Origin: Levilactobacillus senmaizukei DSM 21775 = NBRC 103853
GTDB taxonomy: Bacteria; Bacillota; Bacilli; Lactobacillales; Lactobacillaceae
Length of the DNA: 64,000 nucleotides
NCBI RefSeq assembly: GCF_001592085.1
Contig: NZ_BCWD01000005.1
Location: forward strand, 1 to 64,000
Direction of reading: 5' to 3'
Shown here: positions 1 to 64,000 of the stretch, one piece after another
Layout: each line of letters starts with the position of its first letter
Numbering within the stretch: position 1 is the first letter of the stretch
Position numbers and translations under genes: made by a program
Notes under the pieces: model-generated
Database searches by the model: none
What the model was told of the DNA's origin: nothing
Seen by the model: the letters and a program-made list of their open reading frames with translations, nothing else

Positions 1-32
1 CCCCAATTTTGGCCGGGCTTTCATTTATCCAT

Positions 33-2009
33 TTAAAATTTTCGCTTGCGACCAATGACTGCCAAGCCCAGTAGCGAACCCAGAACGGCCAGTCCCCATA
101 GTGGGGAGACTGACTTATCATCGGTCTGTGGTAAGGTCGCCTTCGTCGTCTTATTTGCGGCGAGAGTGGTCATATGACCGCCATTTTGGCTTGATTCGGC
201 CACAGTAACCGCTGCACCACCCGTTGCTGGCGTCTTAGCCGGCTTGGTCACATTCGGCTTCTTACCATCCGGTTTATCGGCCGCATCACCCGGATTAATC
301 AGATTAGTATCCCCGCCATCCTTTGCATAGATGTAGGTCACCTCACTGTCTTGCTCACCATAAACGCCGTTAGCATTGGCGGGGGTCGTCGCGAGCTTAT
401 AACCATCGACAACTGCCGGCACGGTCGTGTAGCTGTCGCCGACCTTCCCAGTCAGAACCACATCCGCCGCCACCGGTGTGCCATTACTCGTTTGATAATG
501 AACCGTCACTTTAACGGTAGCACTTGGCGTCACAACCGGCGGCGTAACTGGCGTCTTATCGTAGACGTAAACCACGTGGATATCATCGGCCGCATACGTT
601 CCGTTAGCATTTTCGGGGGTCTTGGTTAAGGTATAGCCATCAAATTCCTTGGCCGCGGTCGTGTAACTGTCACCGACTAACTTAGCCTCCAAGATCTCAT
701 CGTCCGCGAGTGGTTTCCCATCCTTGTCTTGGTAAGAAACCGTGACCATCCCAGCTTTGTCGGATAGCACGTAGGGTTGGAAGAGCACGATCCGTTGATG
801 CTTCTGGCCATCAACCTTTTCAGATGCTTGCCCAATCAAAAAGTATTTGTACGCTTGGGGGATCGTTTCCTTACTTTCGTATGGCGTATTTCCCGGTTCT
901 TGATCCCGCAGGTTGTAAAAGGTAATCGATCCATCGGTCTTGTTAAAGGTATAGTCGCCACCACGGAAATAGGCGTACCCGGCAGCCGGCCCGGACTCAG
1001 GATATTCCGTTGGTTGCCATCGACTACCCGAAGTTCCAAGCTTCCAATGATAATTATCTTCATCGGTATAGAGCGCTGGCAAGATGGCGGTCCTAGTGGC
1101 TCGGTCAACCCTGATCAGTGGCAACGTCACAAATTGTTCCCAGGCCGTGACACTGGTATTTTCCATAAAGTGGAATCCAGATAGGTCTAAGATACTATTA
1201 TATTGAATATCGACGCTCTTTAAATTTTTGAGCCCCCATAATGGACTAGCATCGGTAATCCGATTCCCCGTTAAATCTACCGTTTCCAATTTGGTCATCG
1301 ATGCTAATTCCGAAATATCAGTCACATCACCGTAGTAGTGCTGAGAGGCATTCAAATCAGACTTCAAGGTTAAGTGCTTCACGTTGATCGCATACTCCAA
1401 CCCCTTCAAGGAAAATGAAGTCGTACCATCAATGTAAGTATCCTTATTCCCTGAATTAGAGCTTCCGCCGACGTGAACTTCATCTAGTAGAGCCATATCA
1501 TCCTGGGTGATTTCTTCTGGGGTGGTCCAGGTCCGCCCAAGGTCCATTTCATTCAGTCGATTCATGATCGTCAGTTGTAGGGTCTTGTTAGGCAGCCAGT
1601 CATTGATCGATTCCTTGACGACTGGAGCCGCCGTTGGGGCCAGCAAACGACGACTGCGAGTCTGTTCTAGCACCACACCACTAGCGACCGGTTCTTCGGT
1701 CACTTTCGTATCACTGTCGTCTTTAAGTGCCGGTGTTTTGTCCGGCTTGTCTACCGGTGCGGTCACCGGTTCAGGGTCCGCTTTAGGAACTGGAGCGACT
1801 TTAGGCGTCAGGCTAACTTTGTCGCTAGGTGTCGATTCAGCGGTTGTCACCGCAACCGGCGTCGATTCATCATCAGAGCCCACATCCGCGTTAGCCGTTA
1901 CGTCCACGACCCCCAGGGAGAGACCTATAGCGATGATGCCCGCAAATATCCAGCGCTTACCTTTTTTATACATCTTATAATGCCGTTTAGTATCCATTTT
2001 ATTTAACAC
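33..2009 (-). CDS. LPQTD-anchored MucBP/LRR surface protein
   Basis: A 658-residue wall-anchored adhesin-like protein. The N-terminus carries a KxYKxGKxW-type signal (residues about 11-21) and a hydrophobic segment ending near ANA. A Pro/Glu/Lys-rich spacer (about 60-115) follows, then a leucine-rich region (about 205-285). Two MucBP-like repeats lie at about 420-560, each with a VxVxYQ start and a GYxLxxTPxNANGxY end. The C-terminus has an LPQTD sorting signal, a hydrophobic stretch and an RKRK tail, so sortase A should link it to peptidoglycan. MucBP domains are associated with mucus binding; the ligand here is inferred. The gene stands alone, with a good ribosome binding site ahead of the first ATG. 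It resembles the 11103 protein in plan but has a different signal peptide. Confidence 0.9.
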   Translation of the reverse strand: MLNKMDTKRHYKMYKKGKRWIFAGIIAIGLSLGVVDVTANADVGSDDESTPVAVTTAESTPSDKVSLTPKVAPVPKADPEPVTAPVDKPDKTPALKDDSDTKVTEEPVASGVVLEQTRSRRLLAPTAAPVVKESINDWLPNKTLQLTIMNRLNEMDLGRTWTTPEEITQDDMALLDEVHVGGSSNSGNKDTYIDGTTSFSLKGLEYAINVKHLTLKSDLNASQHYYGDVTDISELASMTKLETVDLTGNRITDASPLWGLKNLKSVDIQYNSILDLSGFHFMENTSVTAWEQFVTLPLIRVDRATRTAILPALYTDEDNYHWKLGTSGSRWQPTEYPESGPAAGYAYFRGGDYTFNKTDGSITFYNLRDQEPGNTPYESKETIPQAYKYFLIGQASEKVDGQKHQRIVLFQPYVLSDKAGMVTVSYQDKDGKPLADDEILEAKLVGDSYTTAAKEFDGYTLTKTPENANGTYAADDIHVVYVYDKTPVTPPVVTPSATVKVTVHYQTSNGTPVAADVVLTGKVGDSYTTVPAVVDGYKLATTPANANGVYGEQDSEVTYIYAKDGGDTNLINPGDAADKPDGKKPNVTKPAKTPATGGAAVTVAESSQNGGHMTTLAANKTTKATLPQTDDKSVSPLWGLAVLGSLLGLAVIGRKRKF

Positions 2010-2457
2010 GATATTTCCTCCCTTTCACGGGTTTGCTTAGGGTGTCCAGAATGAATCCGATTACATTATAGTCATGGTAATCAATTGCTTATAGTCATGA
2101 ACTATGTAGATCCTTATGCAATTAGTATATACCGTCGTCAATAAAAAAGCTAATCTACTTTTCCAATCAAATTTATTTGGTGGTGATTATTTTCGGCAGA
2201 AATTGCGTCCCATCAACGTTGTCACACCAACTATTCAGTGAAATTCGTTTTAATTAATTTATCACTAAATAACTAAATATAGTAAAAGAACCTCTCACCA
2301 AAAATGGTGACAGGTTCCCTATCCTGTGTAAGTGAATTTTAGTACGAATTGACTCAGGCTGGCTTGCCATTGATTAAAATTTATGCTCCCAGTTCCCTGA
2401 CTTCCAGAACCTCGAAATCAACCTTAGCCGGACTCATTAAACCCAGTCACCGCTTGG
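2010..2457. other. Intergenic region downstream of the aminopeptidase
   Basis: It holds the upstream region of the 33-2009 surface gene and the terminator of the gene on its right (2288-2317). The part next to the surface gene is AT-rich and probably carries its promoter, but I could not pick a convincing -35/-10 pair. No open frame of note. Confidence 0.5.
2284..2317 (-). terminator. Rho-independent terminator after the aminopeptidase gene
   Basis: Inverted repeat GAACCT-CTCACCA with its complement around an A-rich loop, followed on the minus strand by TTTT. It ends transcription from the gene at 2458-3342. Confidence 0.7.
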
Positions 2458-3342
2458 CTAGTCCTGTTCCGCTAGCCAACTGGTCAGTCGGGCTAAATAA
2501 GCCTCGGTTTCATCGATAAAAACCATGTGCCGGCTGTTGGTAAATAGCGTCCATTCCGCATTAGGCAAATGATCCACCATCGTTTTCGCTACCAATGGTG
2601 TACACAGGTCGTTGACCCCACTGGTCACCAAGGTGGGCATGGTCAGTTCGTAAAGACGATCCGTGTAATCATAGTCGGCCAGGGTCCCCGTTGGAAAAGC
2701 TTCATTGGGTCCCCAAGCCGTTTGATAGGCTTGGGTCCCACCAATTTTTGGTCGTCGTAAATATTCGGCCGACGTTGACGTCACCGGTCCGGACGCATGG
2801 GCAACCATATAACGTTGATTGGCCGCCAGGTACTCCGGTGTGCTGAAATCACCAGTCCGCTCGGCGGTCGCAAGCGCCGCACGATCGGCGGGCGCCATAA
2901 AGGTAATCAGCCGGTGCTGCTCCTGTGACCACAGTGACGAGGAGGATAACGTGCTAGCCAGAATGACGCTTTTGATACCGGCAGGCCGCCGTTCGCAAAG
3001 ATAAATAATGGCCAACATCCCACCCCATGACTGGCCCAACAAGTGAACCTGATTGAGGTGCAAGTAGTCGCGTAACGCCGCGAGTTCATCGACCCAGGTC
3101 GTCGCGTGCCACAGCTCGGGGCGATCGGGAATCGACGACCGGCCGCATCCCAGTTGATCATACATGATCACTGGTCGGCCGGTTTCCGCCGCTATTTGAT
3201 CAAAGACTTCAAAATAATTGTGGGACGAACCGGGACCACCATGTAGTAACAATAATGGCGTTAGGTCAGATTTGAGGTCCCCCACAATTCGATAATAAGT
3301 TTGGTATTGATGAAATGGCATAAAGCCTGTTTTAATTTTCAT
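2458..3342 (-). CDS. pip: Proline iminopeptidase-type alpha/beta hydrolase
   Basis: 294 residues, the usual length for the prolyl aminopeptidase family (peptidase S33), which removes N-terminal proline from peptides in the cytoplasm. The oxyanion motif HGGPGSS is at 34-40 and the nucleophile elbow GQSWGG at 103-108 (Ser105). The DQLGCGRS motif at 62-69 is typical of the family. The acid and His are probably in the NDLCTP and SRHMVF stretches near the C-terminus. An AGGTG ribosome binding site precedes the ATG. The gene lies at the downstream end of a run of minus-strand genes. In lactobacilli such enzymes work in peptide use. Exact substrate preference within S33 cannot be told from sequence. 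Confidence 0.85.
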   Translation of the reverse strand: MKIKTGFMPFHQYQTYYRIVGDLKSDLTPLLLLHGGPGSSHNYFEVFDQIAAETGRPVIMYDQLGCGRSSIPDRPELWHATTWVDELAALRDYLHLNQVHLLGQSWGGMLAIIYLCERRPAGIKSVILASTLSSSSLWSQEQHRLITFMAPADRAALATAERTGDFSTPEYLAANQRYMVAHASGPVTSTSAEYLRRPKIGGTQAYQTAWGPNEAFPTGTLADYDYTDRLYELTMPTLVTSGVNDLCTPLVAKTMVDHLPNAEWTLFTNSRHMVFIDETEAYLARLTSWLAEQD

Positions 3343-3557
3343 GAGGCACCTCGTGTTTTCTTATCTGTGACAGCAGCGATCCACTTCTCCGATCAGCATA
3401 CTGCTAGTGCTCCCGGAACGTTAACTGGACGCCAACGTTTGTTATCCCAGTAGCCAGATCAACCAACCTGTGGATTCTACCGTAATGACCCCGTCAATTG
3501 TGCGGGTCCCTTGCTGGAAACAAAAAGTGGCGACCGCCGTGGCCGCCATTTCGCCGA

Positions 3558-4223
3558 TCATTCAGTTAAGTAGTCTAATATCCGAAACATGGCCTGCTGA
3601 TTGGCCGCTGGAACCGGTGTGGCCAAGATATCGGCCGCCGTTTGTCCCAGAACCGAGCCATTGATATAGGGAAAGTCATTCACGACAATTTCGCGAACGT
3701 CGTCAGCCACCGGTTCGAAGTGGAATTGTAGTCCCACGACGTGATGACCAATCACAAAGCCTTGATTGGCAACCCGGTCGCTGGAAAATAGCCGCGTGGC
3801 CCCGGTAGGAATGCTAAACATATCTTGATGCCAGTGCAGAACCGTTAGCTGCTCTGGCAATCCGGGAATCACGTCCGTTTGCCGATACACGGGTGCCCAG
3901 CCGACCTCCTTGACCGGGGCTTGAGTGACTTCACCACCCAAGGTCAGACTGATTAATTGTGCCCCGAAGCAAGCCCCAAAGATGGGAACATTTCGTGCCA
4001 TAAGAGTCTTAACCAGCTCGCGTTCCTCTTCAATCCAGGGAAAATCATCGTTCGGACTCATTGGGCCGCCGAGGATCACCAACATGTCGGTCTCGTCCGC
4101 ACTCGGCACGTAGCCAAACTGGTAGGGATGGTAGATGTACACCTCGTGGCCGTGGCCCTTTGCCCAAGTGGCGATTGAACCGGGACCCTCGTTGGGTGTG
4201 TGTTGCAAGATATTAATGCGCAT
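3558..4223 (-). CDS. Class I glutamine amidotransferase-like protein
   Basis: 221 residues with a complete class I GATase triad: Cys85 in GACFGAQL, and His168 and Glu170 in GLQFHFEP. The LGGPMSPND motif at 51-59 is typical of stand-alone GMP-synthase-like amidotransferases, which release ammonia from glutamine or hydrolyse gamma-glutamyl bonds. No synthetase domain is attached and no partner synthase lies nearby, so the acceptor is unknown. A GGAAAGGAAG ribosome binding site precedes the start. About 215 bp separate it from the aminopeptidase downstream. Confidence 0.8.
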   Translation of the reverse strand: MRINILQHTPNEGPGSIATWAKGHGHEVYIYHPYQFGYVPSADETDMLVILGGPMSPNDDFPWIEEERELVKTLMARNVPIFGACFGAQLISLTLGGEVTQAPVKEVGWAPVYRQTDVIPGLPEQLTVLHWHQDMFSIPTGATRLFSSDRVANQGFVIGHHVVGLQFHFEPVADDVREIVVNDFPYINGSVLGQTAADILATPVPAANQQAMFRILDYLTE

Positions 4224-4351
4224 AACGGCTTCCTTTCCATCAACGGCAATGTTGGCATGGGTATCGCCTGCAAATCCCTATAATGACGCTATTATAACAC
4301 GCACCGCTTGGCTAGAATGCTTCATGGAGAACATCTCACTATTAATAATTA

Positions 4352-5050
4352 CTATTTGTTATTAATAATGTTAATCCGAGAATGTATCCACCATTCTGGC
4401 AGCCCCAAGGGCAACGCGCCGAGAATCCGGCCTAGGCTCCAAGTGAGTGATTGACCGGATGGCAACTGCTGAGCGAAAAGCGGATCAAGAAAATCGACTG
4501 GAACACCAATTATGGTGCCATTCATGCTGACCCGCAATGCCGCAGCTTCCTGAACCGTTTTTTGCCAATACCGACCAATGGCCTGGCGCGCCAAAGGGGA
4601 CACTACCTGGGCACGGTCGATATCGGTCACAGCCACTTCGCCATCCATTTCGGCGAGGCTCGAGAAATGCTGAAAAGCCGGTAGGGTCGTTGTTAGCTCT
4701 CGATCCAAGGGTAACTTTACCTGTTCAAGGGGATTCGAAACGTTTTGCAAATAATCACATAACCACCAATACCCCAATCGATCGGCTGGCGCTTCACTCC
4801 ACCAGACCCGAATAGCTTCGCCACGTGCAATGGCCACATCCAACCGTTGCCGTTGTTGCTGAACTTGTTTAGTTAGGATCTCGGCACTCGGCTGATCCGC
4901 CTGAGCAGCTTGTACCGCCCAGGCCTCGGGATCAAACGTTTTTAGCCTGGTGAGGTCACCGACTGCCAGATCCCATTGAAGCCCCAGAACCGGTTGTTTT
5001 AACGCCATGGACAAGCCATTGGCAAAACTTTTGTTGAAAGTCACATCCAT
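4352..5050 (-). CDS. DUF1835-like protein of unknown function
   Basis: About 232 residues, starting at the ATG reading MDVTFNKSF, with GGGGAG nine bases upstream. The N-terminus (a short strand, then a GLSMALKQ helix and a DLAVGDLTRL segment) and the Trp-rich middle (RVWWSEAPADRLGYWWLC) recall DUF1835 proteins, which often carry a DUF3658 tail. This is a weak resemblance by eye. The gene starts 28 bp after the end of the TetM-like GTPase gene and is probably cotranscribed with it. The function is unknown. Confidence 0.6.
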   Translation of the reverse strand: MDVTFNKSFANGLSMALKQPVLGLQWDLAVGDLTRLKTFDPEAWAVQAAQADQPSAEILTKQVQQQRQRLDVAIARGEAIRVWWSEAPADRLGYWWLCDYLQNVSNPLEQVKLPLDRELTTTLPAFQHFSSLAEMDGEVAVTDIDRAQVVSPLARQAIGRYWQKTVQEAAALRVSMNGTIIGVPVDFLDPLFAQQLPSGQSLTWSLGRILGALPLGLPEWWIHSRINIINNK

Positions 5051-5077
5051 TTTCAAATACTCCCCTAATGCTTCGTT

Positions 5078-7039
5078 TTACTTTTCTAAGGCTGCTAGTT
5101 CAGTGGCGGAATACACATAGTCGACGTGGGCCATCGTGGGTACCTCATCCCAAGGAACTGGATAACCGGCCCCGTGCGCACAGAATACCGAGTCCGGTGT
5201 GTTATCCAGGTCGGAAACAGGGGCATAGTCCTGGGCTGCGATGACCTCATCGGCATTGTGACATGGCCGATAGCCGTCGATCAAGCACTCCAGAGCCCCT
5301 TGTCCATGTGTATAGGCCTGGACGGCCTGACTGTAGTCCTGCATTTCTGCAACCGGCGCCACACCGGTCAAGGTGGTCATCCCCGTGGTCGCATTTTCTA
5401 CCGGGGATTCAAACTCTCCGGCCATTCGCTGGATGTCGGTCATCGCGCGACCGACCTGATCCTGACCGACTTCTAACCGGAATCGATACCACGGCTCCAA
5501 TAGCTCGCAGGCCCCACGTTCCCGCAACATCATCAATCCCTGCCGCACCGCGCGCCAGGTAGCCTCACGAAAGTCACCACCCACGGAATGTACGATGCTG
5601 GCCCGGCCACTAATTAAGGTAATTTTCACGTCGGTTAAGGCCGAACCCGTTAAAACACCCAAGTGTTCCTTGGCCCGTAGGTTACTCAGAACCTGATGCT
5701 GCCAGTTTTTACCCAATACTTCCAGCGAGCAATCAGCGGCGAGCTGAATCCCGCTGCCCCGTGGTGCCGGTTGTATCAGCAAATGGACTTCCGAGTAGTG
5801 ACGCAAGGGCTCAAAGTGACCAACGCCTTCCACCGCTTGGGAAATTGTTTCCTTATAGAGAATACTGCCCTCACCGAAACCAACGTCCAGATTAAAGCGA
5901 TCATGTAAGATTTGTTGCAGAATTTCTAACTGGACAACCCCCATGATCTGCACCCGAATTTCCTGCAGATGACTCGACCAAGACACATGTAACTGGGGAT
6001 CTTCATCTTCAAGTTCCCGTAAGATCGTTAAACATACATGAATATCGTTGTCCTTAGGATCCAGCGTGTAGTTCAAGACCGGTTGAATCTCCGGCGCCCG
6101 GCCATCCGCTTCCTGCCCAAGTCCCTGCCCAGAATAGGTCTCCGTCAGGTTAGGAATAGCACAAACTTGTCCGGCACTCACGGTTGGTTGAATCGTAAAT
6201 TTGGCACCATTGTAAACTCGGAGCTGGTTCACCTTTTGTTCACCCAAAATCACGGCCTTATTGGCGAGCTCGCCGCCAGTCATCCGTAACCAGGTCAGGC
6301 GTTCGCCCTTCTCATCGTGGGAAATCTTAAAGACCTTCGCGCCAAATTCCGACTTGGTCGGCATGGCAACCGTCCACTTTTCTAGGCCGGCCATGAGTTC
6401 AGGAACCCCCGTTAGCTTTAGGGCTGCTCCAAAATATACTGGAAAGACTTGCCGCTGACTGATCATCCGTTGAATAGCCCCATCTGACAAATCACCGGCA
6501 TCCAAATACTGCTCGAGCACCGCGTCATCTTGCATGGCTAGGTTTTCACGATCAGCCGCCGCAAACACGTGGTCAAAAGGCAGACAGCCCCCTGAAAAGG
6601 TCGCCTGTAATTGCTCCAAGAGTGCTTGTCGGTCTGTTCCGTTGGCATCCATTTTATTCACGAAAATGACCGTTGGTACCTGATAATCGGCCAGTAACCG
6701 CCACAGCGTTCGAGTGTAGCCTTGGATACCATCCGTGGCCGACACCACCAGGACCGCATAATCGAGAACGCTAAAAACCTGTTCCGTTTGGCTCGCAAAG
6801 TCGACGTGTCCGGGGGTATCCAGCAGAGTCAGATCCAAGTTTTCCGTCTGTAACCGTGCCTGATGAGAAAAGATGGTGATTCCACGTTGTTTTTCCAGAT
6901 CATCGGGATCCAAGAAGGCATCCCCATTGTCGACTCGACCGAGCTTACGCAGACCGCCGGCATGATAAAGCATGGCCTCGGATAACGTGGTCTTGCCGGC
7001 ATCAACGTGCGCCACAATCCCCGCTACAATTTGTTTCAT
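5078..7039 (-). CDS. TetM/TetO-family ribosomal protection-like GTPase
   Basis: 653 residues, the size of Tet(M)-type ribosomal protection proteins, which are EF-G relatives that release tetracycline from the ribosome using GTP. G1 is AHVDAGKT (10-17), the switch I element RGIT (52-55), G3 DTPGHVD (74-80) and G4 NKMD (128-131). EF-G-like domains II-V follow, with SWSSHLQEIRVQIMGVVQLE as the domain III signature. Many lactobacilli carry such chromosomal copies without the mobile Tn916 context, and nothing mobile is seen here. Whether it gives tetracycline resistance or acts as a housekeeping translation factor cannot be decided from sequence. The downstream DUF1835-like gene seems to be in the same unit. 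Confidence 0.85.
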   Translation of the reverse strand: MKQIVAGIVAHVDAGKTTLSEAMLYHAGGLRKLGRVDNGDAFLDPDDLEKQRGITIFSHQARLQTENLDLTLLDTPGHVDFASQTEQVFSVLDYAVLVVSATDGIQGYTRTLWRLLADYQVPTVIFVNKMDANGTDRQALLEQLQATFSGGCLPFDHVFAAADRENLAMQDDAVLEQYLDAGDLSDGAIQRMISQRQVFPVYFGAALKLTGVPELMAGLEKWTVAMPTKSEFGAKVFKISHDEKGERLTWLRMTGGELANKAVILGEQKVNQLRVYNGAKFTIQPTVSAGQVCAIPNLTETYSGQGLGQEADGRAPEIQPVLNYTLDPKDNDIHVCLTILRELEDEDPQLHVSWSSHLQEIRVQIMGVVQLEILQQILHDRFNLDVGFGEGSILYKETISQAVEGVGHFEPLRHYSEVHLLIQPAPRGSGIQLAADCSLEVLGKNWQHQVLSNLRAKEHLGVLTGSALTDVKITLISGRASIVHSVGGDFREATWRAVRQGLMMLRERGACELLEPWYRFRLEVGQDQVGRAMTDIQRMAGEFESPVENATTGMTTLTGVAPVAEMQDYSQAVQAYTHGQGALECLIDGYRPCHNADEVIAAQDYAPVSDLDNTPDSVFCAHGAGYPVPWDEVPTMAHVDYVYSATELAALEK

Positions 7040-7198
7040 CGGTCATTTCTCCTTTAATTTCATATTTTTAAATGATTTCGTTCATTGCCTAGCTAAAACA
7101 TCCTCTAACATCATACCATCTCTGTTCCAGTAGGAACATTATGCGTACTCCCTACTCTTACTAACGAAATTACGGCCGAAATTTTCGCATGAATTGAC

Positions 7199-7238
7199 AA
7201 AAAAAGCTGAAACAAATCCCATATGGACTTGTTTCAGC
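7199..7238 (-). terminator. Terminator after the GNAT gene
   Basis: Perfect arms GCTGAAACAA/TTGTTTCAGC (7206-7238) followed on the minus strand by seven T residues. It insulates the GNAT gene from the TetM-like gene. Confidence 0.8.
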
Positions 7239-7244
7239 CTGAGT

Positions 7245-7727
7245 TTACAAGGTTTTGACGAGATTATACCAGATCTCCCCCGCGTGGTCGGAATCGGCCA
7301 CGCCGCGATTATCAAAGCCATTCTTCTCGTAGAAGGGCACGTTACGATCCAAACTGGTGAGGGCAACTGTCTGGCGTTGTTGAGACCTGGCAAGAGCCGT
7401 CATGGCGGTCAAAAGTTGACTCCCCAAATGCTGCCCACGATAAGCCGGGTCCACTGCAATCGTAAAGATGAGCTGATTGCCGCCCTGCACCAGGTTAGTT
7501 GGCGTTGTCTCATACATCCAGTCTTCCACCAATGGTTCAGTGGTGGCGGGACCAACCACGAACCCCACAACCCGGCAAGCGATCTTCCCCACTAAAAATG
7601 TGGCCGCTAATTTGGCAATGCGGTCACGATATTGAGCCTCGGTCCCAGCCTCATCTGGCGTAAAGCCCAAATTCTCAATCCGTAAAATGTCTGGCAAATC
7701 CGCCAGTGTTACCTGGTTAATTTCCAT
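7245..7727 (-). CDS. GNAT-family N-acetyltransferase
   Basis: 160 residues from the ATG reading MEINQVTLADL, chosen because GGTGGGG lies at the right distance; an ATG 18 bases further upstream has no such site. The acetyl-CoA pyrophosphate loop is seen as VDPAYRGQHLGSQLLTAM (about residues 91-108), and the C-terminal FYEKNGFDNRG is the usual GNAT beta-bulge end. The family moves an acetyl group from acetyl-CoA to an amine; the LNRNVPFYEKNGF-like layout is seen in arylalkylamine-type acetyltransferases. The acceptor is unknown. It forms a single-gene unit between two terminators. Confidence 0.85.
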   Translation of the reverse strand: MEINQVTLADLPDILRIENLGFTPDEAGTEAQYRDRIAKLAATFLVGKIACRVVGFVVGPATTEPLVEDWMYETTPTNLVQGGNQLIFTIAVDPAYRGQHLGSQLLTAMTALARSQQRQTVALTSLDRNVPFYEKNGFDNRGVADSDHAGEIWYNLVKTL

Positions 7728-7791
7728 TATGAACCCCACCTTCATTCGATAACTTTCGGATTAGCATACCAAAAATCCCAGTGTATGTCCC

Positions 7792-7823
7792 GTCGTCAAT
7801 GTTTCATGTGAAACATTGACGAC
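7792..7823. repeat. 32-bp palindrome containing a parS-like core
   Basis: Two perfect 15-bp arms (GTCGTCAATGTTTCA and its complement) around a TG centre. The core at 7800-7815 is TGTTTCATGTGAAACA, one base from the parS consensus TGTTTCACGTGAAACA bound by ParB/Spo0J. Confidence 0.7.
7800..7815. promoter_or_regulatory. parS-like site
   Basis: TGTTTCATGTGAAACA, one base from consensus, at the centre of the 32-bp palindrome 7792-7823. Confidence 0.7.
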
Positions 7824-7837
7824 CGCTGTCGCCCCAA

Positions 7838-7877
7838 ACAAAAGGACCGATCACCTTCAATGATGATCGATCCTAAA
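7838..7877 (-). terminator. Terminator after the frameshifted dehydrogenase
   Basis: Imperfect inverted repeat AGGATCGATCA with TGATCGGTCCT, then TTTTG on the minus strand. Confidence 0.65.
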
Positions 7878-7886
7878 AGGTTTTGT

Positions 7887-8625
7887 TTAGCTATCTTGGC
7901 GAGTCGCAGCTAAGTCAATTTCCCGGACGTTAACTTCTTGTGGCATATCATAAATGAATTTTACCGTTTGTGCCACGTACTTAGGGTCCAACGTCAGGCC
8001 ACCCATAGTCTGCTTCCAGGCTTCATAGTCCTTCAGTGCCCCGGCATCGGTCACATGGGTCAACAGTTCCGTTTCACCGGCACCCGGTGCCACCAAAGAA
8101 ATCCGGACGTTATCGTTGGACACTTCCTGACGAATCGTCTCGGACAAACCATGAACGCCAAATTTGCTGGCGACATAGGCAGCATGGTTCGCGAATGCCT
8201 TGAATCCAGCAATGGACGACATGTTGATAATCGTTCCATGCTTCCGAGCCACCATCGCTGGCAGGACAATCTGGGTCCCATTTAGCACACCCATGACATT
8301 GGTGTCGAGCATCGTTTGCCATTCCTTAGGGTCTTGGCGTTGAACATTTCCTAACAACATCACCCCGGCATTGTTAATCAATAAATCAGTGGCGCCATAC
8401 TTGGCTTCCGCTGCTTGAATGGCCGTCTTTAGCGCCGCCTGGTCGGTCACGTCAACGGCCGCCGTCATGACATTGGTAAAGTTCTAAGGGTAACGCTTGA
8501 ATCTTCTCTACACGGCGTCCCAGTAGCAATAATGGGAACCCGGCCGCATTAAACAACTTGGCATCTTCTGCCCCGAAGCCTGAGCTGGCACCGGTGATCA
8601 CAACTAATGGTTTTGTTTCTGTCAT
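7887..8625 (-). pseudogene. Short-chain dehydrogenase gene broken by a frameshift
   Basis: Two frames together make one classical SDR of about 246 residues. The 5' part (8625 to about 8480) begins MTETKPLVVITGASSGFG with the Rossmann motif TGASSGFG and ends out of frame. The 3' part (about 8490 to 7887) holds NNAG, the Ser of NMSSIAG and YVASK (catalytic Tyr and Lys). The break lies near 8478-8490; adding two bases or removing one restores the reading frame. GGAGGA precedes the start. A MerR regulator faces it, and its promoter is intact, so the inactivation may be recent or a sequence error. SDRs of this type reduce small carbonyl compounds with NAD(P)H; the substrate is unknown. Confidence 0.8.
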
Positions 8626-8671
8626 AATAATAAATCCTCCTAAATGGTCTTGTCTTTGATTGATTAATGGT

Positions 8672-8702
8672 AGTATAGTTTCTAGAGCTGACTCTAAGTC
8701 AA
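8672..8702 (-). promoter_or_regulatory. MerR-type promoter/operator of the dehydrogenase
   Basis: On the minus strand -35 TTGACT and -10 TATACT are separated by 19 bp, the long spacer typical of MerR-activated promoters. The spacer contains the dyad TAGAG-TCAG-CTCTA. The regulator gene at 8733 is divergent and is the natural candidate to bind here. Confidence 0.8.
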
Positions 8703-8732
8703 GCCACAAATTCAAAAAAGGCGGTTTATTTT

Positions 8733-9212
8733 ATGAGTTATTCAATTGGTCAAGTATCTGAAAAGCTTTCCATCAGCCCCTATACCCTCCGCTATTACGA
8801 TAAGGAAGGCCTATTACCATTCGTCGATCGCAACGATGCGGGGCGGCGGCGCTTCAAAGATAATGACTTTAATTTTCTGGAGGTCATCATGTGTCTCAAG
8901 GAAGCCGACGTTCCCGTCAAACAGATTGGCGACTTCATTGACCTGTGCATGACCGGCGACACCACGTTACAGGCCCGCTATGACTTTCTAACGGAGCATG
9001 AGCAGGCCTTGGAAAAGAAGATGGCTCAGCTTCAGCACACCTTGGACTTCCTCCGCTGGAAGAAATGGTACTACAAGACCGCGCTACAGGCCGGTACCGA
9101 AAGTATTCACTATCTTCCCGGCACCAATCATGTTGATCCGGCGGTCCATGTGGAATTTGAAAAATTGGTGGCCAACGGCGCCAGTCCCGAAGAACTGGGA
9201 AAATTAGCGTAA
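8733..9212 (+). CDS. MerR-family transcriptional regulator
   Basis: 159 residues. The winged helix-turn-helix MerR domain covers about 1-70 (IGQVSEKLSISPYTLRYYDKEGLLPFVDR, then the wing RRRFKDNDF), followed by a helical dimer segment and a short effector tail without conserved cysteines. That fits the small-molecule-sensing, non-metal branch (such as AdhR or YfmP types). Members bend and untwist promoters with 19-bp spacers; such a promoter sits in the gap to the divergent dehydrogenase. The inducer is unknown, perhaps an aldehyde or related carbonyl, which is inference from the neighbouring SDR. Confidence 0.9.
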   Translation: MSYSIGQVSEKLSISPYTLRYYDKEGLLPFVDRNDAGRRRFKDNDFNFLEVIMCLKEADVPVKQIGDFIDLCMTGDTTLQARYDFLTEHEQALEKKMAQLQHTLDFLRWKKWYYKTALQAGTESIHYLPGTNHVDPAVHVEFEKLVANGASPEELGKLA

Positions 9213-9217
9213 AATAA

Positions 9218-9255
9218 TGACCGCCAAGTGATGATTAGCCATCACTTGGCGGTCA
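9218..9255. terminator. Terminator of the MerR gene
   Basis: Perfect 16-bp arms TGACCGCCAAGTGATG and complement with loop ATTAGC, A-rich before and TTTTAATTT after, so it can act in both directions. Confidence 0.8.
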
Positions 9256-9312
9256 TTTTAATTTATGACGAGACGGGCTTGTTGCATACAACATCCCACA
9301 AAAATCCCTTTT

Positions 9313-9759
9313 TTATGCCAGCTTCTTATAGAGCACCCGCATCGTTCGACCGAAGCGATCTGGCTTTTGATCAATCATTTGGAAGTCCAGATGCTCGTAG
9401 AGCCCCACGTGCTGGGTCACAATGTAAATTCCGTTGATATGGGCTTCAACGGCGACTTTCTCGGCCGTTCGAACCAATGTCAGGCTGAGACCGCGATGAC
9501 GATACTCTGGATTGACGTATACCGTACTGATGAATGGTGTGTAAGTAACGTCGCGCACCACGTCCTCCGCGGTAACGCCGCAGAATCCCACCAACGTCGC
9601 GCCATCGGTCATGTAAATAACCCGCTCAAACGGTTGCCAAGACCCCGCCAGCATATGTTGCTTGAGGGCGGCCCCGGCCGGCCATTCGATGGCCCCGATT
9701 TGTTCCGCCGCCATATTCCATAGCGGGTCTGCCGGCGTCATGATTTGTGTTTTCAGCAC
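9313..9759 (-). CDS. GNAT-family N-acetyltransferase
   Basis: 148 residues, with a GTG start placed seven bases after GGAAGTG. The GNAT fold is indicated by YVNPEYRHRGLSLTLVRTAEKVA (about residues 81-103, pyrophosphate-binding loop) and the C-terminal VGLYEHLDFQMIDQ. It is not similar enough to the 7245 gene to be a recent duplicate. It is convergent with the MerR gene, and the acceptor substrate cannot be told. Confidence 0.82.
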   Translation of the reverse strand: MLKTQIMTPADPLWNMAAEQIGAIEWPAGAALKQHMLAGSWQPFERVIYMTDGATLVGFCGVTAEDVVRDVTYTPFISTVYVNPEYRHRGLSLTLVRTAEKVAVEAHINGIYIVTQHVGLYEHLDFQMIDQKPDRFGRTMRVLYKKLA

Positions 9760-9846
9760 GATAAGCCACTTCCTTTTACGATATTAATAAGTCCATTATA
9801 GGTCACTACTGGTTACCAAAGTAGTCGTTGACAGCTGTCGTGTCAC

Positions 9847-10296
9847 TTATTTAAAAATCGCTTCGCCATTGCGATAGGCCTTAACCTGTCTGGCATATTG
9901 GGACTTAACAAACTTATGGGTCTTTTGGTAACCAAAGTCACCAAATGCCATCACCTTTCCCTTTCGGTACACGGCAAAATCAACATGTGAGAACCGAATC
10001 ATGGCATTCTTTTTAACATGTCCTTTAACACGGTAAAGATGCTTGCCAATCTTTTGATACTTGAGATGATTAATAAATTCCGTTGGCATATTGGAGATGC
10101 CAATGACAAACTGGTTCCGCGTGATACTATACCGCGAGCCAAAGCCCTGTGCACCCGTCCGCTTCGCTTGAAACTCACCGCGGATGGCTTTAGGCGTTCC
10201 ACTATGCCACCGGGAAGCATTGGCCGTTGTTGACATCATACCGCCTAATACGAGTGCCGAGATCGCTGCCATGACCATTTTGCCAACTTTAACCAT
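9847..10296 (-). CDS. Small secreted basic protein
   Basis: 149 residues with a signal peptide (Lys-rich start, hydrophobic core, cleavage near TANA-S at about 27). The mature part is basic and begins GTPKAIRGEF, a motif echoed as MPKALRGTWQ in the 25489 and 26318 proteins and TPKRSRGTWY in the 26971 protein. I do not recognise a named domain; alternating strands suggest a small beta-barrel. Strong TTGGAGGAG ribosome binding site. The function is unknown. Confidence 0.7.
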   Translation of the reverse strand: MVKVGKMVMAAISALVLGGMMSTTANASRWHSGTPKAIRGEFQAKRTGAQGFGSRYSITRNQFVIGISNMPTEFINHLKYQKIGKHLYRVKGHVKKNAMIRFSHVDFAVYRKGKVMAFGDFGYQKTHKFVKSQYARQVKAYRNGEAIFK

Positions 10297-10489
10297 CTTT
10301 TCTCCTCCAAGGTTGTGTGAGTGAGGTAATCCTCATCGATAACGTCATATTAATATTAATTATCAGCATTTTGATTAACACTGGGCATCTTTCATCAACG
10401 TTACTATGTGCCTTTTGAGAGGTACCGTCAACTAAGTCGCTGTATAAATAATCTGATACCCTAGCATTGACTATTCAACCCACCCAATC

Positions 10490-10517
10490 TTGAATAACCA
10501 CAAAAACATCCTATACT
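10490..10517 (+). promoter_or_regulatory. Promoter of the small secreted protein gene at 10545
   Basis: -35 TTGAAT and -10 TATACT with a 16-bp spacer, 28 bases before the start codon, followed by the ribosome binding site AAGGAGGAG. Confidence 0.6.
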
Positions 10518-10544
10518 AGAACTAATTAAGGAGGAGAAGTAACC

Positions 10545-10967
10545 ATGAGAAAAACTATGTTAATTGGCACACTAGCAAGTTCATTGTTATTTAGTACAAT
10601 CATGATCATGCCCGCAACTACGGCGAGTGCTAAAACAACCTACCTACCCAAATCCGTTCGGAGTCACAAATGGTACCGCCTTACCGATGGTTACCAAGCG
10701 GGCTACCACGACAAAACAATTTTCAAGGGTAATAAAATGACCGTATCAACCCTTGGTGGTAAGGCACACTGGCACTTTACCGGGCTCAAACGACACAGTA
10801 AGAAAATCTATTATGGCCGTCTACATTATTCCAAAAAGAATTCGGAACCCGTTAAGGTAAAGATCATTAGTTCTAAACACTTCGATATCATTCCCAAGCA
10901 TTTTTCTTGGCTCAAGGGGAACTATACTGGCAACGAAAAGATGGGTGCTAGCATCTATAAGCGGTAA
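10545..10967 (+). CDS. Small secreted basic protein
   Basis: 140 residues. The signal peptide (MRKTMLIGTLASSLLFS, cleavage at TASA-K near residue 29) is nearly the same in layout as that of the 27660 protein. The mature part is rich in Lys, His, Trp and Tyr and starts LPKSVRSHKWYR, reminiscent of the PKxxRGxW motif in neighbouring secreted proteins. The K-x-I-Y-Y-G-R-L-H-Y stretch in the middle suggests beta strands. It is divergent from the 9847 gene. No known domain or function is recognised. Confidence 0.72.
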   Translation: MRKTMLIGTLASSLLFSTIMIMPATTASAKTTYLPKSVRSHKWYRLTDGYQAGYHDKTIFKGNKMTVSTLGGKAHWHFTGLKRHSKKIYYGRLHYSKKNSEPVKVKIISSKHFDIIPKHFSWLKGNYTGNEKMGASIYKR

Positions 10968-10982
10968 TCATTAGTTACATAT

Positions 10983-11016
10983 AAAGGGAAGTCGAGACAA
11001 TGCTCGGCTTCCCTTT
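10983..11016 (+). terminator. Terminator of the 10545 gene
   Basis: Arms AAAGGGAAG-CGAG and complement, followed by TTTAATTT on the plus strand. Confidence 0.7.
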
Positions 11017-11024
11017 AATTTAAT

Positions 11025-11067
11025 AAAAAAACCTCCATGGCTAGATCTTTCGATCCCACCATGGAGG
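11025..11067 (-). terminator. Terminator of the 11103 surface protein gene
   Basis: Perfect CCTCCATGG/CCATGGAGG arms, with seven T residues following on the minus strand. Confidence 0.8.
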
Positions 11068-11102
11068 CTTATTTTATCTTTTAATTATTAATAACAACTA
11101 AT

Positions 11103-13610
11103 CTAATCTTTCTTGCCCTTCGTTTCAGACCGCTTGAATCCAAACAGGCCACCGAGAATAGCCAACAGAGCGACACCCCACCAGGATGACGTTTGCCGAT
11201 CACTGGTTTGTGGTAAGGTCGTTGCCTTGGCCGCAGCCAAGTTAACCTTTTGCGAACGAGCGCCGTTAGCACTCAGCTTAGCCGCTTGGGCCCCACTAGC
11301 GACAGTTCCCTTGTTGGCTTGTGAGCCAGTCTTGCCGGTGTTAACCTTGTTGGCTTGCCCACCCTTTTGATCGGGCTTAGCAGGCTTCTTAGGCGTGATA
11401 ACGGCCGCAGCACCACCGTTGTTGCTATCAGCAGCATACGTGTAGTAAACGTCTTGATTCCCGGCAGTGTAGACGCCGCTGGCATTAGCCGAACTGGAAG
11501 CCAACTTGTACCCTTTGATCGTTGGAGCGCTAGTCGTGTAGCTTTGACCAACTTCACCAGTTAACGTTTGATCGTCGGCAACCCTGGTGCCATCTGCCTT
11601 TTGGTAGTGGACCGTGACCGTCCCGTTCGTAACGGGATTAACTGGGTTAACCGGCGTACCTGGGTCGACTGGTGTGACTGGCTTTCCAGTTGATTTGTAG
11701 TAAACATAAATATCGTTGTTTACGTCGTGAATTGTTCCGCTCAAGGTGTTGTCAGTAACGGTACCACTCCCATCAACATGGTCGAAGGTGTAGCCATCAA
11801 TCGTCGGCACGTCAACGGTCCATGCGGTATCCTTCTTGCCGGATTCCTTCACAACCTTGTCACCAATGGCATTCCCATTTTCATCGACCAGATAAATCTT
11901 TTGCAGTGGATTAAACAGCAACGTAATGTTTTGTGCATCACTATCGTAGGTCACTGAGGAGCTTTCGGAAGTAGCCGTCAGATCTGGCGTATACTTAGCG
12001 GGCTTTTCATATTCAAACCCACGGTTTTCCAGGTCAGCAATGGCTTGTTGAACCGATGGATCATCCAAGACATCCTGTGATGAACCAGTCTTGCCACTCA
12101 GAATAACGAATGGGGCAATCTTAACCCCACCGTCTAATTGGAAGGCCACCGTGACGGCGCCAACACTCGCATCCGTCGTATATGGAACGGTAATGGTCCC
12201 AGTGAAACTAAGGCCATTAGGTGCTGCCGGTTGTGTTAAATCGTTGTGCCGACTAACATCCCAGTCCAGAACAAGCTTACCAGAAGGGGACGTCAGATCA
12301 TACCAAACGGACCAGTTCCCAGCACCAATCGTACCGCTTGTCGCCGTGGCTTGGGGATCGCCTTCCATGAATTCGTTAAAGTTATACAGATTGTCATAGG
12401 CAAATGACCAAGTCGATAAGTGCTTAGTAGTCGGATTCAAAACAGCCGGTGCCGTCGTCCAAGTCTGGTTATTGGCGGAAATCATGTAGGAGATCTGGTC
12501 CATGAATGGTTGCCAGTTTAGCCCCAAGAGTGGCGTAATATCATAAATATGGTTATTTGAGAATGAGAAGAACCCTGGTGTTGCCGTGATATTACGCAGT
12601 GGCGACACATCCTCAATATCGTTAAATGAAAGCGTAATGTTAGATAAGTTAGTCATCTTGGACATAAATGACAAATCTTTTAATTGGTTATGACCTAAAT
12701 CAATCGTTGTCAAATTTGTCAACCCGGCCAAAGGTGCCGTATCGGCATCCGTCAACTGGTTATTCTTGAGCTTCAAGGTTACCAAACTCGTGAGGTCTTT
12801 CAAGGCCGACAGGTCACTCAACTGACCATTACCGCTGGGGTTACCCCAGGTCTTGCTGGCCGTCGCATCTGGATAAATTACTAATTTTGTCAGGTTCTTA
12901 GCGTACTGTAAGCCTGCCAAAGACTTCGCATTGGCAACCGCGTTGTAAAAGGCTTGGTCGGTCCGTTCCTTAGCGGTAGCCGCACTACTACTGAAGTCAA
13001 TAGATGTTAATTCAGCGATTAAATCTGAGGTAATTTGAGAAACATCCGTCACTTCTGGATGGTTGTTTTGTTGAATAGCAAATAAGACCACCTGTTGGAA
13101 ATCCTTATCGGGAACCAGATCGTCGACCGTTGGGGTAGCCGCATCAGCAGCCGGCGCCATACGGGCGTTCATCAGCGGAGACTTTTTCGACGTCTCTTCC
13201 GTGGTTCCAGTCTTGTCATCGGAATCGCCAAGCGAGTTGCTGACCTTCTTATCGTCGGTAACCTTCCCAGTGTCCTTAGCAACTACGTCAGGGCCATCGC
13301 CGTTTGACCCGGACTTATCCTTGCCCGCCGAGTCAGTGCCACCATTGCCAGGTAAATCACCTGAATTATCCTGAGCAGATTGCTCCTCAACTTCTTTATC
13401 ATCAACTGGTGCATTCTTGCCGGATAGGGTGACTTGCTTATCCTGAGTCGTCCCATTGACAATCTGACCAGCCGCGTCATCGGTGCCGGTAGCCGTAGTT
13501 GCCGCATGGGCATTCGTCGATAAACCAATCGTCGTTAAGGTTAAGGCAACGGCACTGGTTAATAGCCACCGATTCTGACGCTGTTTACTGATATTTTTAT
13601 CTAATTTCAT
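11103..13610 (-). CDS. LPQTS-anchored leucine-rich-repeat/MucBP surface protein
   Basis: 835 residues from the ATG reading MKLDKNISKQ; AGGGGAC is eight bases upstream, better placed than for an ATG 18 bases earlier. A long signal peptide ends near AHA. Then come an acidic low-complexity spacer (about 40-150), leucine-rich repeats (about 250-350, LTTIDLGHNQL and similar), a beta-rich region, two MucBP-type repeats (about 560-650 and 660-730), a Lys/Ala-rich wall-spanning region and the sorting signal LPQTS followed by a hydrophobic helix and a Lys-rich tail. It should be covalently bound to the wall and exposed. An adhesive role is inferred from family knowledge. It is monocistronic. Confidence 0.9.
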   Translation of the reverse strand: MKLDKNISKQRQNRWLLTSAVALTLTTIGLSTNAHAATTATGTDDAAGQIVNGTTQDKQVTLSGKNAPVDDKEVEEQSAQDNSGDLPGNGGTDSAGKDKSGSNGDGPDVVAKDTGKVTDDKKVSNSLGDSDDKTGTTEETSKKSPLMNARMAPAADAATPTVDDLVPDKDFQQVVLFAIQQNNHPEVTDVSQITSDLIAELTSIDFSSSAATAKERTDQAFYNAVANAKSLAGLQYAKNLTKLVIYPDATASKTWGNPSGNGQLSDLSALKDLTSLVTLKLKNNQLTDADTAPLAGLTNLTTIDLGHNQLKDLSFMSKMTNLSNITLSFNDIEDVSPLRNITATPGFFSFSNNHIYDITPLLGLNWQPFMDQISYMISANNQTWTTAPAVLNPTTKHLSTWSFAYDNLYNFNEFMEGDPQATATSGTIGAGNWSVWYDLTSPSGKLVLDWDVSRHNDLTQPAAPNGLSFTGTITVPYTTDASVGAVTVAFQLDGGVKIAPFVILSGKTGSSQDVLDDPSVQQAIADLENRGFEYEKPAKYTPDLTATSESSSVTYDSDAQNITLLFNPLQKIYLVDENGNAIGDKVVKESGKKDTAWTVDVPTIDGYTFDHVDGSGTVTDNTLSGTIHDVNNDIYVYYKSTGKPVTPVDPGTPVNPVNPVTNGTVTVHYQKADGTRVADDQTLTGEVGQSYTTSAPTIKGYKLASSSANASGVYTAGNQDVYYTYAADSNNGGAAAVITPKKPAKPDQKGGQANKVNTGKTGSQANKGTVASGAQAAKLSANGARSQKVNLAAAKATTLPQTSDRQTSSWWGVALLAILGGLFGFKRSETKGKKD

Positions 13611-14281
13611 TTTAAAGTCCCCTGTCATTCGTGACGTTTTTCCCTAGTCAAAACAAATAGTCATATGTAAGTTAAGGTACTGATTAGGTTCAATGTACCA
13701 CCACTAACGCTTTTAATCAACACTGTAAACATTCATTTACATTGTAAATGTCAGCGGCTTAGCCACCCAGCGCTGATATATCAGCGTTTATCAAGACACT
13801 TTATTAATTGGATTTAAAAACGCGCCTCTCATATTTCAACCATAAATTATAACTGTTATGCCCGATATTACAGTATTCGTCAGCCGTTTTCGAAGCGCTT
13901 TGATAGATATTCACTAAACTGTTACGATCCCGGGGTTATGGATGAACTTTTCAACATTTAAGACTCATCGTCACAAGGCACTGACTACTTTAAAAATACA
14001 AATAGGGTAGCAACTGGTTCCTGCCACCAGTCGCTGCCCATAGCGTGTCTATAATGAAGCCGGCGGAAACTGCATTGGCATTGACACAGTAACGTTCCCC
14101 GACATGTTTCACGTGAAACTTCGATCACCACTGGTCCTGCCGCCAACACTCGTTCCGACCGGTAATTGACGCCAGTTCGCCATGACCCAAATATGATATA
14201 ATCACCGCTGGAAGTAAATCATACCAATTAGCGAAGTCTTAAGTATCACTACGCAACCATAAACCAATTAGGAGTTATCAA
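13611..14281. other. Divergent intergenic region with a parS-like site
   Basis: About 670 bp without a gene between the surface protein and the DUF2075 gene. It contains a parS-like site at 14105-14120, a possible -10 hexamer TATAAT at 14197-14202 for the plus-strand gene, and several AT-rich stretches. No further gene is seen. Confidence 0.5.
14105..14120. promoter_or_regulatory. parS-like site
   Basis: TGTTTCACGTGAAACT matches the 16-base parS consensus in 15 positions, with a perfect 14-base palindromic core. ParB/Spo0J binds such sites near the origin. Confidence 0.75.
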
Positions 14282-15451
14282 ATGAATAAAATTCTACAAG
14301 AACAGTTCCTTGTCGATGACCTTTCGGCCGACCAAAAGACCGTGATCACCAACATTAATGACTATATCAAGCAAGGGCTAACGGGCAACACCTCATCCGT
14401 CGCCATCATTCAAGGAGCCGCCGGAACGGGGAAGTCCGTCGTACTGATGGAACTTGTCCGCCAATACATGACCGACAAGCGCTACAAGACCTCGTTGGTC
14501 GTGAACCATCCCGAGCTGTACAAGGCCTACCAAGACTTGGCGGAGTCCATTCCCAACATGAAGGTCAAAACAATTCGCCGGCCAACCTCACTGATTAACG
14601 ACGCCCAAAAGAATCATAAACAGTACGACATTATTTTCGTGGACGAGGCTCACCTCCTGTATTCCAAGTCGGAACCCTACGCCCACTATCGCGGTCAGAA
14701 CCAACTGACCGACCTAATGAATTTGGCTAAGGTCGTGGTCGTCGTTTACGATTTCGAACAGGTCTTCCAGTCAAAGATGTACTGGGACAAGGATCTCCTT
14801 TTCAAAACCATCGGCTCACATCCCCATAAACAATTCGATATGAACTTCCAATACCGCATGGTCGCCAGTGATGAACAGGTAGCCTGGATGGACGACCTGT
14901 CTGCCGAAAAGCCCTTGAAGCCGTTCCCTGACAACAGCAATTTCGAATTCAAGACTTTCGATACCGCAGGCGAACTCTTCGAAAACATCAAGAAGCATAA
15001 CAAAGAGGTCGGCATGAGTCGAGTCGTCGCCACCTCGGGCTTCCCTCGAATTGACGGCCGCCACAACGTCGAAATGGATACCTTCAATCTGCCTTGGGAC
15101 GAATGGGACCCGCAACGGACGCACTGGGCCAAGCGTGAAGGGTCAATTACCCAAGTGGGAACGATCTACACCCTGCAAGGCTTTGACTTGAATTACGTTG
15201 GCATGATCATCGGGCCTTCATTTGGTTACGATAAGAAGTCCGACACCATGACCATCATCCCCAAGAAATATTCCCACAAGGAAATCTTTAAGAAGCGGAA
15301 GGATATTCAGTTTTCACAGGAAGAATACAAGACCTTCATCGCCAACGTCCTCAACGTCTTGATGAAGCGCGGAAAGTACGGCCTTTACCTGACGGCCTAC
15401 GATGACGCACTACGTCAACGACTGGTTGAATTGGATAAGGAACGACAGTAA
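14282..15451 (+). CDS. DUF2075 (Schlafen group 3-like) ATPase/helicase-like protein
   Basis: 389 residues. Walker A GAAGTGKS is at 45-52 and Walker B IIFVDEAHLL near 118-127, followed by a sensor-like VVVVYDFEQVFQ and FNMQYRM-type motif (MNFQYRM). The late LTAYDDALRQRL resembles the arginine-containing end of DUF2075 proteins. The family is made of SF1-like nucleic-acid-dependent ATPases, often found in or near defence islands, but their roles are poorly known. Here the gene is alone, with its own terminator. No nuclease domain is fused to it and no defence partner is seen within 5 kb. Confidence 0.85.
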   Translation: MNKILQEQFLVDDLSADQKTVITNINDYIKQGLTGNTSSVAIIQGAAGTGKSVVLMELVRQYMTDKRYKTSLVVNHPELYKAYQDLAESIPNMKVKTIRRPTSLINDAQKNHKQYDIIFVDEAHLLYSKSEPYAHYRGQNQLTDLMNLAKVVVVVYDFEQVFQSKMYWDKDLLFKTIGSHPHKQFDMNFQYRMVASDEQVAWMDDLSAEKPLKPFPDNSNFEFKTFDTAGELFENIKKHNKEVGMSRVVATSGFPRIDGRHNVEMDTFNLPWDEWDPQRTHWAKREGSITQVGTIYTLQGFDLNYVGMIIGPSFGYDKKSDTMTIIPKKYSHKEIFKKRKDIQFSQEEYKTFIANVLNVLMKRGKYGLYLTAYDDALRQRLVELDKERQ

Positions 15452-15453
15452 AA

Positions 15454-15494
15454 AGCAGCCACCAGGACCCTAGTTCAGGGATCTGGTGGCTGCT
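15454..15494 (+). terminator. Hairpin terminator of the DUF2075 gene
   Basis: Perfect 12-bp arms AGCAGCCACCAG and complement, with an inner CCCT/AGGG stem. Only a short TTGT follows, so termination may be partial. Confidence 0.6.
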
Positions 15495-15639
15495 TGTCAA
15501 GGCCACGTTAAACGACATGCGCTACAACTGTGTCGAGGTCTTCAAGCACGCCGGCGATGACTGGCAGGCCATCCATTCCACTTGGTCCGTCATCCGACCA
15601 ATGGACGTGGCCTTCGATCCCGCCAAGCCCCTCGTTTAA
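15493..15639 (+). pseudogene. 3' remnant of a lost gene
   Basis: An open frame without a start encodes 48 residues containing LNDMRYNCVEVFKHAGDDW and TWSVIRPMDVAFDP, ending in TAA. The codon use is normal for this genome, and the W-x-x-I-H-S-T-W-S pattern resembles the last strands of SnoaL/DUF4440-like proteins (weak). The 5' part is missing; the frame begins inside the terminator hairpin of the DUF2075 gene. Most likely the tail of a gene removed by a deletion or by insertion of the DUF2075 unit. Confidence 0.5.
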
Positions 15640-15724
15640 TCGCTGCCGAGGTGGCTGCGTTTGAATGAGGGGCATCTTGAACGCCTAATCGCTACCTAAA
15701 CAACCATGTCCCATGACCACTAGA

Positions 15725-15752
15725 AAAGGTGTCCTCAATGAGGGCACCTTTT
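15725..15752 (-). terminator. Terminator of rarA
   Basis: AAAGGTG-CCTC arms around AATG, with a T-rich end on the minus strand. Confidence 0.75.
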
Positions 15753-15756
15753 TGAT

Positions 15757-17076
15757 TTAGCCGTTCTTTTCATGCCACGCCTTGATTTGTGCTAAGCGGT
15801 CCTTGAAGCGCCGCTCGTTGCCTTCGCTGGTGGGCAGATAATACTCATGTCCATCCACGGACGGCGGCATGGTCTTCATCGTGGTTAATTTATCCTTGGC
15901 GTAGTGGGCCAACTCGTAACCCTTGCCGTATCCCAAGTCCTTCATCAACTTGGTTGGCGCATTGCGAATCTGTAACGGCACGGGGTCATTGGCGGTCTCT
16001 TTAACATCCTTGGCCGCGGCCAGCCGGGCCTTGTAAATGGCATTGGACTTCGGGGCCAACGATAAATAGGTCACGGCCTCGACCAGGTGCACGTCACACT
16101 CGGGCATCCCCAGAAACTGGCAGGCCTGAAACACGTTAATCGCAATGTTCAAGGCGTTGGTGTCCGCCAGACCAACGTCCTCACTGGCGAAGCGGACCAA
16201 TCGGCGGGCAATATACAGCGGGTCCTCGCCACCTTCCAGCATCCGCGACAGCCAGTAGATCGCGGCATCCACATCGCTATTGCGCATGGATTTGTGCAAC
16301 GCGGAAATGATGTTGTAATGCTCCTCGCCGGTCTTATCATAGAGCACAAACTTCTTCGTAATCAGCTGACTGAGATCGGCCATGTTCACCGTGGTTCCTT
16401 CGTCAGTCTTGTTCCCATTCAAGATGGCCATCTCAAGCGTGTTTAACGCCATTCTGGCATCCCCATCGGCAAAGTTGGCGATCGCCTGAATCTCATCGTG
16501 ACCAATCTTGATGGTTTGTTTGCCATAACCTTCCGGATTACTGAGGGCATTTTCAACCAATGTCACGATGTCGGCCTGCTTTAATTCGTGGAGGACAAAG
16601 ACCTTACACCGCGACAACAGAGCCGAGTTTACTTCAAACGAGGGGTTCTCGGTCGTGGCCCCAATGAGGATAATGCTCCCCCGCTCCACATAAGGCAGAA
16701 ACGCATCCTGCTGGGCCTTACTAAACCGGTGGATTTCGTCCACAAAGACCATGGTCCGCTCACCAATCTCGCGGTCGAGTTCCGCCTGCTTCATAATTTT
16801 CTTAATCTTGCTAATCCCGCTGTCCACGGCACTGAAGCTTAGAAAACTTGACTTCGTTTTTCGGGCAATAATTTCTGCCAGCGTCGTCTTGCCAACGCCC
16901 GGCGGGCCCCAGAAGATCATAGACGATACCTGATCATTTTCGATGATTTCACGCAGAATTTTCCCCGGTCCCAGGAGGTGCTGTTGCCCCACGAACTGGT
17001 CCAGGTCCCTGGGCCGCACGCGACTCGCTAATGGGGTATTCTCGGGTTGATTGGCGAAAAGTGATTCCTGTTTCAT
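15757..17076 (-). CDS. rarA: Replication-associated recombination protein A (RarA/MgsA)
   Basis: 439 residues, full length for the RarA/MgsA/WRNIP1 family of clamp-loader-like AAA+ ATPases that act at stalled replication forks. Walker A GPPGVGKT is at 57-64 and Walker B FVDEIHRF at 111-118. Sensor 1 is seen as GATTENPSFEVN and the arginine finger as SALLSRCKV. The C-terminal helical tetramerisation domain includes YLSLAPKSNA and the conserved YAHYAKD/YLPTSEGNERRFKDRL end. The protein works in the cytoplasm with SSB and the replisome. It stands alone between unrelated genes. Confidence 0.95.
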   Translation of the reverse strand: MKQESLFANQPENTPLASRVRPRDLDQFVGQQHLLGPGKILREIIENDQVSSMIFWGPPGVGKTTLAEIIARKTKSSFLSFSAVDSGISKIKKIMKQAELDREIGERTMVFVDEIHRFSKAQQDAFLPYVERGSIILIGATTENPSFEVNSALLSRCKVFVLHELKQADIVTLVENALSNPEGYGKQTIKIGHDEIQAIANFADGDARMALNTLEMAILNGNKTDEGTTVNMADLSQLITKKFVLYDKTGEEHYNIISALHKSMRNSDVDAAIYWLSRMLEGGEDPLYIARRLVRFASEDVGLADTNALNIAINVFQACQFLGMPECDVHLVEAVTYLSLAPKSNAIYKARLAAAKDVKETANDPVPLQIRNAPTKLMKDLGYGKGYELAHYAKDKLTTMKTMPPSVDGHEYYLPTSEGNERRFKDRLAQIKAWHEKNG

Positions 17077-17264
17077 AGATAAGCCACCCCACTTTCAGAT
17101 TTAACGTCATGAGCCAGTCTAAACCATGACGTAACGTGACAGTCAACGAAAGACCCCTCACTGACCACGCCGTCAGCGATATTTCTTCCGCCCAGCAAAA
17201 AAATCCGGTGACGTCCCTCCAAGGCGTCACCGGATTTCACTTCAACTTTGCCGTTGCCAGTCCC

Positions 17265-17957
17265 TCAGGCGGCCACTCGTTTAACAGAATCGAGTTTTCC
17301 CTGGACCACCAGCCGGTTGGGTTCGTTTCGCTTAGCCGAGGCACAAGTCACTAGTGTCACTAACTTCTGTCCTGGCACATCATCGATAACGTCCACCGCA
17401 TGCCGGTCAACTACTCGCACCCGCGTTACGCGGTAACGGTAGACTTGATTCGCATTCGACAGATACACGCTATCCCCTCGTTTAACCTGTTTCAGCGGTG
17501 AAAACAGGAGGTGCTTCGAGGTCATATAGTGGCCCGCTAGTGCGTAGTTGCCTTGGCCCATCCGTTGATCGGCCTTGAACGTTCCCGCACCACGAACCAT
17601 GACGGCATTACTGACGCCAATTCCAATCGGTAGGTTTACTCCCACCGCTGGAACGCGAAGCTGGCCAACCGCGCCATCGTACCCACTGTGTCCCGTCAAC
17701 TCTCTGATTTCGTACCCACCAACCGTGAGTGGCGTCAACTGGGAAGTCTTGGCATAGTTGAACGGGGCTGTTTTGCCTTTAGCCGCCTTAGTCGCTCGCT
17801 GCACGCTTTCCGTCGTTATCTTCCGCAGAGCCGTGTCTCCCATGCGTGACACCGAGTAACTTTGCGTCAGGGCTAGCAGGACCAGCCCACTCCCGACCAG
17901 AAACATTACCAACAGCCAGAGGGAGCTTAACTTGAACGATCGTTTACGCTTCGTCAT
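17265..17957 (-). CDS. Class A-like sortase of the pilus cluster
   Basis: 230 residues from the ATG reading MTKRKRSFKL, which overlaps the stop of the upstream sortase gene by four bases (ATGA), showing translational coupling. One N-terminal membrane helix (about 11-31) is followed by a sortase fold with His143 (LAGHYM), Cys205 (TLVTC) and Arg215. The lack of a C-terminal membrane helix and of a lid fits class A or D rather than class C. It cleaves sorting signals and forms amide bonds at the outer membrane face; here it probably anchors the finished pilus to the wall, which is inference from its place as the last gene of the operon. Confidence 0.85.
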   Translation of the reverse strand: MTKRKRSFKLSSLWLLVMFLVGSGLVLLALTQSYSVSRMGDTALRKITTESVQRATKAAKGKTAPFNYAKTSQLTPLTVGGYEIRELTGHSGYDGAVGQLRVPAVGVNLPIGIGVSNAVMVRGAGTFKADQRMGQGNYALAGHYMTSKHLLFSPLKQVKRGDSVYLSNANQVYRYRVTRVRVVDRHAVDVIDDVPGQKLVTLVTCASAKRNEPNRLVVQGKLDSVKRVAA

Positions 17958-18739
17958 TTTGCTTCCTCCTTTGCTCGTTGGTAACGCCGGTAACCCGCCC
18001 ATCCCCCACCGAGGAGCAGCAGGCCCGCTAACACTAGCAGCCCAATCTTGTACCAGTCCCAAACGAACTGTCCCTTAGGAATCGTCTGTGTTTCATTTGG
18101 AATCCGCCGACCGGTCACCAGCAGTCGATGCGAATTAATCATATACGGTGTACAGGTCATCAGCGTCACCTGATTCAGCTCTGCGTCGCGCTGAATGGGT
18201 TGGCGCGTACTCGGTTTCACCGTTCGCACGTCTGTAACCTCGTATGTCATCAACCCATAGGCATTCTTCAGGTAAAAGCGATCCCCACTCTTTAACCGCG
18301 GTAGGTCCGTGAAGAGTTGCGCCCCGGGCAGTCCCCGGTGGGCCGTAATCATACTGTGCTGGTTCCGTTTGCCTTGCGGGACGTCCGTTCCCCGAACCAA
18401 CCCCGTATACTTCTGTAACACGTCTTCGCTGGCTCCCGCAAAGACCGGGAGCTCCACGTCAATCTTGGGAATCGCTACCAGCGCCAATGGCGTCGTGTCC
18501 ACAAACCGGCCTGAATCTTCTTTGAATGGGTCCTTCACCATCGTCCGATTAATCGCTTCCTGCCGCTGTAAGGTCTGTCGGAGCGCCTTACGTTGAGCCG
18601 TGTTCGCCGTCCGCAATTGTTCTTTATACGCATCGAGGACCCCCTGCTGGCGCCATTCCGTTACCGTATTGCTGACAGCTGGGTAACTAATCAGGCCTAG
18701 GCCTAAACAACACAGTAGGATTACGAGCCATTTACGCAT
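17954..18739 (-). CDS. srtC: Class C (pilus-assembly) sortase
   Basis: 261 residues. N-terminal signal anchor at about 4-22; the lid-like DPF motif (residues 70-72) after a helical region; His134 in ITAHRG, Cys196 in TLMTCTPY and Arg205 in NSHRLLVTG. The DPF lid, the TLMTCTP motif and the second membrane helix near the C-terminus (about 228-245) mark class C enzymes, which polymerise pilins by joining the pilin-motif lysine of one subunit to the sorting-signal Thr of the next. It sits directly downstream of two pilin genes and is coupled to the next sortase by an ATGA overlap. Confidence 0.92.
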   Translation of the reverse strand: MRKWLVILLCCLGLGLISYPAVSNTVTEWRQQGVLDAYKEQLRTANTAQRKALRQTLQRQEAINRTMVKDPFKEDSGRFVDTTPLALVAIPKIDVELPVFAGASEDVLQKYTGLVRGTDVPQGKRNQHSMITAHRGLPGAQLFTDLPRLKSGDRFYLKNAYGLMTYEVTDVRTVKPSTRQPIQRDAELNQVTLMTCTPYMINSHRLLVTGRRIPNETQTIPKGQFVWDWYKIGLLVLAGLLLLGGGWAGYRRYQRAKEEAK

Positions 18740-18770
18740 GTCGGGGTCCCCCTTTCTTTAATTGTCTAAG

Positions 18771-20210
18771 TTACGCGGCGTTCCGTTGCCGACGGTACAG
18801 GTAACCGGCCCCACCCATCAGGAGCATCCCGATGAGGATAAACAGCCAGATGCCCATTCCCCCAGTAACTGGGAGCGCATGACGCTCGTTTTGAATCGTC
18901 TTGATGTCAGTCTTGTCATTGGTTTCAAACGTTGTGGCCTTCCGCAGTGGCGCGTATCCCACCGGCGCTTGCGTTTCGATCAGGTTGTAAGTCACCTTGC
19001 CCTTGCGCTGGTCGTACACGTAAGGGACGCCCGTGAAGTCAAAGTGGCCATCGTCTCCGGAAGTTAATTCCGTTGCCTGGTCCTTGTTCGTTACCCATTT
19101 AACGAAGGTCTTGCCTTGGAACACTGCCCAGTAAATCTTGCCAGTGTGGTCAATCTTCTGCACTTTAAACTTGGCACCCGCCAGACCTTTGTCCGTCTGA
19201 GCATCAACCTTCTTGAATTCCGCGCCTCCCAGAATCAGGTGATTCAGAATCCCAATCCGCGTGCCGTTAATCTTGAAGTAGTCTTTGTTCGGCTGCATGT
19301 CCTTTGGGTAAACCTTACCCCGCTTGTCGACCGTGAATGATAAGGAAATTTTGCCATCCTTAACGTCCGTCTGGTTGTACCATGGGTGCCGTGAGATGGA
19401 GGCTTCCGTTAACACATACACTGTGCCAACTTCTAAGCCCCCAAATTCAATGTCGCCGTTCTTGTCAGTCACTAATGTCCTGATTTCTCCTAAACCGTCC
19501 GCCCGTTTCAGTGTGAATTTCACCTTGTTCAGGGCAACGTGTGTGCCGCTCGTTGGGTCTACTGGGTTGATCCCCACCTTGTGAATCTCAGGGTCAACAT
19601 CCCGGGCAACCAGGTTCTTAGGGTAGAGGTGAATCGTGTCCTGGTCGTTCAGTGGTAGCGCCACAACCATGGGGGCCGAGACACCCGTCAAATGGTGCTC
19701 TGGTGCGGCCGTTTCCATAATCAGGTAGAAGCCCCGATTGTTCAGCCCCGGGAAAGTCAGGCTACTGTTCTGGTCAGTTAACGTTTTCGTCCGGATGGCC
19801 TTCAGGCCGTTGGCCGCCACGAAGTCCGTTTGGGCTTCGAGCACATCTTGGGGTTCCGTCTTGCCGTTCGTGATGTCACTAATCAGCTGGTCACGAGCCA
19901 CCTTGAATTCATCGTCCGTGACCTTGCCGCTCTCAATTCCCCGCTTAGCGAATAGGTCCGTCAGGTCATAAACGCTGTAGCTCACATCGCCAAACTTACT
20001 CGGGTCGTAGGGAGTCATGCCATCCAGGAGAGCCATTTCTTCCCCAGTATTTTTAATCGTTTGCGTCGACTGGTTGTCTAACTTGTGCAGTTTCATCGTC
20101 ACCGTTGCCGGTGCCGAACTACTCGCTTGGGCCGCTGCTGGGCCGCTAAACGTCATGCCGCAGGCGACCAGTGCGGTCACTGCCAGTTGGCGTAAAATAG
20201 TTAATTTCAT
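18771..20210 (-). CDS. Major (backbone) pilin with LPVTG signal
   Basis: 479 residues. Signal peptide ends near AQA (residue 28). The pilin motif YPKN at 196-199 offers Lys198 for polymerisation. A Cna-B-like domain has the E-box YNLIETQAPVGY (Glu412), which catalyses an internal isopeptide bond. The sorting signal LPVTG (446-450) is followed by a membrane helix and RRQR. These are the marks of a SpaA/FimA-type shaft subunit. It starts four bases after the stop of the upstream tip-type pilin and is followed 31 bp later by the class C sortase. Confidence 0.92.
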   Translation of the reverse strand: MKLTILRQLAVTALVACGMTFSGPAAAQASSSAPATVTMKLHKLDNQSTQTIKNTGEEMALLDGMTPYDPSKFGDVSYSVYDLTDLFAKRGIESGKVTDDEFKVARDQLISDITNGKTEPQDVLEAQTDFVAANGLKAIRTKTLTDQNSSLTFPGLNNRGFYLIMETAAPEHHLTGVSAPMVVALPLNDQDTIHLYPKNLVARDVDPEIHKVGINPVDPTSGTHVALNKVKFTLKRADGLGEIRTLVTDKNGDIEFGGLEVGTVYVLTEASISRHPWYNQTDVKDGKISLSFTVDKRGKVYPKDMQPNKDYFKINGTRIGILNHLILGGAEFKKVDAQTDKGLAGAKFKVQKIDHTGKIYWAVFQGKTFVKWVTNKDQATELTSGDDGHFDFTGVPYVYDQRKGKVTYNLIETQAPVGYAPLRKATTFETNDKTDIKTIQNERHALPVTGGMGIWLFILIGMLLMGGAGYLYRRQRNAA

Positions 20211-20213
20211 GGG

Positions 20214-22772
20214 TTATCCTCCTCTAGGGTGTGCACGCCAAATGGCGAGAGACGATAGGACGAGTATGAGCCCTGCAACAATTACCCAGATGATGCCGTG
20301 ACCCCCAGTTACGGGCAGGCTGTATGGGTCATTTTTAATCTTGTCTGGCGTCGCTTGACCTTGGTTAGAAACCGTGAAGTCATGCGTGCCGCCATTTACG
20401 TAGCCGTCTGGTGCTTTCGTTTCGATAAGCTTGTAGTCGCCGTGAGGGAGACCCATCACCTTGAAGTGACCGTTGTCGTCACCCGATAGCGTCGTTGCTT
20501 TGCTCTGGCGGTCTACCAAGCCCGTCATCAGACCGTTGTCGGCAAAAGTCAGGTATTGGCCTTTCGCATTTTGAATCACGAATTCTGCATTGGCGAGGGC
20601 CTTGCCCGTCGTGCCGTCAACCTTCTGGAATTGGTAAGTGCCCCGCTTGAAGTGCGTTACCACACGGTTCGTGCGCTTGCGCCAAGTGTGGCCCTTGCCG
20701 GAGTTAAACGTCATGCTCGCCCGATTCTTGAAAGTCCCAACGAAGTTGTCGTCAATAATCGTCGTCTTGATCCGGATGGCGAAGGGCTTGCCGTCAAACG
20801 TTAGCGCTTCAATTTCCTTTTCCGAAAATTTGTAAGTCAGTTTGCCGTCGTCTGAAATTTTGATATCACCAGTCATCGGACCTTCCAGCGGAATCCGCTT
20901 GCCGTCCGTGTTGAACAGTTCAACGTCGTCCTTGCCAAACTTTAAGCCCGCTGGTAACTTGTCGCGTAGCGTAATGGCGTTTGGCTTAGCAATGGAGTCG
21001 TTGGGAATGCTGTAAGTCGGTTGGTAAATCGTGTAGTACAGAACGTTGTGGTTGTCGTTGTCACGATCAACCGTCACGCCGTCTAAATTGTTATTGTCTA
21101 GTCCAACTTCTTCAGTCCGGTGAACTCGTTTCTGCGGTGCTTCTGGTTCCAGTGGCATCACGTAGCCGCTGGAGAAGGACTGCCAAGTGAAGCCAGACTC
21201 ACTCTTTAGCATGAATAGCTGGTCTTGACCAACTAGTGGGAAGGATACGGCACCCAGCTCGTAGTCGCTGGATCCGAGGTAGTCACCCCAGTTTGCCGGA
21301 CCATCTTCGCCATTGTAAGTTTCTTTGTTCGTAACACCGACGCCAGTTCCTTCATACCAACCGTCTTCGTATTCAGTGATTTTTGCGCCGGGTGCTAACT
21401 TTCCTTGCAGCTTTAACCGGCTGCCTGCCCACTCATGTTCGCCGTCCTTGTTCCCGTTTAGCGAACCAAAAGTGAAGTAGCTCCGAGCATCGCCATTGCC
21501 ATCGAGTTCCGGGAACACCAGGGCTTGGCGCCAGTCGCTCGTCGTAAACGTTACGTCCATGTCGAGCCGCTTGATGCCGTTGTATACCATGCCGGAGTAG
21601 AAGTTGTTGGAAAAGTCGATGAAGGCTTTTCCATCATCATCTTTGCCAGTAATCTTTTCGTGGTACTGGATGTTTGAAATTTTAACGATGGCACCCATTG
21701 GTTCCGTCGGTGTGTCTGCCGATGCGGAGTCCGTGTATGCCCCAACGTTGCTGTAGTAAACGTAAATGTCGTCGTTTTCGTCATCAACTGGCTTGCCGGA
21801 AACCGCTACAGCGTAGGCTTTTTCTCCAGCTGGTGGGCCATCGATGTCGCCTTTTCTCATGTATGAAACGTGGTAACGGTCTTCAAAGCTGTTTGGAACG
21901 TAGTAACCGCCAATTTTAATTTTTTTGTCGTCGTATACCTTTTCATGAACCTTTACATGGTCTTTTGCTGGTAGTGAGCCACCAACGATGAGGCTGTCTG
22001 ACCAGCTGCCCACCTGGATTTGTGCCCGGTGAACGTTGATGCCGGCGCCGGATGGGAATTGTGGCGTTGCCACCTGTGACGTCTTAGTTTCAGGTGCCTT
22101 TACCGCTGCTGGCTTAGCTGGGTCAGTTGCCTTGTCGCTGTCGTCCGTTTCGGCCTGCTTGCCCCGTGAGCTTGCGGAAGGTCGTGTGCCTGACTTTGAG
22201 CTGGAAGTTACAGCGTCATTGTCTTGATTGCTGTTTTGATCCTTGCTGTCATTGCTGCTACTCACCTTTGAGGATTCCTTCGCTGCTGATTCTTCGTCTT
22301 CTTTGGGAGTCATCACGGCAACTTTAGCCAAGTCAAATGTTTCTGATTTGTCGACTACCAGTAACTTAAGTTCTAGGTCGCTGATAAGTAGTGGGTTAGC
22401 CAGCTTAATTGGCACCAGGAGTTCGACCGTTTGCGCCCGGTCCTGGCTGTTGTTTAGGTTTAATTGCTTCTGTTGGTCAACCTCGGCCGCGATGCCTTCA
22501 GTTGCCTCTAATTCAGTAATTTCGCCAGGAACAAATTCTGCTTGGTCCTGGTCGGCCAGTGCAATCACCGTGTCACCAGCAGGAAGGTCCAGCGTTAACG
22601 CCATTTGCACGTCCTGTGGTTGGTGGCTTGGGATGCTTTCAACAACTCTACCGCTTTGGTCGTGGAGAGCAGCTGATTGAATGATTGTCTTGCGCTTCTT
22701 GGCCTGGCCCAGTAGTGAAGTTACGCCAATGAGACAAGTGATGATTAAAATGATTCGTAGCCATTTTTTCAT
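20214..22772 (-). CDS. Large minor/tip pilin with LPVTG signal
   Basis: 852 residues from the ATG reading MKKWLRIILI; GGAGGTG lies seven bases upstream. Signal peptide with a hydrophobic core at about 4-18; a Ser/Lys/Asp-rich low-complexity region at about 160-240; a large beta-rich region that may be the adhesive head; a Cna-B domain near the C-terminus with the E-box HGDYKLIETKAPDGY; and LPVTG at 819-823 with a membrane helix. The layout is that of the tip adhesin of sortase pili such as RrgA or SpaC, but no von Willebrand A motif (DxSxS) is seen. First gene of the four-gene pilus operon. Confidence 0.85.
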   Translation of the reverse strand: MKKWLRIILIITCLIGVTSLLGQAKKRKTIIQSAALHDQSGRVVESIPSHQPQDVQMALTLDLPAGDTVIALADQDQAEFVPGEITELEATEGIAAEVDQQKQLNLNNSQDRAQTVELLVPIKLANPLLISDLELKLLVVDKSETFDLAKVAVMTPKEDEESAAKESSKVSSSNDSKDQNSNQDNDAVTSSSKSGTRPSASSRGKQAETDDSDKATDPAKPAAVKAPETKTSQVATPQFPSGAGINVHRAQIQVGSWSDSLIVGGSLPAKDHVKVHEKVYDDKKIKIGGYYVPNSFEDRYHVSYMRKGDIDGPPAGEKAYAVAVSGKPVDDENDDIYVYYSNVGAYTDSASADTPTEPMGAIVKISNIQYHEKITGKDDDGKAFIDFSNNFYSGMVYNGIKRLDMDVTFTTSDWRQALVFPELDGNGDARSYFTFGSLNGNKDGEHEWAGSRLKLQGKLAPGAKITEYEDGWYEGTGVGVTNKETYNGEDGPANWGDYLGSSDYELGAVSFPLVGQDQLFMLKSESGFTWQSFSSGYVMPLEPEAPQKRVHRTEEVGLDNNNLDGVTVDRDNDNHNVLYYTIYQPTYSIPNDSIAKPNAITLRDKLPAGLKFGKDDVELFNTDGKRIPLEGPMTGDIKISDDGKLTYKFSEKEIEALTFDGKPFAIRIKTTIIDDNFVGTFKNRASMTFNSGKGHTWRKRTNRVVTHFKRGTYQFQKVDGTTGKALANAEFVIQNAKGQYLTFADNGLMTGLVDRQSKATTLSGDDNGHFKVMGLPHGDYKLIETKAPDGYVNGGTHDFTVSNQGQATPDKIKNDPYSLPVTGGHGIIWVIVAGLILVLSSLAIWRAHPRGG

Positions 22773-23296
22773 GGGGAACACCTCCATATCAAAGCGGGTT
22801 GCGAGTCGTCTCTTCTTCAGTGATTTCAGAATAACAACGAAATATGAATTATTTATGAATACTATATGTAAATACTAATAACATTAAGCCTATTGTTGTG
22901 TTATATAGTGAAGCTATTGTAGGATAAGTGTACTTAGTTGCAGGTCTTTAGTCCTTTAGCGGATTTAAAACACTGCTATAACGATGTTCACGTGAGCTAA
23001 CAATTAGTTTTTGTCAATATTTGTTAGCGATTCGGATCGATAACTTTTCCACTAAATTTTTGCAGAAAAGCTATTATTGCTGATGTCTTGACCGGGTTAT
23101 AGCCGTCATTTGTATCGACAATCTCACTGATTACCGCTTTGGTTTAGAGCCGGTCAACCATTACTGATGACCGACACGCTAGGCTTCATAAAGCGGGATA
23201 CCCATCTTCAGGCTCAGGATACCTCGCTTGTTTGTCATACGCGATGACTCTAACCTATCAGCCAGAGACCCATAGTTAACTCTCCCCAAAACAAAA
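22773..23296. other. Upstream region of the pilus operon
   Basis: About 520 bp without a gene. The minus strand near 22897-22925 is AT-rich (TATATAAC) and is a possible -10 region, but no clear -35 is found. An imperfect inverted repeat at about 23191-23230 (AAGCG-GGATACC) is unexplained. No open frame of note. Confidence 0.4.
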
Positions 23297-23341
23297 AATA
23301 GGTAGGCGTGAATCGAATCTTCCGATTCACGCCTACCTATT
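23297..23341 (-). terminator. Terminator of the DUF285/MucBP gene
   Basis: Perfect 19-bp arms (23297-23315 and 23323-23341) with a seven-base loop; a T-rich run follows on the minus strand. Confidence 0.85.
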
Positions 23342-23366
23342 CTAATTCTAACTTTCACTAATAAAA

Positions 23367-25206
23367 CTACTTTTTAATCACTCTGGTTTTATTACTAGTA
23401 ACGAAACTACCGTCACTGAGCATCAAACGCGTTGTTAAATGATACCGGACAATCTTCTTAACTCGTAATATTTCGCCACGCTTCAAATGTTTAACTTGAT
23501 GTTTAAGCGCCTTGTCACGATAGGCATTCGTTTTCCAAATTACTTTGATTCGCTTAGGATTACCTTGATAGTATGAGTGAACCGTAAAGGCTCGTTTAGC
23601 CGTGATATAACCAGTCTTGCCGTATCGTTTAGAGCCAGATGTCACATCCCGAACCAAGTACCGCTTAGTGCCGTTCTTGGAGTACGCAACACCCATAATC
23701 ACAAACTGGGGCCGCCGCGACCGCTTCTGCTTGGCATAGTAATACTGCCGCGTCTTCTTACTAAAGTCTGGGGTCCGGTAAAATCCGATCTTTTTAACGA
23801 CGGTGATTGCCCGGTCCTTCTTGGCAACGACGACCGGCTGTTTCTGATCGCCAGTCGAAGAACTGTCACTTGAGCTTGAGGACTCACTGGTAGATGTACT
23901 GGTGCCGCTACCGGTCGGGATTATCGGCGCTACCTTATAGGATAGAGTAACACTTTGGGGATCGGCCGTATACGTCCCCGTCAATGAGCCTTCAGTGGCC
24001 TTGACGTACTGATACCCCTTAATGGCGGCTGGCTTGACGGTATAGTCAGTCCCTAACGCCCCCCGGCAGCTGGCTGTCGGCTTGAATCGACTTGCCATCC
24101 TGGTCAATGTAATGGATCGTCACGGGATTCCCCGGCGTTACTTGCGGTTCCCATTGATACGTTTCGTTCTCAGTTATCGCGAGTTGCCCATTATACTTAC
24201 CGATTAGATCGGTTGTACTATAGGTCTTTTTATTAGGATCACCGTGTTTTATATATTGGTCCTGACGATTTTCCCAGTTCCCCGTATACTTTGCTGGATC
24301 TTTATCTTCCGTCGTATCTGGTCCGAGTAGCTTGGAACCCGTCAGGTCATCTTGCGGGCTCAATGTTAATTCAGTTAGGTTGGAGCTCATCGAGCCGTCA
24401 AACATCCCCGTTAGTGGTATTTGGGGCTTCCAATCGCCAATGTTGAGGCTATTAATATTGGCACCGCCAACCATGCCGGAAAAGCCGCCCGCCACCGAAG
24501 CCCCAAATGGCGTCGTTGATTTATCTTCATTAACTCGGTCCACATCAAGCTTTGCTAGGTCCAAAGAAACGGGATTGTCGTTGTTATCATTATAATTTGC
24601 AAACATCCCACTCACATCGGTAGCTTTACTCGTATCCAGGTTCTCATAACCCTTGACCGGATCAGCGCCATTGAACATGCCATGCATATCCGTGGCGTTG
24701 CTCGTATCAAATTTGGACACATCAATACTGTTCTGCTGACTACTCAAAAACATAAACGCAAAGTTAGTTGATTTGCTAGTATCCAGGTTTTGCCAGTTTT
24801 TAATCTGTGGCGTATCGTTCAAAAAGTTAGCAAACAGGAACGAGGCATTTACGGGCGTTGTGACCTTACCATCGAACGAGATTGTCTTAAACTTAAGATT
24901 ATTTTGATCTGCGCCCTCCCGGATTTGTATAGCGAAAAAGGGGGTCACGTAATCACTATATGGTTTCGTCGCCTCAGGTAATTCTCCGCTACCAACATGC
25001 AAAACACCATCTGCAGTTAGTTGCCACGGGCAAGTTCCTAATTCCGATTTTTCTGCCGTTTCCGAATCAACGACCGTGGTTGCATCAGAAGCATGCGCCA
25101 CCGTCTCGGTTCCAATCATAGGAAGTGTAGGGACCGTTCCCAACACCTGAACGCCACAAAAGACTACTCCTGCTGCAACTACAAGCCCAATTACATGTCG
25201 TTTCAT
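23367..25206 (-). pseudogene. DUF285/MucBP surface protein gene, frameshifted at a G6 run
   Basis: Two overlapping frames make one protein of about 612 residues. The first part starts at the ATG MKRHVIGLVV (GGGAGGAG upstream), has a signal peptide ending near AHA, and several DUF285 (BspA-like) units such as DTSNATDMHGMF. It enters a MucBP domain (VTIHYIDQDG) and stops after QLPGGVRD. The second part completes the MucBP domain (GTDYTVKPAAIKGYQY), then has a Ser/Thr linker and a basic tail ending TTRLMLSDGSFVTSNK, which resembles DUF5776 modules. The break is a run of six G residues on the minus strand (24059-24064); five would restore the frame. No LPXTG is present. Confidence 0.8.
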
Positions 25207-25401
25207 GAGCGATACTCCTCCCAATATTTGCTGAGTCCATCTAGGTCTTTATTATCCTTAAGTTTAGGAAACCACTCGAACTATTACCGCGTAGCATTGT
25301 CGTCTTCAACGACCATAGTGTAACACATCTACACCCGAAAAAGAGGTAATCTTTAAGCAAAAAAACTCGTATCCGCTACGATACTTTCGGCATCTATGCT
25401 C

Positions 25402-25454
25402 AATAACAAACAGGACGACAAACATAAAATCTGTTTGTCGTCCTGTTTGTTATT
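25402..25454. terminator. Long hairpin after the 25489 gene
   Basis: Perfect 23-bp arms (25402-25424, 25432-25454) around a seven-base loop. The most likely role is a terminator for the minus-strand gene at 25489; the T-tract lies within the stem. Confidence 0.7.
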
Positions 25455-25488
25455 AATTTGGAACGTGTATTAGATTAATATCACTTAT

Positions 25489-25965
25489 TTATTTGCGGTA
25501 GAAGTACAGCAAGTGATCGTTGGAAAAACCATGATCTCCCAATGCCTGTTTACCATGGTGCTTGCCAGCGGTAAACGTCATGAAAGCCGCATAAGGCACT
25601 TTGCTCTTAGGAAGCCTGGGCGTATCAGGATAGATGCTGTACACATTGTACTTGCGATCATAATACATGCCACGAATTTCCTTTTTAGAAAAAAGAATGG
25701 TCTTGGACTTCTTATGGCCACCCTTAAAATCCATTCTCATGGAGTATGAGTTTTTCTTGAAAGTGTACGTCCATCTAACCTTGATGCCCTTCTTGTACTT
25801 AGAGTAACTCTTTTCTTGCCAGGTTCCTCGCAGCGCTTTAGGCATCGTCTTGTAATACGTAACCCGCTTCGCTTTCGCTGCGGCGTTGACCGGTTGGCCA
25901 AAGCTGGTCACTGTTCCGGCCAGCCCTAGGCTTAAGACTGCCGCTACCAAAAATTTAACTTTCAT
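25489..25965 (-). CDS. Small secreted basic protein, copy 1 of a tandem pair
   Basis: 158 residues from the ATG reading MKVKFLVAAV; the ribosome binding site GGAGGAG precedes it. Signal peptide cleaved near VNA-A (residue 29). The mature part is highly basic, starts with TYYKTMPKALRGTWQEKSY and has further beta-strand-like segments (RWTYTFKKNSYSMRMDF). The neighbour at 26318 is the same protein with few changes up to about residue 110, and more beyond. No known domain is recognised; the PKALRGTW motif recurs in other secreted proteins of this window. Function unknown. Confidence 0.78.
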   Translation of the reverse strand: MKVKFLVAAVLSLGLAGTVTSFGQPVNAAAKAKRVTYYKTMPKALRGTWQEKSYSKYKKGIKVRWTYTFKKNSYSMRMDFKGGHKKSKTILFSKKEIRGMYYDRKYNVYSIYPDTPRLPKSKVPYAAFMTFTAGKHHGKQALGDHGFSNDHLLYFYRK

Positions 25966-26013
25966 AATGTACTCCTCCAATTGACAATCGTTTACGCCAT
26001 CAATTACATCATA

Positions 26014-26022
26014 ATTATAGCA
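26014..26022 (-). promoter_or_regulatory. Extended -10 element of copy 1
   Basis: TGCTATAAT on the minus strand, 49 bases before the start codon; no good -35. The same element occurs at 26842-26850 before copy 2, within a well-conserved block of about 75 bp. Confidence 0.6.
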
Positions 26023-26225
26023 CCATGTTAACCATCAGAATACATAAATATTTGTCGATTGTGACATTGTTGAAACGGTTACTTATAAAATGGTGATCCC
26101 GACTCATCGTCCGAACCCACCTGGTAGTAGCGTTATGGTGCTTCAATCTCCAAGGCCCCAAACTGTGAGTCTCTTTTTATATCCCAAGAACGCTGTCTTT
26201 CAACTGCAAATTCGTCACTTAAAAA

Positions 26226-26262
26226 TAATAAAGAGGCCGTCCAATAATTTTGGACGACCTCT
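26226..26262 (-). terminator. Terminator of copy 2
   Basis: Arms AGAGG-CGTCCA and complement, followed on the minus strand by TTTATTATTTTT. Confidence 0.75.
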
Positions 26263-26317
26263 CGTAAATCGTTAACGTACGCCAGCCTTATTTATCAGTC
26301 AACCTAGCGATGATTGA

Positions 26318-26794
26318 TTATTTGCGGTAGAAATAAATAATTCTGTCATCGGCGATAGCATGTTGTCCCAGCGCCTTTTTACCATTGTGGCGACCAGCGG
26401 TAAACGTCAGGTAAGCGGCATAAGGTAGCTTACTCTTGGGAATCGATGACCCACCAGGAAAGACATTATACTCTTTGTAGCGGCGGTCATAGTTCATGCC
26501 ACCAATTTCCTTTTTAGAAAAATGAATGGTCTTGGACTTCTTATGGCCACCCTTAAAATCCATTCTCATGGAGTATGAATTTTTCTTGAAAGTGTACGTC
26601 CATCTAACTTTGATGCCCTTCTTGTACTTCGAGTAACTCTTTTCTTGCCAAGTCCCGCGTAAAGCCTTAGGCATCGTTTTGTAATATGTCATCCGCTTCG
26701 ACTTCGCTGCGGCGTTAACCGGTTGGCCAAAAGTCGTTACCGCTCCGGCAAGGCCCAAGCTTAGGGCAGCCGCTACCAAATATTTAATCTTCAT
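26318..26794 (-). CDS. Small secreted basic protein, copy 2 of a tandem pair
   Basis: 158 residues, signal peptide MKIKYLVAAALSLGLAG with cleavage near VNA-A. The first 110 residues are almost the same as those of the 25489 protein; the last third differs more (for example NVFPGGSSIPKSK against SIYPDTPRLPKSK), which shows either drift after duplication or recombination. The ribosome binding site and the upstream promoter block are duplicated as well. The function is unknown; secretion and high charge suggest contact with the wall or with other cells, which is inference. Confidence 0.78.
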   Translation of the reverse strand: MKIKYLVAAALSLGLAGAVTTFGQPVNAAAKSKRMTYYKTMPKALRGTWQEKSYSKYKKGIKVRWTYTFKKNSYSMRMDFKGGHKKSKTIHFSKKEIGGMNYDRRYKEYNVFPGGSSIPKSKLPYAAYLTFTAGRHNGKKALGQHAIADDRIIYFYRK

Positions 26795-26841
26795 ATGTAC
26801 CCCTCCAATTGATTATCATTTAATACATCAATTACTTCATA

Positions 26842-26850
26842 ATTATAGCA
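26842..26850 (-). promoter_or_regulatory. Extended -10 element of copy 2
   Basis: TGCTATAAT on the minus strand, matching the element before copy 1. Confidence 0.6.
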
Positions 26851-26970
26851 CCATGTTAACCATCGGAATACATAAATATTTGTCAGTTGTAGCATTGTTG
26901 AAACGGAAATTTCCGCAATAAGAGGGAGGAACCTGCGAAACATTCAGCCAGAACCACTCATTGGTCATCC

Positions 26971-27438
26971 CTATTTGATCGCGTACTTCCAGGATTTGTA
27001 ATAAGTATAGAGACCAGCCAATGACATGTACTTAACCTTTTTACCCTTTAATTTCCTGGTACCGGTGTAGTAGAAGCTAAAATCGTCCTCATAGGCCGCG
27101 TAGAAGCCAAACATTTGCTTATGATTTTGTTTCTGACGGTAAACATAAAGTTTTTTACCCGTTAAGGTCTGTTCATACCGCCATTTGCCATGCTTATGGA
27201 ACCTGTAATACTTTTTGACTTGATGTTTCTTGACGATGATCTTACTGGCACCAACATCCTTATCCCAGTTGTACCACGTCCCCCGTGAACGTTTTGGCGT
27301 GGTATGGGTGTACTTGAAGCCCTTCAACGTCTTGGGTGACCTATAGGCTTTGGCGACGACATCTTGGGTGTTGAGTGTCATTCCACCCGCCGTCCCTAAT
27401 ACAGCTAGCGTCCCCAGTAAGATAGCTTTTTTAAACAT
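26971..27438 (-). CDS. Small secreted basic protein
   Basis: 155 residues; the signal peptide ends near VVA-K (about residue 29). The mature part is very rich in Lys and Tyr and contains TPKRSRGTWYNWDKD, matching the PKxxRGTW motif of the tandem pair. The remainder (KLYVYRQKQNHKQMFGFYAAY) looks like alternating beta strands. It is divergent from the 27660 gene, which encodes another secreted protein. No function is assigned. Confidence 0.72.
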   Translation of the reverse strand: MFKKAILLGTLAVLGTAGGMTLNTQDVVAKAYRSPKTLKGFKYTHTTPKRSRGTWYNWDKDVGASKIIVKKHQVKKYYRFHKHGKWRYEQTLTGKKLYVYRQKQNHKQMFGFYAAYEDDFSFYYTGTRKLKGKKVKYMSLAGLYTYYKSWKYAIK

Positions 27439-27605
27439 GAAACCCCTGCTTTCCTGGATATGTCCGAAATAAGCCGGCCGTAAACCGATTCATTTCTGGC
27501 TTCATTATACAAAATGGTTCTGACATATTGTGTCGCTAATACCAAGCTGTTTTATTTAGACTACTCCCACCGCTACTTTATTAAGCTCAAAACTTATTTA
27601 GTCGT

Positions 27606-27634
27606 TTGAGCATCTAACTCCCTATATGTATACT
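27606..27634 (+). promoter_or_regulatory. Promoter of the 27660 gene
   Basis: -35 TTGAGC and -10 TATACT with a 17-bp spacer, followed by the ribosome binding site AAGGAGGGG before the ATG at 27660. Confidence 0.65.
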
Positions 27635-27659
27635 TAAATTATTAAGGAGGGGAACCGTC

Positions 27660-28172
27660 ATGAAGAAGTCAATACTTATTGGAACAACCATCAGTACCCT
27701 TTTACTTAGCACCTTTCTAACGACACCAGTCACCACGGCTAGTGCCAAAACAAAATACTATGCCAATCCATATACATTGCGACATCATAAATACTGGTAC
27801 TCTTACCAGCAAAACTATTCCGGGAAATGGGGATATCGTCGCCTACACTTTGCCAAACACAGTGTTTTCATCGCGACTAAAACCCACCGTAAGGGCAAAT
27901 GGCACCACAGTCATATCTCGGCCAAACATTATTATGTCAACAAGCATCACGGTTGGTACACCTTTGGTACCCGGGGGAGTGACAACGTTTATCACGTCAA
28001 GCCCAGCTGGCGGTACATGAACAACCATAGGCATTGGACACTGGGTGAATTCGATCCATCAAATAACAATGGCGGCTACCAAATCAATCCACCTTATACT
28101 GTTTGGTCATACACGACTTACATGACAGGCGATGGCTGGTATTACAACGTTAATCATGTCCCAAGTTTTTAG
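27660..28172 (+). CDS. Small secreted His/Tyr/Trp-rich protein
   Basis: 170 residues. The signal peptide MKKSILIGTTISTLLLS with TTASA-K near residue 29 closely resembles that of the 10545 protein. The mature part is rich in His, Tyr, Trp and Lys (KHYYVNKHHGWYTF, NNHRHWTLGEFD). It seems a distant relative of the other small secreted proteins here. The many histidines could bind metal or respond to pH, which is speculation. It lies just beyond the duplicated rlmH end and may have come with that junction. Confidence 0.72.
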   Translation: MKKSILIGTTISTLLLSTFLTTPVTTASAKTKYYANPYTLRHHKYWYSYQQNYSGKWGYRRLHFAKHSVFIATKTHRKGKWHHSHISAKHYYVNKHHGWYTFGTRGSDNVYHVKPSWRYMNNHRHWTLGEFDPSNNNGGYQINPPYTVWSYTTYMTGDGWYYNVNHVPSF

Positions 28173-28194
28173 GCGGGTCCTATGATTAAACACT

Positions 28195-28234
28195 AAGAGG
28201 CATCGGTTGGTGCAATGACCACCGGATGCCTCTT
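28195..28234 (+). terminator. Terminator of the 27660 gene
   Basis: AAGAGGCATC-GG-TGG arms and complement, followed by TTTTT on the plus strand. Confidence 0.8.
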
Positions 28235-28263
28235 TTTATTATCATAATTTTTTATTCCTAATG

Positions 28264-28371
28264 TAGCGCCTATCCAGGGGAGAAAAACCGCATCATTTAT
28301 GATACAGACCCCCGTAACCACCCAGCGATTAATCCCAGGAAAAATCGCGTCACTTATGATACGGAGACCCC
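28264..28371 (-). repeat. Direct repeat of the rlmH 3' end (possible SCC-like attachment sites)
   Basis: Two 49-base blocks, 28264-28312 and 28323-28371. The right one contains the true end of rlmH (Tyr-His-Lys-stop). The left one repeats it as TATCATAAATGATGCGG on the minus strand, including its stop codon and the following T5. The shared core is GTATCATAARTGAYGCGR then TTTTT. The staphylococcal SCC attachment site lies at this same place in rlmH (orfX) and, as I remember it, has nearly the same sequence. Confidence 0.65.
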
Positions 28372-28829
28372 TCATTAATCATAAACGCCCGATAAACCTG
28401 TTCCGTCAACACCAACCGCATCAATTGATGGGGCAGCGTGAATCGGCCAAAGGAAATCTGCGTGTTGGCCCGCTTCAGAACGGCTGGCGTGAGTCCTAGG
28501 GAACCGCCGATGACGAACGTGATGTCCGAATGACCATATGTGGTCAAATCCTTTAGTTCCTTGGCAAACTCCTCAGAGGAGCGCTCCTTGCCTAGAATGG
28601 CTAGGGCAAAAACATACTCCCGATCCTTAATCTTGCTGAGGATGCGCTCACCCTCGGCCGCCATAACCTGGTCCATCTCCGCCTGAGATAAATTCTCAGG
28701 CGCTTTTTCATCTGGCACCTCGACAATTGAAAACTTACAGAAACGCGACAAGCGCTTCGCATATTCCGCGATCCCCTGTTTGAAGTACTTTTCCTTTAAT
28801 TTACCCACCACGACAAACTTAATGTTCAT
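28350..28829 (-). CDS. rlmH: 23S rRNA (pseudouridine-1915-N3)-methyltransferase RlmH
   Basis: 159 residues, starting at the ATG reading [10 protein letters not shown] with GGAGGAG upstream. SPOUT-class methyltransferase that methylates pseudouridine 1915 in helix 69 of 23S rRNA on assembled 70S ribosomes, using S-adenosylmethionine. The trefoil-knot motifs FVIGGSLGL and the C-terminal [21 protein letters not shown] are typical, and the length is the family standard. Downstream of walJ-htrA, as in many Firmicutes. Its 3' end is repeated just downstream, as noted for the repeat at 28264-28371. Confidence 0.96.
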
Positions 28830-29320
28830 AATTCTCCTCCTATACACAGGTTATCCACAAAGTTATCCACAGGCACTTGATTCACTTTCCCAGATATTGG
28901 GGGCAGTTATCTACCGACCCACCACATGTATTTTTACAAAAATGTCAATGATTTTTTAGTTATCCACCGCTGTCCACCAAAACAAGTGTTTGTCGTTCCC
29001 GCTTACAATCCGCGTCAAAACTGGGTTTTGAGCGCCATATTTTCACGAACGGTTTTTCTGTCCACAGTTGTCCACCGGGCCTGTGGATAACTTTTCCACC
29101 GAGTTCAGGGCCGTTATTCCGGACTTTTGTCAAAATCCCCAGATCTACGTCCGAGTTATCCTCAAAGTTATCCACAGGCTATTCCGAAAATAATTTTGCC
29201 GATGAATGACGATGCCCATTCATGGAACTTCGTTCGGTGATTTGGCGAACGAGGACGTTTTCATAGCCCTTCGTTAACCGTTAAACTTCGGTTTTTCATT
29301 CATAGTTTAGCATATCAAAA
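28830..29320. other. DnaA-box cluster in the htrA-rlmH gap
   Basis: Four perfect DnaA boxes: TTATCCACA at 28851-28859, 28863-28871 and 29168-29176, and its complement at 29082-29090. Two one-mismatch boxes lie at 28960-28968 and 29156-29164. All within about 330 bp. The cluster resembles an oriC or a DnaA-titrating/regulatory cluster. No gene lies here. Confidence 0.75.
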
Positions 29321-29347
29321 AAGACCGCCATATCAAATGGCGATCTT
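29315..29347 (-). terminator. Terminator of htrA
   Basis: AAGA-CGCCAT arms around ATCAA with six T residues following on the minus strand. Confidence 0.8.
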
Positions 29348-29375
29348 TCTTTCAAATTCTTTCAAAATTTTCGAC

Positions 29376-30716
29376 TTAGCTTTCGGAGTTAGCGTTTGTC
29401 GAGGTCTTTAACTGTGAAGACGTTTCGGTCAATTTAACCTTTGTCGTCTGCTTCTTACCATTGTGATAGTAGGTCATAGAAACCGTATCGTTAATCTTGT
29501 ACTTATACAACAGGTCCCGCAACGTTGATTGATTAGTAATCTTTTGACCACCTAATTCGGTAATCACGTCATACTTGGCCAATCCCGCATTCTTGGCAGG
29601 TGATCCTGTTGAAGCACTCATCACCACAACCCCGCTATCCACATTAGATGGCAGCTTCAAGACGGATTTCTGTTGCGAGCTGGAAACGTTGGCTAAGTCA
29701 ACGTAAGTAATCCCCAACGCTGGCCGAACAACCTTGCCCTTTTTAACCAGCTGATTGATGATATTGACCACTTCATTGGAAGGAATGGCAAAGCCCATCC
29801 CCTCAACGCTGGTGCCTTCGGTGTCACTGGCAATCTTTGAAGAGGTAATCCCAACGACTTGGCCACCGACATTAATCAGCGCCCCACCAGAGTTCCCGGG
29901 ATTAATCGCGGCATCGGTTTGGATAACCGTGGCGTTCCCAGTCTGCGTCCCGGCGGAATTTGTAGTCTCAATCGTCCGCTTCTTGGCAGAGATGATCCCC
30001 TGCGTCAGTGACGTTGCGTATTGACTCCCTAGTGGCGACCCGATGGCCAAGGCGGTCTCGCCGACCTTCACCTTATCGGAATTCCCAAAGGAGGCAACGG
30101 TCTTCAAGTCACTCCCATTAACCTTCAACACGGCCAGGTCGGTCACAGAATCTTTCCCGACAACCTTGGCCTGCAGCTGCTTACCACTGCTGGTAACCAC
30201 CCGCAAAGCCGAGGAACCAGACACCACGTGATTGTTCGTCACGATGTAGGCCGTACTGCCACTCTTCTTGTAAACCACCCCAGAACCCTCGGAGGCTTCT
30301 TCCAGTTGTGATTTAGAACTAGATGATGAGGACGAAGAGTTCTCACCAAAGAGTTGGCCAAGAGTACTATTATTGCTGTTTTCCTTTTGGAGGTTAATCA
30401 CTGAAACCATGGCACCTTTAACCTGATTAAAGGCTTTCGTTGACTGAGTGTTTACATTAACCGTCACGTTCGAGGTCGAGGCATTACCACTCTTGTTACT
30501 ACCACTAGGAACAGCCGTATCATTAATACCGCTATTATTAATATATGAGATACCACCATAGGCGACCCCACCACCAAGTAACCCGGCAACAACTGCCGTA
30601 ATAGCAACCTTTGTCAGCGTGAGCTTCCCCCGCTTCCGACCTTGTGGTGCCGACGTTGGCGTTTCTTCGTTGTTATTATCATTAATCTGATCGTTGTTAT
30701 TATTATTGTCCATCAT
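29376..30716 (-). CDS. htrA: HtrA/DegP-like membrane-anchored serine protease
   Basis: 446 residues. An Asn-rich cytoplasmic start, one membrane helix (about 36-57), a Ser-rich linker, then a trypsin-like domain with His163 (TNNHVV), Asp193 (DLAVLK) and Ser277 (GNSGGAL). One PDZ domain follows at about 335-425. It degrades misfolded exported proteins at the outer membrane face. It closes the walRKHIJ-htrA cluster, the common arrangement in lactobacilli. The ribosome binding site GGAGGG is 18 bases from the ATG, unusually far; an in-frame stop in between rules out an earlier start. A GCGC-ATTA-GCGC hairpin between them could shorten the distance. Confidence 0.95.
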   Translation of the reverse strand: MMDNNNNNDQINDNNNEETPTSAPQGRKRGKLTLTKVAITAVVAGLLGGGVAYGGISYINNSGINDTAVPSGSNKSGNASTSNVTVNVNTQSTKAFNQVKGAMVSVINLQKENSNNSTLGQLFGENSSSSSSSSKSQLEEASEGSGVVYKKSGSTAYIVTNNHVVSGSSALRVVTSSGKQLQAKVVGKDSVTDLAVLKVNGSDLKTVASFGNSDKVKVGETALAIGSPLGSQYATSLTQGIISAKKRTIETTNSAGTQTGNATVIQTDAAINPGNSGGALINVGGQVVGITSSKIASDTEGTSVEGMGFAIPSNEVVNIINQLVKKGKVVRPALGITYVDLANVSSSQQKSVLKLPSNVDSGVVVMSASTGSPAKNAGLAKYDVITELGGQKITNQSTLRDLLYKYKINDTVSMTYYHNGKKQTTKVKLTETSSQLKTSTNANSES

Positions 30717-30859
30717 ACTGCGCTAATGCGCTAACCCTCCTCATTTATGGCTGGGAACAGACAATCCGCCAACCATTCTGATTAATTACCCCAATCATAC
30801 CGATGGAGTGTGAATTTTTTTTGATAAATTCATGCAAAACACCTAAAGTTTACCGTTTC

Positions 30860-31681
30860 TTATAAAGCCACAAGCGGTGTTGCTTCCTCTGGATTCGTAT
30901 CGATCAACTGGAAATCATGACCAACACCAAAGTCTCGGTTTTCCATCATTGAGGCCACGGTTAAGTGACAGAGCGACTGCATATTGTTGTGCAGACTCCG
31001 GTGACCAAGATAAATCTTCTTGGTCCGGTTACCCAAGACGTCCATCAGGGCATCAGCCCCTTCTTCATTGGACAAATGGCCCTTGTCACCCAGGATCCGT
31101 TGCTTCAGAGGCCAAGAATACTCGCCCATCCGCAACATTTCCACGTCATGGTTGCATTCCAAGAGGTAAGCGTCAGCGTTCGCTATGACGCCCTCAATAT
31201 GCTCTGAGACGTACCCAGTATCGGTGAGGATAACGAAGGTTTTCCCGTGATAATGAACGGCATAAAATTGCGGTTCCGCCGCATCATGTGACACGGAGAA
31301 ACTTTCAACATCAATATCCCCAAAGGTTTGAACAGTGTCGGGGGCAAATAGGTGTTTCTGAGCCAAGTCAACCTTCCCAATCTTTGAGTCCATGGCATCC
31401 CAGGTCCCTTGATTGGCAAACACATTCAACTGTTCGTAGCGTCGGGCCAAGATCCCCACGGCCTGCCGGTGGTCGGAATGTTCATGCGTGACCAAGAGGG
31501 CGTTGACGTCCTCCATACTGCGGTTGATATTTCCCATCAATTTTTCAATCTTTTTGCCACTCAAACCGGCATCAATCATGATCTTCTCGTTTGGGCTTTC
31601 AATGTAGCATACGTTACCTGTACTACCACTAGATAACACGCTAATCCGCAAGTCATCTGCTGTTTCTGTCCGCAAATCCAT
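30860..31681 (-). CDS. walJ: WalJ (YycJ) metallo-beta-lactamase-fold hydrolase
   Basis: 273 residues from the ATG reading MDLRTETADD, placed eight bases after AGGAGAGG. The zinc motif HEHSDH is at 66-71, with further metal ligands in SVSHDAAEP, LTDTGY and LGHRS. The YycJ/WalJ family is a Zn/Mn-dependent hydrolase linked to coordination of cell division and replication with wall synthesis; 5'-3' exonuclease activity has been reported for Bacillus homologues. The gene has its own promoter (31710-31737), and a terminator-like hairpin separates it from walI. Confidence 0.92.
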   Translation of the reverse strand: MDLRTETADDLRISVLSSGSTGNVCYIESPNEKIMIDAGLSGKKIEKLMGNINRSMEDVNALLVTHEHSDHRQAVGILARRYEQLNVFANQGTWDAMDSKIGKVDLAQKHLFAPDTVQTFGDIDVESFSVSHDAAEPQFYAVHYHGKTFVILTDTGYVSEHIEGVIANADAYLLECNHDVEMLRMGEYSWPLKQRILGDKGHLSNEEGADALMDVLGNRTKKIYLGHRSLHNNMQSLCHLTVASMMENRDFGVGHDFQLIDTNPEEATPLVAL

Positions 31682-31709
31682 CTGACCTCTCCTTAAATTC
31701 AATACCGTA

Positions 31710-31737
31710 ATAATACCGCATTTTACGGTCGTTGTAA
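31710..31737 (-). promoter_or_regulatory. Promoter of walJ
   Basis: -35 TTACAA and -10 TATTAT on the minus strand with a 16-bp spacer, about 30 bases from the walJ start. Confidence 0.55.
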
Positions 31738-31755
31738 CGAATATTAACATCCAAA

Positions 31756-31780
31756 TAAAAAGGACGGTTCTGCCCGTCCT
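31756..31780 (-). terminator. Hairpin terminator between walI and walJ
   Basis: AGGACGG/CCGTCCT arms with TTTTTATTT following on the minus strand. It splits walRKHI from walJ-htrA, perhaps only in part. Confidence 0.7.
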
Positions 31781-31792
31781 CGTCATCATTCT

Positions 31793-32650
31793 TTATTCCG
31801 TCGCCGTTTCGGTCCCACTAACCGACTTCACACTACTATCTGTCGTTAGGATCGCCCCGGTGAAGGCGTTGACGTGCTTCAATTGTAAGACGCCAGCATT
31901 GGTGCCACTATTGGCTTTCACAGCAATGACCCAGGTTGGAATGTACACGCTGCTATTCTTCAAAGTGAAGTAGCGGGTGTAAGCCAACTTGGTCCACACC
32001 ACCTTAGTGTTATTCGGGATCTGGTTGTATTGATACAGCCAGATGAGCGCCTTCCGTTCGGAAATAGTTTCCGTCTTTTCCCGTAAGGTTGACACATTGT
32101 TCAGGAACCCTTGTTTATAGCCAGTTACCGAGCCATCATTGGTGAGGCTAAACCGAATCTCACCATGTCGCGAATAAATCTGGCCGTCCGCCACCCGCTG
32201 GGTATAAACCACTGTGTTTTGACTAGAGAGCTGCCGGTTGTACAGGTACTCGCCCCCATTAAGGATCAAGGAACCGTTGTTAACCACGGTGTCCAACGTC
32301 TTGTCGGGATGCTTGGTATCAACACCACTAATCGCGGTCTTGAAGGTCGCAGAGATAATGCCATCGGATTCATAGCGAACCGTTTGATCACTCAGTGAAG
32401 TTAAGTTGGTCTTTAAGCTACTGTCATTGCTCGTTGAAATGTAGTAGCCATTGCCACTACTCTTCGAGGGCGACTTGAAGCTAATGTTATCGGCACGCAT
32501 TTCCTTAATAATCGTCGTATCACTATCCGTGGAACGGCTGGAGGTGGTGTCGGTCTGGCCCGTCGTGTCTCGTTGAAAGGCAACGAACAGGAAAATATCA
32601 ATGACAATGAACGCAACTAAAAATAACCATTCAATGCGGCGAAAATCCAT
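31793..32650 (-). CDS. walI: WalI (YycI) regulator of the WalK kinase
   Basis: 285 residues. One N-terminal membrane helix (about 8-27, WLFLVAFIVIDIFLFVAF) and an extracytoplasmic beta-rich domain. The IDxFL element in the helix and the C-terminal TYxPxWVI pattern (YIPTWVIAVKANSG) are typical of YycI. With WalH it binds WalK in the membrane and tunes its activity. It begins 27 bp after walH, with GGAGGG upstream. Confidence 0.9.
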   Translation of the reverse strand: MDFRRIEWLFLVAFIVIDIFLFVAFQRDTTGQTDTTSSRSTDSDTTIIKEMRADNISFKSPSKSSGNGYYISTSNDSSLKTNLTSLSDQTVRYESDGIISATFKTAISGVDTKHPDKTLDTVVNNGSLILNGGEYLYNRQLSSQNTVVYTQRVADGQIYSRHGEIRFSLTNDGSVTGYKQGFLNNVSTLREKTETISERKALIWLYQYNQIPNNTKVVWTKLAYTRYFTLKNSSVYIPTWVIAVKANSGTNAGVLQLKHVNAFTGAILTTDSSVKSVSGTETATE

Positions 32651-32677
32651 GGCCGGACCGCCCTCCTTTATTCCGCG

Positions 32678-33976
32678 TTATTGTTGCTGAAGCAACTGCG
32701 TGTAGGTCTTCCAAGCACCGTTGTAATAAACGTACCAGGTTGGTGTCAGGTTAACGACCTTATCCGATGATGCCGAAGCCTTCCATTGATACCCCAACTG
32801 AAGACTGGCCATCTGCTTTTTACTATAACCGGCCGCAACCAGCCGGTCAATCACCCGTTGTGTGCTAGGCAACGAAACCGACTTACGATCCGTGGGCACC
32901 GGCACTTGCAAACTATAGAGTGAGAAATTATACCGCCGAACCCCTTGCGAGAGCATCTGGATTCGCGCGGCCCCATAGTTACTCTGGTTGAAGATTGGGA
33001 ACCCTTCAACGAAACTCCGGTAGGTCACCGTCGACTTACCATTGTCGTAACCATAATAGCGCAAGTTTTCCATTGGAATTCCAATGGCCTTTACCGCCTT
33101 ATAACTGGTCGACAGCGCCTGACTAAAGTTTAACGACGCCTGTAAGGCACTATAGTCCTCGTACAACGCGGTACCACTCTTCGTGTAAATGGCCAGCTGG
33201 CGGGAAGCCCCATCGCTGTAGACGGTGCTGTCCTTGGTCTTCTTAGCCGAAACATTGGTGGATTCCCCTTTATTGAGGAGTCGCGTGGTAAAGTAGTCGG
33301 TTGATTGTTGGTTAACCAAATAACTATATGACTGAACTGTCACATTATTGGAAACATAAGCCATCGCGGATTTGTTCAGCCAGCCCATCTTGACGTTAAC
33401 TCGCAACAGATTTTCCTTCAGAATCTTCTTCAACGAAGCCACGTAGGCCTTCTTAACCTGGACGCGATAGACATCCTTACCTACATCATCCAGTAAGTAC
33501 AGGTGATCACGGTCGTTCAAGGACACCACAATCCGTGAAAACTCAACGTTCTTACGATTCAGCTTGGTACTAAACACCGTATTAAACATATTAACGTTAA
33601 TTGGTGCGGCATACGAAAGTAACAGACTATTCTTCCGCTGCAAATATTGGTTATAGTCTGCTCGATCCTTCACTCGTACCTTGGTCACCCGACCCAACTG
33701 CCATTTGGACAATGCCTGCCGAATTTCCGTCGTCAGATTGACCTTTCGGTTATTCAGCAACTCTTGTTTCCCATCCTCGGCAGTATAAATCACCTGCGTC
33801 GGTAGATAGACATCCTTGGCTGGCCGGGCATTCAACTCATTGGTCGGTGTATTCGAACTCCGCTGACGGTTCCGTTCATACTGCGCGGGGTTCGTCCAAA
33901 TAATTCCGGACAGAACCACACTGACACCAACCGCCACCGTTAAGCCTAGAGGCAAGAGGATTTTAGTTAGTTTCAT
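32678..33976 (-). CDS. walH: WalH (YycH) regulator of the WalK kinase
   Basis: 432 residues from the ATG MKLTKILLPL, which overlaps the end of walK by 14 bases; an earlier frame upstream lies inside walK and is not used. One N-terminal membrane helix (about 5-24, including the SVVLSGIIWTNP element typical of YycH), then a large extracytoplasmic domain ending in YVYYNGAWKTY. Partner of WalI in control of WalK. The gene is translationally coupled to walK. Confidence 0.9.
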   Translation of the reverse strand: MKLTKILLPLGLTVAVGVSVVLSGIIWTNPAQYERNRQRSSNTPTNELNARPAKDVYLPTQVIYTAEDGKQELLNNRKVNLTTEIRQALSKWQLGRVTKVRVKDRADYNQYLQRKNSLLLSYAAPINVNMFNTVFSTKLNRKNVEFSRIVVSLNDRDHLYLLDDVGKDVYRVQVKKAYVASLKKILKENLLRVNVKMGWLNKSAMAYVSNNVTVQSYSYLVNQQSTDYFTTRLLNKGESTNVSAKKTKDSTVYSDGASRQLAIYTKSGTALYEDYSALQASLNFSQALSTSYKAVKAIGIPMENLRYYGYDNGKSTVTYRSFVEGFPIFNQSNYGAARIQMLSQGVRRYNFSLYSLQVPVPTDRKSVSLPSTQRVIDRLVAAGYSKKQMASLQLGYQWKASASSDKVVNLTPTWYVYYNGAWKTYTQLLQQQ

Positions 33977-35819
33977 CCCAAATATCCTCCTCATCGTATG
34001 GTTTATATGGCAAAGCAATGTAGAAGGTCGATCCGCGACCCTCACGGCTATCAACCCAAATTCGGCCGCCCAACATTTGGACAACTTCGCGAGAAATAGC
34101 GAGGCCTAGCCCAGTCCCACCTTGGGCCCGTGAACGGGCCTTATCAACCCGATAGAACCGATCGAAGATCCGTGGAATATCTGCTCGCGGAATCCCCAAC
34201 CCTTGGTCAGAGACGCTAAGAATCACGTTATTATGGGTCTCAAGAAGGCGGCAGGTCACAACCCCACCATCCGGTGAGTACTTGATGGCGTTATTCATCA
34301 AATTATCCAACACTTGTGTGAATCGATCCGTGTCAATTTCAACCCATAGATCCCGCTTGGTAAAGTCGCGCTTGATAGTATAGGTCTTCTCAGGCCGGTC
34401 ATCTTGTTTCAACATCATATCGAACCGGTCCAATACATAGTTAAATAGCTCGTTTAAATTAACCATTTCTAATTCAAGTTTTTGCGTCCCAGAATCCATC
34501 CGTGACAAGGTTAACAGGTCGTTAATCATCCGGATCATCCGATCGGTTTCTTCCTGAGTAACCTTCAAGAAACGCGGTGCAACCTCAGGATCCTTCCAGG
34601 CTCCTTCGGAAAGCGATTCAATGTAAGCCCGAACACTGGTCAATGGCGTCCGCAATTCATGCGAAACATTGGAAACGAATTGCCGGCGGTCCTGGTCAAT
34701 CTTTTGTTGTTCGGTGACATCATGTAGCACACAGACCAATCCTGAAATAAAACCAGATTCCCGTTGAATCAAGGAGAAGTAGGCTTGCAAGATCAGGTCG
34801 TGTTCCTTCGTCGAGAAGTCCAGCACCAGATTATCTGGTGCTTCTAGGAGTTCTCTAAGCGTGTAGTCATCACGGATCTCCAAGAGATCCAGGATCGACT
34901 TACCAACGGCCTCGTCTGGATCGGTATCCAGGAAGCTGCTAGCCGTTTCATTAATGATCGTCAGATTTCCCCGCCGATCGGTCGCGAGAACCCCGTCGGT
35001 CATGTGTGCCATGACGGAATCCAGCCGCCGTCGTTCAGATTCGGTGGACTCTTGAGCTTCTTCCACCCGGACTGACAGGTTATTAACGGCACTCGCTAAC
35101 TGCCCCAGCTCATCATTCCCGTAAACATGAACGTGGCCAGAGTAGTCTCCGCGGGCAATCCGCAACGTTTGTTTCTTCATTTCATCAATTGGCCGCGTAA
35201 TTGCCCGGGAAATAATAATCGCCATGACCAAACCTAAAATAATCGCGACCAAGGTAGCCGAGACGTAGATTAGCGTGATCTGATTAATATTTTGATAGAC
35301 CGAGTCCAAACTAGACCGCATGTAAATAACCCCGACTAATTCGCTATTGTTGCCCTGAGTACGAATCAGCCGCGTAATGGTGGTATAGTACCGGCTATTA
35401 TTTTGTGAATTATAGGTCGTGCGGACCACATCACGATTGTTGTAGATAGCATTCTTAATGTTGTTATCCGTTGTTTTTTGGCCAACAATCCCTTGGTTGT
35501 CGGCCTCATTGGTTCCCCGGATAGTACCCTTGTTGTCGATGATGCGAATCTGCGCATTGTTTGTATTGTTAATCTCTGAGAGCGTCGATTTAATCTGTTT
35601 ATCAGCCTTAGTTGTCTTCGTGGAAGACAGCTCGGTTGAGAAACGATTGACGATATAGGTCTGCACTGTTTGCTGCGCCTTAAAGGTGTTGAGGTTTTGG
35701 CGCTCGAGTTGCCGCACAAAGACCGCGCCAACAATCTCCAATGTCAATAACAGAAGGAGCGCGAACACCAGCGCGATTTTAAAATGTATCGACTGGAAGA
35801 ATTTAATTTTACTATTCAC
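33963..35819 (-). CDS. walK: WalK sensor histidine kinase
   Basis: 618 residues with the full WalK plan: membrane helix (about 13-33), extracytoplasmic PAS-like sensor (about 40-175), second helix (about 182-205), HAMP (about 206-258), cytoplasmic PAS (about 262-370), HisKA with His387 in SHELRTP, and HATPase_c with NNAIKYSP, DQGLGIP and GGTGLGLAI boxes. It controls peptidoglycan hydrolases through WalR and is normally essential in low-GC Gram-positive bacteria. The C-terminal end overlaps walH. Confidence 0.97.
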   Translation of the reverse strand: MNSKIKFFQSIHFKIALVFALLLLLTLEIVGAVFVRQLERQNLNTFKAQQTVQTYIVNRFSTELSSTKTTKADKQIKSTLSEINNTNNAQIRIIDNKGTIRGTNEADNQGIVGQKTTDNNIKNAIYNNRDVVRTTYNSQNNSRYYTTITRLIRTQGNNSELVGVIYMRSSLDSVYQNINQITLIYVSATLVAIILGLVMAIIISRAITRPIDEMKKQTLRIARGDYSGHVHVYGNDELGQLASAVNNLSVRVEEAQESTESERRRLDSVMAHMTDGVLATDRRGNLTIINETASSFLDTDPDEAVGKSILDLLEIRDDYTLRELLEAPDNLVLDFSTKEHDLILQAYFSLIQRESGFISGLVCVLHDVTEQQKIDQDRRQFVSNVSHELRTPLTSVRAYIESLSEGAWKDPEVAPRFLKVTQEETDRMIRMINDLLTLSRMDSGTQKLELEMVNLNELFNYVLDRFDMMLKQDDRPEKTYTIKRDFTKRDLWVEIDTDRFTQVLDNLMNNAIKYSPDGGVVTCRLLETHNNVILSVSDQGLGIPRADIPRIFDRFYRVDKARSRAQGGTGLGLAISREVVQMLGGRIWVDSREGRGSTFYIALPYKPYDEEDIWDETN

Positions 35820-35864
35820 GAGGTCACATGCTCCTCAATGCGAGATTTAGCGTTACCGCTAGCT

Positions 35865-36581
35865 TTAAGCTTGGTCAGAGTCTGGGTTACGTAAGTAGTA
35901 CCCGACCCCACGCCGCGTTACCAACCAAGTTGGATGGCTAGGACTGTCTTCAATCTTTTCCCGTAGACGCCGCACAGTTACATCGACGGTCCGGACATCA
36001 CCAAAGTAGTCGTAGCCCCAAACGGTCTGTAACAAGTGTTCACGCGTCATAACCTGACCAATATGTTGTGCCAGATAATGTAGCAATTCAAACTCACGGT
36101 GCGTCAACTCAATGTTGGCCCCGCGCTTAGAGACAGAGTACGCCTCCGGATGAATGGTTAGGTCGCCAATTTCAATATCTTGGTTTTCTGGCTCCTCTGG
36201 CTGAGCATGGGCCGCGGTATTTTGCCGCCGCAGGTTGGCCTTGACCCGTGCAACCAATTCCCGGTTGGAGAATGGCTTGGTCACGTAATCATCGGCCCCC
36301 AGTTCCAGTCCCAAGACCTTGTCTAACTCGGAATCCTTCGCCGTAACCATGATGATAGGCATATCATGCTTCTTACGAATCTCACGAGCAACTTCCAGTC
36401 CATCAACCTTAGGAAGCATTAAGTCAAGAATCACTAAGTCAGGGGCATCTTCTTCAACCTGTTGAATGGCGGCTTCACCGTCGTAAGCCACGCTAATTTC
36501 GTAGCCTTCTTTTTCCAAATTAAACTTCATAATATCCGTGATCGGCTTTTCGTCATCAACAACCAGAATTTTTTTAGGCAT
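35865..36581 (-). CDS. walR: WalR response regulator
   Basis: 238 residues from the ATG reading [10 protein letters not shown], with AAGGAGG ten bases upstream. The receiver domain has the acidic pair Asp9-Asp10, phosphoacceptor Asp53 (LVILDLMLP), and the conserved Thr and Lys (MVTAKD, VTKPFS). The OmpR/PhoB winged-helix domain covers about 130-230, with the [22 protein letters not shown] recognition element. It is the first gene of the wal operon; a promoter is proposed at 36825-36853. Confidence 0.97.
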
Positions 36582-36824
36582 AATAAAAATTTCCTCCTTA
36601 AGGAAAGACACAGGCTAATCCGGTAATTGCAGGATTACCGGCAGACCGGCCGCTGGATGTCACATTACCATCGACAGCGGGGTCACTAACATTAAATTCA
36701 TTTGATTTCATCGTTTAAAGTCAAGAATTAAGGGACCGACAAAAACCGTCGGCCCGCGATTTTTTTAAAAGTGGCGTTGAACGTTGCGAGATAGTTCCGC
36801 AAACGAGCAAACAACGCTATCTGA

Positions 36825-36853
36825 ATTATAACACATCATGACCTATCTTTCAG
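36825..36853 (-). promoter_or_regulatory. Probable walR promoter
   Basis: -10 TATAAT on the minus strand with -35 CTGAAA at a 17-bp distance. The leader to walR would be about 240 bases. Confidence 0.5.
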
Positions 36854-36892
36854 GCCCGTCCGTTCTGGGCTTTAAGGTTCAGTTAACGATCT

Positions 36893-36906
36893 ATTTCCCG
36901 GGAAAT
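36893..36906. promoter_or_regulatory. Noc-binding-site-like palindrome
   Basis: ATTTCCCGGGAAAT, identical to the consensus bound by the nucleoid occlusion protein Noc in Bacillus subtilis (from memory), and extended to 16 bp by TA pairs. Only one copy was found in the window. Confidence 0.7.
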
Positions 36907-37078
36907 ATTTGGCAACTAATAGACAGTTTGGCCCAATTTGTTTTTTCTCTAGCAACCGATTAAAAATAAATTAATGCTCTCCGGCGTCCATTTTCCTAAT
37001 TTACAGGGCCTTTTCAGGCCGGCATTTTCAAAAATATCAATTTTTTTGAATAAAAAACAACTTTTTTTCAAAAAAGGG

Positions 37079-37107
37079 TTGCGCCCCCCAAATCTGCATG
37101 ATATGAT
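37079..37107 (+). promoter_or_regulatory. Promoter of the tRNA-Lys gene
   Basis: -35 TTGCGC and -10 TATGAT with a 17-bp spacer, ending 40 bases before the tRNA. Confidence 0.7.
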
Positions 37108-37147
37108 AGTTCTCGTTGATATGGAAGACATACAACACAACCGATAT

Positions 37148-37220
37148 GGGCAGTTAGCTCAGCTGGCAGAGCAACGGACTCTTAATCCGTGGGTCCAGGG
37201 TTCGATCCCCTGACTGCCCA
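37148..37220 (+). tRNA. tRNA-Lys (CTT)
   Basis: 73 bases that fold as a cloverleaf: acceptor GGGCAGT/ACTGCCC with discriminator A, D-arm with AGCTGGCAGAGC, anticodon stem ACGGA/TCCGT with loop CTCTTAA giving anticodon CTT at 37181-37183, and T-arm CAGGG-TTCGATC-CCCTG. No CCA is encoded. It stands alone with its own promoter and terminator. Confidence 0.97.
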
Positions 37221-37230
37221 TCACTTACTA

Positions 37231-37272
37231 ATCAGCTTTCACGAAGCTAACTTCGTGGTTGCTGATTTTTTT
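37231..37272 (+). terminator. Terminator of the tRNA gene
   Basis: ATCAGC-CACGAAG arms and complement followed by TTTTTTT. Confidence 0.85.
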
Positions 37273-37392
37273 GTATAACTAAAGAATAAATATCCGTCGA
37301 GCTAATATCTATTCACGGTCCGCCAATTCGTATCGCCGACAACCGTCATCGATAACCAAACCCGCAACGGAAACTTGCAGAGGTGACGTGTT

Positions 37393-38064
37393 ATGGAAAC
37401 AAAGCACCAGAAGAATCACATGTCGTACCGGATTGTGGCCCTCATCATCGGACTTTTGCTAAATGCTTTTGGAAACGCTCTCAGCGTTGCGGCCAACGCT
37501 GGTAGCGGGATTTGGACCGCCGCGGCCGTGAACATCGCCTATTGGATTCACGGCAACGTTGGGGTCATTCTCCTGATTGTTGGGGTGCTCAGTGCCCTAT
37601 TGAATCAAATCCTTATCCGCAAGGTTGATCTCCCCCGATTTATTGGAGAAGTAGCCTTCATCTCATGTTTCAGCTACTTCATCGACCTATTCGTCGGGGT
37701 CTTCACCAAGTGGGGCATCCCCACCTTGCCGCTCGTGTGGCGGATGGTCCTCAGTATCCTTGGGGTAACCATCTTTGCCTGCTCCATCTCCATCTATCAA
37801 CGGGCCAACCTCATCATGCATCCCAACGATGACACCTCGAATATCCTGCGATTCATGTACCTCGGTGGTCGGGCTACGGCATCACAGTTCGTGGACTTCA
37901 TTCCGCCCATCATCATGATCGCTGTCTGTTACGCGGCCACTCATCAAATCTACTCAGTTAACGTGGGGACGCTGTATTCCATCCTGTTCAACGGATTCAT
38001 CATCGCCGCCTCGGATAAGCACATCATGCCCCACCTGTATCATAATTTTCGCGCCTCTCATTAG
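37393..38064 (+). CDS. YczE/YyaS/YitT-like integral membrane protein
   Basis: 223 residues with about five or six membrane helices (first at about 11-30). The LNAFGNALSVAANAGSGIWTA element and the central IYQRANLIMHPNDDTSN segment are typical of the YczE/YyaS family. These proteins are thought to be transporters or to help export, but their role is not established. The gene is alone, with AGAGGTG before the ATG and a strong terminator behind it. Confidence 0.8.
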   Translation: METKHQKNHMSYRIVALIIGLLLNAFGNALSVAANAGSGIWTAAAVNIAYWIHGNVGVILLIVGVLSALLNQILIRKVDLPRFIGEVAFISCFSYFIDLFVGVFTKWGIPTLPLVWRMVLSILGVTIFACSISIYQRANLIMHPNDDTSNILRFMYLGGRATASQFVDFIPPIIMIAVCYAATHQIYSVNVGTLYSILFNGFIIAASDKHIMPHLYHNFRASH

Positions 38065-38069
38065 CGCTA

Positions 38070-38100
38070 AGCCATCAGCCCCACGGTTGATGGCTTTTTT
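38070..38100 (+). terminator. Terminator of the YczE-like gene
   Basis: AGCCATCA/TTGATGGCT arms followed by TTTTTT. Confidence 0.8.
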
Positions 38101-38219
38101 GTCTCCATCTGGACAATAACTACTAAGAAGACTAATCTGAATTTAATACGTGGATTGGACTATTTTGCCGAAAAGTCATTTATCGAATGGTCCATCCCCA
38201 TCAGAGAGGATCGGTGTCG

Positions 38220-39221
38220 ATGAAGAAGACCATTACCCTATTTACCTGCTGTCTCGTGCTCCTGAGCGGCGTTTCTGCCGGTGCGGCGACCAAGAACCCC
38301 GCCCCCGTCAACAAGTACCGCTATGCCCAGAAGCAGGCGTCGTACTATACAAAATCTACCAGCAAATATTACCGTACCATTTGGCATAACTCCCGGAAGG
38401 CTTGGAATAAGTCAAAGGCCTTCAAATGGTCGACGACCAAGAATAAAAAGTCCCGGTCATACGCAACGACCGTGAGCCGGACCACCGGGGTTTGGACCAA
38501 CGCCACCGGGATGGCGTATAACGGCAAGGGCTTCGACAGTCGGGGTAATCAGACCGGCGCGGGCATGTACCTGAACCGTGCCATCCTGAAGAAATACCAA
38601 TATAATAAAAAACAACGTACCAACGTTGCCATTCATGAAATGGGTCATGCGTTAGGCCTAAGCCACAATAATGCCGGCTCAGTCAGCGTCATGAACCCGG
38701 CCAACCGGCGCTATGCCCTGCGTAGCTGCGACATCAAAGGTGCCAAGAAGGTCTACAGCACCCCCGCTGCCACCCGGGCGACCCTGGCCAGTGCCGCCAA
38801 ACCAATGCTTACCGTTGACCACATTCACGACTACTCCAATAACATTTATGGCGTCGAGCAACTTAAACACGATGCGGGCACGATCGTTGAGGGAACCATT
38901 ACCCAAAGTGTGGCCCACCATACCGCCCCACAGAACTACTACACCACCCAGACCATCAAGGTTAGTGACCGCTTTAAGGGAACCAAGCACCAAACGATGA
39001 CCTTCACCCAGGGTGGCACGCCTCAAATGGCCGTCGCCAACAGCGAGGTGTTGCATCCCGGTGAAGACGTCGTCGTCATGCTGGCCAAACATCCCAGTGG
39101 TCAGTACTACGTGATTAACGACGGCCAAGGCATGTTCATCGACACCCACACCTCGAACGGAAACGAACTCTTCGAACACGTTTCCGACCACGGCATCTAT
39201 ACTGAAGACATGTTGCATTAA
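38220..39221 (+). CDS. Secreted matrixin-like zinc metalloprotease
   Basis: 333 residues from the ATG MKKTITLFTC, placed after AGAGAGGA. Signal peptide ends near SAGAA (about 22). The zinc motif HEMGHALGLSH at 139-149 is a full metzincin HExxHxxGxxH, and VSVMNP just after supplies the Met-turn, so a matrixin/M10 or closely related metzincin fold is likely. The region before (MAYNGKGFDSRGNQTGAGMYLN) matches the substrate strand of small bacterial matrixins. The C-terminal 170 residues are a separate beta-rich domain, with VVVMLAKHPSGQYYVINDGQGMF, that I cannot name. It probably cleaves extracellular or surface proteins; the target is unknown. Confidence 0.85.
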   Translation: MKKTITLFTCCLVLLSGVSAGAATKNPAPVNKYRYAQKQASYYTKSTSKYYRTIWHNSRKAWNKSKAFKWSTTKNKKSRSYATTVSRTTGVWTNATGMAYNGKGFDSRGNQTGAGMYLNRAILKKYQYNKKQRTNVAIHEMGHALGLSHNNAGSVSVMNPANRRYALRSCDIKGAKKVYSTPAATRATLASAAKPMLTVDHIHDYSNNIYGVEQLKHDAGTIVEGTITQSVAHHTAPQNYYTTQTIKVSDRFKGTKHQTMTFTQGGTPQMAVANSEVLHPGEDVVVMLAKHPSGQYYVINDGQGMFIDTHTSNGNELFEHVSDHGIYTEDMLH

Positions 39222-39225
39222 CTAA

Positions 39226-39262
39226 AAAGCGGCCGACCAGGACATCCTGATCGGTCGCTTTC
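39226..39262. terminator. Terminator between convergent genes
   Basis: AAAGCG-CCGA-CAGGA arms and complement, A-rich on the left and T-rich on the right; can serve both flanking genes. Confidence 0.65.
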
Positions 39263-39282
39263 ACTATGTATGGCCGACTATC

Positions 39283-39519
39283 TTACCGTGAGCGCCAGAG
39301 GCGAAACGCCGCCACCAGATCAATTAACGCAAATAGCGCAATAAACCCGCCGACACTCTCAAAGAATAATAGACCGTAACTCCGCCAGAACAACTGGCCT
39401 TGCGTGATGAAATCAATCGCCCCTTTTACCAGAAACACGGGGACTAAGAAAAACAGATAAATTCCTAACAAATCAATCGTTTGACTCACTTGGTCTCTAA
39501 AAATTTTACGAAAGCTCAT
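39283..39519 (-). CDS. Small two-helix membrane protein
   Basis: 78 residues from the ATG reading MSFRKIFRDQ, with GGAGGG upstream. Two predicted membrane helices (about 17-35 and 46-70) end in a positively charged RLWRSR tail. No family is recognised. It is convergent with the metalloprotease gene, and no function is assigned. Confidence 0.6.
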   Translation of the reverse strand: MSFRKIFRDQVSQTIDLLGIYLFFLVPVFLVKGAIDFITQGQLFWRSYGLLFFESVGGFIALFALIDLVAAFRLWRSR

Positions 39520-39746
39520 CACACAACCCTCCGTCTCCAATGCCATCACCAGATCAACGTCTTGCCCACCGTCAATTCCCCAATTAACGGGCCCCAGAAT
39601 CAGTCGCAACGTCGGTCATGATTTCCCTAAGTTCCCCATGACGTCATGGTAACATGTCTCGCCCCTAAAAGACTATGCCCCTGGACTAGTTTTTCGAAAA
39701 AACCAACACTAATCATATGTTTTCCGGATTAACATGTGCGCTTGGA

Positions 39747-39785
39747 CAGCAAAACGACCGGCTTGCCACCAAGGCAACCGGTCGT
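39747..39785 (-). terminator. Terminator of the 39799 lipoprotein gene
   Basis: ACGACCGG-TTGCC arms and complement with TTTTGC following on the minus strand. Confidence 0.75.
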
Positions 39786-39798
39786 CATTTATTTAATC

Positions 39799-41409
39799 TT
39801 ATTTCCAATAAGCATACTTATATTGAGCATCGCTCATCATGGTGTATTTCAACCCACCAACGGACTTAGACACTAAGTGTGCCTTGGCTTGTTGGTATAG
39901 TGGTACGAGGCCGGCTTGCTTCGTCACGTAGGTATCAGCTTCCTTCAGCATGTCCCACCGCTGTTGCGTGGTGTACTTGGAGGTATCATCAATCTGCTTC
40001 ATCAGATTACTGAAGTGCGCATTATCCCACTTGGTGAAGTTCACTGAACTCTTGCCATCAGCCATTTGTAAGAAGTCGGATGGGTCCCGCCAGTCGGTCG
40101 TCCAACCGTCGAGGTCGATGTCGTAGTCACCAGAAGCCCCCTTAGCTATCTGTTGTGCCAACGGCATGGACTTAATGGTTATGGTCAGGCCTGGCATGTA
40201 CTTTTGTGCCTGTTGTTGCAGGTATTGCGCCACATGCTTCTGTTCATCGGTATCGGCCGTCAGAAGTTCCAAATTGGCTTTTTTGATACCTAGTTCCTTC
40301 TTAGCTTGGTTCCAAAGAGTCGTGGCCTGCTTAGGATTGTAGCTTAGGAGGTTGCCTACGTCCTTAGAGAAGTCTTTGCCGGTAGTTGGGTCATTACCGT
40401 CCCCATAAGGAATGAGGCTCTTAGCGGCCGCTGAACCGTCTTGTAAGACGTTCTTGGTCAGGGTCTGCCGATTAACCACGTAGGAGAAGGCTTGCCGGAC
40501 CTTGGTATTGTGAGTCACGGTCTTCTTGTCGTTAAATTCCAGGAACCGCATGGAGCTCCCTAAGGTCTCCTTCAACTCCGGATTGTCGGCATTTTGCTTG
40601 ATATATTGACCGGAAAGGACGGTCTCTTGAACCTTGCCGGACTTGAACAAGCTGGAAGAGGTCCCCGGATCTTTCACAACTTGAACGTTAACCTTCTTAA
40701 TCTTCACGTTCTTAGCATTCCAGTACTGGTCGTTCTTCACGTAAGACCAGTTGTCGGATGAGCCACTCCAGCCCACCAACTTGTAGGCCCCTTCGGACAT
40801 GGTCTTGTCAGCAGAGGTCCCATACTTGCTCCCATACTTTTCAAATAAATCGGTCTTCATGGGATAAGCGGCGGTGGCTAGAATGTCGCCCAACCATGGT
40901 TGGGGCTTTGACAAGGTCATCTGTAACGTTGATTTATTAAGGGCCTTCACCCCTAAAGCTGAGGCGGGTTTCTTCCCAGCTTGAACATCATCATAGTTCT
41001 TCACAAACTTAAGCTTGTTAGCCACCTGCGACTTAGACTTCGGATTAACCTGCCAGTCAAAGGAGGTCACGAAGTCTTGGGCCGTGACGGGATCGCCATT
41101 TTGCCACTTCGCATTCTTCTTAATCTTGAAGGTATAGACGGTGCCGTTCTTGGTTGGCTTCACCACTTTAGTGGCCACTCCGGCAGCCACCTTACCATTC
41201 TTATCCAACGTATACAGCCCCTCAGCCGTCTGGGAAATCATGCTGGAACTGTTACTGTCGCCGGAGATGGCCGGATTGGCCGTGGCTGGGTTGCCCACGA
41301 TCGTCACGTTCAAATCCTTGTCCGCATTACTCTTGGCTGTGGTGGACCCACAACCGGCCAACGCTGCAACGGCTAATAGCCCAAATCCTAATCCGATAAA
41401 TTTTTTCAT
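39799..41409 (-). CDS. Oligopeptide-binding lipoprotein (OppA-like), T-box controlled
   Basis: 536 residues. Lipoprotein signal with lipobox LAGC (Cys20). Extracellular solute-binding protein family 5 (SBP_bac_5): YTFKIKKNAKWQNGDPVTAQDFVTS is the family signature at about 90-115, and LxxxADTDEQKHVAQYLQQQ and DLDGWTTDWRDPSDF follow. It captures peptides for an ABC importer; no permease or ATPase genes are near, so it must share the transporter of another locus. A T-box leader precedes it, so it should be made when a certain tRNA is uncharged. It is a more distant relative of the two lipoproteins at 50847 and 54886. Confidence 0.92.
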   Translation of the reverse strand: MKKFIGLGFGLLAVAALAGCGSTTAKSNADKDLNVTIVGNPATANPAISGDSNSSSMISQTAEGLYTLDKNGKVAAGVATKVVKPTKNGTVYTFKIKKNAKWQNGDPVTAQDFVTSFDWQVNPKSKSQVANKLKFVKNYDDVQAGKKPASALGVKALNKSTLQMTLSKPQPWLGDILATAAYPMKTDLFEKYGSKYGTSADKTMSEGAYKLVGWSGSSDNWSYVKNDQYWNAKNVKIKKVNVQVVKDPGTSSSLFKSGKVQETVLSGQYIKQNADNPELKETLGSSMRFLEFNDKKTVTHNTKVRQAFSYVVNRQTLTKNVLQDGSAAAKSLIPYGDGNDPTTGKDFSKDVGNLLSYNPKQATTLWNQAKKELGIKKANLELLTADTDEQKHVAQYLQQQAQKYMPGLTITIKSMPLAQQIAKGASGDYDIDLDGWTTDWRDPSDFLQMADGKSSVNFTKWDNAHFSNLMKQIDDTSKYTTQQRWDMLKEADTYVTKQAGLVPLYQQAKAHLVSKSVGGLKYTMMSDAQYKYAYWK

Positions 41410-41443
41410 TTTATAATCCCCTTTATTCTGCTCAATTTAAAAA

Positions 41444-41690
41444 GTCACCCATCCTCGTCAATCATCTCTGATCGACAAGGGCGAGTGACTCGCGGTACCA
41501 CCTTGTTTTTTACTTAGGAGTCAACCATAGCCGACTCACGTGAGGTAATGGTCACGGACCAGTGACGGCTACTCGTTTCACCGTCACGACGCGCCGATGC
41601 GTCCCACTTTCCGTTAGATTCGGCTTCCATCGTCCCGAACTCGCTGGCCTAACAATTGAAAATGGCTCTTCTGCGCTTTGTCGTAATTAT
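41444..41690 (-). promoter_or_regulatory. T-box leader upstream of the 39799 lipoprotein gene
   Basis: Contains the 14-base T-box core AAGGTGGTACCGCG (41491-41504, minus strand), an AGCGAG/GATGG distal stem I, a GTGACGG/CCGTCAC stem, and a terminator hairpin (41444-41489) followed by TTTTT. The antiterminator bulge reads UGGU, which fits a tRNA with discriminator A. Stem I is short and lacks a clear AGUA/GAA specifier loop, so the amino acid could not be read. Confidence 0.85.
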
Positions 41691-41698
41691 TGATTATA

Positions 41699-41727
41699 AA
41701 TTTATCATAATTCATTTTAGATGTCAA
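41699..41727 (-). promoter_or_regulatory. Promoter of the T-box leader
   Basis: -35 TTGACA and -10 TAAATT on the minus strand with a 17-bp spacer. Confidence 0.55.
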
Positions 41728-41774
41728 CAACATTATAAATATTCATTTTTATGTATATAGAGGGCGAATTAGAC

Positions 41775-41815
41775 TAAAAAAAGCGGCTAACCCATGTCGC
41801 TGTAGGTTAGCCGCT
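41775..41815 (-). terminator. Terminator of the 41860 gene
   Basis: Perfect AGCGGCTAACC/GGTTAGCCGCT arms, with seven T residues on the minus strand. Confidence 0.85.
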
Positions 41816-41859
41816 ATGAATATTCTGTTAAATAATCGTGTCGGATTGCTCAAAACTTT

Positions 41860-42141
41860 TTATTTATTCACGCCATGCCACGGTTTAGCATGTTGGGCGT
41901 TAGAAACCGTGGTTGTCTGACGACTGACAGTCTTCCCCGCCTGACTAGTCGTCTTCTGCGTTTTCATTTGTACGTGACCCTTGTGAGTCCCATCGGACAG
42001 CTGAACCGCCGTCTGACCGGACGTCGGCTGGACCACCGAGTCGGTTACCGTTGGTCGCTGATGAACCGGTTGGATAAAGAACAGCCCACCTGCCACCAGG
42101 CCAACCAGCAGACCGTTGATTCCCCTAGTCAATTTTTTCAT
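41860..42141 (-). CDS. Small exported or membrane-anchored protein
   Basis: 93 residues. Lys-rich start and a hydrophobic segment (about 9-24) form a signal peptide or anchor; the rest is polar, with many Thr, Gln and Lys. AGGGGAAA precedes the ATG, and a strong terminator follows, which supports a true gene. No domain is recognised. Confidence 0.6.
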   Translation of the reverse strand: MKKLTRGINGLLVGLVAGGLFFIQPVHQRPTVTDSVVQPTSGQTAVQLSDGTHKGHVQMKTQKTTSQAGKTVSRQTTTVSNAQHAKPWHGVNK

Positions 42142-42212
42142 GTATTTCCCCTGATTTCCCTGAAAACTTGATAACTCCCTGTGTGTTATTATACACCAAA
42201 ATTTATGATTGC

Positions 42213-43388
42213 CTATTCATACTTTTCGATATGGGGCTTGTTGCCTACGACCGTGAAGAAGGTTAGTACCAGCATGAAGAGGATGGCAATCGCCGCCGTA
42301 ATGAACAAGATGGTATAAGAGGAGTGGTCAATGATGATCCCCCCGATTAGCGGACCGAACGCCCGACCGAACGCGCCCCACGCATTGGCTAGGCCTTGAT
42401 ATTTCCCTTTTACCACCTCCGGCGTCAACGTGTTAACGATCGATGGGATCGCTGGGAATGCTGTCGCCTCACCTAAGGTCAAAATCGTCATGGCTAGGAC
42501 AAAGTGGAGATAGTCTTTGGCAAATATCAGGGTAACAAACGACATTGCTACAAAGAAAATCCCGGCATAAACCAGAACATATTCATTTTTGAAATAGTGG
42601 GCCAGCCAATTTAGACAAGCTTGGAAAACTACGATTAACCCAGCGTTTAACGTCCACAGTAAACTGTATTCCTTCATGGGAATGCCCATCCCAGTCATAT
42701 ATACAGCTAGGTTGGAAACCCATTGCTCATACATAATCCAGATAACTACCAGCGAGGCAAAGAAGATAAACATAATCCGCAGGTTAGGGGCCGCGATATG
42801 AACGTGTTCGGTTGTTTTCTCTACGGCTTTACGGTGCATCACCGCTGGCGCCCGATAATAGGCGATCACAATACCGAAGAAGATAACAAACAAGCTAAAG
42901 GCCAAGCCAAACAGCAAGGTGACACTGATACTATAGACAAACCCGACCATGGCGGTTCCTAAAACCACCCCAAGGTTTTGCGCAAAGTAAAGCATATTAA
43001 ATATGTATCGCCCATCTCGACTATGGATGGTGGTTCCTAGCGAGTTGACCATCGTCAGCGTCCATCCGGAAGCGAATCCCAGGAGGACTAGGGCAATTGG
43101 AAATTGTGGCCAGCCGTGATTAATCATCAAGCCGGCCAACGTAACCAGCGAAATGGTAACCCCACCAAGCGTCAAATAGTAAGGATTCGTCCGGTCAAAC
43201 AACCGGCCACCCAACATACTTCCAACCACGTTGGCCAGGGAATACATCAGGAGAATCACCCCAACCCTAGTCAATGATGCACCTAGTCGATCATGCATAT
43301 AAATGGTGGTCAACGGCCAAATAAAGCTCATTCCGATACTACTAAATAGCGCACCCAGCAGTAACCAGCGCAGCTTGATTTCTTTCAT
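42213..43388 (-). CDS. MFS transporter (multidrug-efflux-like)
   Basis: 391 residues with about twelve membrane helices, starting at about 8-28. The motif A loop GGRLFDRTNPYYL after helix 2 marks a major facilitator. The second half has GLANAWGAFGRAFGPLIGG. Of the YttB/MdrP-like drug-efflux type by overall look; the substrate is unknown. GGAGGGTC precedes the start. It is divergent from the flavodoxin-fold gene with 137 bp between them. Confidence 0.85.
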   Translation of the reverse strand: MKEIKLRWLLLGALFSSIGMSFIWPLTTIYMHDRLGASLTRVGVILLMYSLANVVGSMLGGRLFDRTNPYYLTLGGVTISLVTLAGLMINHGWPQFPIALVLLGFASGWTLTMVNSLGTTIHSRDGRYIFNMLYFAQNLGVVLGTAMVGFVYSISVTLLFGLAFSLFVIFFGIVIAYYRAPAVMHRKAVEKTTEHVHIAAPNLRIMFIFFASLVVIWIMYEQWVSNLAVYMTGMGIPMKEYSLLWTLNAGLIVVFQACLNWLAHYFKNEYVLVYAGIFFVAMSFVTLIFAKDYLHFVLAMTILTLGEATAFPAIPSIVNTLTPEVVKGKYQGLANAWGAFGRAFGPLIGGIIIDHSSYTILFITAAIAILFMLVLTFFTVVGNKPHIEKYE

Positions 43389-43525
43389 AGACCCTCCTCC
43401 TAAGAATTGCGTTTATTCCTCATTCTAGCACGGACCTCCCCCGTTTCACCAGCCTTCTTCGGGAATCGCCTCAATTGCTTTAAGCGACCGCTTTCTCTAA
43501 ACTAACCCCAAGGAGGAAGACCATT

Positions 43526-44053
43526 ATGACAACGCTATTTATCAACGGCAGTCCACGACGACACGGAAATACAGCCACTCTCGGTCGGCGACTCCTTGCT
43601 GACCTAGACCATACGACGATTCACCTCGCGGATTACCGATTAAACTTTGAACAGGACCAGCGAGAAACCAACGACCCCCAGATCGACCAAAGTGATGACT
43701 TTGAGACCCTCATGGACCAGGTTCGCGTCAGTGAGACCTTGGTCCTAGGCACACCCGTTTACTGGTACGGCATGACCGGTCAGCTCAAGGTCTTCATGGA
43801 CCGCTGGTTCGACAGCTACTCGGCCGATTTCCCCTTTGCGAAGAAGCAGGTCTACCTACTGATAGTTGGTGCTGATCAGCCCGAGGTGAAGGCGACGGGG
43901 ATTACCCAAGCCGTGCGCAATTCTTGTGAGTGGCTACAGATGGACTTTCGGGGCACTCTAACCGTCACGGCCGATGGTATCGATGATGTGGCTAATATGG
44001 AACAGTTGCCCCCTGCGTTTACCCACATGCGATCCGACCTTAAACATCCTTAA
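43526..44053 (+). CDS. Flavodoxin-fold NAD(P)H-dependent oxidoreductase
   Basis: 175 residues. The FMN phosphate loop INGSPRRHGNT is at 7-17 and the second FMN loop GTPVYWYGMTGQLKVFMDRW at about 75-94, typical of the FMN-dependent NADPH oxidoreductase (FMN_red) family. It likely reduces quinones, azo compounds or other acceptors. AAGGAGGAAG precedes the start. It is divergent from an MFS exporter, which may hint at a shared role in handling a toxic compound. Confidence 0.85.
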   Translation: MTTLFINGSPRRHGNTATLGRRLLADLDHTTIHLADYRLNFEQDQRETNDPQIDQSDDFETLMDQVRVSETLVLGTPVYWYGMTGQLKVFMDRWFDSYSADFPFAKKQVYLLIVGADQPEVKATGITQAVRNSCEWLQMDFRGTLTVTADGIDDVANMEQLPPAFTHMRSDLKHP

Positions 44054-44063
44054 TCAACCCTAA

Positions 44064-44079
44064 TGTTTCATGTGAAACA
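44064..44079. promoter_or_regulatory. parS-like site
   Basis: TGTTTCATGTGAAACA, one base from the parS consensus, flanked by AA/TT pairs that extend the palindrome. Confidence 0.7.
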
Positions 44080-44090
44080 TTGAAAAATAA

Positions 44091-44135
44091 AGCCACCACC
44101 GGACCAAGGATACTGGTCTGGCGGTGGCTTTCCGT
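44091..44135 (+). terminator. Terminator of the flavodoxin-fold gene
   Basis: AGCCACC-GGACCA arms and complement followed by a short T stretch on the plus strand. Confidence 0.65.
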
Positions 44136-44441
44136 ATTTATTGTCATAGCTGGGTGTAAAGAAATGGTGCAATGCTTTAGGAGCGCTGAAGCTTTAACTA
44201 GCAATGGACCCCCCCGGAGCCCTCATTGAGAACCAGTACCGCTCCTGGATACGATCCCCGGCATCTGTGGCTTCCGAGACGAGTTCCCGAACGCAATCAG
44301 TTGTGGCTAACCGCTTTTAGGAAAACTCTGAACACAAAAAAACCACCGCTCGGGGAAAGCGATGGTCATCGGAGTAGGGATAACGTCATTTATAAGAATG
44401 ACGTTAACTATTTTTTCATTATTCCAGGGGAGGAGGAGTAC

Positions 44442-44459
44442 ATGAAAAAAGATTGTTAA
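44442..44459 (+). other. Strong ribosome binding site before a five-codon frame
   Basis: AGGAGGAG ends five bases before ATG, which opens only Met-Lys-Lys-Asp-Cys-stop. A shift of frame after the first codons would give a peptide of about 25 residues. It may be a leader peptide, a broken small gene or chance. Confidence 0.25.
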
Positions 44460-44626
44460 TCTTTGGTAGAAGCACCCAATTGGTTAACTTCTATAATCCA
44501 TATATTAATCGGAAAATATGACGAAAGTGTGAACTTTTTGACACCACCATATGAATTTTACACATAAGTACTATTAATCCTGTCATTTCAAGTCAAACTC
44601 ATTGGTTGCGCCCCATCATTGTCCTA

Positions 44627-44668
44627 ATCAAAAACGACTTATCGGACTAAACTCGTCGATAAGTCGTT
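44627..44668 (-). terminator. Terminator of dnaB
   Basis: Perfect AACGACTTATCG arms and complement with TTTTTGATT following on the minus strand. Confidence 0.85.
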
Positions 44669-44678
44669 GGCACTTTTA

Positions 44679-46070
44679 CTATTTATCGGGCACATAGGCC
44701 ACAGAAGAAAATTTGTTATAGGATTTAACAAATAATAACTTCACCGTTCCACGAGGACCCGACCGGTTCTTTTCAATAATGACTTCAACTTCCCCAACAT
44801 CCTGGTCGTCACTATCACGGGGATCGCTGTCGCCACCACCATCGTCACCTTCGCCGTCCCGTTCGTAATAGTCATCCCGGTACAGGAAGGAAACAATATC
44901 AGCATCTTGTTCGATTGACCCGGATTCACGGATATCAGACAACACTGGCCGCTTGTCCTGACGTTGTTCCACGCCACGAGAAAGTTGTGACAACGCGATG
45001 ACCGGCACATGCAACTCCTTGGCGAGCTTCTTCAATTGCCGCGAAATATCGGAAACTTCTTGTTGCCGACTTTCATGATTGGTCCCTTCAATCAGTTGAA
45101 GATAATCAATCACGATCAACCCTAAGTTGCCCCGTTCCTTGGCTAACCGGCGACACTTAGCTCGGATCTCGGTAATCTTGTTGCCGGCGGTGTCATCGAT
45201 ATAAATGCTGGCCTTAGCCAAGCTACCCATCGCCACAATCAAGTTTTGCCATTCGTCTTCCGACAATTGCCCCGTCCGCAAATGGTTGGCATCAATGGAA
45301 CCTTCTGCACACAGCATCCGGTTAACCAGCGATTCCGCACTCATTTCCAAACTGAAGATGGCCACCGTCTTGTCGGTTTTGGTCCCCACATTTTGCGCAA
45401 TGTTTAGGGCAAAGGCCGTCTTCCCCACGGCAGGCCGAGCAGCTAGGATCATGAGTTCATCGTCATGCAGCCCGGTGGTCATCTTATCCAATTCGGCATA
45501 GCCCGTCGAAAGCCCGGTGATCACGTCGCCCTGCTCGGATAGCTTATTAATCTCTTCAAATGAGGTATTTAAGACATCACGAATCGGTTTAAAGCCGGAC
45601 TGGTTCCGGGTTTCGGCAACACTCATGATGTCACGTTCGGCATTATCTAACAGGTCTGAGACATCCTCATCCTGTTGATACCCCTGTGTCGCAATGTTGG
45701 TAGCGGTTTGGATTAACCGCCGCAAGATCGCTTTTTCCTGAACAATTTTAGCGTAGTAAGTCGCGTTGGCCGCCGTTGGGACGGCACCCGCCAACTCGGC
45801 AATATACGTCACGCCACCGACATCATCCAGTTCATTTTTAGCTGTTAAGCGATCGGTGATGGTTACCACGTCAATGGCTTCATCCCGGTCATTAAGGTCA
45901 ATCATGGCCTGGTAAATAATCTGGTGTTCCCGCCGATAGAAGTCCGCCGGTTCCAGATATTCCAACGCATCCACCAAAGCATCGGTACTCAAAAAGATCG
46001 CCCCGAGGACCGCCTTTTCGGCATCGAGGTTCTGTGGTGGTGTGTGATCGGTTAATACATTGTTATCCAT
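44679..46070 (-). CDS. dnaB: Replicative DNA helicase
   Basis: 463 residues, the usual size for the hexameric DnaB helicase (DnaC in Bacillus naming). N-terminal primase-binding domain at about 10-115, linker helix, and RecA-like domain with Walker A ARPAVGKT at 211-218, Walker B LIVIDYLQLI and the arginine-finger region near KKLAKELHVPVIALSQLSRGVE. An acidic insert (GDGEGDDGGGDSDPRDSDDQD) near the C-terminus is lineage-specific in look. Downstream of rplI, but a terminator lies between them. Confidence 0.97.
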   Translation of the reverse strand: MDNNVLTDHTPPQNLDAEKAVLGAIFLSTDALVDALEYLEPADFYRREHQIIYQAMIDLNDRDEAIDVVTITDRLTAKNELDDVGGVTYIAELAGAVPTAANATYYAKIVQEKAILRRLIQTATNIATQGYQQDEDVSDLLDNAERDIMSVAETRNQSGFKPIRDVLNTSFEEINKLSEQGDVITGLSTGYAELDKMTTGLHDDELMILAARPAVGKTAFALNIAQNVGTKTDKTVAIFSLEMSAESLVNRMLCAEGSIDANHLRTGQLSEDEWQNLIVAMGSLAKASIYIDDTAGNKITEIRAKCRRLAKERGNLGLIVIDYLQLIEGTNHESRQQEVSDISRQLKKLAKELHVPVIALSQLSRGVEQRQDKRPVLSDIRESGSIEQDADIVSFLYRDDYYERDGEGDDGGGDSDPRDSDDQDVGEVEVIIEKNRSGPRGTVKLLFVKSYNKFSSVAYVPDK

Positions 46071-46150
46071 GCTGACTATTTACCCCTTCACTAGACCGTG
46101 CGTTTTTGTTAGACCTCATCTTACCATGTAACGCGGGTTCTCGTAAAATA

Positions 46151-46176
46151 AAAAAGGTCGTCAAGAATCGACGACC
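46151..46176 (-). terminator. Terminator between rplI and dnaB
   Basis: GGTCGTC/GACGACC arms, with TTTTTTATTTT following on the minus strand. Confidence 0.75.
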
Positions 46177-46191
46177 CTCATCTATCAAAAG

Positions 46192-46650
46192 TTAGTGTTG
46201 CTTTTCAGCAACGTGAACCCGAATCTTAGCGGTCACGTCGGTGTGCAGCTTAACGGGTACGTTGGTAAAACCAAGCGAACGGATTGGTTCTGGCAATTCT
46301 ACCTTGCGTTTATCAATCTTCAAATCAAATTGCTTAGCCAATGCTTGAACAATTTGTTTACTTGGAATTGACCCGAATAACCGACCATCTTCCCCAGCCT
46401 TAGCGACCAATTCAACGACCGTCTTGTCGTCTTCTAATCGAGCTTGTAAGGCCTTGGCTTCAGCCAAATCTTCGGCTTCGCGCCGATCTTCAGCTTTCTT
46501 TTCAGCCGTTAATTGGCTCATAGCGGCCGCGTTAGCTTCCTTAGCTAGGCCCCGCTTGATTAAAAAGTTTTGGGCGTAGCCATCAGGAACGTTCTTGATT
46601 TCGCCGCGCTTACCCTTGCCACGGACGTCTTTCGTAAAAATAACTTTCAC
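46192..46650 (-). CDS. rplI: 50S ribosomal protein L9
   Basis: 152 residues. The GTG start reading [11 protein letters not shown] is chosen because GAGGAG lies eight bases upstream; another GTG nine bases earlier overlaps that site. The N-terminal rRNA-binding domain has the signature [20 protein letters not shown], a long charged central helix follows, and the C-terminal domain ends in [12 protein letters not shown]. It binds domain V of 23S rRNA at the base of the L1 stalk. Follows gdpP, as in most lactobacilli. Confidence 0.96.
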
Positions 46651-46718
46651 GTTGGTCACTCCTCATCTTATTGCATCTATTATTTATGGTACCCCTCAAA
46701 TTAATGAGAAGCAATTAA

Positions 46719-48734
46719 CTACGTCGTAGCCGCCTCCGGCTGTGGCGTGTGATTTAAAATGTCGATCAGCTGTTGCTTAACCTCGGCAACTGTTTTGTCC
46801 GGAATCTGGGTCGCGGCGTTGGACAAGTGGCCCCCACCACCCATGGCTTCCATGGTCAATTGAACGTTAATAACCCCGAGTGACCGTGCGGAGATCCCCA
46901 CTCGACCATCGGCCCGGCGCGTGACAACAAAGGAAGCATCCACACCAGACATATTCAACAGGTCATCGGCCGCCTGGGCAGCCGTCACGGGATCGTACGT
47001 CTGATCTTCTTCCCCAGTAATCAGGGCCATGTCTTCATTAACGAACTCAACCATTTCAATTAAATGATTGCGCTGTAGATAATTATCCACATTTTCTTTC
47101 ATATACTGTTGCAGCTCAACCGCATCGGCGCCGGCAGACCGCAGGTAACTGGCCGCATCAAAGGTCCGGGTCCCGGTCCGCAACGAAAAGTGCTTGGTGT
47201 CGACGAAAATTCCCGTCAACATCGCTGTAGCTTCCAGCTTATTAATCGGTTCGGCTTCTTGTGATTGATATTCAAACATTTCGGTAATCAACTCACAAGT
47301 TGAGCTAGCGTATGGTTCGATGTAAACCAACAGTGGGTTTTCAGGGAATTCTTCTCCCCGCCGGTGATGGTCAATGATCATGACCCGGTTCTCTAAGCGG
47401 TGGTACAAGTCAGCCGAAATGGAAATCGATGGCTTCGAATGGTCAACCATCAGCAACATACTCTGATCATTGGCTTTTTCCAAAGCTTCCTTAGGCGAAA
47501 TGATGGCGGCCTCGATGTCCGGATAGTCCTTCAGATTATCCAACAACCGTTGAACATCCGAGTGAACGGTTTCCTTGTCGAGAACAATCCAACAGGTCTT
47601 ATTATTCATCTTGGCAATCCGCCGAATCCCTAAACAAGCCCCTAATGAGTCCATGTCCGGTTGCGAATGCCCCTGAACAAAGACCTGGTCGGACTCGTTC
47701 ATTAATTCTTGCAGGGCTTGGGAAATCATCCGGGCCCGGACCCGCGTCCGTTTCTCCATGGGATTGGTTTTCCCACCATAATAGCGGGCTTCCTGATCAG
47801 CTGCCTTGACGACCACTTGGTCACCACCCCGGCCGAGTGCCAGGTCCAAATTACTTTGGGCTTGATCGGCCAGCTTATTCAGATTAGCGTCACCATACGC
47901 AATCCCGATACTTAACGTCAACGGAAAGTTTTGCTTGGATGTACTCTCACGAATGGTATCCAAGATCTTGAATTTATCCGTTTCGATTGCCGTCAACGAC
48001 TTCGCATAGGCCAAAATAAAGTAATGATCATCGTCCAACTGTTTAAGATACATATCAAACTGCTGAACCCAGGCCGATAATTCATTGGTCACATAGTTCC
48101 GCAAATTTGAAATGTCTTGGTCGGTCATTGATTGAGTGACTTCATCATAGTTATCCAAGAACACTTGACCAATCGCAATCTTTTCATCATCATATTGTTC
48201 CTGAATCAACTCATAGTGCGAGATGTCATAGAGGTAAAGGGTGTGAAAGTCCGGCTGAACGTACAGTGTAAAACGGTAATCCCGCCATTTCACCGTCGTC
48301 ATGGTCTTGGGCTCAGCATCATCCACCAGCTTGGCCAACTCGGGATCAACTTCCTCTAGCTCACGGTTCAGAATATCCGTATCGCCAAAAAAGTCTTGTA
48401 GGTAAGGGTTTACCCACTCGATTTGGTCGCTGTCTCCCAGAATCATGACACCTGGTGGCATCCGAATTAGGGCTTCTTGCTCCCCCTGCTGAATTCGAAA
48501 CGACAAGTCCGAGATATACTGTGTCGTATCGGCACCGATTTCCGCCATGGTATTGAAGGCGACTAAGGTCGCAATCCCTACCAGGACCAGAATCACAATC
48601 CCGAAGATCCAATTAAGCAGGAACGAAAGCACAATCCCTAAAATCGCTAGAACTGCCGTCATAATGGCGATGCCCCTCAAGCGCCGGTTCTGTAAAAACT
48701 CGGGCACATTAGCTCGCGAAAATAATTTATTCAT
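46719..48734 (-). CDS. gdpP: c-di-AMP phosphodiesterase GdpP
   Basis: 671 residues with the full GdpP plan. Two membrane helices (about 21-40 and 43-62), a degenerate PAS domain (about 85-170), a degenerate GGDEF domain (about 175-310), and DHH/DHHA1 domains with His356, Asp360 and Asp362 in GHSQPDMDS, Asp431 and the DHH triplet at 455-457. The late GGGGHLSNAATQ is the DHHA1 glycine motif. It hydrolyses c-di-AMP to pApA and so controls potassium and osmolyte balance and wall stress. Starts upstream of rplI; divergent from the TipA-like regulator. Confidence 0.96.
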   Translation of the reverse strand: MNKLFSRANVPEFLQNRRLRGIAIMTAVLAILGIVLSFLLNWIFGIVILVLVGIATLVAFNTMAEIGADTTQYISDLSFRIQQGEQEALIRMPPGVMILGDSDQIEWVNPYLQDFFGDTDILNRELEEVDPELAKLVDDAEPKTMTTVKWRDYRFTLYVQPDFHTLYLYDISHYELIQEQYDDEKIAIGQVFLDNYDEVTQSMTDQDISNLRNYVTNELSAWVQQFDMYLKQLDDDHYFILAYAKSLTAIETDKFKILDTIRESTSKQNFPLTLSIGIAYGDANLNKLADQAQSNLDLALGRGGDQVVVKAADQEARYYGGKTNPMEKRTRVRARMISQALQELMNESDQVFVQGHSQPDMDSLGACLGIRRIAKMNNKTCWIVLDKETVHSDVQRLLDNLKDYPDIEAAIISPKEALEKANDQSMLLMVDHSKPSISISADLYHRLENRVMIIDHHRRGEEFPENPLLVYIEPYASSTCELITEMFEYQSQEAEPINKLEATAMLTGIFVDTKHFSLRTGTRTFDAASYLRSAGADAVELQQYMKENVDNYLQRNHLIEMVEFVNEDMALITGEEDQTYDPVTAAQAADDLLNMSGVDASFVVTRRADGRVGISARSLGVINVQLTMEAMGGGGHLSNAATQIPDKTVAEVKQQLIDILNHTPQPEAATT

Positions 48735-48927
48735 GCTTGCTCCTCATCTGATTCATCTGGAAAAGTTTGTTCTAACCGATCTAATAATCGGACAGATTAT
48801 CTGCCGACTAAAATGTTACAAATGATAGGTTTATTTTATCACATTCACTGTCAATCACAAACTTTTACCAAGCTGCAAGCCGGAATGACGGGCTTACCAC
48901 AACTTTTCTAACAATTAAATTGGCGGC

Positions 48928-48958
48928 TTGACCTTGACGCCACGACAACCTTTATAGT
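48928..48958 (+). promoter_or_regulatory. MerR-type promoter of the TipA-like gene
   Basis: -35 TTGACC and -10 TATAGT with a 19-bp spacer containing the imperfect dyad CTTGACG-CCA-CGACAAC. The arrangement fits activation of its own promoter by the regulator. Confidence 0.65.
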
Positions 48959-48988
48959 AGGTTTACAGCAAGATTGGAGGTGGCCGCG

Positions 48989-49750
48989 ATGGCCTACAAT
49001 ATTCAGCAGCTCGCGGACCTGGCCGGCATCAGTTCCCGCACGTTACGTTACTATGATCAAATTGGCCTATTGATTGCCGACCGCAACCCGATCAATGGCT
49101 ACCGCGAGTATGCCGCAGATGCTGTGGATCGATTACAACTCATCCGGTACTTTCAAACCTTTGGTTTTAGTCTACAGGCCATTCAAGCCCTATTGGCTGA
49201 GTCACCCGCCAACCAGCTGACGGCACTGACCGATCAGCGCCGACGTCTGGCCGCCAAGCGCGACCACCTCACCACCCTGCTGAATACCCTGGACCGCACC
49301 TTAGCGGCCCAGCAAGGAGGTCCACAAATGTCCGATTCCGAAAAATTTGCCGCCTTTAAACGCGATCAGATCGCTACTAATGACCGTGAGTATGGTGCCG
49401 AGTCCCGACGACGCTATGGCAAAACTACTTTTGCGGCGAGCCAACAACGCTACGCCAGCTTGAGTGAATCTGATTACCAGGCCATGCAAGCAACCGAGCA
49501 ACAACTCTTCACGCAACTTAAACAGGTCACAACTACTGGTGATCTGGACAGTCCAGCGGCCAAGGCCGCCTACCAAGCCCACCGTGACTGGCTATGTTTC
49601 ACGTGGAACAATTATTCAACGGCGGCTCATCGGGGTCTCGCCCAACTCTATCTGGATGACGCCCGATTTACCGCCTACTACAACGACCGCGTAGGCCACC
49701 CTAATGCCGCCAAAACACTGGTCGCGATCATCAACCACTACGCCCAATAG
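48989..49750 (+). CDS. MerR-family regulator with TipAS drug-binding domain
   Basis: 253 residues from the ATG reading MAYNIQQLAD, eight bases after GGAGGTG. MerR winged helix at 1-70 (SSRTLRYYDQIGLLIADR, GYREYAADAVDRLQLI), coiled coil at about 75-105, and a TipAS-like domain at about 115-250 (AESRRRYGKT, then WNNYSTAAHRGLAQLYLDDARFTAYYND). TipAS domains bind thiopeptides and other bulky drugs and switch the promoter on. No target gene is next to it apart from itself. A parS-like 16-mer lies within the gene at 49595-49610. Confidence 0.9.
   Translation: MAYNIQQLADLAGISSRTLRYYDQIGLLIADRNPINGYREYAADAVDRLQLIRYFQTFGFSLQAIQALLAESPANQLTALTDQRRRLAAKRDHLTTLLNTLDRTLAAQQGGPQMSDSEKFAAFKRDQIATNDREYGAESRRRYGKTTFAASQQRYASLSESDYQAMQATEQQLFTQLKQVTTTGDLDSPAAKAAYQAHRDWLCFTWNNYSTAAHRGLAQLYLDDARFTAYYNDRVGHPNAAKTLVAIINHYAQ
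49595..49610. promoter_or_regulatory. parS-like site inside the TipA-like gene
   Basis: TGTTTCACGTGGAACA, one base from consensus. In a coding region it could be chance, but ParB sites within genes are common. Confidence 0.55.
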
Positions 49751-49800
49751 ACCATTTAACCCCCTGAGACTAGTCTTAGGGGGTTAATATTTGTTAATTA

Positions 49801-50265
49801 TTATTTAGTAGGATCTTTGATCTGGCTCCAAGGAATCACGTGCAGCATCCAAGAAATCCCATACTTATCAGTGAAATGGCCCATCTTGCCACCCCAGAAT
49901 TGCGTTTCAAATGGCATGTCGATGGTCACTTCGCCACTAGCAGCCAGTTTGTCGTAAAAGGCTTCGGCAGCGGCCACACTGGTCGCGTCATCACCATCGA
50001 TATCCAGAATAATATCAACTTGATTTGAGGGCTTAACCGGTCCCCGAAAACTGTCGGCACATTGGAAGCTCATGCCCAACACCGTAAAACCACCATGCAT
50101 GGTCATCGCCTCGAGATCGGCGCCTTCTGGCAAATGAAATTGTTTGGCCTGCTCCGGCTGTGGGCTGAAGCGATAAACATCGGTCGCACCGAAAACTCGC
50201 TGATAATAGGCAAGCGCCTCTTTAGCATTTGTAAAAGCAAAACTAGGAATAATTCGGGATTGCAT
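49801..50265 (-). CDS. VOC-superfamily (PhnB-like) protein
   Basis: 154 residues from the ATG reading MQSRIIPSFAFTN, with TGAGGAG upstream. The PhnB/3-demethylubiquinone-9 3-methyltransferase-like layout is seen: NAKEALAYYQRVFGATDVYRF at the start and WGGKMGHFTDKYGISWMLHV at the end. The VOC fold serves metal-dependent lyases, dioxygenases and drug-binding resistance proteins; the function here is not known. Convergent with the TipA-like gene. Confidence 0.82.
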   Translation of the reverse strand: MQSRIIPSFAFTNAKEALAYYQRVFGATDVYRFSPQPEQAKQFHLPEGADLEAMTMHGGFTVLGMSFQCADSFRGPVKPSNQVDIILDIDGDDATSVAAAEAFYDKLAASGEVTIDMPFETQFWGGKMGHFTDKYGISWMLHVIPWSQIKDPTK

Positions 50266-50443
50266 AAATAACCATCTCCTCAATTTGGATAATCTCAGTA
50301 TAACCACCCACATCACCGAATGGTAGTAAATGCCCTCAATCGTTATTGCTAAGAAACTGTTTATTCCGCTCAAAACAAAAATAAAAATTTTTCCTACATA
50401 CTCTGTAACCAATCAATTGAGCCCATCTTTTTCAAATTTACCT

Positions 50444-50471
50444 TTGACTTTCAGGAATTACATGCTAAACT
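50444..50471 (+). promoter_or_regulatory. Promoter of the first T-box module
   Basis: -35 TTGACT and -10 TAAACT with a 16-bp spacer. The second module has nearly the same promoter (54470-54497). Confidence 0.65.
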
Positions 50472-50499
50472 AGCAATCATTAACAAACGATTAGAAAAT

Positions 50500-50801
50500 G
50501 AAAAAGTGATGACGAAGACTAGTATCGTCGCTGGTCATTGTTAGCGAGCCCGGTTAAGTGCAAGCGGGTCAAGGCTAGCGACGCGAACTCCCTTCTGAAC
50601 TGTCAGCTGAAGTCATAGTAAGCCCGACCGGTAGCAACCGTTATCAATGCAGTGAATCGCGACCAATGGCCCCCTCTGCAGGACCTAGCCTGTCAGATCT
50701 CGCCTCTAGGAGTGTCGCCGTTCATGTTCAAAGTTAAAAGTTAAGGTGGTACCGTGCATACGCGCCCTTACGGAGAAGTTTATTCCGTAGGGGCGCTTTT
50801 T
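50500..50801 (+). promoter_or_regulatory. T-box leader with a probable Leu (CUC) specifier
   Basis: The T-box core AAGGTGGTACCGTGC is at 50743-50757, and the terminator hairpin at 50762-50796 is followed by TTTTT. Stem I has the loop-E motif AGTA (50521-50524) opposite GAA (50585-50587), held by the TCGTCGCT/AGCGACG helix. The next triplet, CTC (50588-50590), is the specifier, as in the known glyQ T-box layout. The UGGU bulge pairs with a discriminator A, which tRNA-Leu has. Confidence 0.85.
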
Positions 50802-50846
50802 GTTTATCACAACAATTCTAATCGTTTGCCCTAGGAGGTTATTCTT

Positions 50847-52451
50847 ATGCATCGTTCAGTATTTATGATTCCAATTGCTTTTATTATCGCCGTCACACTC
50901 AGTGCTTGTGGTAATGCCGCGGGCAATACCAGCAAAAATCGGGCGCTGAATGTCACATTAGCCGACGAACCCGCCACCACTGACCCCAACAAGGCCACCG
51001 ATACCAATAGTGGTAGCCTGATCTATCAAACGATGGAGGGGCTCTATAAGTACGACAAACACAACAAGATCGTGCCCGGGGTTGCCCGTAAGGTGGTTAA
51101 ACCCACGAATCACGGCAAAACCTACACCTTCACGCTAAAAAAGAATGCTAAATGGGCCAATGGCCAACGTGTCACGGCCCAAGACTTTGTCACCTCGCTC
51201 CAGCGAATGGTGAACCCCAAGACCAAGGCCCAATATGCCAGCGTCCTTTCCGCGTTTAAGAATTATGACGCCATTCAAAAGAGTCAGATGGATCCCTCGA
51301 AAATAGGCGTCAAGGCCCTCAGCAAGACCAAGCTCCAATTTCAATTGACCAAGGCCGTTCCTTACTTTAACGACCTGGTTGCCATTGAATACTATCCACT
51401 GAACACCGCCGCCGTTAAGAAATACGGCGCCAAATACGGGACCAACGCCGACAAAACCATGGCCAACGGTCCCTACAAGTTGGTCGGTTGGACAGGTAGT
51501 AATAACGCTTGGCACTACGTGAAGAATCCCTACTACTGGAACGCCAAGAATGTGAAGATTAATCGTGTTAATGTGGCCGTTACCAAAGATTCCAGCACCG
51601 CTGCCAACCTGTTCAAAGCCGGTAAAGTTCAAGAAACTACGGTAACTGGCCAATATATCCGGGCGAATGCCAATAGCAAGGATATGCAGACCCACCTGTT
51701 AGGTCGGATGCAATTACTCTACTTCAATCACCAAAAATCGGCTAGCAACTCCGAAAACCTGCGTCAGGCCGTGTCCTATGTGATTAATCGGAAAACCATT
51801 ACGAACGATGTCCTGCAAGACGGCTCTAAGCCGGCGATGAGCGCCATTCCTCGCGGCGACCAGACCAACCCTAAGACCGGCCAAGACATGGCCAGCGAGG
51901 TCGGTAACCTGTTGCCAACTGACGTACAAAAGGCCAAGCAATACTGGGCCAAGTACCTGAAGGAAAAGGGGAAGTCCAAGGTTACACTGACTGTTTTAAC
52001 CGACGATTCCGATGAAGATAAACACGTTGGCACCTACATGCAAGCCGTCATGGAGAAGAACTTCAAGGGTCTGACCGTTAACTTGACCTCACTCCCCCAT
52101 GCCCAACACGTTGCGCGCGACTTCGCCGGTGACTTCGAAATTAACCTGATTGGTTGGTCAACCAACTGGCTCGATTCTGCCGATTACTTGGGGTTGGCCA
52201 CTAAATCCAACTCCGTCAACTTCACACACTGGAATGACGCCAAATACAACCAGCTCTACACGACGGCAAACGCCAAGACGGGTCTGGCGCGCTACAACGG
52301 TTTGATGGCCACCGACAAATACCTGATGAAGATTAAGGGTTATGTCCCCGTCTACCAACCTTCCGAAGCCAAGTTAATCAGTCACCAGGTGGGCGGCCTG
52401 CACTACTCCCTGTTGAAAGAGGCTCAGTATCAATACGCCTACTGGAAATAA
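50847..52451 (+). CDS. Oligopeptide-binding lipoprotein of module 1
   Basis: 534 residues, lipobox LSAC with Cys21. SBP_bac_5 family: YTFTLKKNAKWANGQRVTAQDFVTSL signature at about 92-117, and DLVAIEYYPLN and INLIGWSTNWLDSADYLG further on. AGGAGG precedes the ATG. It should bind peptides outside the membrane and pass them to an Opp-type importer encoded elsewhere. The T-box leader in front links its expression to lack of charged tRNA, read here as Leu. The amidohydrolase gene begins 53 bp downstream and is probably in the same transcript. Confidence 0.92.
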   Translation: MHRSVFMIPIAFIIAVTLSACGNAAGNTSKNRALNVTLADEPATTDPNKATDTNSGSLIYQTMEGLYKYDKHNKIVPGVARKVVKPTNHGKTYTFTLKKNAKWANGQRVTAQDFVTSLQRMVNPKTKAQYASVLSAFKNYDAIQKSQMDPSKIGVKALSKTKLQFQLTKAVPYFNDLVAIEYYPLNTAAVKKYGAKYGTNADKTMANGPYKLVGWTGSNNAWHYVKNPYYWNAKNVKINRVNVAVTKDSSTAANLFKAGKVQETTVTGQYIRANANSKDMQTHLLGRMQLLYFNHQKSASNSENLRQAVSYVINRKTITNDVLQDGSKPAMSAIPRGDQTNPKTGQDMASEVGNLLPTDVQKAKQYWAKYLKEKGKSKVTLTVLTDDSDEDKHVGTYMQAVMEKNFKGLTVNLTSLPHAQHVARDFAGDFEINLIGWSTNWLDSADYLGLATKSNSVNFTHWNDAKYNQLYTTANAKTGLARYNGLMATDKYLMKIKGYVPVYQPSEAKLISHQVGGLHYSLLKEAQYQYAYWK

Positions 52452-52504
52452 GCCTGATTACTATTAGCTGTTACCCTAATCGCTTTATATAGGAGGAATT
52501 GTCT

Positions 52505-53692
52505 ATGACTCAAACCACTTTTAAAAATTTCACGCTCTTTGATGGGGCCCTGGATCAAAATCAGGCAGACGCCTGGTTCGTCGTTGATGATCCGACCGGT
52601 AAGCTGGTCGATCGCGGTCAAGGAACACCGCCCGCGGCCGATCGAACCGTTGACTTCGCTGGTCAGTATGTCATGCCGGGTTTCTTCAATGTGCACACCC
52701 ACATTACCAGTGACCCCGATAGTGCCTCCGGTAACCTCGGTCGCTCGGAAACCGTGGCGACCGTCATGGCCGTCCGAAATCTACGGACCCTTCTCCGATC
52801 TGGCGTCACCTACATTCGTCAATGCGGAACCGACTTCGACGTTGATATCAAGCTCAAGCAACTCCAACGTGCCGGTCAACTTCCCCATACCCCCCACATG
52901 ATGACCTCTGGCCGTGCATTTTCAATGACCGGTGGCCATGGCGATATGCCAGGCTTTGCCTACCTCGTCGATTCTCCAGATGAGATGCGTAAACGCATCC
53001 GCCAGGCCTTTAAGGCCGGTGCCGAAAGCATCAAGATCATGGCGACAGGCGGCGTCATGACCCCGAACGACTTCATGGAAGATCCCCAGTTTTCCGAGGC
53101 GGAAATGAGGACGGCCGTTGAAGAGGCTCACCATAAGCGGCGTGTGATCGCGGCCCATGCGGAAGGGAATCCCGGCATTCAAAATGCCCTCGATGCTGGC
53201 GTTGATACGATTGAACATGGCTTCTACACCACTGCTGCAGAGGCAAAACAGATGATCCAACAGGGGACGTACATCACCCCCACCCTCGTTGCCGAAGCTG
53301 CCGTGGCCATTCAGGGCCAGGGCGTGCTACCCGATTGGGAAGTCAAAAAGGCCGCCGATGCCCTCGATGACACCTTTGAGAACCTCACGCAGGCCTTTAT
53401 AGCCGGGGTCAAATTCACCTGTGGCACCGACGCCGGCACACCTTTTAATGGTTTCGAGCGCACCCCTGACGAATTTGGCTACCTGACCAAACTAGGCATG
53501 ACCCCAGCACAAGCCTACCAATGTTCCAGTATCAACTCCGCCAAGATGATGGGCGTGGACGCGGAATATGGCACGCTGGAGATTGGTAAATTTGCCGATT
53601 TTCAAGTGCTCACTGCCGATCCGCTAGCAGACACGGTCGCCGTCACCCAGACCGACAAACAGGTCTTCATGGGTGGTCATCGGGAATGCTAA
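52505..53692 (+). CDS. Metal-dependent amidohydrolase (Xaa-Pro/Xaa-Arg dipeptidase-like) of module 1
   Basis: 395 residues from the ATG reading MTQTTFKNFT, after AGGAGGAATTGTCT. Amidohydrolase superfamily TIM barrel: metal ligands His64 and His66 (NVHTH), Lys177 (SIKIMATGG, probably carbamylated), His218 (AAHAEGNPG), His238 (IEHGF) and Asp309 (CGTDAG). The group closest in look is the imidazolonepropionase-like/prolidase-like branch that hydrolyses C-terminal amide bonds in dipeptides. No signal peptide, so it is cytoplasmic. With the lipoprotein it may form a peptide capture-and-cleave pair; the substrate is inferred. Confidence 0.88.
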   Translation: MTQTTFKNFTLFDGALDQNQADAWFVVDDPTGKLVDRGQGTPPAADRTVDFAGQYVMPGFFNVHTHITSDPDSASGNLGRSETVATVMAVRNLRTLLRSGVTYIRQCGTDFDVDIKLKQLQRAGQLPHTPHMMTSGRAFSMTGGHGDMPGFAYLVDSPDEMRKRIRQAFKAGAESIKIMATGGVMTPNDFMEDPQFSEAEMRTAVEEAHHKRRVIAAHAEGNPGIQNALDAGVDTIEHGFYTTAAEAKQMIQQGTYITPTLVAEAAVAIQGQGVLPDWEVKKAADALDDTFENLTQAFIAGVKFTCGTDAGTPFNGFERTPDEFGYLTKLGMTPAQAYQCSSINSAKMMGVDAEYGTLEIGKFADFQVLTADPLADTVAVTQTDKQVFMGGHREC

Positions 53693-53701
53693 TCACTGTA
53701 T

Positions 53702-53752
53702 AAAAAAGTCCAGCGTCAACCTAATCAAAATTAGGCTGGCACTGGCTTTTCA
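53702..53752. terminator. Terminator between amidohydrolase 1 and the 53769 gene
   Basis: Long imperfect hairpin with CCTAAT/ATTAGG at its tip, A-rich left and T-rich right; can act on both strands. Confidence 0.75.
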
Positions 53753-53768
53753 TTTAATATAACCCGGG

Positions 53769-54116
53769 TTAAGCCTCCGGTATAACATGATAAGCATGGT
53801 AACGCCCATGCACCCGCCGCACAGCAAATTCACGAACCGTAAAGGAACTATCACTAGAAGTGTAACCTGGTTGAATCAGGTAATGAGTGAATTCACGCCG
53901 ACTAACACCATGTCGTCCTTCAATTAAGTATGGCATCTGAGCCTTAATCCCCTGGGGATGTGTCTGCATAGCCATAATCGGATGGCCATCTAACACGATT
54001 TTACGCCGAACGGCTCCCTGTGGACTGGTCGTGCCTAAGGTCGTTGTGCCCCATGCCAAGACCAGTAATCCCGCTGCTAAACCGCCACACCACCATATCC
54101 GTCGTTGCTGTCTCAT
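53769..54116 (-). CDS. Small exported or membrane-anchored protein
   Basis: 115 residues. N-terminal hydrophobic segment (about 8-28, WWCGGLAAGLLVLAWGTTTLG) as anchor or signal. The rest is soluble, with IVLDGHPIMAMQTHPQGIKAQMPYLIEG, and a basic stretch REFAVRRVHGRYHAYHVIP. GAGGGGTG precedes the ATG. It lies between the two T-box modules, on the other strand. No family is recognised. Confidence 0.6.
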   Translation of the reverse strand: MRQQRRIWWCGGLAAGLLVLAWGTTTLGTTSPQGAVRRKIVLDGHPIMAMQTHPQGIKAQMPYLIEGRHGVSRREFTHYLIQPGYTSSDSSFTVREFAVRRVHGRYHAYHVIPEA

Positions 54117-54469
54117 CTCTTCACCCCTCGGTATTCCTATTATTAAGAATACTGATAAAGTACTAAAAAATCAATATTGACGAACTTTTATTAATATTTA
54201 TTCATTTTCAATCATATATTGGGCTACTGTAGCTGAATGACCCTTTATTTCCAACTTTCTTCATTATCGGCCGCCGATTCCCCCATCACCACTCGATATA
54301 ACCTAGCCCCTTCCACCTCACCTAAAATAATACTAAATTATTTTTCAAGTCCATTATTCCTGTCGGCAACGACTTCTAAACCAAAGCTACCAATGACTTA
54401 GCCTTGGTTTGGTCATCACACTTTTGCTTTCATTTTTGCTCAACCCAGTCATTAATTTCAGAAAAATCG
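54117..54469. other. Intergenic region before module 2
   Basis: AT-rich, about 350 bp, with no open frame of note; it carries the upstream region of the 53769 gene. Confidence 0.45.
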
Positions 54470-54497
54470 TTGACAAACTTAATTTCGGTGCTAAACT
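54470..54497 (+). promoter_or_regulatory. Promoter of the second T-box module
   Basis: -35 TTGACA and -10 TAAACT, preceded by TGC, with a 16-bp spacer. Confidence 0.7.
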
Positions 54498-54524
54498 AGC
54501 AATTATTAACAATTGATTAGAAAA

Positions 54525-54845
54525 TTAAAAAGTGATGATGAAGTCCAGTAGTGGTGGACGAACTTGTTAGCGAACCCGGTCAAGTGCAAGCGGGTCAAGG
54601 TCCCTACCACGAACATCCCTTCGGAGCTGTTAGCTGAAATCCAAGTAAGTTTATACCGGGAGCATCCGTTATCAATGCAGTGAATCGCGGGAGTGGTCAT
54701 TTCCCAAATGTTCCTAGCTTTTGGGGCTTGTCCTCTAGGAGCCCGCCGTTCATAGATGAGGCTACTTTTTGAGTAGCAAAAACTAAGGTGGTACCGTGCG
54801 AACAGCACCCTTACAGAGAATCATTTTCTGTAGGGGTGCTTTTTA
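54525..54845 (+). promoter_or_regulatory. T-box leader with a probable Ile (AUC) specifier
   Basis: T-box core AAGGTGGTACCGTGC at 54785-54799; terminator hairpin at 54804-54840 with TTTTTATTTT. Stem I has AGTA (54547-54550) and GAA (54611-54613), joined by GTGGT/ACCAC and GGAC/GTCC. The following bases are CATCC: spacing from the lower GAAG/CTTC helix and the UGGU bulge favour ATC (Ile, discriminator A); the triplet directly after GAA is CAT (His, whose tRNA has discriminator C). Confidence 0.82.
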
Positions 54846-54877
54846 TTTTCTCTGCTAATCAATTGAATCTAGGAGGT

Positions 54878-54893
54878 TGTTTCACATGAAACA
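54878..54893. promoter_or_regulatory. parS-like site over the start codon of the module 2 lipoprotein
   Basis: TGTTTCACATGAAACA, one base from the parS consensus, overlapping the spacer between the ribosome binding site and the ATG and the first codons. Confidence 0.6.
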
Positions 54894-56487
54894 TTTTGTT
54901 TGGGCAGCGCCCATGTCAGTATTATTACTATTATCTCTCAGCGCCTGTGGTCAAGCGTCCGGTAGTACCAACAAGAACCGTACGCTCAATGTCACACTGG
55001 CCAGTGAACCCGCCACCGCCGACCCTAACAAGTCGACTGACACCAACAGTGGGAGCGTTATTTCCCAAACGATGGAAGGCCTCTATACCTATAACAAGGA
55101 TGGCAAGGTTGTCGCCGGGGTGGCCACTAAGGTGGTCAAACCAACGAACAACGGAAAGACTTATACCTTTAACCTAAAAAAGAATGCCAAATGGGCCAAC
55201 GGTCAGCAAGTGACCGCCCAAGACTTTGTGACTTCTTTGCAACGTTGGGTGGACCCGAAGACCAAGGCCCAGTACGCCAACCTCCTCTCGGCCTTTAAGA
55301 ATTACGATGCCGTCCAAGCCGGCAAAGTCTCACCCGACAAGTTAGGGGTCAAGGCCCTCAGCAAAACCAAGGTTCAATTTCAATTAAACCAGGCCGTACC
55401 TTACTTCGATGACCTAGTCGCTGAATATTATCCTTTAAACACCGCAGCCGTTAAGAAATACGGCGCCAAGTATGGAACCAGCGCCGCCAAGACGGTCAAC
55501 AACGGGGCCTACAAGCTAACCGGCTGGACCGGGAGCAATTCTACCTGGAACTACGTCAAGAATCCTCACTATTGGGATACCAAGAACGTTAAGATCAAAA
55601 AAGTTAACGTCAACGTTACCAAGGATGAAAGTACGGCGGCCAATCTCTTCAAGAGCGACAATGTCCAGGAGACCACGGTCAGCAGTCAATATGTTCGGTC
55701 AAACGGCAATGACAAGCAACTCCACACCCATTTGTTAGGCCGACTCCAATATCTCTATGTTAATAGTAAAAAGAAGTCCACGAATTCGGAAAATTTGCGC
55801 CAGGCGGTCTCCTATGTTGTCGACCGGCAACAATTAACTAGCAAAGTCCTCCAAGATGGTTCTAAGCCCGCGCTGAGTGCCGTACCGCGTGGTGATCAAG
55901 TCAATCCCAAGACTGGCAAGGATATGGCCACCGAAGTTGGGAATCTCTTACCACACGACGTCACCAAGGCCAAAGCCTATTGGCAGAAATACTTAAAGGA
56001 AACCGGAAAATCTAAAGTCACTCTGAATCTCCTAACCGACGATACGGATGATGACAAACACGTGGGCACCTACATGCAATCGGTTATGGAAAAGAACTTC
56101 AAGGGACTGACCGTTACCGTCACCTCAATCCCCCATGCCCAACACGTGGCGCGTGACTTCGCGGGCACGTTTGAACTTAACTTAACGGGCTGGTCCTCAA
56201 GCTGGTTAGACTCCGGCGATTACCTGGGATTAGCAGCCAAGTCCAACACGGTTAACTTCACCGGTTGGAATGATGATCAATTCAACCAGCTACTTGCTTC
56301 CGCTAACAATAAGACGGGCCAAGCCCGTTATGATGGCTTAGTTTCCGCCGACAAGCGGTTAATGGAAGTCAAAGGTTACTTACCACTTTACCAACCTTCA
56401 CAAGCCAATTTAGTTAGCAGCAAGGTCGGTGGTTTGAAATACAACCTGGTTCACACCGCCAAATACCAATACGCCTACTGGAAATAG
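54886..56487 (+). CDS. Oligopeptide-binding lipoprotein of module 2
   Basis: 533 residues from the ATG reading MKHFVWAAPM, nine bases after AGGAGG; a TTG three codons earlier is inside that site. Lipobox LSAC with Cys21. SBP_bac_5 signature YTFNLKKNAKWANGQQVTAQDFVTSL near 91-116; the C-terminal half has ELNLTGWSSSWLDSGDYLG. Closely similar to the 50847 protein along its whole length, so the modules arose by duplication. The T-box in front has a different specifier, so the two copies answer to different amino acids. No permease is nearby. Confidence 0.92.
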   Translation: MKHFVWAAPMSVLLLLSLSACGQASGSTNKNRTLNVTLASEPATADPNKSTDTNSGSVISQTMEGLYTYNKDGKVVAGVATKVVKPTNNGKTYTFNLKKNAKWANGQQVTAQDFVTSLQRWVDPKTKAQYANLLSAFKNYDAVQAGKVSPDKLGVKALSKTKVQFQLNQAVPYFDDLVAEYYPLNTAAVKKYGAKYGTSAAKTVNNGAYKLTGWTGSNSTWNYVKNPHYWDTKNVKIKKVNVNVTKDESTAANLFKSDNVQETTVSSQYVRSNGNDKQLHTHLLGRLQYLYVNSKKKSTNSENLRQAVSYVVDRQQLTSKVLQDGSKPALSAVPRGDQVNPKTGKDMATEVGNLLPHDVTKAKAYWQKYLKETGKSKVTLNLLTDDTDDDKHVGTYMQSVMEKNFKGLTVTVTSIPHAQHVARDFAGTFELNLTGWSSSWLDSGDYLGLAAKSNTVNFTGWNDDQFNQLLASANNKTGQARYDGLVSADKRLMEVKGYLPLYQPSQANLVSSKVGGLKYNLVHTAKYQYAYWK

Positions 56488-56543
56488 CCTGCAACCAAGA
56501 TCTGAATTTAAACTCGAAACACTAATTATAGGAGGACATTTAT

Positions 56544-57728
56544 ATGACTAAAAAAACATTCTTCAATTTTACCCTTTTTGATGGTACCAATGACCAAAAC
56601 CAAGCCAACGCCTGGTTTACCGTCGACACAGACACGGGGAAACTCGTCGACCGTGGCCAAGGAACGCCCGCTCAGACGGACGAACAGGTAGACTTAGATG
56701 GTCAGTATGTCATGCCCGGCTTCTTCAACGTCCATACCCACGTTTCCGCTAATCCCCAGAAGCCAAACGGCGACGACAAGTCCGAATCAGAAACCGCCGT
56801 CATGGCCTGGACGAACCTGCAAGCATTGCTCAAGTCCGGGGTAACCTACACCCGGGGCTGTGGTAACGAATACGACGTCGACGTGAAGCTCAAGCGGCTG
56901 CAAAAATCCGGTCAATTGTCACATACGCCGCGGATGTTAACCTCCGGCAAGGCCTTCTCAATGACCGGTGGCCACGGGGACTCCCCTCACGGTGGTCATG
57001 CCGTGGATTCTCCCGATGAAATGCGCAAAGCCGTGCGGACAGCATTTAAAAATGGCGCCGAAAGCGTGAAGGTTATGGCAACTGGTGGTGTCATGACGCC
57101 TAATGACTTCATGGAGGACGCCCAACTATCGGTCGCCGAAATGCATGTCGCCGTTGAAGAGGCCCACCACAAGCGCCGCGTGGTTGCCGCCCATGCCGAA
57201 GGGAATCCTGGGATCCAAAATGCCCTCGATGCCGGCGTAGACTCCGTCGAACATGGTTTCTACGTCAATGAAGCCGAGGCAAAACAAATGGTTAAGCAAG
57301 GCACCTACCTGACGCCAACGCTCATCGCCGAATGGGTAATCCCCGAATACGGTAATGGTGACCTACCCGATTGGGAAGTCAAGAAGGCGGCCGATGCCTT
57401 GGACGACACCTACGTCAATATGCGACGTGCATTCAAGCTGGGCGTCAAGTTCACCTGTGGAACTGATGCGGGGACCCCATACAACGGCTTCGATAAGACA
57501 CCCGAAGAATTTGGCCTCTTAACCAAGCTGGGGATGACCAATGCCGAAGCCTACCAATGCTCGACCCTGAACTCCCCTAAGTTGTTGGGAGTTGCCGATG
57601 AATATGGCACCTTGGAAGTTGGCAAGTTCGCCGATTTCCAAGTCTTGAAGAAAGATCCTCTGGCCGATACGGCCAACGTGGTCCAGGAAGACAAGCAAGT
57701 TTACCTGGGTGGGCACCGCGAGTTCTAA
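56544..57728 (+). CDS. Metal-dependent amidohydrolase of module 2
   Basis: 394 residues, paralogue of the 52505 enzyme. Same ligands: His64 and His66 (NVHTH), Lys in SVKVMATGG, His in AAHAEGNPG and VEHGF, Asp in CGTDAGTP. The main differences lie in loops that may line the active site: AWTNLQALLKSGVTYTRGCGNEYDV against module 1, and the region EWVIPEYGNGDLPDW. Probably cytoplasmic. It starts 56 bp after the lipoprotein gene, with AGGAGG upstream, and ends with a strong terminator. Different loops suggest different peptide preference, which is inference. Confidence 0.88.
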   Translation: MTKKTFFNFTLFDGTNDQNQANAWFTVDTDTGKLVDRGQGTPAQTDEQVDLDGQYVMPGFFNVHTHVSANPQKPNGDDKSESETAVMAWTNLQALLKSGVTYTRGCGNEYDVDVKLKRLQKSGQLSHTPRMLTSGKAFSMTGGHGDSPHGGHAVDSPDEMRKAVRTAFKNGAESVKVMATGGVMTPNDFMEDAQLSVAEMHVAVEEAHHKRRVVAAHAEGNPGIQNALDAGVDSVEHGFYVNEAEAKQMVKQGTYLTPTLIAEWVIPEYGNGDLPDWEVKKAADALDDTYVNMRRAFKLGVKFTCGTDAGTPYNGFDKTPEEFGLLTKLGMTNAEAYQCSTLNSPKLLGVADEYGTLEVGKFADFQVLKKDPLADTANVVQEDKQVYLGGHREF

Positions 57729-57733
57729 GTCTA

Positions 57734-57787
57734 AAAAAACAATGCGTCAGCATGGGATCCGACCCCCAGTGCTGGCGCATTGTTTTT
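57734..57787. terminator. Terminator shared by module 2 and the dehydrogenase
   Basis: AAAAACAATGCG arms and complement with an inner CAGCA/TGCTG stem, A-run before and TTTTTT after; acts for both strands. Confidence 0.85.
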
Positions 57788-57797
57788 TGATCTTTAT

Positions 57798-58559
57798 TTA
57801 GGCAGTGACTCCACCATCGGCGGTCACCGTCGTGCCATTAATAAACTTCGAATCGTCCGACCCTAAGAACAAAGCCAACTTGGCAATATCTTCGGGTTCA
57901 CCCATCGGATTGTTGCTAGGATCACCGGTCGCCTTGATTCCCATGGGATCGATGTCGGTCAACGTTTTAGCAATATTGGTATTCACACCACCTGGGGCAA
58001 TCGCGTTAGCCCGAATATTACTGAACATCCCTAAGGTTGCCGCGATATTTTGTGTTAGCCCAACCAGACCATGCTTCGAAGCCACGTAGGCCGCACCACC
58101 CCAGGAACCCCCGAGGCCCCCAATCGAAGCATTGTTCACGATAACCCCGCCGCTAGGGTTCCCTTGCATAATCTTAACGGCATCATGGATGGCTAAAAAC
58201 GGCCCCGTCAGGTTAACTGCCATAATTCGATCCCATAGATCCTTATCAGCCGTTGCCACCGTCTTGAAATTATCCATAATACCGGCATTATTGACCAGAA
58301 TATCAATCGTGTCATAGGTCTTCACCGCAAAGTCCACCATGTTCGCAATATCTTCGCTCTTGGACATATCGGTCACCACAGCGCTGACCGTGCCATCGGC
58401 CGCCTTAATACCGTCGACCACCACTTTCAGACTATCGGCATCAAAGTCCGCGGCCACAACCTTGGCCCCTTCTGCCGCGTAGAGTTCGGCAATCGCTTTA
58501 CCCATCCCGGATGCCGCACCCGTCACAATCGCAACTTTACCGTCAAGCTTCTTTGTCAT
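57798..58559 (-). CDS. Short-chain dehydrogenase/reductase
   Basis: 253 residues from the ATG reading MTKKLDGKVA, with GGAGGCG upstream. Classical SDR: cofactor motif TGAASGMGKA at 14-23, Asp of the DFDADS loop (NAD preference), NNAGIMD, Ser in NNASIGG and the YVASKHG pair Tyr/Lys, with PGGVNTNIAK after. It reduces or oxidises a small alcohol or carbonyl substrate; the specific substrate is not evident. The promoter overlaps a catabolite-control site, so expression probably drops when a preferred sugar is present. Confidence 0.88.
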   Translation of the reverse strand: MTKKLDGKVAIVTGAASGMGKAIAELYAAEGAKVVAADFDADSLKVVVDGIKAADGTVSAVVTDMSKSEDIANMVDFAVKTYDTIDILVNNAGIMDNFKTVATADKDLWDRIMAVNLTGPFLAIHDAVKIMQGNPSGGVIVNNASIGGLGGSWGGAAYVASKHGLVGLTQNIAATLGMFSNIRANAIAPGGVNTNIAKTLTDIDPMGIKATGDPSNNPMGEPEDIAKLALFLGSDDSKFINGTTVTADGGVTA

Positions 58560-58593
58560 GTTCACACGCCTCCATGGTTTTAGAATTAACCAC

Positions 58594-58622
58594 AATGTAG
58601 CATGGACCGTAATCGCTTTCAA
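58594..58622 (-). promoter_or_regulatory. Promoter with overlapping cre-like site of the dehydrogenase
   Basis: -35 TTGAAA and -10 TACATT with a 17-bp spacer on the minus strand. The overlapping 14-mer TGAAAGCGATTACG (58608-58621) matches the CcpA consensus TGNAANCGNTTNCA in all but the last base. Confidence 0.65.
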
Positions 58623-58765
58623 CGTAGCGAATCATTTCAAATTTGCAAGTTTTTTGCTCATTAGTGCACAAAAAGACTTGAATCCTCGCCATTCCCGTCG
58701 ACAAGCTCCTCCCAAAAAGCGTATAAAAAAAAGACCAGCCACATTGTGGTTGGTCTTCATGATGA

Positions 58766-59002
58766 CTACTCTTCGCTTACGAATGGCATTAAGCCCATGA
58801 TCCGTGAACGCTTGATAGCGATCGTTAACTTACGTTGGTTCTTGGCACTAGTGCCAGTAACCCGGCGAGGTAAAATCTTACCCCGTTCGGAGATAAACCG
58901 ACGTAATAAGTCAGTGTCTTTGTAATCAATGTATTCGATGTGGTTGGCTGCAATAAAGTCAACCTTACGACGGCGACGGCCGCCACGACGTTGTCCTGCC
59001 AT
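58766..59002 (-). CDS. rpsR: 30S ribosomal protein S18
   Basis: 78 residues, the family length. Basic start [14 protein letters not shown], then [43 protein letters not shown], the S18 signature. Binds the 30S platform as a dimer with S6. Third gene of the rpsF-ssb-rpsR operon, with 28 bp to ssb. Confidence 0.98.
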
Positions 59003-59030
59003 GAGAAATTCCCTCCTCGTTATTTAGTGA

Positions 59031-59612
59031 TTAGAACGGTAAATCATCGTCTGAAATGTCAATCGAATCACCGGAGTTAGCAAACGGATCGGCCGAGTTA
59101 TTGTTCCCAGCATTTCCTTGGTTGCCACCTGCAGGATTATTATTCGTAGTCGGTGCTGCACTGGAAGCAGGCGCCGGATTACCACTCATAAATGGATTGT
59201 CATTCTGATTCTGATTTGGAGCCTGAGGAGCATTATTCGTGGAACCAGCGTTGTAATTACCACCGGCGTTGCCACCCGCACTGCGATTGCTCGAGCGTGG
59301 TTCCAAGAACGAAAAGTTCTCGACGACAACTTCGGTCACGTAAACACGTTGGCCTTGCTGATTTTCGTAATTCCGGGTCTGAATCCGACCTTCAATCCCC
59401 ACAAGGGAACCCTTGTGCATGAAGTTCGCAAAGTTTTCCGCGGCTTTGCGCCAGATGACACAACTTACGAAATCAGCTTCCCGTTCACCTTGTTGGTTGG
59501 TGAACCGCCGATCAACGGCCAACGTAAAGGTGGCAACAGCAGCACCGCCTTGGGTGTAGCGTAAGTCAACATCCCGTGTCAGTCGGCCAGTAAGTACTAC
59601 TCGGTTGATCAT
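59031..59612 (-). CDS. ssb: Single-stranded DNA-binding protein
   Basis: 193 residues. The OB-fold covers about 1-105 ([20 protein letters not shown], then [39 protein letters not shown]). A Gly/Asn/Gln-rich flexible linker follows, and the acidic tip DISDDDLPF binds partner proteins. The middle gene of the S6-SSB-S18 operon, so it is coregulated with ribosome synthesis. Essential for replication and repair. Confidence 0.98.
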
Positions 59613-59644
59613 TGCTGAATAACTCCTCTCAAATTAAGTTTAAA

Positions 59645-59941
59645 TTAGTCTTCGCGCTTAACGATCATGTGACGTAAGATACTGTCATTGATCTTAGCTA
59701 AACGGTCGAATTCGTTTAAAGCTGCGTCATCGGTAGCATTTACCATATCGATATGGTAGATACCTTCGTTAAAGCCACCAATTTCGTATGCGAACCGACG
59801 CTTTGACCAGTCTTTCGAGTTGATCAATTCTGCACCGTTATCAGTCAGTAACTTGTCGAAGCGTTCAACCAGAGCGGTCTTCGCAGCATCGTCAAGGTCT
59901 GGACGAATGATGTAGGTGATTTCGTATTTAGTAGTTTCCAT
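59645..59941 (-). CDS. rpsF: 30S ribosomal protein S6
   Basis: 98 residues, family length, with the ferredoxin-like S6 fold: [13 protein letters not shown] at the start, [14 protein letters not shown] in the middle, [19 protein letters not shown] at the end. First gene of the operon, with a strong GGAGGTG site and a leader hairpin upstream. Confidence 0.98.
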
Positions 59942-60318
59942 GAATGTTACACCTCCTTATGGACTTCAGGCCCCCGCTGCAATGCGGAAGCAAGGAGAGA
60001 CACTAGCGTAAGCCAGATACTCACAAGCTAGTAGTATAGCATATCCTGATACTTTAAGCAAATCGGGGCCGACCGATGAATGCTGCTTACGTTACACCAG
60101 TTAGCTCCGTTGGTCGGTCCCGGTTATTTTTGCAAATTCAATCTTTTTCCATACCTTCCGACACATTGACTCGGTCAACTAACCGTCATCAATGGCCTTT
60201 ACAGCCATGCTATGGCTTACCGACAGCCGCACCAAGCTGTTCAGGAGAATCATTTCTCCTTATCGGTATTGACGTTAGAACGTCTCAGAACGCGTCTTTC
60301 TTCCTCTAATATCCAATA
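59942..60318. other. Leader and upstream region of the rpsF operon
   Basis: About 380 bp without a gene. The part nearest rpsF holds a hairpin described separately. The rest includes a GACCGACC/GGTCGGTC inverted repeat (about 60068-60118) of unknown role. Confidence 0.45.
59964..59990 (-). promoter_or_regulatory. Possible S6:S18-binding leader hairpin of rpsF
   Basis: On the minus strand CTTCCGC/GCGGGGG and CTTC/GAAG stems place a CCG near a bulge, just before the ribosome binding site. The S6:S18 complex is known to bind such a leader motif and repress its own operon; the match is by eye. Confidence 0.45.
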
Positions 60319-60347
60319 CAAAAACCGCTCAGCCTAACTGAGCGGTT
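60319..60347 (-). terminator. Terminator of the 60365 surface protein gene
   Basis: Perfect AACCGCTCAG/CTGAGCGGTT arms with TTTTTG following on the minus strand. Confidence 0.85.
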
Positions 60348-60364
60348 CCATTTAGTCAATTTTA

Positions 60365-62488
60365 TTAGTTTTGACGCTTAAACCAGTTCAACCCCAAGAA
60401 CCCGAGGCTCAGAGCACCGGCAATCACAGCCAACCAACTGGTCCTTTGTTCACCAGTTTGTGGTAAAACTGTTGCAGCCAATTGTGACTTACTTTGGTCG
60501 TTAGCCGCGGTCTTCTTGACGTTGGCACTGGCGTGGATTGCCAGTGGCTTTGCGGCATTCGTGGTACTCGTGACCTTCGCAGCAGCTCCGCCGTTATTCA
60601 GCGTCACCGCCTTGCCAGTCGCACTGGTCTTCTTGTCGCCGGCATGGCCCTTAGACGTGACAGCGGGCTTCTTGGCCGGTGTCGTTGGCTTAACAACTGG
60701 TGTTCCTGGGTCAACCGTTGCGCCATTGCCGCCCTCTGAAGGATCGGTTGTTGGTGTAGTCGTGCCACCGCCATTGTTACCCGTGTTGCCAGTATTACCA
60801 GTGTCACCACCGCCGGTCGTTGCGGATGGTACCTTTTGCCAAACGTAAGTGTCGGCCATGGTAGCACCATCGTAAGCAGTGTTCAATTGCGCACTCGTAA
60901 AGGTTGCTCCGGCCGGCTTGTCCACCGTACCGGTCCCAACGGCTTGCCAGAGTCCTGTGTAAACGTCGGTCTTTGGAATGTCAGGGAGACCAGCATCGTA
61001 GTCAGCATCACCCAGCTTAGTGTTTGGTCCTAAGATAAGTTCCTTTAAGTTCGTATCGCCTGACAAGGCTTCCTTAATCGAAATCCCTTGGTCGCCAGAC
61101 AAATCAAAGTTAGAAAGATCCAACTTCGTTAAGGCCGAATTGTTTCTGAAGGCCCAGATCATGTAGGCAATTGGCATTGGGTGCCAGTTGCTCAAATCGA
61201 TCGTTGCCAATGAAGCATCACCATCGAAGAGTGACCCAAATTGCTTAGAACTGGAAACGTCCCACTTGCTAACATCCAGGTCTGACAACTTTGGATCGCC
61301 TTGGAAGGCTTGAACCAAGTTGTTAACCTTCGACGTATCCCAGTCAGCCACGTTGATACTCGTCACGTTTGGCATTTCGGCAAACGTGCTGTTCATTGAC
61401 GTTAACTTGCTGGTGTTCCAGCCACTTAAGTCCAGACTGCCAATTGCTGTTTCTCTGAAGAGCGCATCGGCACTTTGTAGGCTATCCACGTTCCAGTCGG
61501 CCGCATCGACATCGCTCAGGTCCTGATCGCCACTGAACATCATCGACATATCCGTGACCTTACCAGTCGTCGAACCCAACTTGACACTTTGTAATTGCAT
61601 TGTTTTGAGACCTGTACCATCGTTGTACCCGCCACTAAACATGCTAGTCATCGAGGTCACATTGCTCATGTCCCAGCTGCTCAGGTCGATACTCTTTAAC
61701 GAGGTGTTGCCTGAGAACATATTGTTCATCATCACAACATTGCTAGCATCGACATTTTCCAGACCATCATATTCAGTGATGTTAAACCAATTTTGAAATA
61801 GATTCATGGCATACTTTGGCAAAACAACCTTTTGGCCGGTATCACTCAAGGCAAAGACCACCTTGTTGATACTTGCCCAAGTGCCCATGCTTTGGAAATT
61901 ACCACCATAAATGGTCATAACCCCATTACTATCCTTGGTCCACTTGCTGGTACCGGCAACCCCAGAATCAACAATCGTCGGGGCAACTGGCACATCGGCA
62001 GCTCTCAATAAGTTTCCTCGATTGAACTTAGCCGTTGTGTCGCTGACAACAGTTGACCCACCGGTTTTGTCACCGTTGTTGTCAACCTTGTCATCAGTAC
62101 TCGTAGAACCGTTGTCGCCGGCATTCTTATGAACATCGGGACCGTCTGTGGAACCATTGTCCCCAGATTTGTCACCGCTATCTTGATTATCATTTAAACT
62201 ATCAGAACCATCGTTGGCATCTGAACCAGTGCCCTTATCCACTGATCCATTAATAGCCCCAGCCTTATCTAAATCAGATTGTGACTGTGAACCATCACCG
62301 ATAACCACTTGTTTACTTTGCGTGTCGTTAGCCTTTTCTCCGGTCTTAGTCACTGTGTTGGCGTCAATGTCTCCGCTGTTGGTTGCCGCGTGGGCATTGT
62401 CCATTTGGTACCCAACACCTGTTACTAATCCCAGTAATACTAAGGTAGTCAACCTTTGTTTTGAAAGCATCCTCAACTTTTTATCCAT
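60365..62488 (-). CDS. LPQTG-anchored DUF285 (BspA-like) surface protein
   Basis: 707 residues from the ATG reading MDKKLRMLSK; GAAGGGGAA lies seven bases upstream. A long signal peptide ends near AHA. An acidic Asn/Ser/Gly-rich spacer (about 40-150) is followed by about ten DUF285 repeats (about 220-490, such as LSSWDMSNVTSMTSMFSG and VADWDTSKVNNLVQAF), which build a right-handed solenoid. A Gly/Thr/Pro/Lys-rich wall region leads to LPQTG, a hydrophobic helix and KRQN. It is exported and bound to the wall by sortase. An adhesive role is likely but not shown. It sits between gyrA and rpsF, where many lactobacilli have no gene or a variable one. Confidence 0.9.
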   Translation of the reverse strand: MDKKLRMLSKQRLTTLVLLGLVTGVGYQMDNAHAATNSGDIDANTVTKTGEKANDTQSKQVVIGDGSQSQSDLDKAGAINGSVDKGTGSDANDGSDSLNDNQDSGDKSGDNGSTDGPDVHKNAGDNGSTSTDDKVDNNGDKTGGSTVVSDTTAKFNRGNLLRAADVPVAPTIVDSGVAGTSKWTKDSNGVMTIYGGNFQSMGTWASINKVVFALSDTGQKVVLPKYAMNLFQNWFNITEYDGLENVDASNVVMMNNMFSGNTSLKSIDLSSWDMSNVTSMTSMFSGGYNDGTGLKTMQLQSVKLGSTTGKVTDMSMMFSGDQDLSDVDAADWNVDSLQSADALFRETAIGSLDLSGWNTSKLTSMNSTFAEMPNVTSINVADWDTSKVNNLVQAFQGDPKLSDLDVSKWDVSSSKQFGSLFDGDASLATIDLSNWHPMPIAYMIWAFRNNSALTKLDLSNFDLSGDQGISIKEALSGDTNLKELILGPNTKLGDADYDAGLPDIPKTDVYTGLWQAVGTGTVDKPAGATFTSAQLNTAYDGATMADTYVWQKVPSATTGGGDTGNTGNTGNNGGGTTTPTTDPSEGGNGATVDPGTPVVKPTTPAKKPAVTSKGHAGDKKTSATGKAVTLNNGGAAAKVTSTTNAAKPLAIHASANVKKTAANDQSKSQLAATVLPQTGEQRTSWLAVIAGALSLGFLGLNWFKRQN

Positions 62489-62821
62489 GGTGAATTCCCC
62501 TTCCATGTGTAACACTTCTCAATATCTGGCTAAAGTATAGTCTCTATCCCCCTGAAAGTCCAACAAATATAACAATTAACAACTAATTTGATTCATTTTC
62601 ACATTTTTAGTTTGTTCGCTTAATAAACACCGTTAAATTAGTGTTGTAGCAATCATTGCTACCCGTGCTTTATGCCTTGGGTTAGCACAATCTTTGCATA
62701 AATTATGACATATTACGAAATCCTCATTTTTTAAGACTAAGAAGCAAACGATTTGTCCACTATATAACCCATTTTAAGGAATATTTCACCCCTCTAAGCC
62801 TTCAAACCGTTGGGTGATCCC
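62489..62821. other. Upstream region of the 60365 surface gene
   Basis: AT-rich, about 330 bp, with no gene. It should hold the promoter of the surface protein; no clear hexamer pair was selected. Confidence 0.45.
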
Positions 62822-62862
62822 ACAAAAAAGGCCGATTAGTCAAAATTGGCTAGTCGGTCTTT
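62822..62862 (-). terminator. Terminator of gyrA
   Basis: AAG-CCGA-TAG arms and complement, with TTTTTTG following on the minus strand. Confidence 0.8.
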
Positions 62863-62880
62863 GCTTGATTTCACTGAAAC

Positions 62881-64000
62881 TTAGTCTTCGCTAGGGGCGT
62901 CGGTATCGGACTCTGCAGGCGCAGCTTCACTCGTAGCGGCTGAATCAGTCACTGTCGTGTCATCGCCATCTGTTTCGTCTTCCTTGGCCACCTTTGCCAT
63001 CGTCGCAACGGCAGTGTCATCGTTCAACCGAATCAGGTGAACCCCTAAGGTTGACCGACCAGTCTCGGAGACATCGGCGACGCTGAAACGAATCATGACA
63101 CCCTTGTTGGTCACCAACATGATGTCCTCATCGCCATCGACCGTGGTCAATCCAGCTAACGGACCATTCTTGGCCGTCACATTAACCGTCTTGATCCCTT
63201 TACCACCACGACCCTTGATTGGGTATTCAGTGGCAACCGTTTGCTTCCCATAACCCTTTTCAGAAATGACAAACACATGGCTATCAGGCTTCAAGACACT
63301 GGCACCGATCACGTAATCATTGTCCCGGAGACGAATCCCCCGAACACCGGTTGCGGAACGACCCATCGACCGGACATCTTGAGCCGCAAAGCTAACGGCG
63401 TAACCCAAGTGAGTCCCGATGATGATGTTGGCTTGATCATTGATGATGTCTACACCCATCAACTCATCGTCTTCTTTCAGGCTAATGGCCTTGAGACCAT
63501 TACTCCGAATGTTGGCGAACTCATCGACTGGTGTCCGCTTGACCGTCCCTTGAACCGTGGTAAAGAACAGGTCACGGTCGGGGTTCTCCCCGGGGTTGGA
63601 AACGTTGATGACAGCTTGAACGTGCTCGTTGTTATTGATTCCCAGTAAGTTAATCACCGGAATCCCCTTCGCGGTCCGGCCGTATTCAGGGATTTCATAC
63701 CCCTTCATGCGATAAACCTTCCCAGTATTGGTGAAGAACAACAGCATGTCATGCGTCGACGTTGCCACCAGGTGCTCGATGAAGTCATCATCGTGGACAC
63801 CCATCCCTTGGACCCCTTTACCACCACGGTTTTGGGCCTTGAATTCGGACGTTGGTAACCGCTTGATATAACCGTTATGGGTTAAGGAAATCACGACGTC
63901 TTCTTCAGCGATTAGGTCTTCATCTTCCAAGCTGAGTACTTCGCCGACCATCAATTCGGTCCGACGAGCATCCCCAAACTTGTTTTGAATGTCGAGTAAT
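62881..64000 (-). CDS. gyrA: DNA gyrase subunit A, C-terminal part (cut by the window edge)
   Basis: At least 372 residues of the C-terminal domain; the reading frame runs open to the edge (LLDIQNKFGDARRTELMVGE), so the active-site Tyr and N-terminal part lie outside. The six-bladed beta-pinwheel that wraps DNA is seen as repeats such as VISLTHNGYIKRLP, LFFTTVQGTVKRTP and HVFVISEKGYGKQT. The GyrA-box is AQNRGGKGVQGMG. A long acidic tail rich in Asp, Glu and Thr ends the protein. Gyrase introduces negative supercoils. Its position shows that the origin with dnaA, dnaN, recF and gyrB is probably just to the right. Confidence 0.96.
   Translation of the reverse strand, partial: LLDIQNKFGDARRTELMVGEVLSLEDEDLIAEEDVVISLTHNGYIKRLPTSEFKAQNRGGKGVQGMGVHDDDFIEHLVATSTHDMLLFFTNTGKVYRMKGYEIPEYGRTAKGIPVINLLGINNNEHVQAVINVSNPGENPDRDLFFTTVQGTVKRTPVDEFANIRSNGLKAISLKEDDELMGVDIINDQANIIIGTHLGYAVSFAAQDVRSMGRSATGVRGIRLRDNDYVIGASVLKPDSHVFVISEKGYGKQTVATEYPIKGRGGKGIKTVNVTAKNGPLAGLTTVDGDEDIMLVTNKGVMIRFSVADVSETGRSTLGVHLIRLNDDTAVATMAKVAKEDETDGDDTTVTDSAATSEAAPAESDTDAPSED

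Follow-up and report, generated by a model that had tools for sequence, protein, structure and literature searches.

Tandem T-box-led lipoprotein and amidohydrolase genes in Levilactobacillus senmaizukei, a candidate system for isoleucine and leucine salvage from peptides

Architecture of the two units

The window analyzed here, a 64,000-nucleotide stretch of the Levilactobacillus senmaizukei genome, contains two tandem units, each arranged as a promoter-like site, a T-box leader, a gene for an OppA-like lipoprotein and a gene for an amidohydrolase. Together they run from position 50444, where the −35 box of unit 1 begins, to position 57728, where the stop codon of the unit-2 amidohydrolase gene ends. 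An earlier note on this DNA had described two copies of this arrangement, and both are present. Their features are as follows.

50444..50471, + strand: unit 1 promoter-like site, TTGACT-16-TAAACT, the second hexamer preceded by TG (consensus match only)
50500..50772, + strand: unit 1 T-box leader, leucine type (RF00230, 83.3 bits, E = 1.2e-18; stem covariation)
50588..50590, + strand: unit 1 specifier codon read as CUC (Leu), directly 3′ of the specifier-loop GAA (comparison of leaders)
50762..50796, + strand: unit 1 intrinsic terminator of the leader (site match and folding energy)
50847..52451, + strand: unit 1 OppA-like lipoprotein, SBP_bac_5, lipobox LSAC, 534 aa (Pfam and lipobox)
52505..53692, + strand: unit 1 amidohydrolase, dipeptidase-type, 395 aa, no signal peptide seen (Pfam, alignment, structure match)
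54470..54497, + strand: unit 2 promoter-like site, TTGACA-16-TAAACT (consensus match only)
54526..54815, + strand: unit 2 T-box leader, isoleucine type (RF00230, 94.1 bits, E = 2.5e-19)
54615..54617, + strand: unit 2 specifier codon read as AUC (Ile) (comparison of leaders)
54804..54840, + strand: unit 2 intrinsic terminator of the leader (site match and folding energy)
54886..56487, + strand: unit 2 OppA-like lipoprotein, SBP_bac_5, 533 aa (Pfam, PDB profile relatives)
56544..57728, + strand: unit 2 amidohydrolase, 394 aa (predicted fold similar to the C-terminal dipeptidases 3mtw and 2qs8)

Between the units the lipoproteins are 72% and the amidohydrolases 71% identical, and all four genes have dN/dS ratios of 0.01–0.05 against L. 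tangyuanensis.

The unit-2 leader scores above the RF00230 gathering cut-off of 93 bits; the unit-1 leader, whose E-value comes from a whole-genome search, scores under it, as do 19 of the 24 T-boxes in this genome. Both leaders carry a stem I with an AGUA/GAA specifier loop and a covarying helix, and then the bulge motif GGTGGTACC, of the form UGGN, followed by an intrinsic terminator. The terminators fold at −25.9 and −26.6 kcal/mol in units 1 and 2 (z = −6.3 and −7.7 against shuffles), and no antiterminator was seen in simple folds of either leader region. Across 27 distinct leaders, the stem I helix adjoining the specifier loop has 89.5% of its cells paired versus 73.1% when shuffled (0/500), and a covariation score of 0.458 versus 0.144 (0/500). 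In the same alignment, its double-sided pair changes (6 versus 5.2 shuffled) and pair types (18 versus 15.6) do not stand out, and the single-sequence folds of stem I are no better than shuffles (z = −1.07 and 0.19). The number of promoter- and terminator-like sites in the region is near the shuffled mean.

The lipoproteins match SBP_bac_5 with E-values of 7e-67 and 7e-65 (226 and 220 bits against a cut-off of 32.4), and both have the lipobox LSACG. They resemble OppA/PrgZ family-5 lipoproteins in domain, lipobox and length (about 530 aa), but are paired with an intracellular hydrolase and have no permease gene recognized alongside. The earlier note had remarked on this missing permease, and our scan agrees: the ten proteins encoded between 46719 and 59612 include no permease or ATPase gene that would complete an Opp importer. 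Elsewhere in the genome, oligo_HPY ATPases occur only on contigs C18 and C26, as two Opp ATPase sets with permease-like neighbors (permeases named by reading). Both of these Opp permeases appear complete and could work with the orphan lipoproteins. Five orphan peptide-binding lipoproteins of the genome (5 of 11) lie behind a T-box of their own, two of them together with a C-terminal-dipeptidase-type enzyme.

The amidohydrolases

Both enzymes match Amidohydro_1 (E = 1e-47 and 3e-40; 163 and 139 bits against a cut-off of 25), and we take them to be members of the amidohydrolase superfamily, of the COG1228 dipeptidase type. A signal peptide is visible in neither of them. The metal-ligand motif of this superfamily consists of HxH, a lysine, two histidines and an aspartate. 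Residues H64, H66, K176, H217, H237 and D308, presumably these ligands, are invariant in all 31 aligned enzymes. Against the NCBIfam model for Xaa-Pro dipeptidase (NF051886) the two enzymes score 231 and 226 bits, well under its cut-off of 500, which makes them relatives of that equivalog and not members of it. Their nearest PDB relatives by profile are 2qs8, which ranks first, 3be7 (an arginine carboxypeptidase), 9kov and 3mtw, and the predicted fold of the unit-2 enzyme matches 3mtw and 2qs8 with Z-scores of 50.0 and 49.0.

The enzymes share with 2qs8 and Cc2672 (3mtw) their fold, the positions of the metal ligands and the expected release of a C-terminal residue, but are only about 30% identical to them and, unlike them, follow a peptide-binding lipoprotein under a T-box. 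In Table 1 of PMC11342369, 2QS8 (there Sgx9355b) is given as an Xaa-Hyd dipeptidase, taking C-terminal hydrophobic residues, and the same source describes Sgx9355e as accepting dipeptides with C-terminal Ile, Leu, Phe, Tyr, Val, Met or Trp, and also Thr. The comparison with these nearest solved relatives, which are C-terminal-releasing dipeptidases, supports the candidate dipeptidase role suggested earlier, and points to dipeptidase-type enzymes expected to release the C-terminal residue. Because Arg/Lys carboxypeptidases are also among the closest structures, and 3mtw (Arg) scores best for the unit-1 enzyme, the substrate is not readable from homology; nor is a preference readable from the fixed differences between unit-1 and unit-2 enzymes, which are few and mostly I/L/M/V swaps.

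Specifier codons and the history of the units

The specifier loops of the two units differ by one A. When leaders are grouped by the lipoprotein tree, GAACTCCCTTC occurs in all 11 readable leaders of unit-1 lipoproteins and GAACATCCCTTC in all 19 readable leaders of unit-2 lipoproteins. From this comparison, the unit-1 specifier can be read as CUC (Leu) and the unit-2 specifier as AUC (Ile), in line with the Leu and Ile named in the earlier note.

For unit 1, a reading in which serine is sensed through UCC, which lies one base further on (GAAC-UCC), has to be weighed, and the UGGU bulge leaves room for it: the bulge fits A73, yet is also used by 26 of 28 serS T-boxes. The variable base of UGGN fails as a Leu/Ser discriminator, as it is T in 23/25 leuS and 26/28 serS leaders. 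The specifier region favors leucine: GAACTC, which places CUC directly 3′ of GAA as in unit 1, is found in 21 of 25 leuS T-boxes (GAACTT in the other four) and in one of 28 serS T-boxes, and GAACTCC occurs in 0/28 serS leaders (also in 0/25 leuS). Helix fitting agrees: in 13/25 leuS leaders CUC follows GAA immediately, with a single base between it and the lower helix in 11 and no base in two. CUC has this position after GAA in unit 1 too, in which a UCC specifier would abut the lower helix (the fitter failed on serS). The script that places the lower helix returned the expected loop for both window leaders, for those of loci L056 and L060, for the genome's own trpS and pheS and for those 13 leuS leaders. 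The fit was absent or wrong for the genome's own tyrS, valS, leuS, asnA, brnQ, serS and ileS, for L057–L059 and for every one of the 28 serS leaders. Because so many leaders were unfitted or wrongly fitted, it was used only for the leuS comparison. We consider serine sensing by unit 1 very unlikely. A DNA search with the leuS leader matched 7 of 121 genomes, five of them in the genus.

For unit 2, CAU (His) was considered as specifier and rejected: relatives including Secundilactobacillus and UBA5807 have C, A or G immediately 5′ of AUC (read by eye), and this variability speaks against CAU.

T-box, lipoprotein and amidohydrolase occur in this order at 23 of 36 related loci in GTDB genomes, from Levilactobacillus, Secundilactobacillus and one unclassified lineage, so that the gene pair, whose absence elsewhere had been named as a possible refutation, is conserved. 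Since the 36 loci were retrieved by two short peptide patterns taken from the two paralogues, this fraction is not the rate among all relatives. Relatives occur in 25 of 40 genera sampled, and at 12 of the 36 loci, all in other genera, the enzyme has no T-box nearby (seven checked with Rfam, five by motif only). The gap between lipoprotein and enzyme genes is 14–137 bases in 23 of 33 units and 183–707 bases, partly repeat-filled, in the other ten, where cotranscription is therefore less sure.

On the lipoprotein tree one specifier change suffices (outgroup states entered by eye), which supports the earlier proposal of duplication followed by a change in T-box specificity. AUC, the unit-2 state, is also read by eye in outgroups. 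We propose from the direction of change in these comparisons that the isoleucine unit is ancestral and was duplicated in Levilactobacillus, where one copy seems to have been retuned to leucine by loss of a single A from the specifier loop (GAACAUCCC to GAACUCCC). The amidohydrolase tree at first placed the unit-1 enzyme of the window, which has a long branch and is without W264, among the unit-2 enzymes; a tree that keeps the 12 unit-1 enzymes in one group is not rejected (p-AU = 0.513).

Proposed function and alternatives

We consider the two units probable T-box-controlled operons for the salvage of isoleucine and leucine from peptides. During starvation, uncharged tRNA-Leu (unit 1) or tRNA-Ile (unit 2) would accumulate and pair with the leader at its specifier codon and at the UGGU bulge, the terminator would not form, and lipoprotein and amidohydrolase would be made together. 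The lipoprotein would catch peptides at the membrane and pass them to one of the two Opp permeases whose genes lie elsewhere in the genome; inside the cell, the metal-dependent amidohydrolase would free C-terminal Leu or Ile from dipeptides or other small peptides, or else from N-acyl amino acids. Beyond the sequence comparisons, we infer the induction, the sharing of a permease and what each of the two proteins takes as its substrate. A broader version, in which the T-box-led orphan lipoproteins form a regulon with one salvage unit per amino acid, respecified by duplication and a one-base deletion that swaps codon and register together (Ile AUC to Leu CUC), is a serious possibility that we hold only tentatively.

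The units could instead serve general peptide scavenging, with T-boxes that report Leu/Ile hunger, broad lipoproteins and a generic dipeptidase for which the T-box amino acid is not a special product. The varied C-terminal preferences among family relatives (PMC11342369) and the paucity of fixed differences between the paralogous enzymes agree with this, as do the relatives in other genera, which adjoin SBP_bac_5 proteins (L061, L068, L070) or M20 peptidases (L062, L065) with no T-box near. Set against these are the reported hydrophobic preference of 2qs8 and a specifier stretch that shows no variation within either type among the 30 Levilactobacillus-type leaders read, and we regard general scavenging as unlikely. 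The remaining alternative, that the lipoprotein is a signal receptor like the pheromone binder PrgZ, with the enzyme clearing the signal and the T-box acting as a timing device, is the least probable of all. In its favor, PrgZ comes second among the PDB relatives of the unit-2 lipoprotein (E = 9e-86). Against it, the remaining top relatives carry the names of oligopeptide- or dipeptide-binding proteins, neither a regulator nor a peptide gene was recognized within the units, and L057 has the enzyme under an Ile-type T-box but no lipoprotein.

T-box regulons of transport genes in lactobacilli, and duplicated T-boxes with changed specificity, have been described (Wels 2008, PMC2494555). Like those regulons, the units place a tRNA-sensing leader over an amino acid supply gene; Table 1 of that paper lists transporter families, whereas the targets here are an orphan peptide-binding lipoprotein and a dipeptidase-type enzyme. 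Its main text has no word that starts with peptide, opp, peptidase or amidohydrolase. A count of 291 T-boxes in Lactobacillaceae (PMC3766115) likewise has no mention of opp or amidohydrolase in its text; its supplements or the RegPrecise tables may list these T-boxes. Control of transport by T-boxes and specificity switching are thus already known, and the T-box/lipoprotein/amidohydrolase pairing was not met in the literature searched.

If salvage from peptides is the function, T-box control would reach beyond free amino acids into peptide nutrition, and one two-gene unit would combine a sensor of tRNA with a peptide receptor and a peptidase. Because the T-box codon predicts the product of the enzyme, the functions of the uncharacterized amidohydrolase and the orphan OppA are directly testable. 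As read from the leaders, the Leu/Ile pair would also be a natural example of a riboswitch specificity change by a single deletion, in food bacteria.

The host is a fermenting lactobacillus. The IlvC domain was found in none of 25 genomes of the genus (controls 14/14 positive), so that branched-chain amino acids should be needed. In the same genome, the T-boxes of two adjacent brnQ-like paralogues (L008 and L009) have, as judged by eye, the specifiers AUC (Ile) and GUU (Val). They resemble the units as adjoining paralogues with T-boxes of different specifier, and differ in that they are free amino acid carriers (named by reading) rather than peptide salvage genes.

Anatomy of the tandem units and their leaders

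The tandem arrangement described in the earlier note is present on the forward strand, with a small open reading frame lying between the two units.

50444-57728, forward strand: two successive units, each with a promoter-like site, a T-box leader, a family-5 solute-binding lipoprotein and an amidohydrolase
53769-54116, reverse strand: 115-aa open frame between the units, with no Pfam match

In the window, the lipoprotein and amidohydrolase genes are separated by 53 and 56 bases, and each amidohydrolase is preceded, by eye, by its own ribosome-binding-like sequence. The window lies in a Levilactobacillus genome, and its unit-2 amidohydrolase is 98% identical to the L. tangyuanensis counterpart. 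Compared with L. tangyuanensis, all four genes have a dN/dS of 0.01-0.05 and look to be under purifying selection.

Judged by their sequences, both leaders are genuine T-boxes, each ending in a strong terminator, and the anatomy and predicted regulation agree with the earlier note. The unit-2 leader scores over the Rfam cut-off; the unit-1 leader falls under it, yet with an E-value of 1.2e-18, and 19 of the 24 T-boxes detected in the genome likewise fall under it. We compared stem I across 29 leaders (27 distinct), setting aside the five L056-L060 leaders and the unit-1 leader of L038, which lies in a truncated locus. The lower helix and the specifier surroundings are invariant, and the upper helix covaries (89.5% of cells paired versus 73.1% when shuffled; covariation score 0.458 versus 0.144), with only 34-51% paired when the helix is slid. 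Double-change pairs and pair types in stem I were not clearly above shuffles, and single stem I sequences folded with energies no better than shuffles.

Specifier codons and the change of specificity

Specifiers were listed for 34 leaders (two in the window, 32 at other loci), of which 19 carry GAACATCCCTTC, 11 carry GAACTCCCTTC and four, from Secundilactobacillus, carry another form. The 12 unit-1 lipoproteins form a single group on the lipoprotein tree (SH-aLRT 96); the CTC form precedes 11/11 of those having a leader in the data, and the ATC form precedes 19/19 of the remaining Levilactobacillus-type lipoproteins. By eye, the Secundilactobacillus/UBA5807 leaders read GAA-A-AUC (L056, L060), UAA-AUC (L057), GAA-G-AUC (L058) and GAG-G-AUC (L059); the bases ahead of the codon vary, whereas AUC (Ile) is shared by all five.

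For unit 1, leucine has to be weighed against serine. Family matches comprised 41 leuS and 41 serS genes, with loci fetched for 30 of each and a T-box motif found upstream in 25 and 28 of these, respectively. GAACTC occurs in 21/25 leuS leaders (GAACTT in the other 4/25) but in only 1/28 serS leaders, which makes a serine-responsive unit 1 very improbable. The unit-1 loop, GAACUCC ahead of a CUUC strand, has the leuS layout; because of this layout and the typical leuS motif, we read unit 1 as leucine (CUC). The comparison of leaders thus favours the Leu/Ile assignment first proposed, with CUC in unit 1 and AUC in unit 2.

The two leader types are one A apart at the specifier, which changes once on the lipoprotein tree; the outgroups, whose states were assigned by eye, have the AUC form. 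Comparison thus backs the earlier note's proposal of duplication followed by a change in specificity. For the amidohydrolases, the same unit-1 grouping is neither supported nor rejected (p-AU 0.513), and fixed differences between unit-1 and unit-2 enzymes are few and conservative. The unit-1 enzyme of the window lineage (52505-53692) has a long branch, and carries Ala where most relatives carry Trp264. A parallel to the two units lies on contig C2 of the same genome, where adjoining brnQ-like genes (L008 and L009) have separate T-boxes that read, by eye, as AUC (Ile) and GUU (Val), so that tandem copies again differ in specifier.

Conservation across genomes

A GTDB genome scan with two short peptide patterns, which under-samples distant relatives, yielded 36 loci with relatives of the enzyme, 23 of which hold the full triad of T-box, lipoprotein and amidohydrolase. 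Each of the 19 Levilactobacillus-type loci (L038-L055, L063) carries a same-strand lipoprotein upstream with a T-box motif before it, and 10/19 have a second unit upstream; the triad is also complete in Secundilactobacillus L056, L058 and L059 and in unclassified L060. In Secundilactobacillus malefermentans L057 (3586-6287), an Ile-type T-box is followed by two amidohydrolases without a lipoprotein. No T-box was found near the enzyme in the other 12 loci, from other genera (seven searched by Rfam, five by motif only); among these loci a family-5 binding protein adjoins the enzyme in L061, L068 and L070, and an M20 peptidase in L062 and L065. In a wider sample, an enzyme relative is present in 136/397 Lactobacillaceae genomes, including 17/25 genus members listed.

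The lipoprotein-to-enzyme distance is 14-137 bases in 23/33 units and 183-707 in 10/33, with gaps of 277-707 bases in L043-L046, L050, L052 and L055. The gaps in L044, L046 and L050 contain several copies of a ~100-base repeat (...GTTAAGCGCAGG...CACGTTTC...), apparently a family of intergenic repeats in these genomes. The lipoprotein gene appears to be split into two overlapping open frames in L045 (3678-5304) and L063 (4291-5918), where leader and enzyme are intact and an assembly error is possible. In L062 (3510-7170) and L065 (5854-9563), from Lacticaseibacillus-type genomes, three tandem amidohydrolase copies follow the M20 peptidase gene.

The enzyme and proposed peptide salvage

The six positions expected to be metal ligands are invariant in 31 aligned rows. 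The AlphaFold2 model of the unit-2 enzyme is confident (pLDDT 90.4; residues 181-188 below 50) and most closely matches 3mtw (Z 50.0) and 2qs8 (Z 49.0), along with related prolidases, arginine carboxypeptidases and ochratoxin amidohydrolases. A profile search ranked 2qs8 first, and the top phmmer match was 2qs8 for unit 2 and 3mtw for unit 1. PMC11342369 describes relatives with C-terminal release activity: 2QS8 (Sgx9355b) is entered as a Xaa-Hyd dipeptidase, Sgx9355e takes C-terminal Ile, Leu, Phe, Tyr, Val, Met, Trp and Thr, and others favour Arg/Lys or Pro. By analogy, this C-terminal hydrophobic preference would suit the Ile/Leu T-boxes, without proving the substrate.

Neither this genome nor any other of the 25 genus genomes searched (this one counted; one only 72% complete) gave a match to the IlvC C-terminal domain, against 14/14 controls; since no IlvC was found, Leu, Ile and Val should need an outside source. 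On homology and regulation, peptide salvage is probably the best explanation of the two units. Transport under T-box control and the switching of T-box specificity are already established (Wels 2008, PMC2494555); the pairing of a lipoprotein with a dipeptidase behind twin Ile/Leu T-boxes was not found in the literature searched.

Two apparently complete Opp sets lie elsewhere in the genome, on C18 with three binding proteins and on C26 with one (permeases named by reading). Five of the genome's 11 family-5 binding proteins stand behind a T-box: those of units 1 and 2, one at 39799-41409 in the window and two further orphans on contig C7 (L011, L015).

41474-41690, reverse strand: third T-box in the window, ahead of another OppA-like orphan lipoprotein that shares 50% identity with that of unit 2

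No peptidase gene was recognised beside these three other binding proteins in the stretches read. The specifier of the window's third T-box is ambiguous; by eye, the L015 leader reads AUG (Met) and that of L011 either UGG or AUG. A Cas9-like frame (L174, 7673-9001; named by reading only) adjoins the Met-type T-box lipoprotein on C7.
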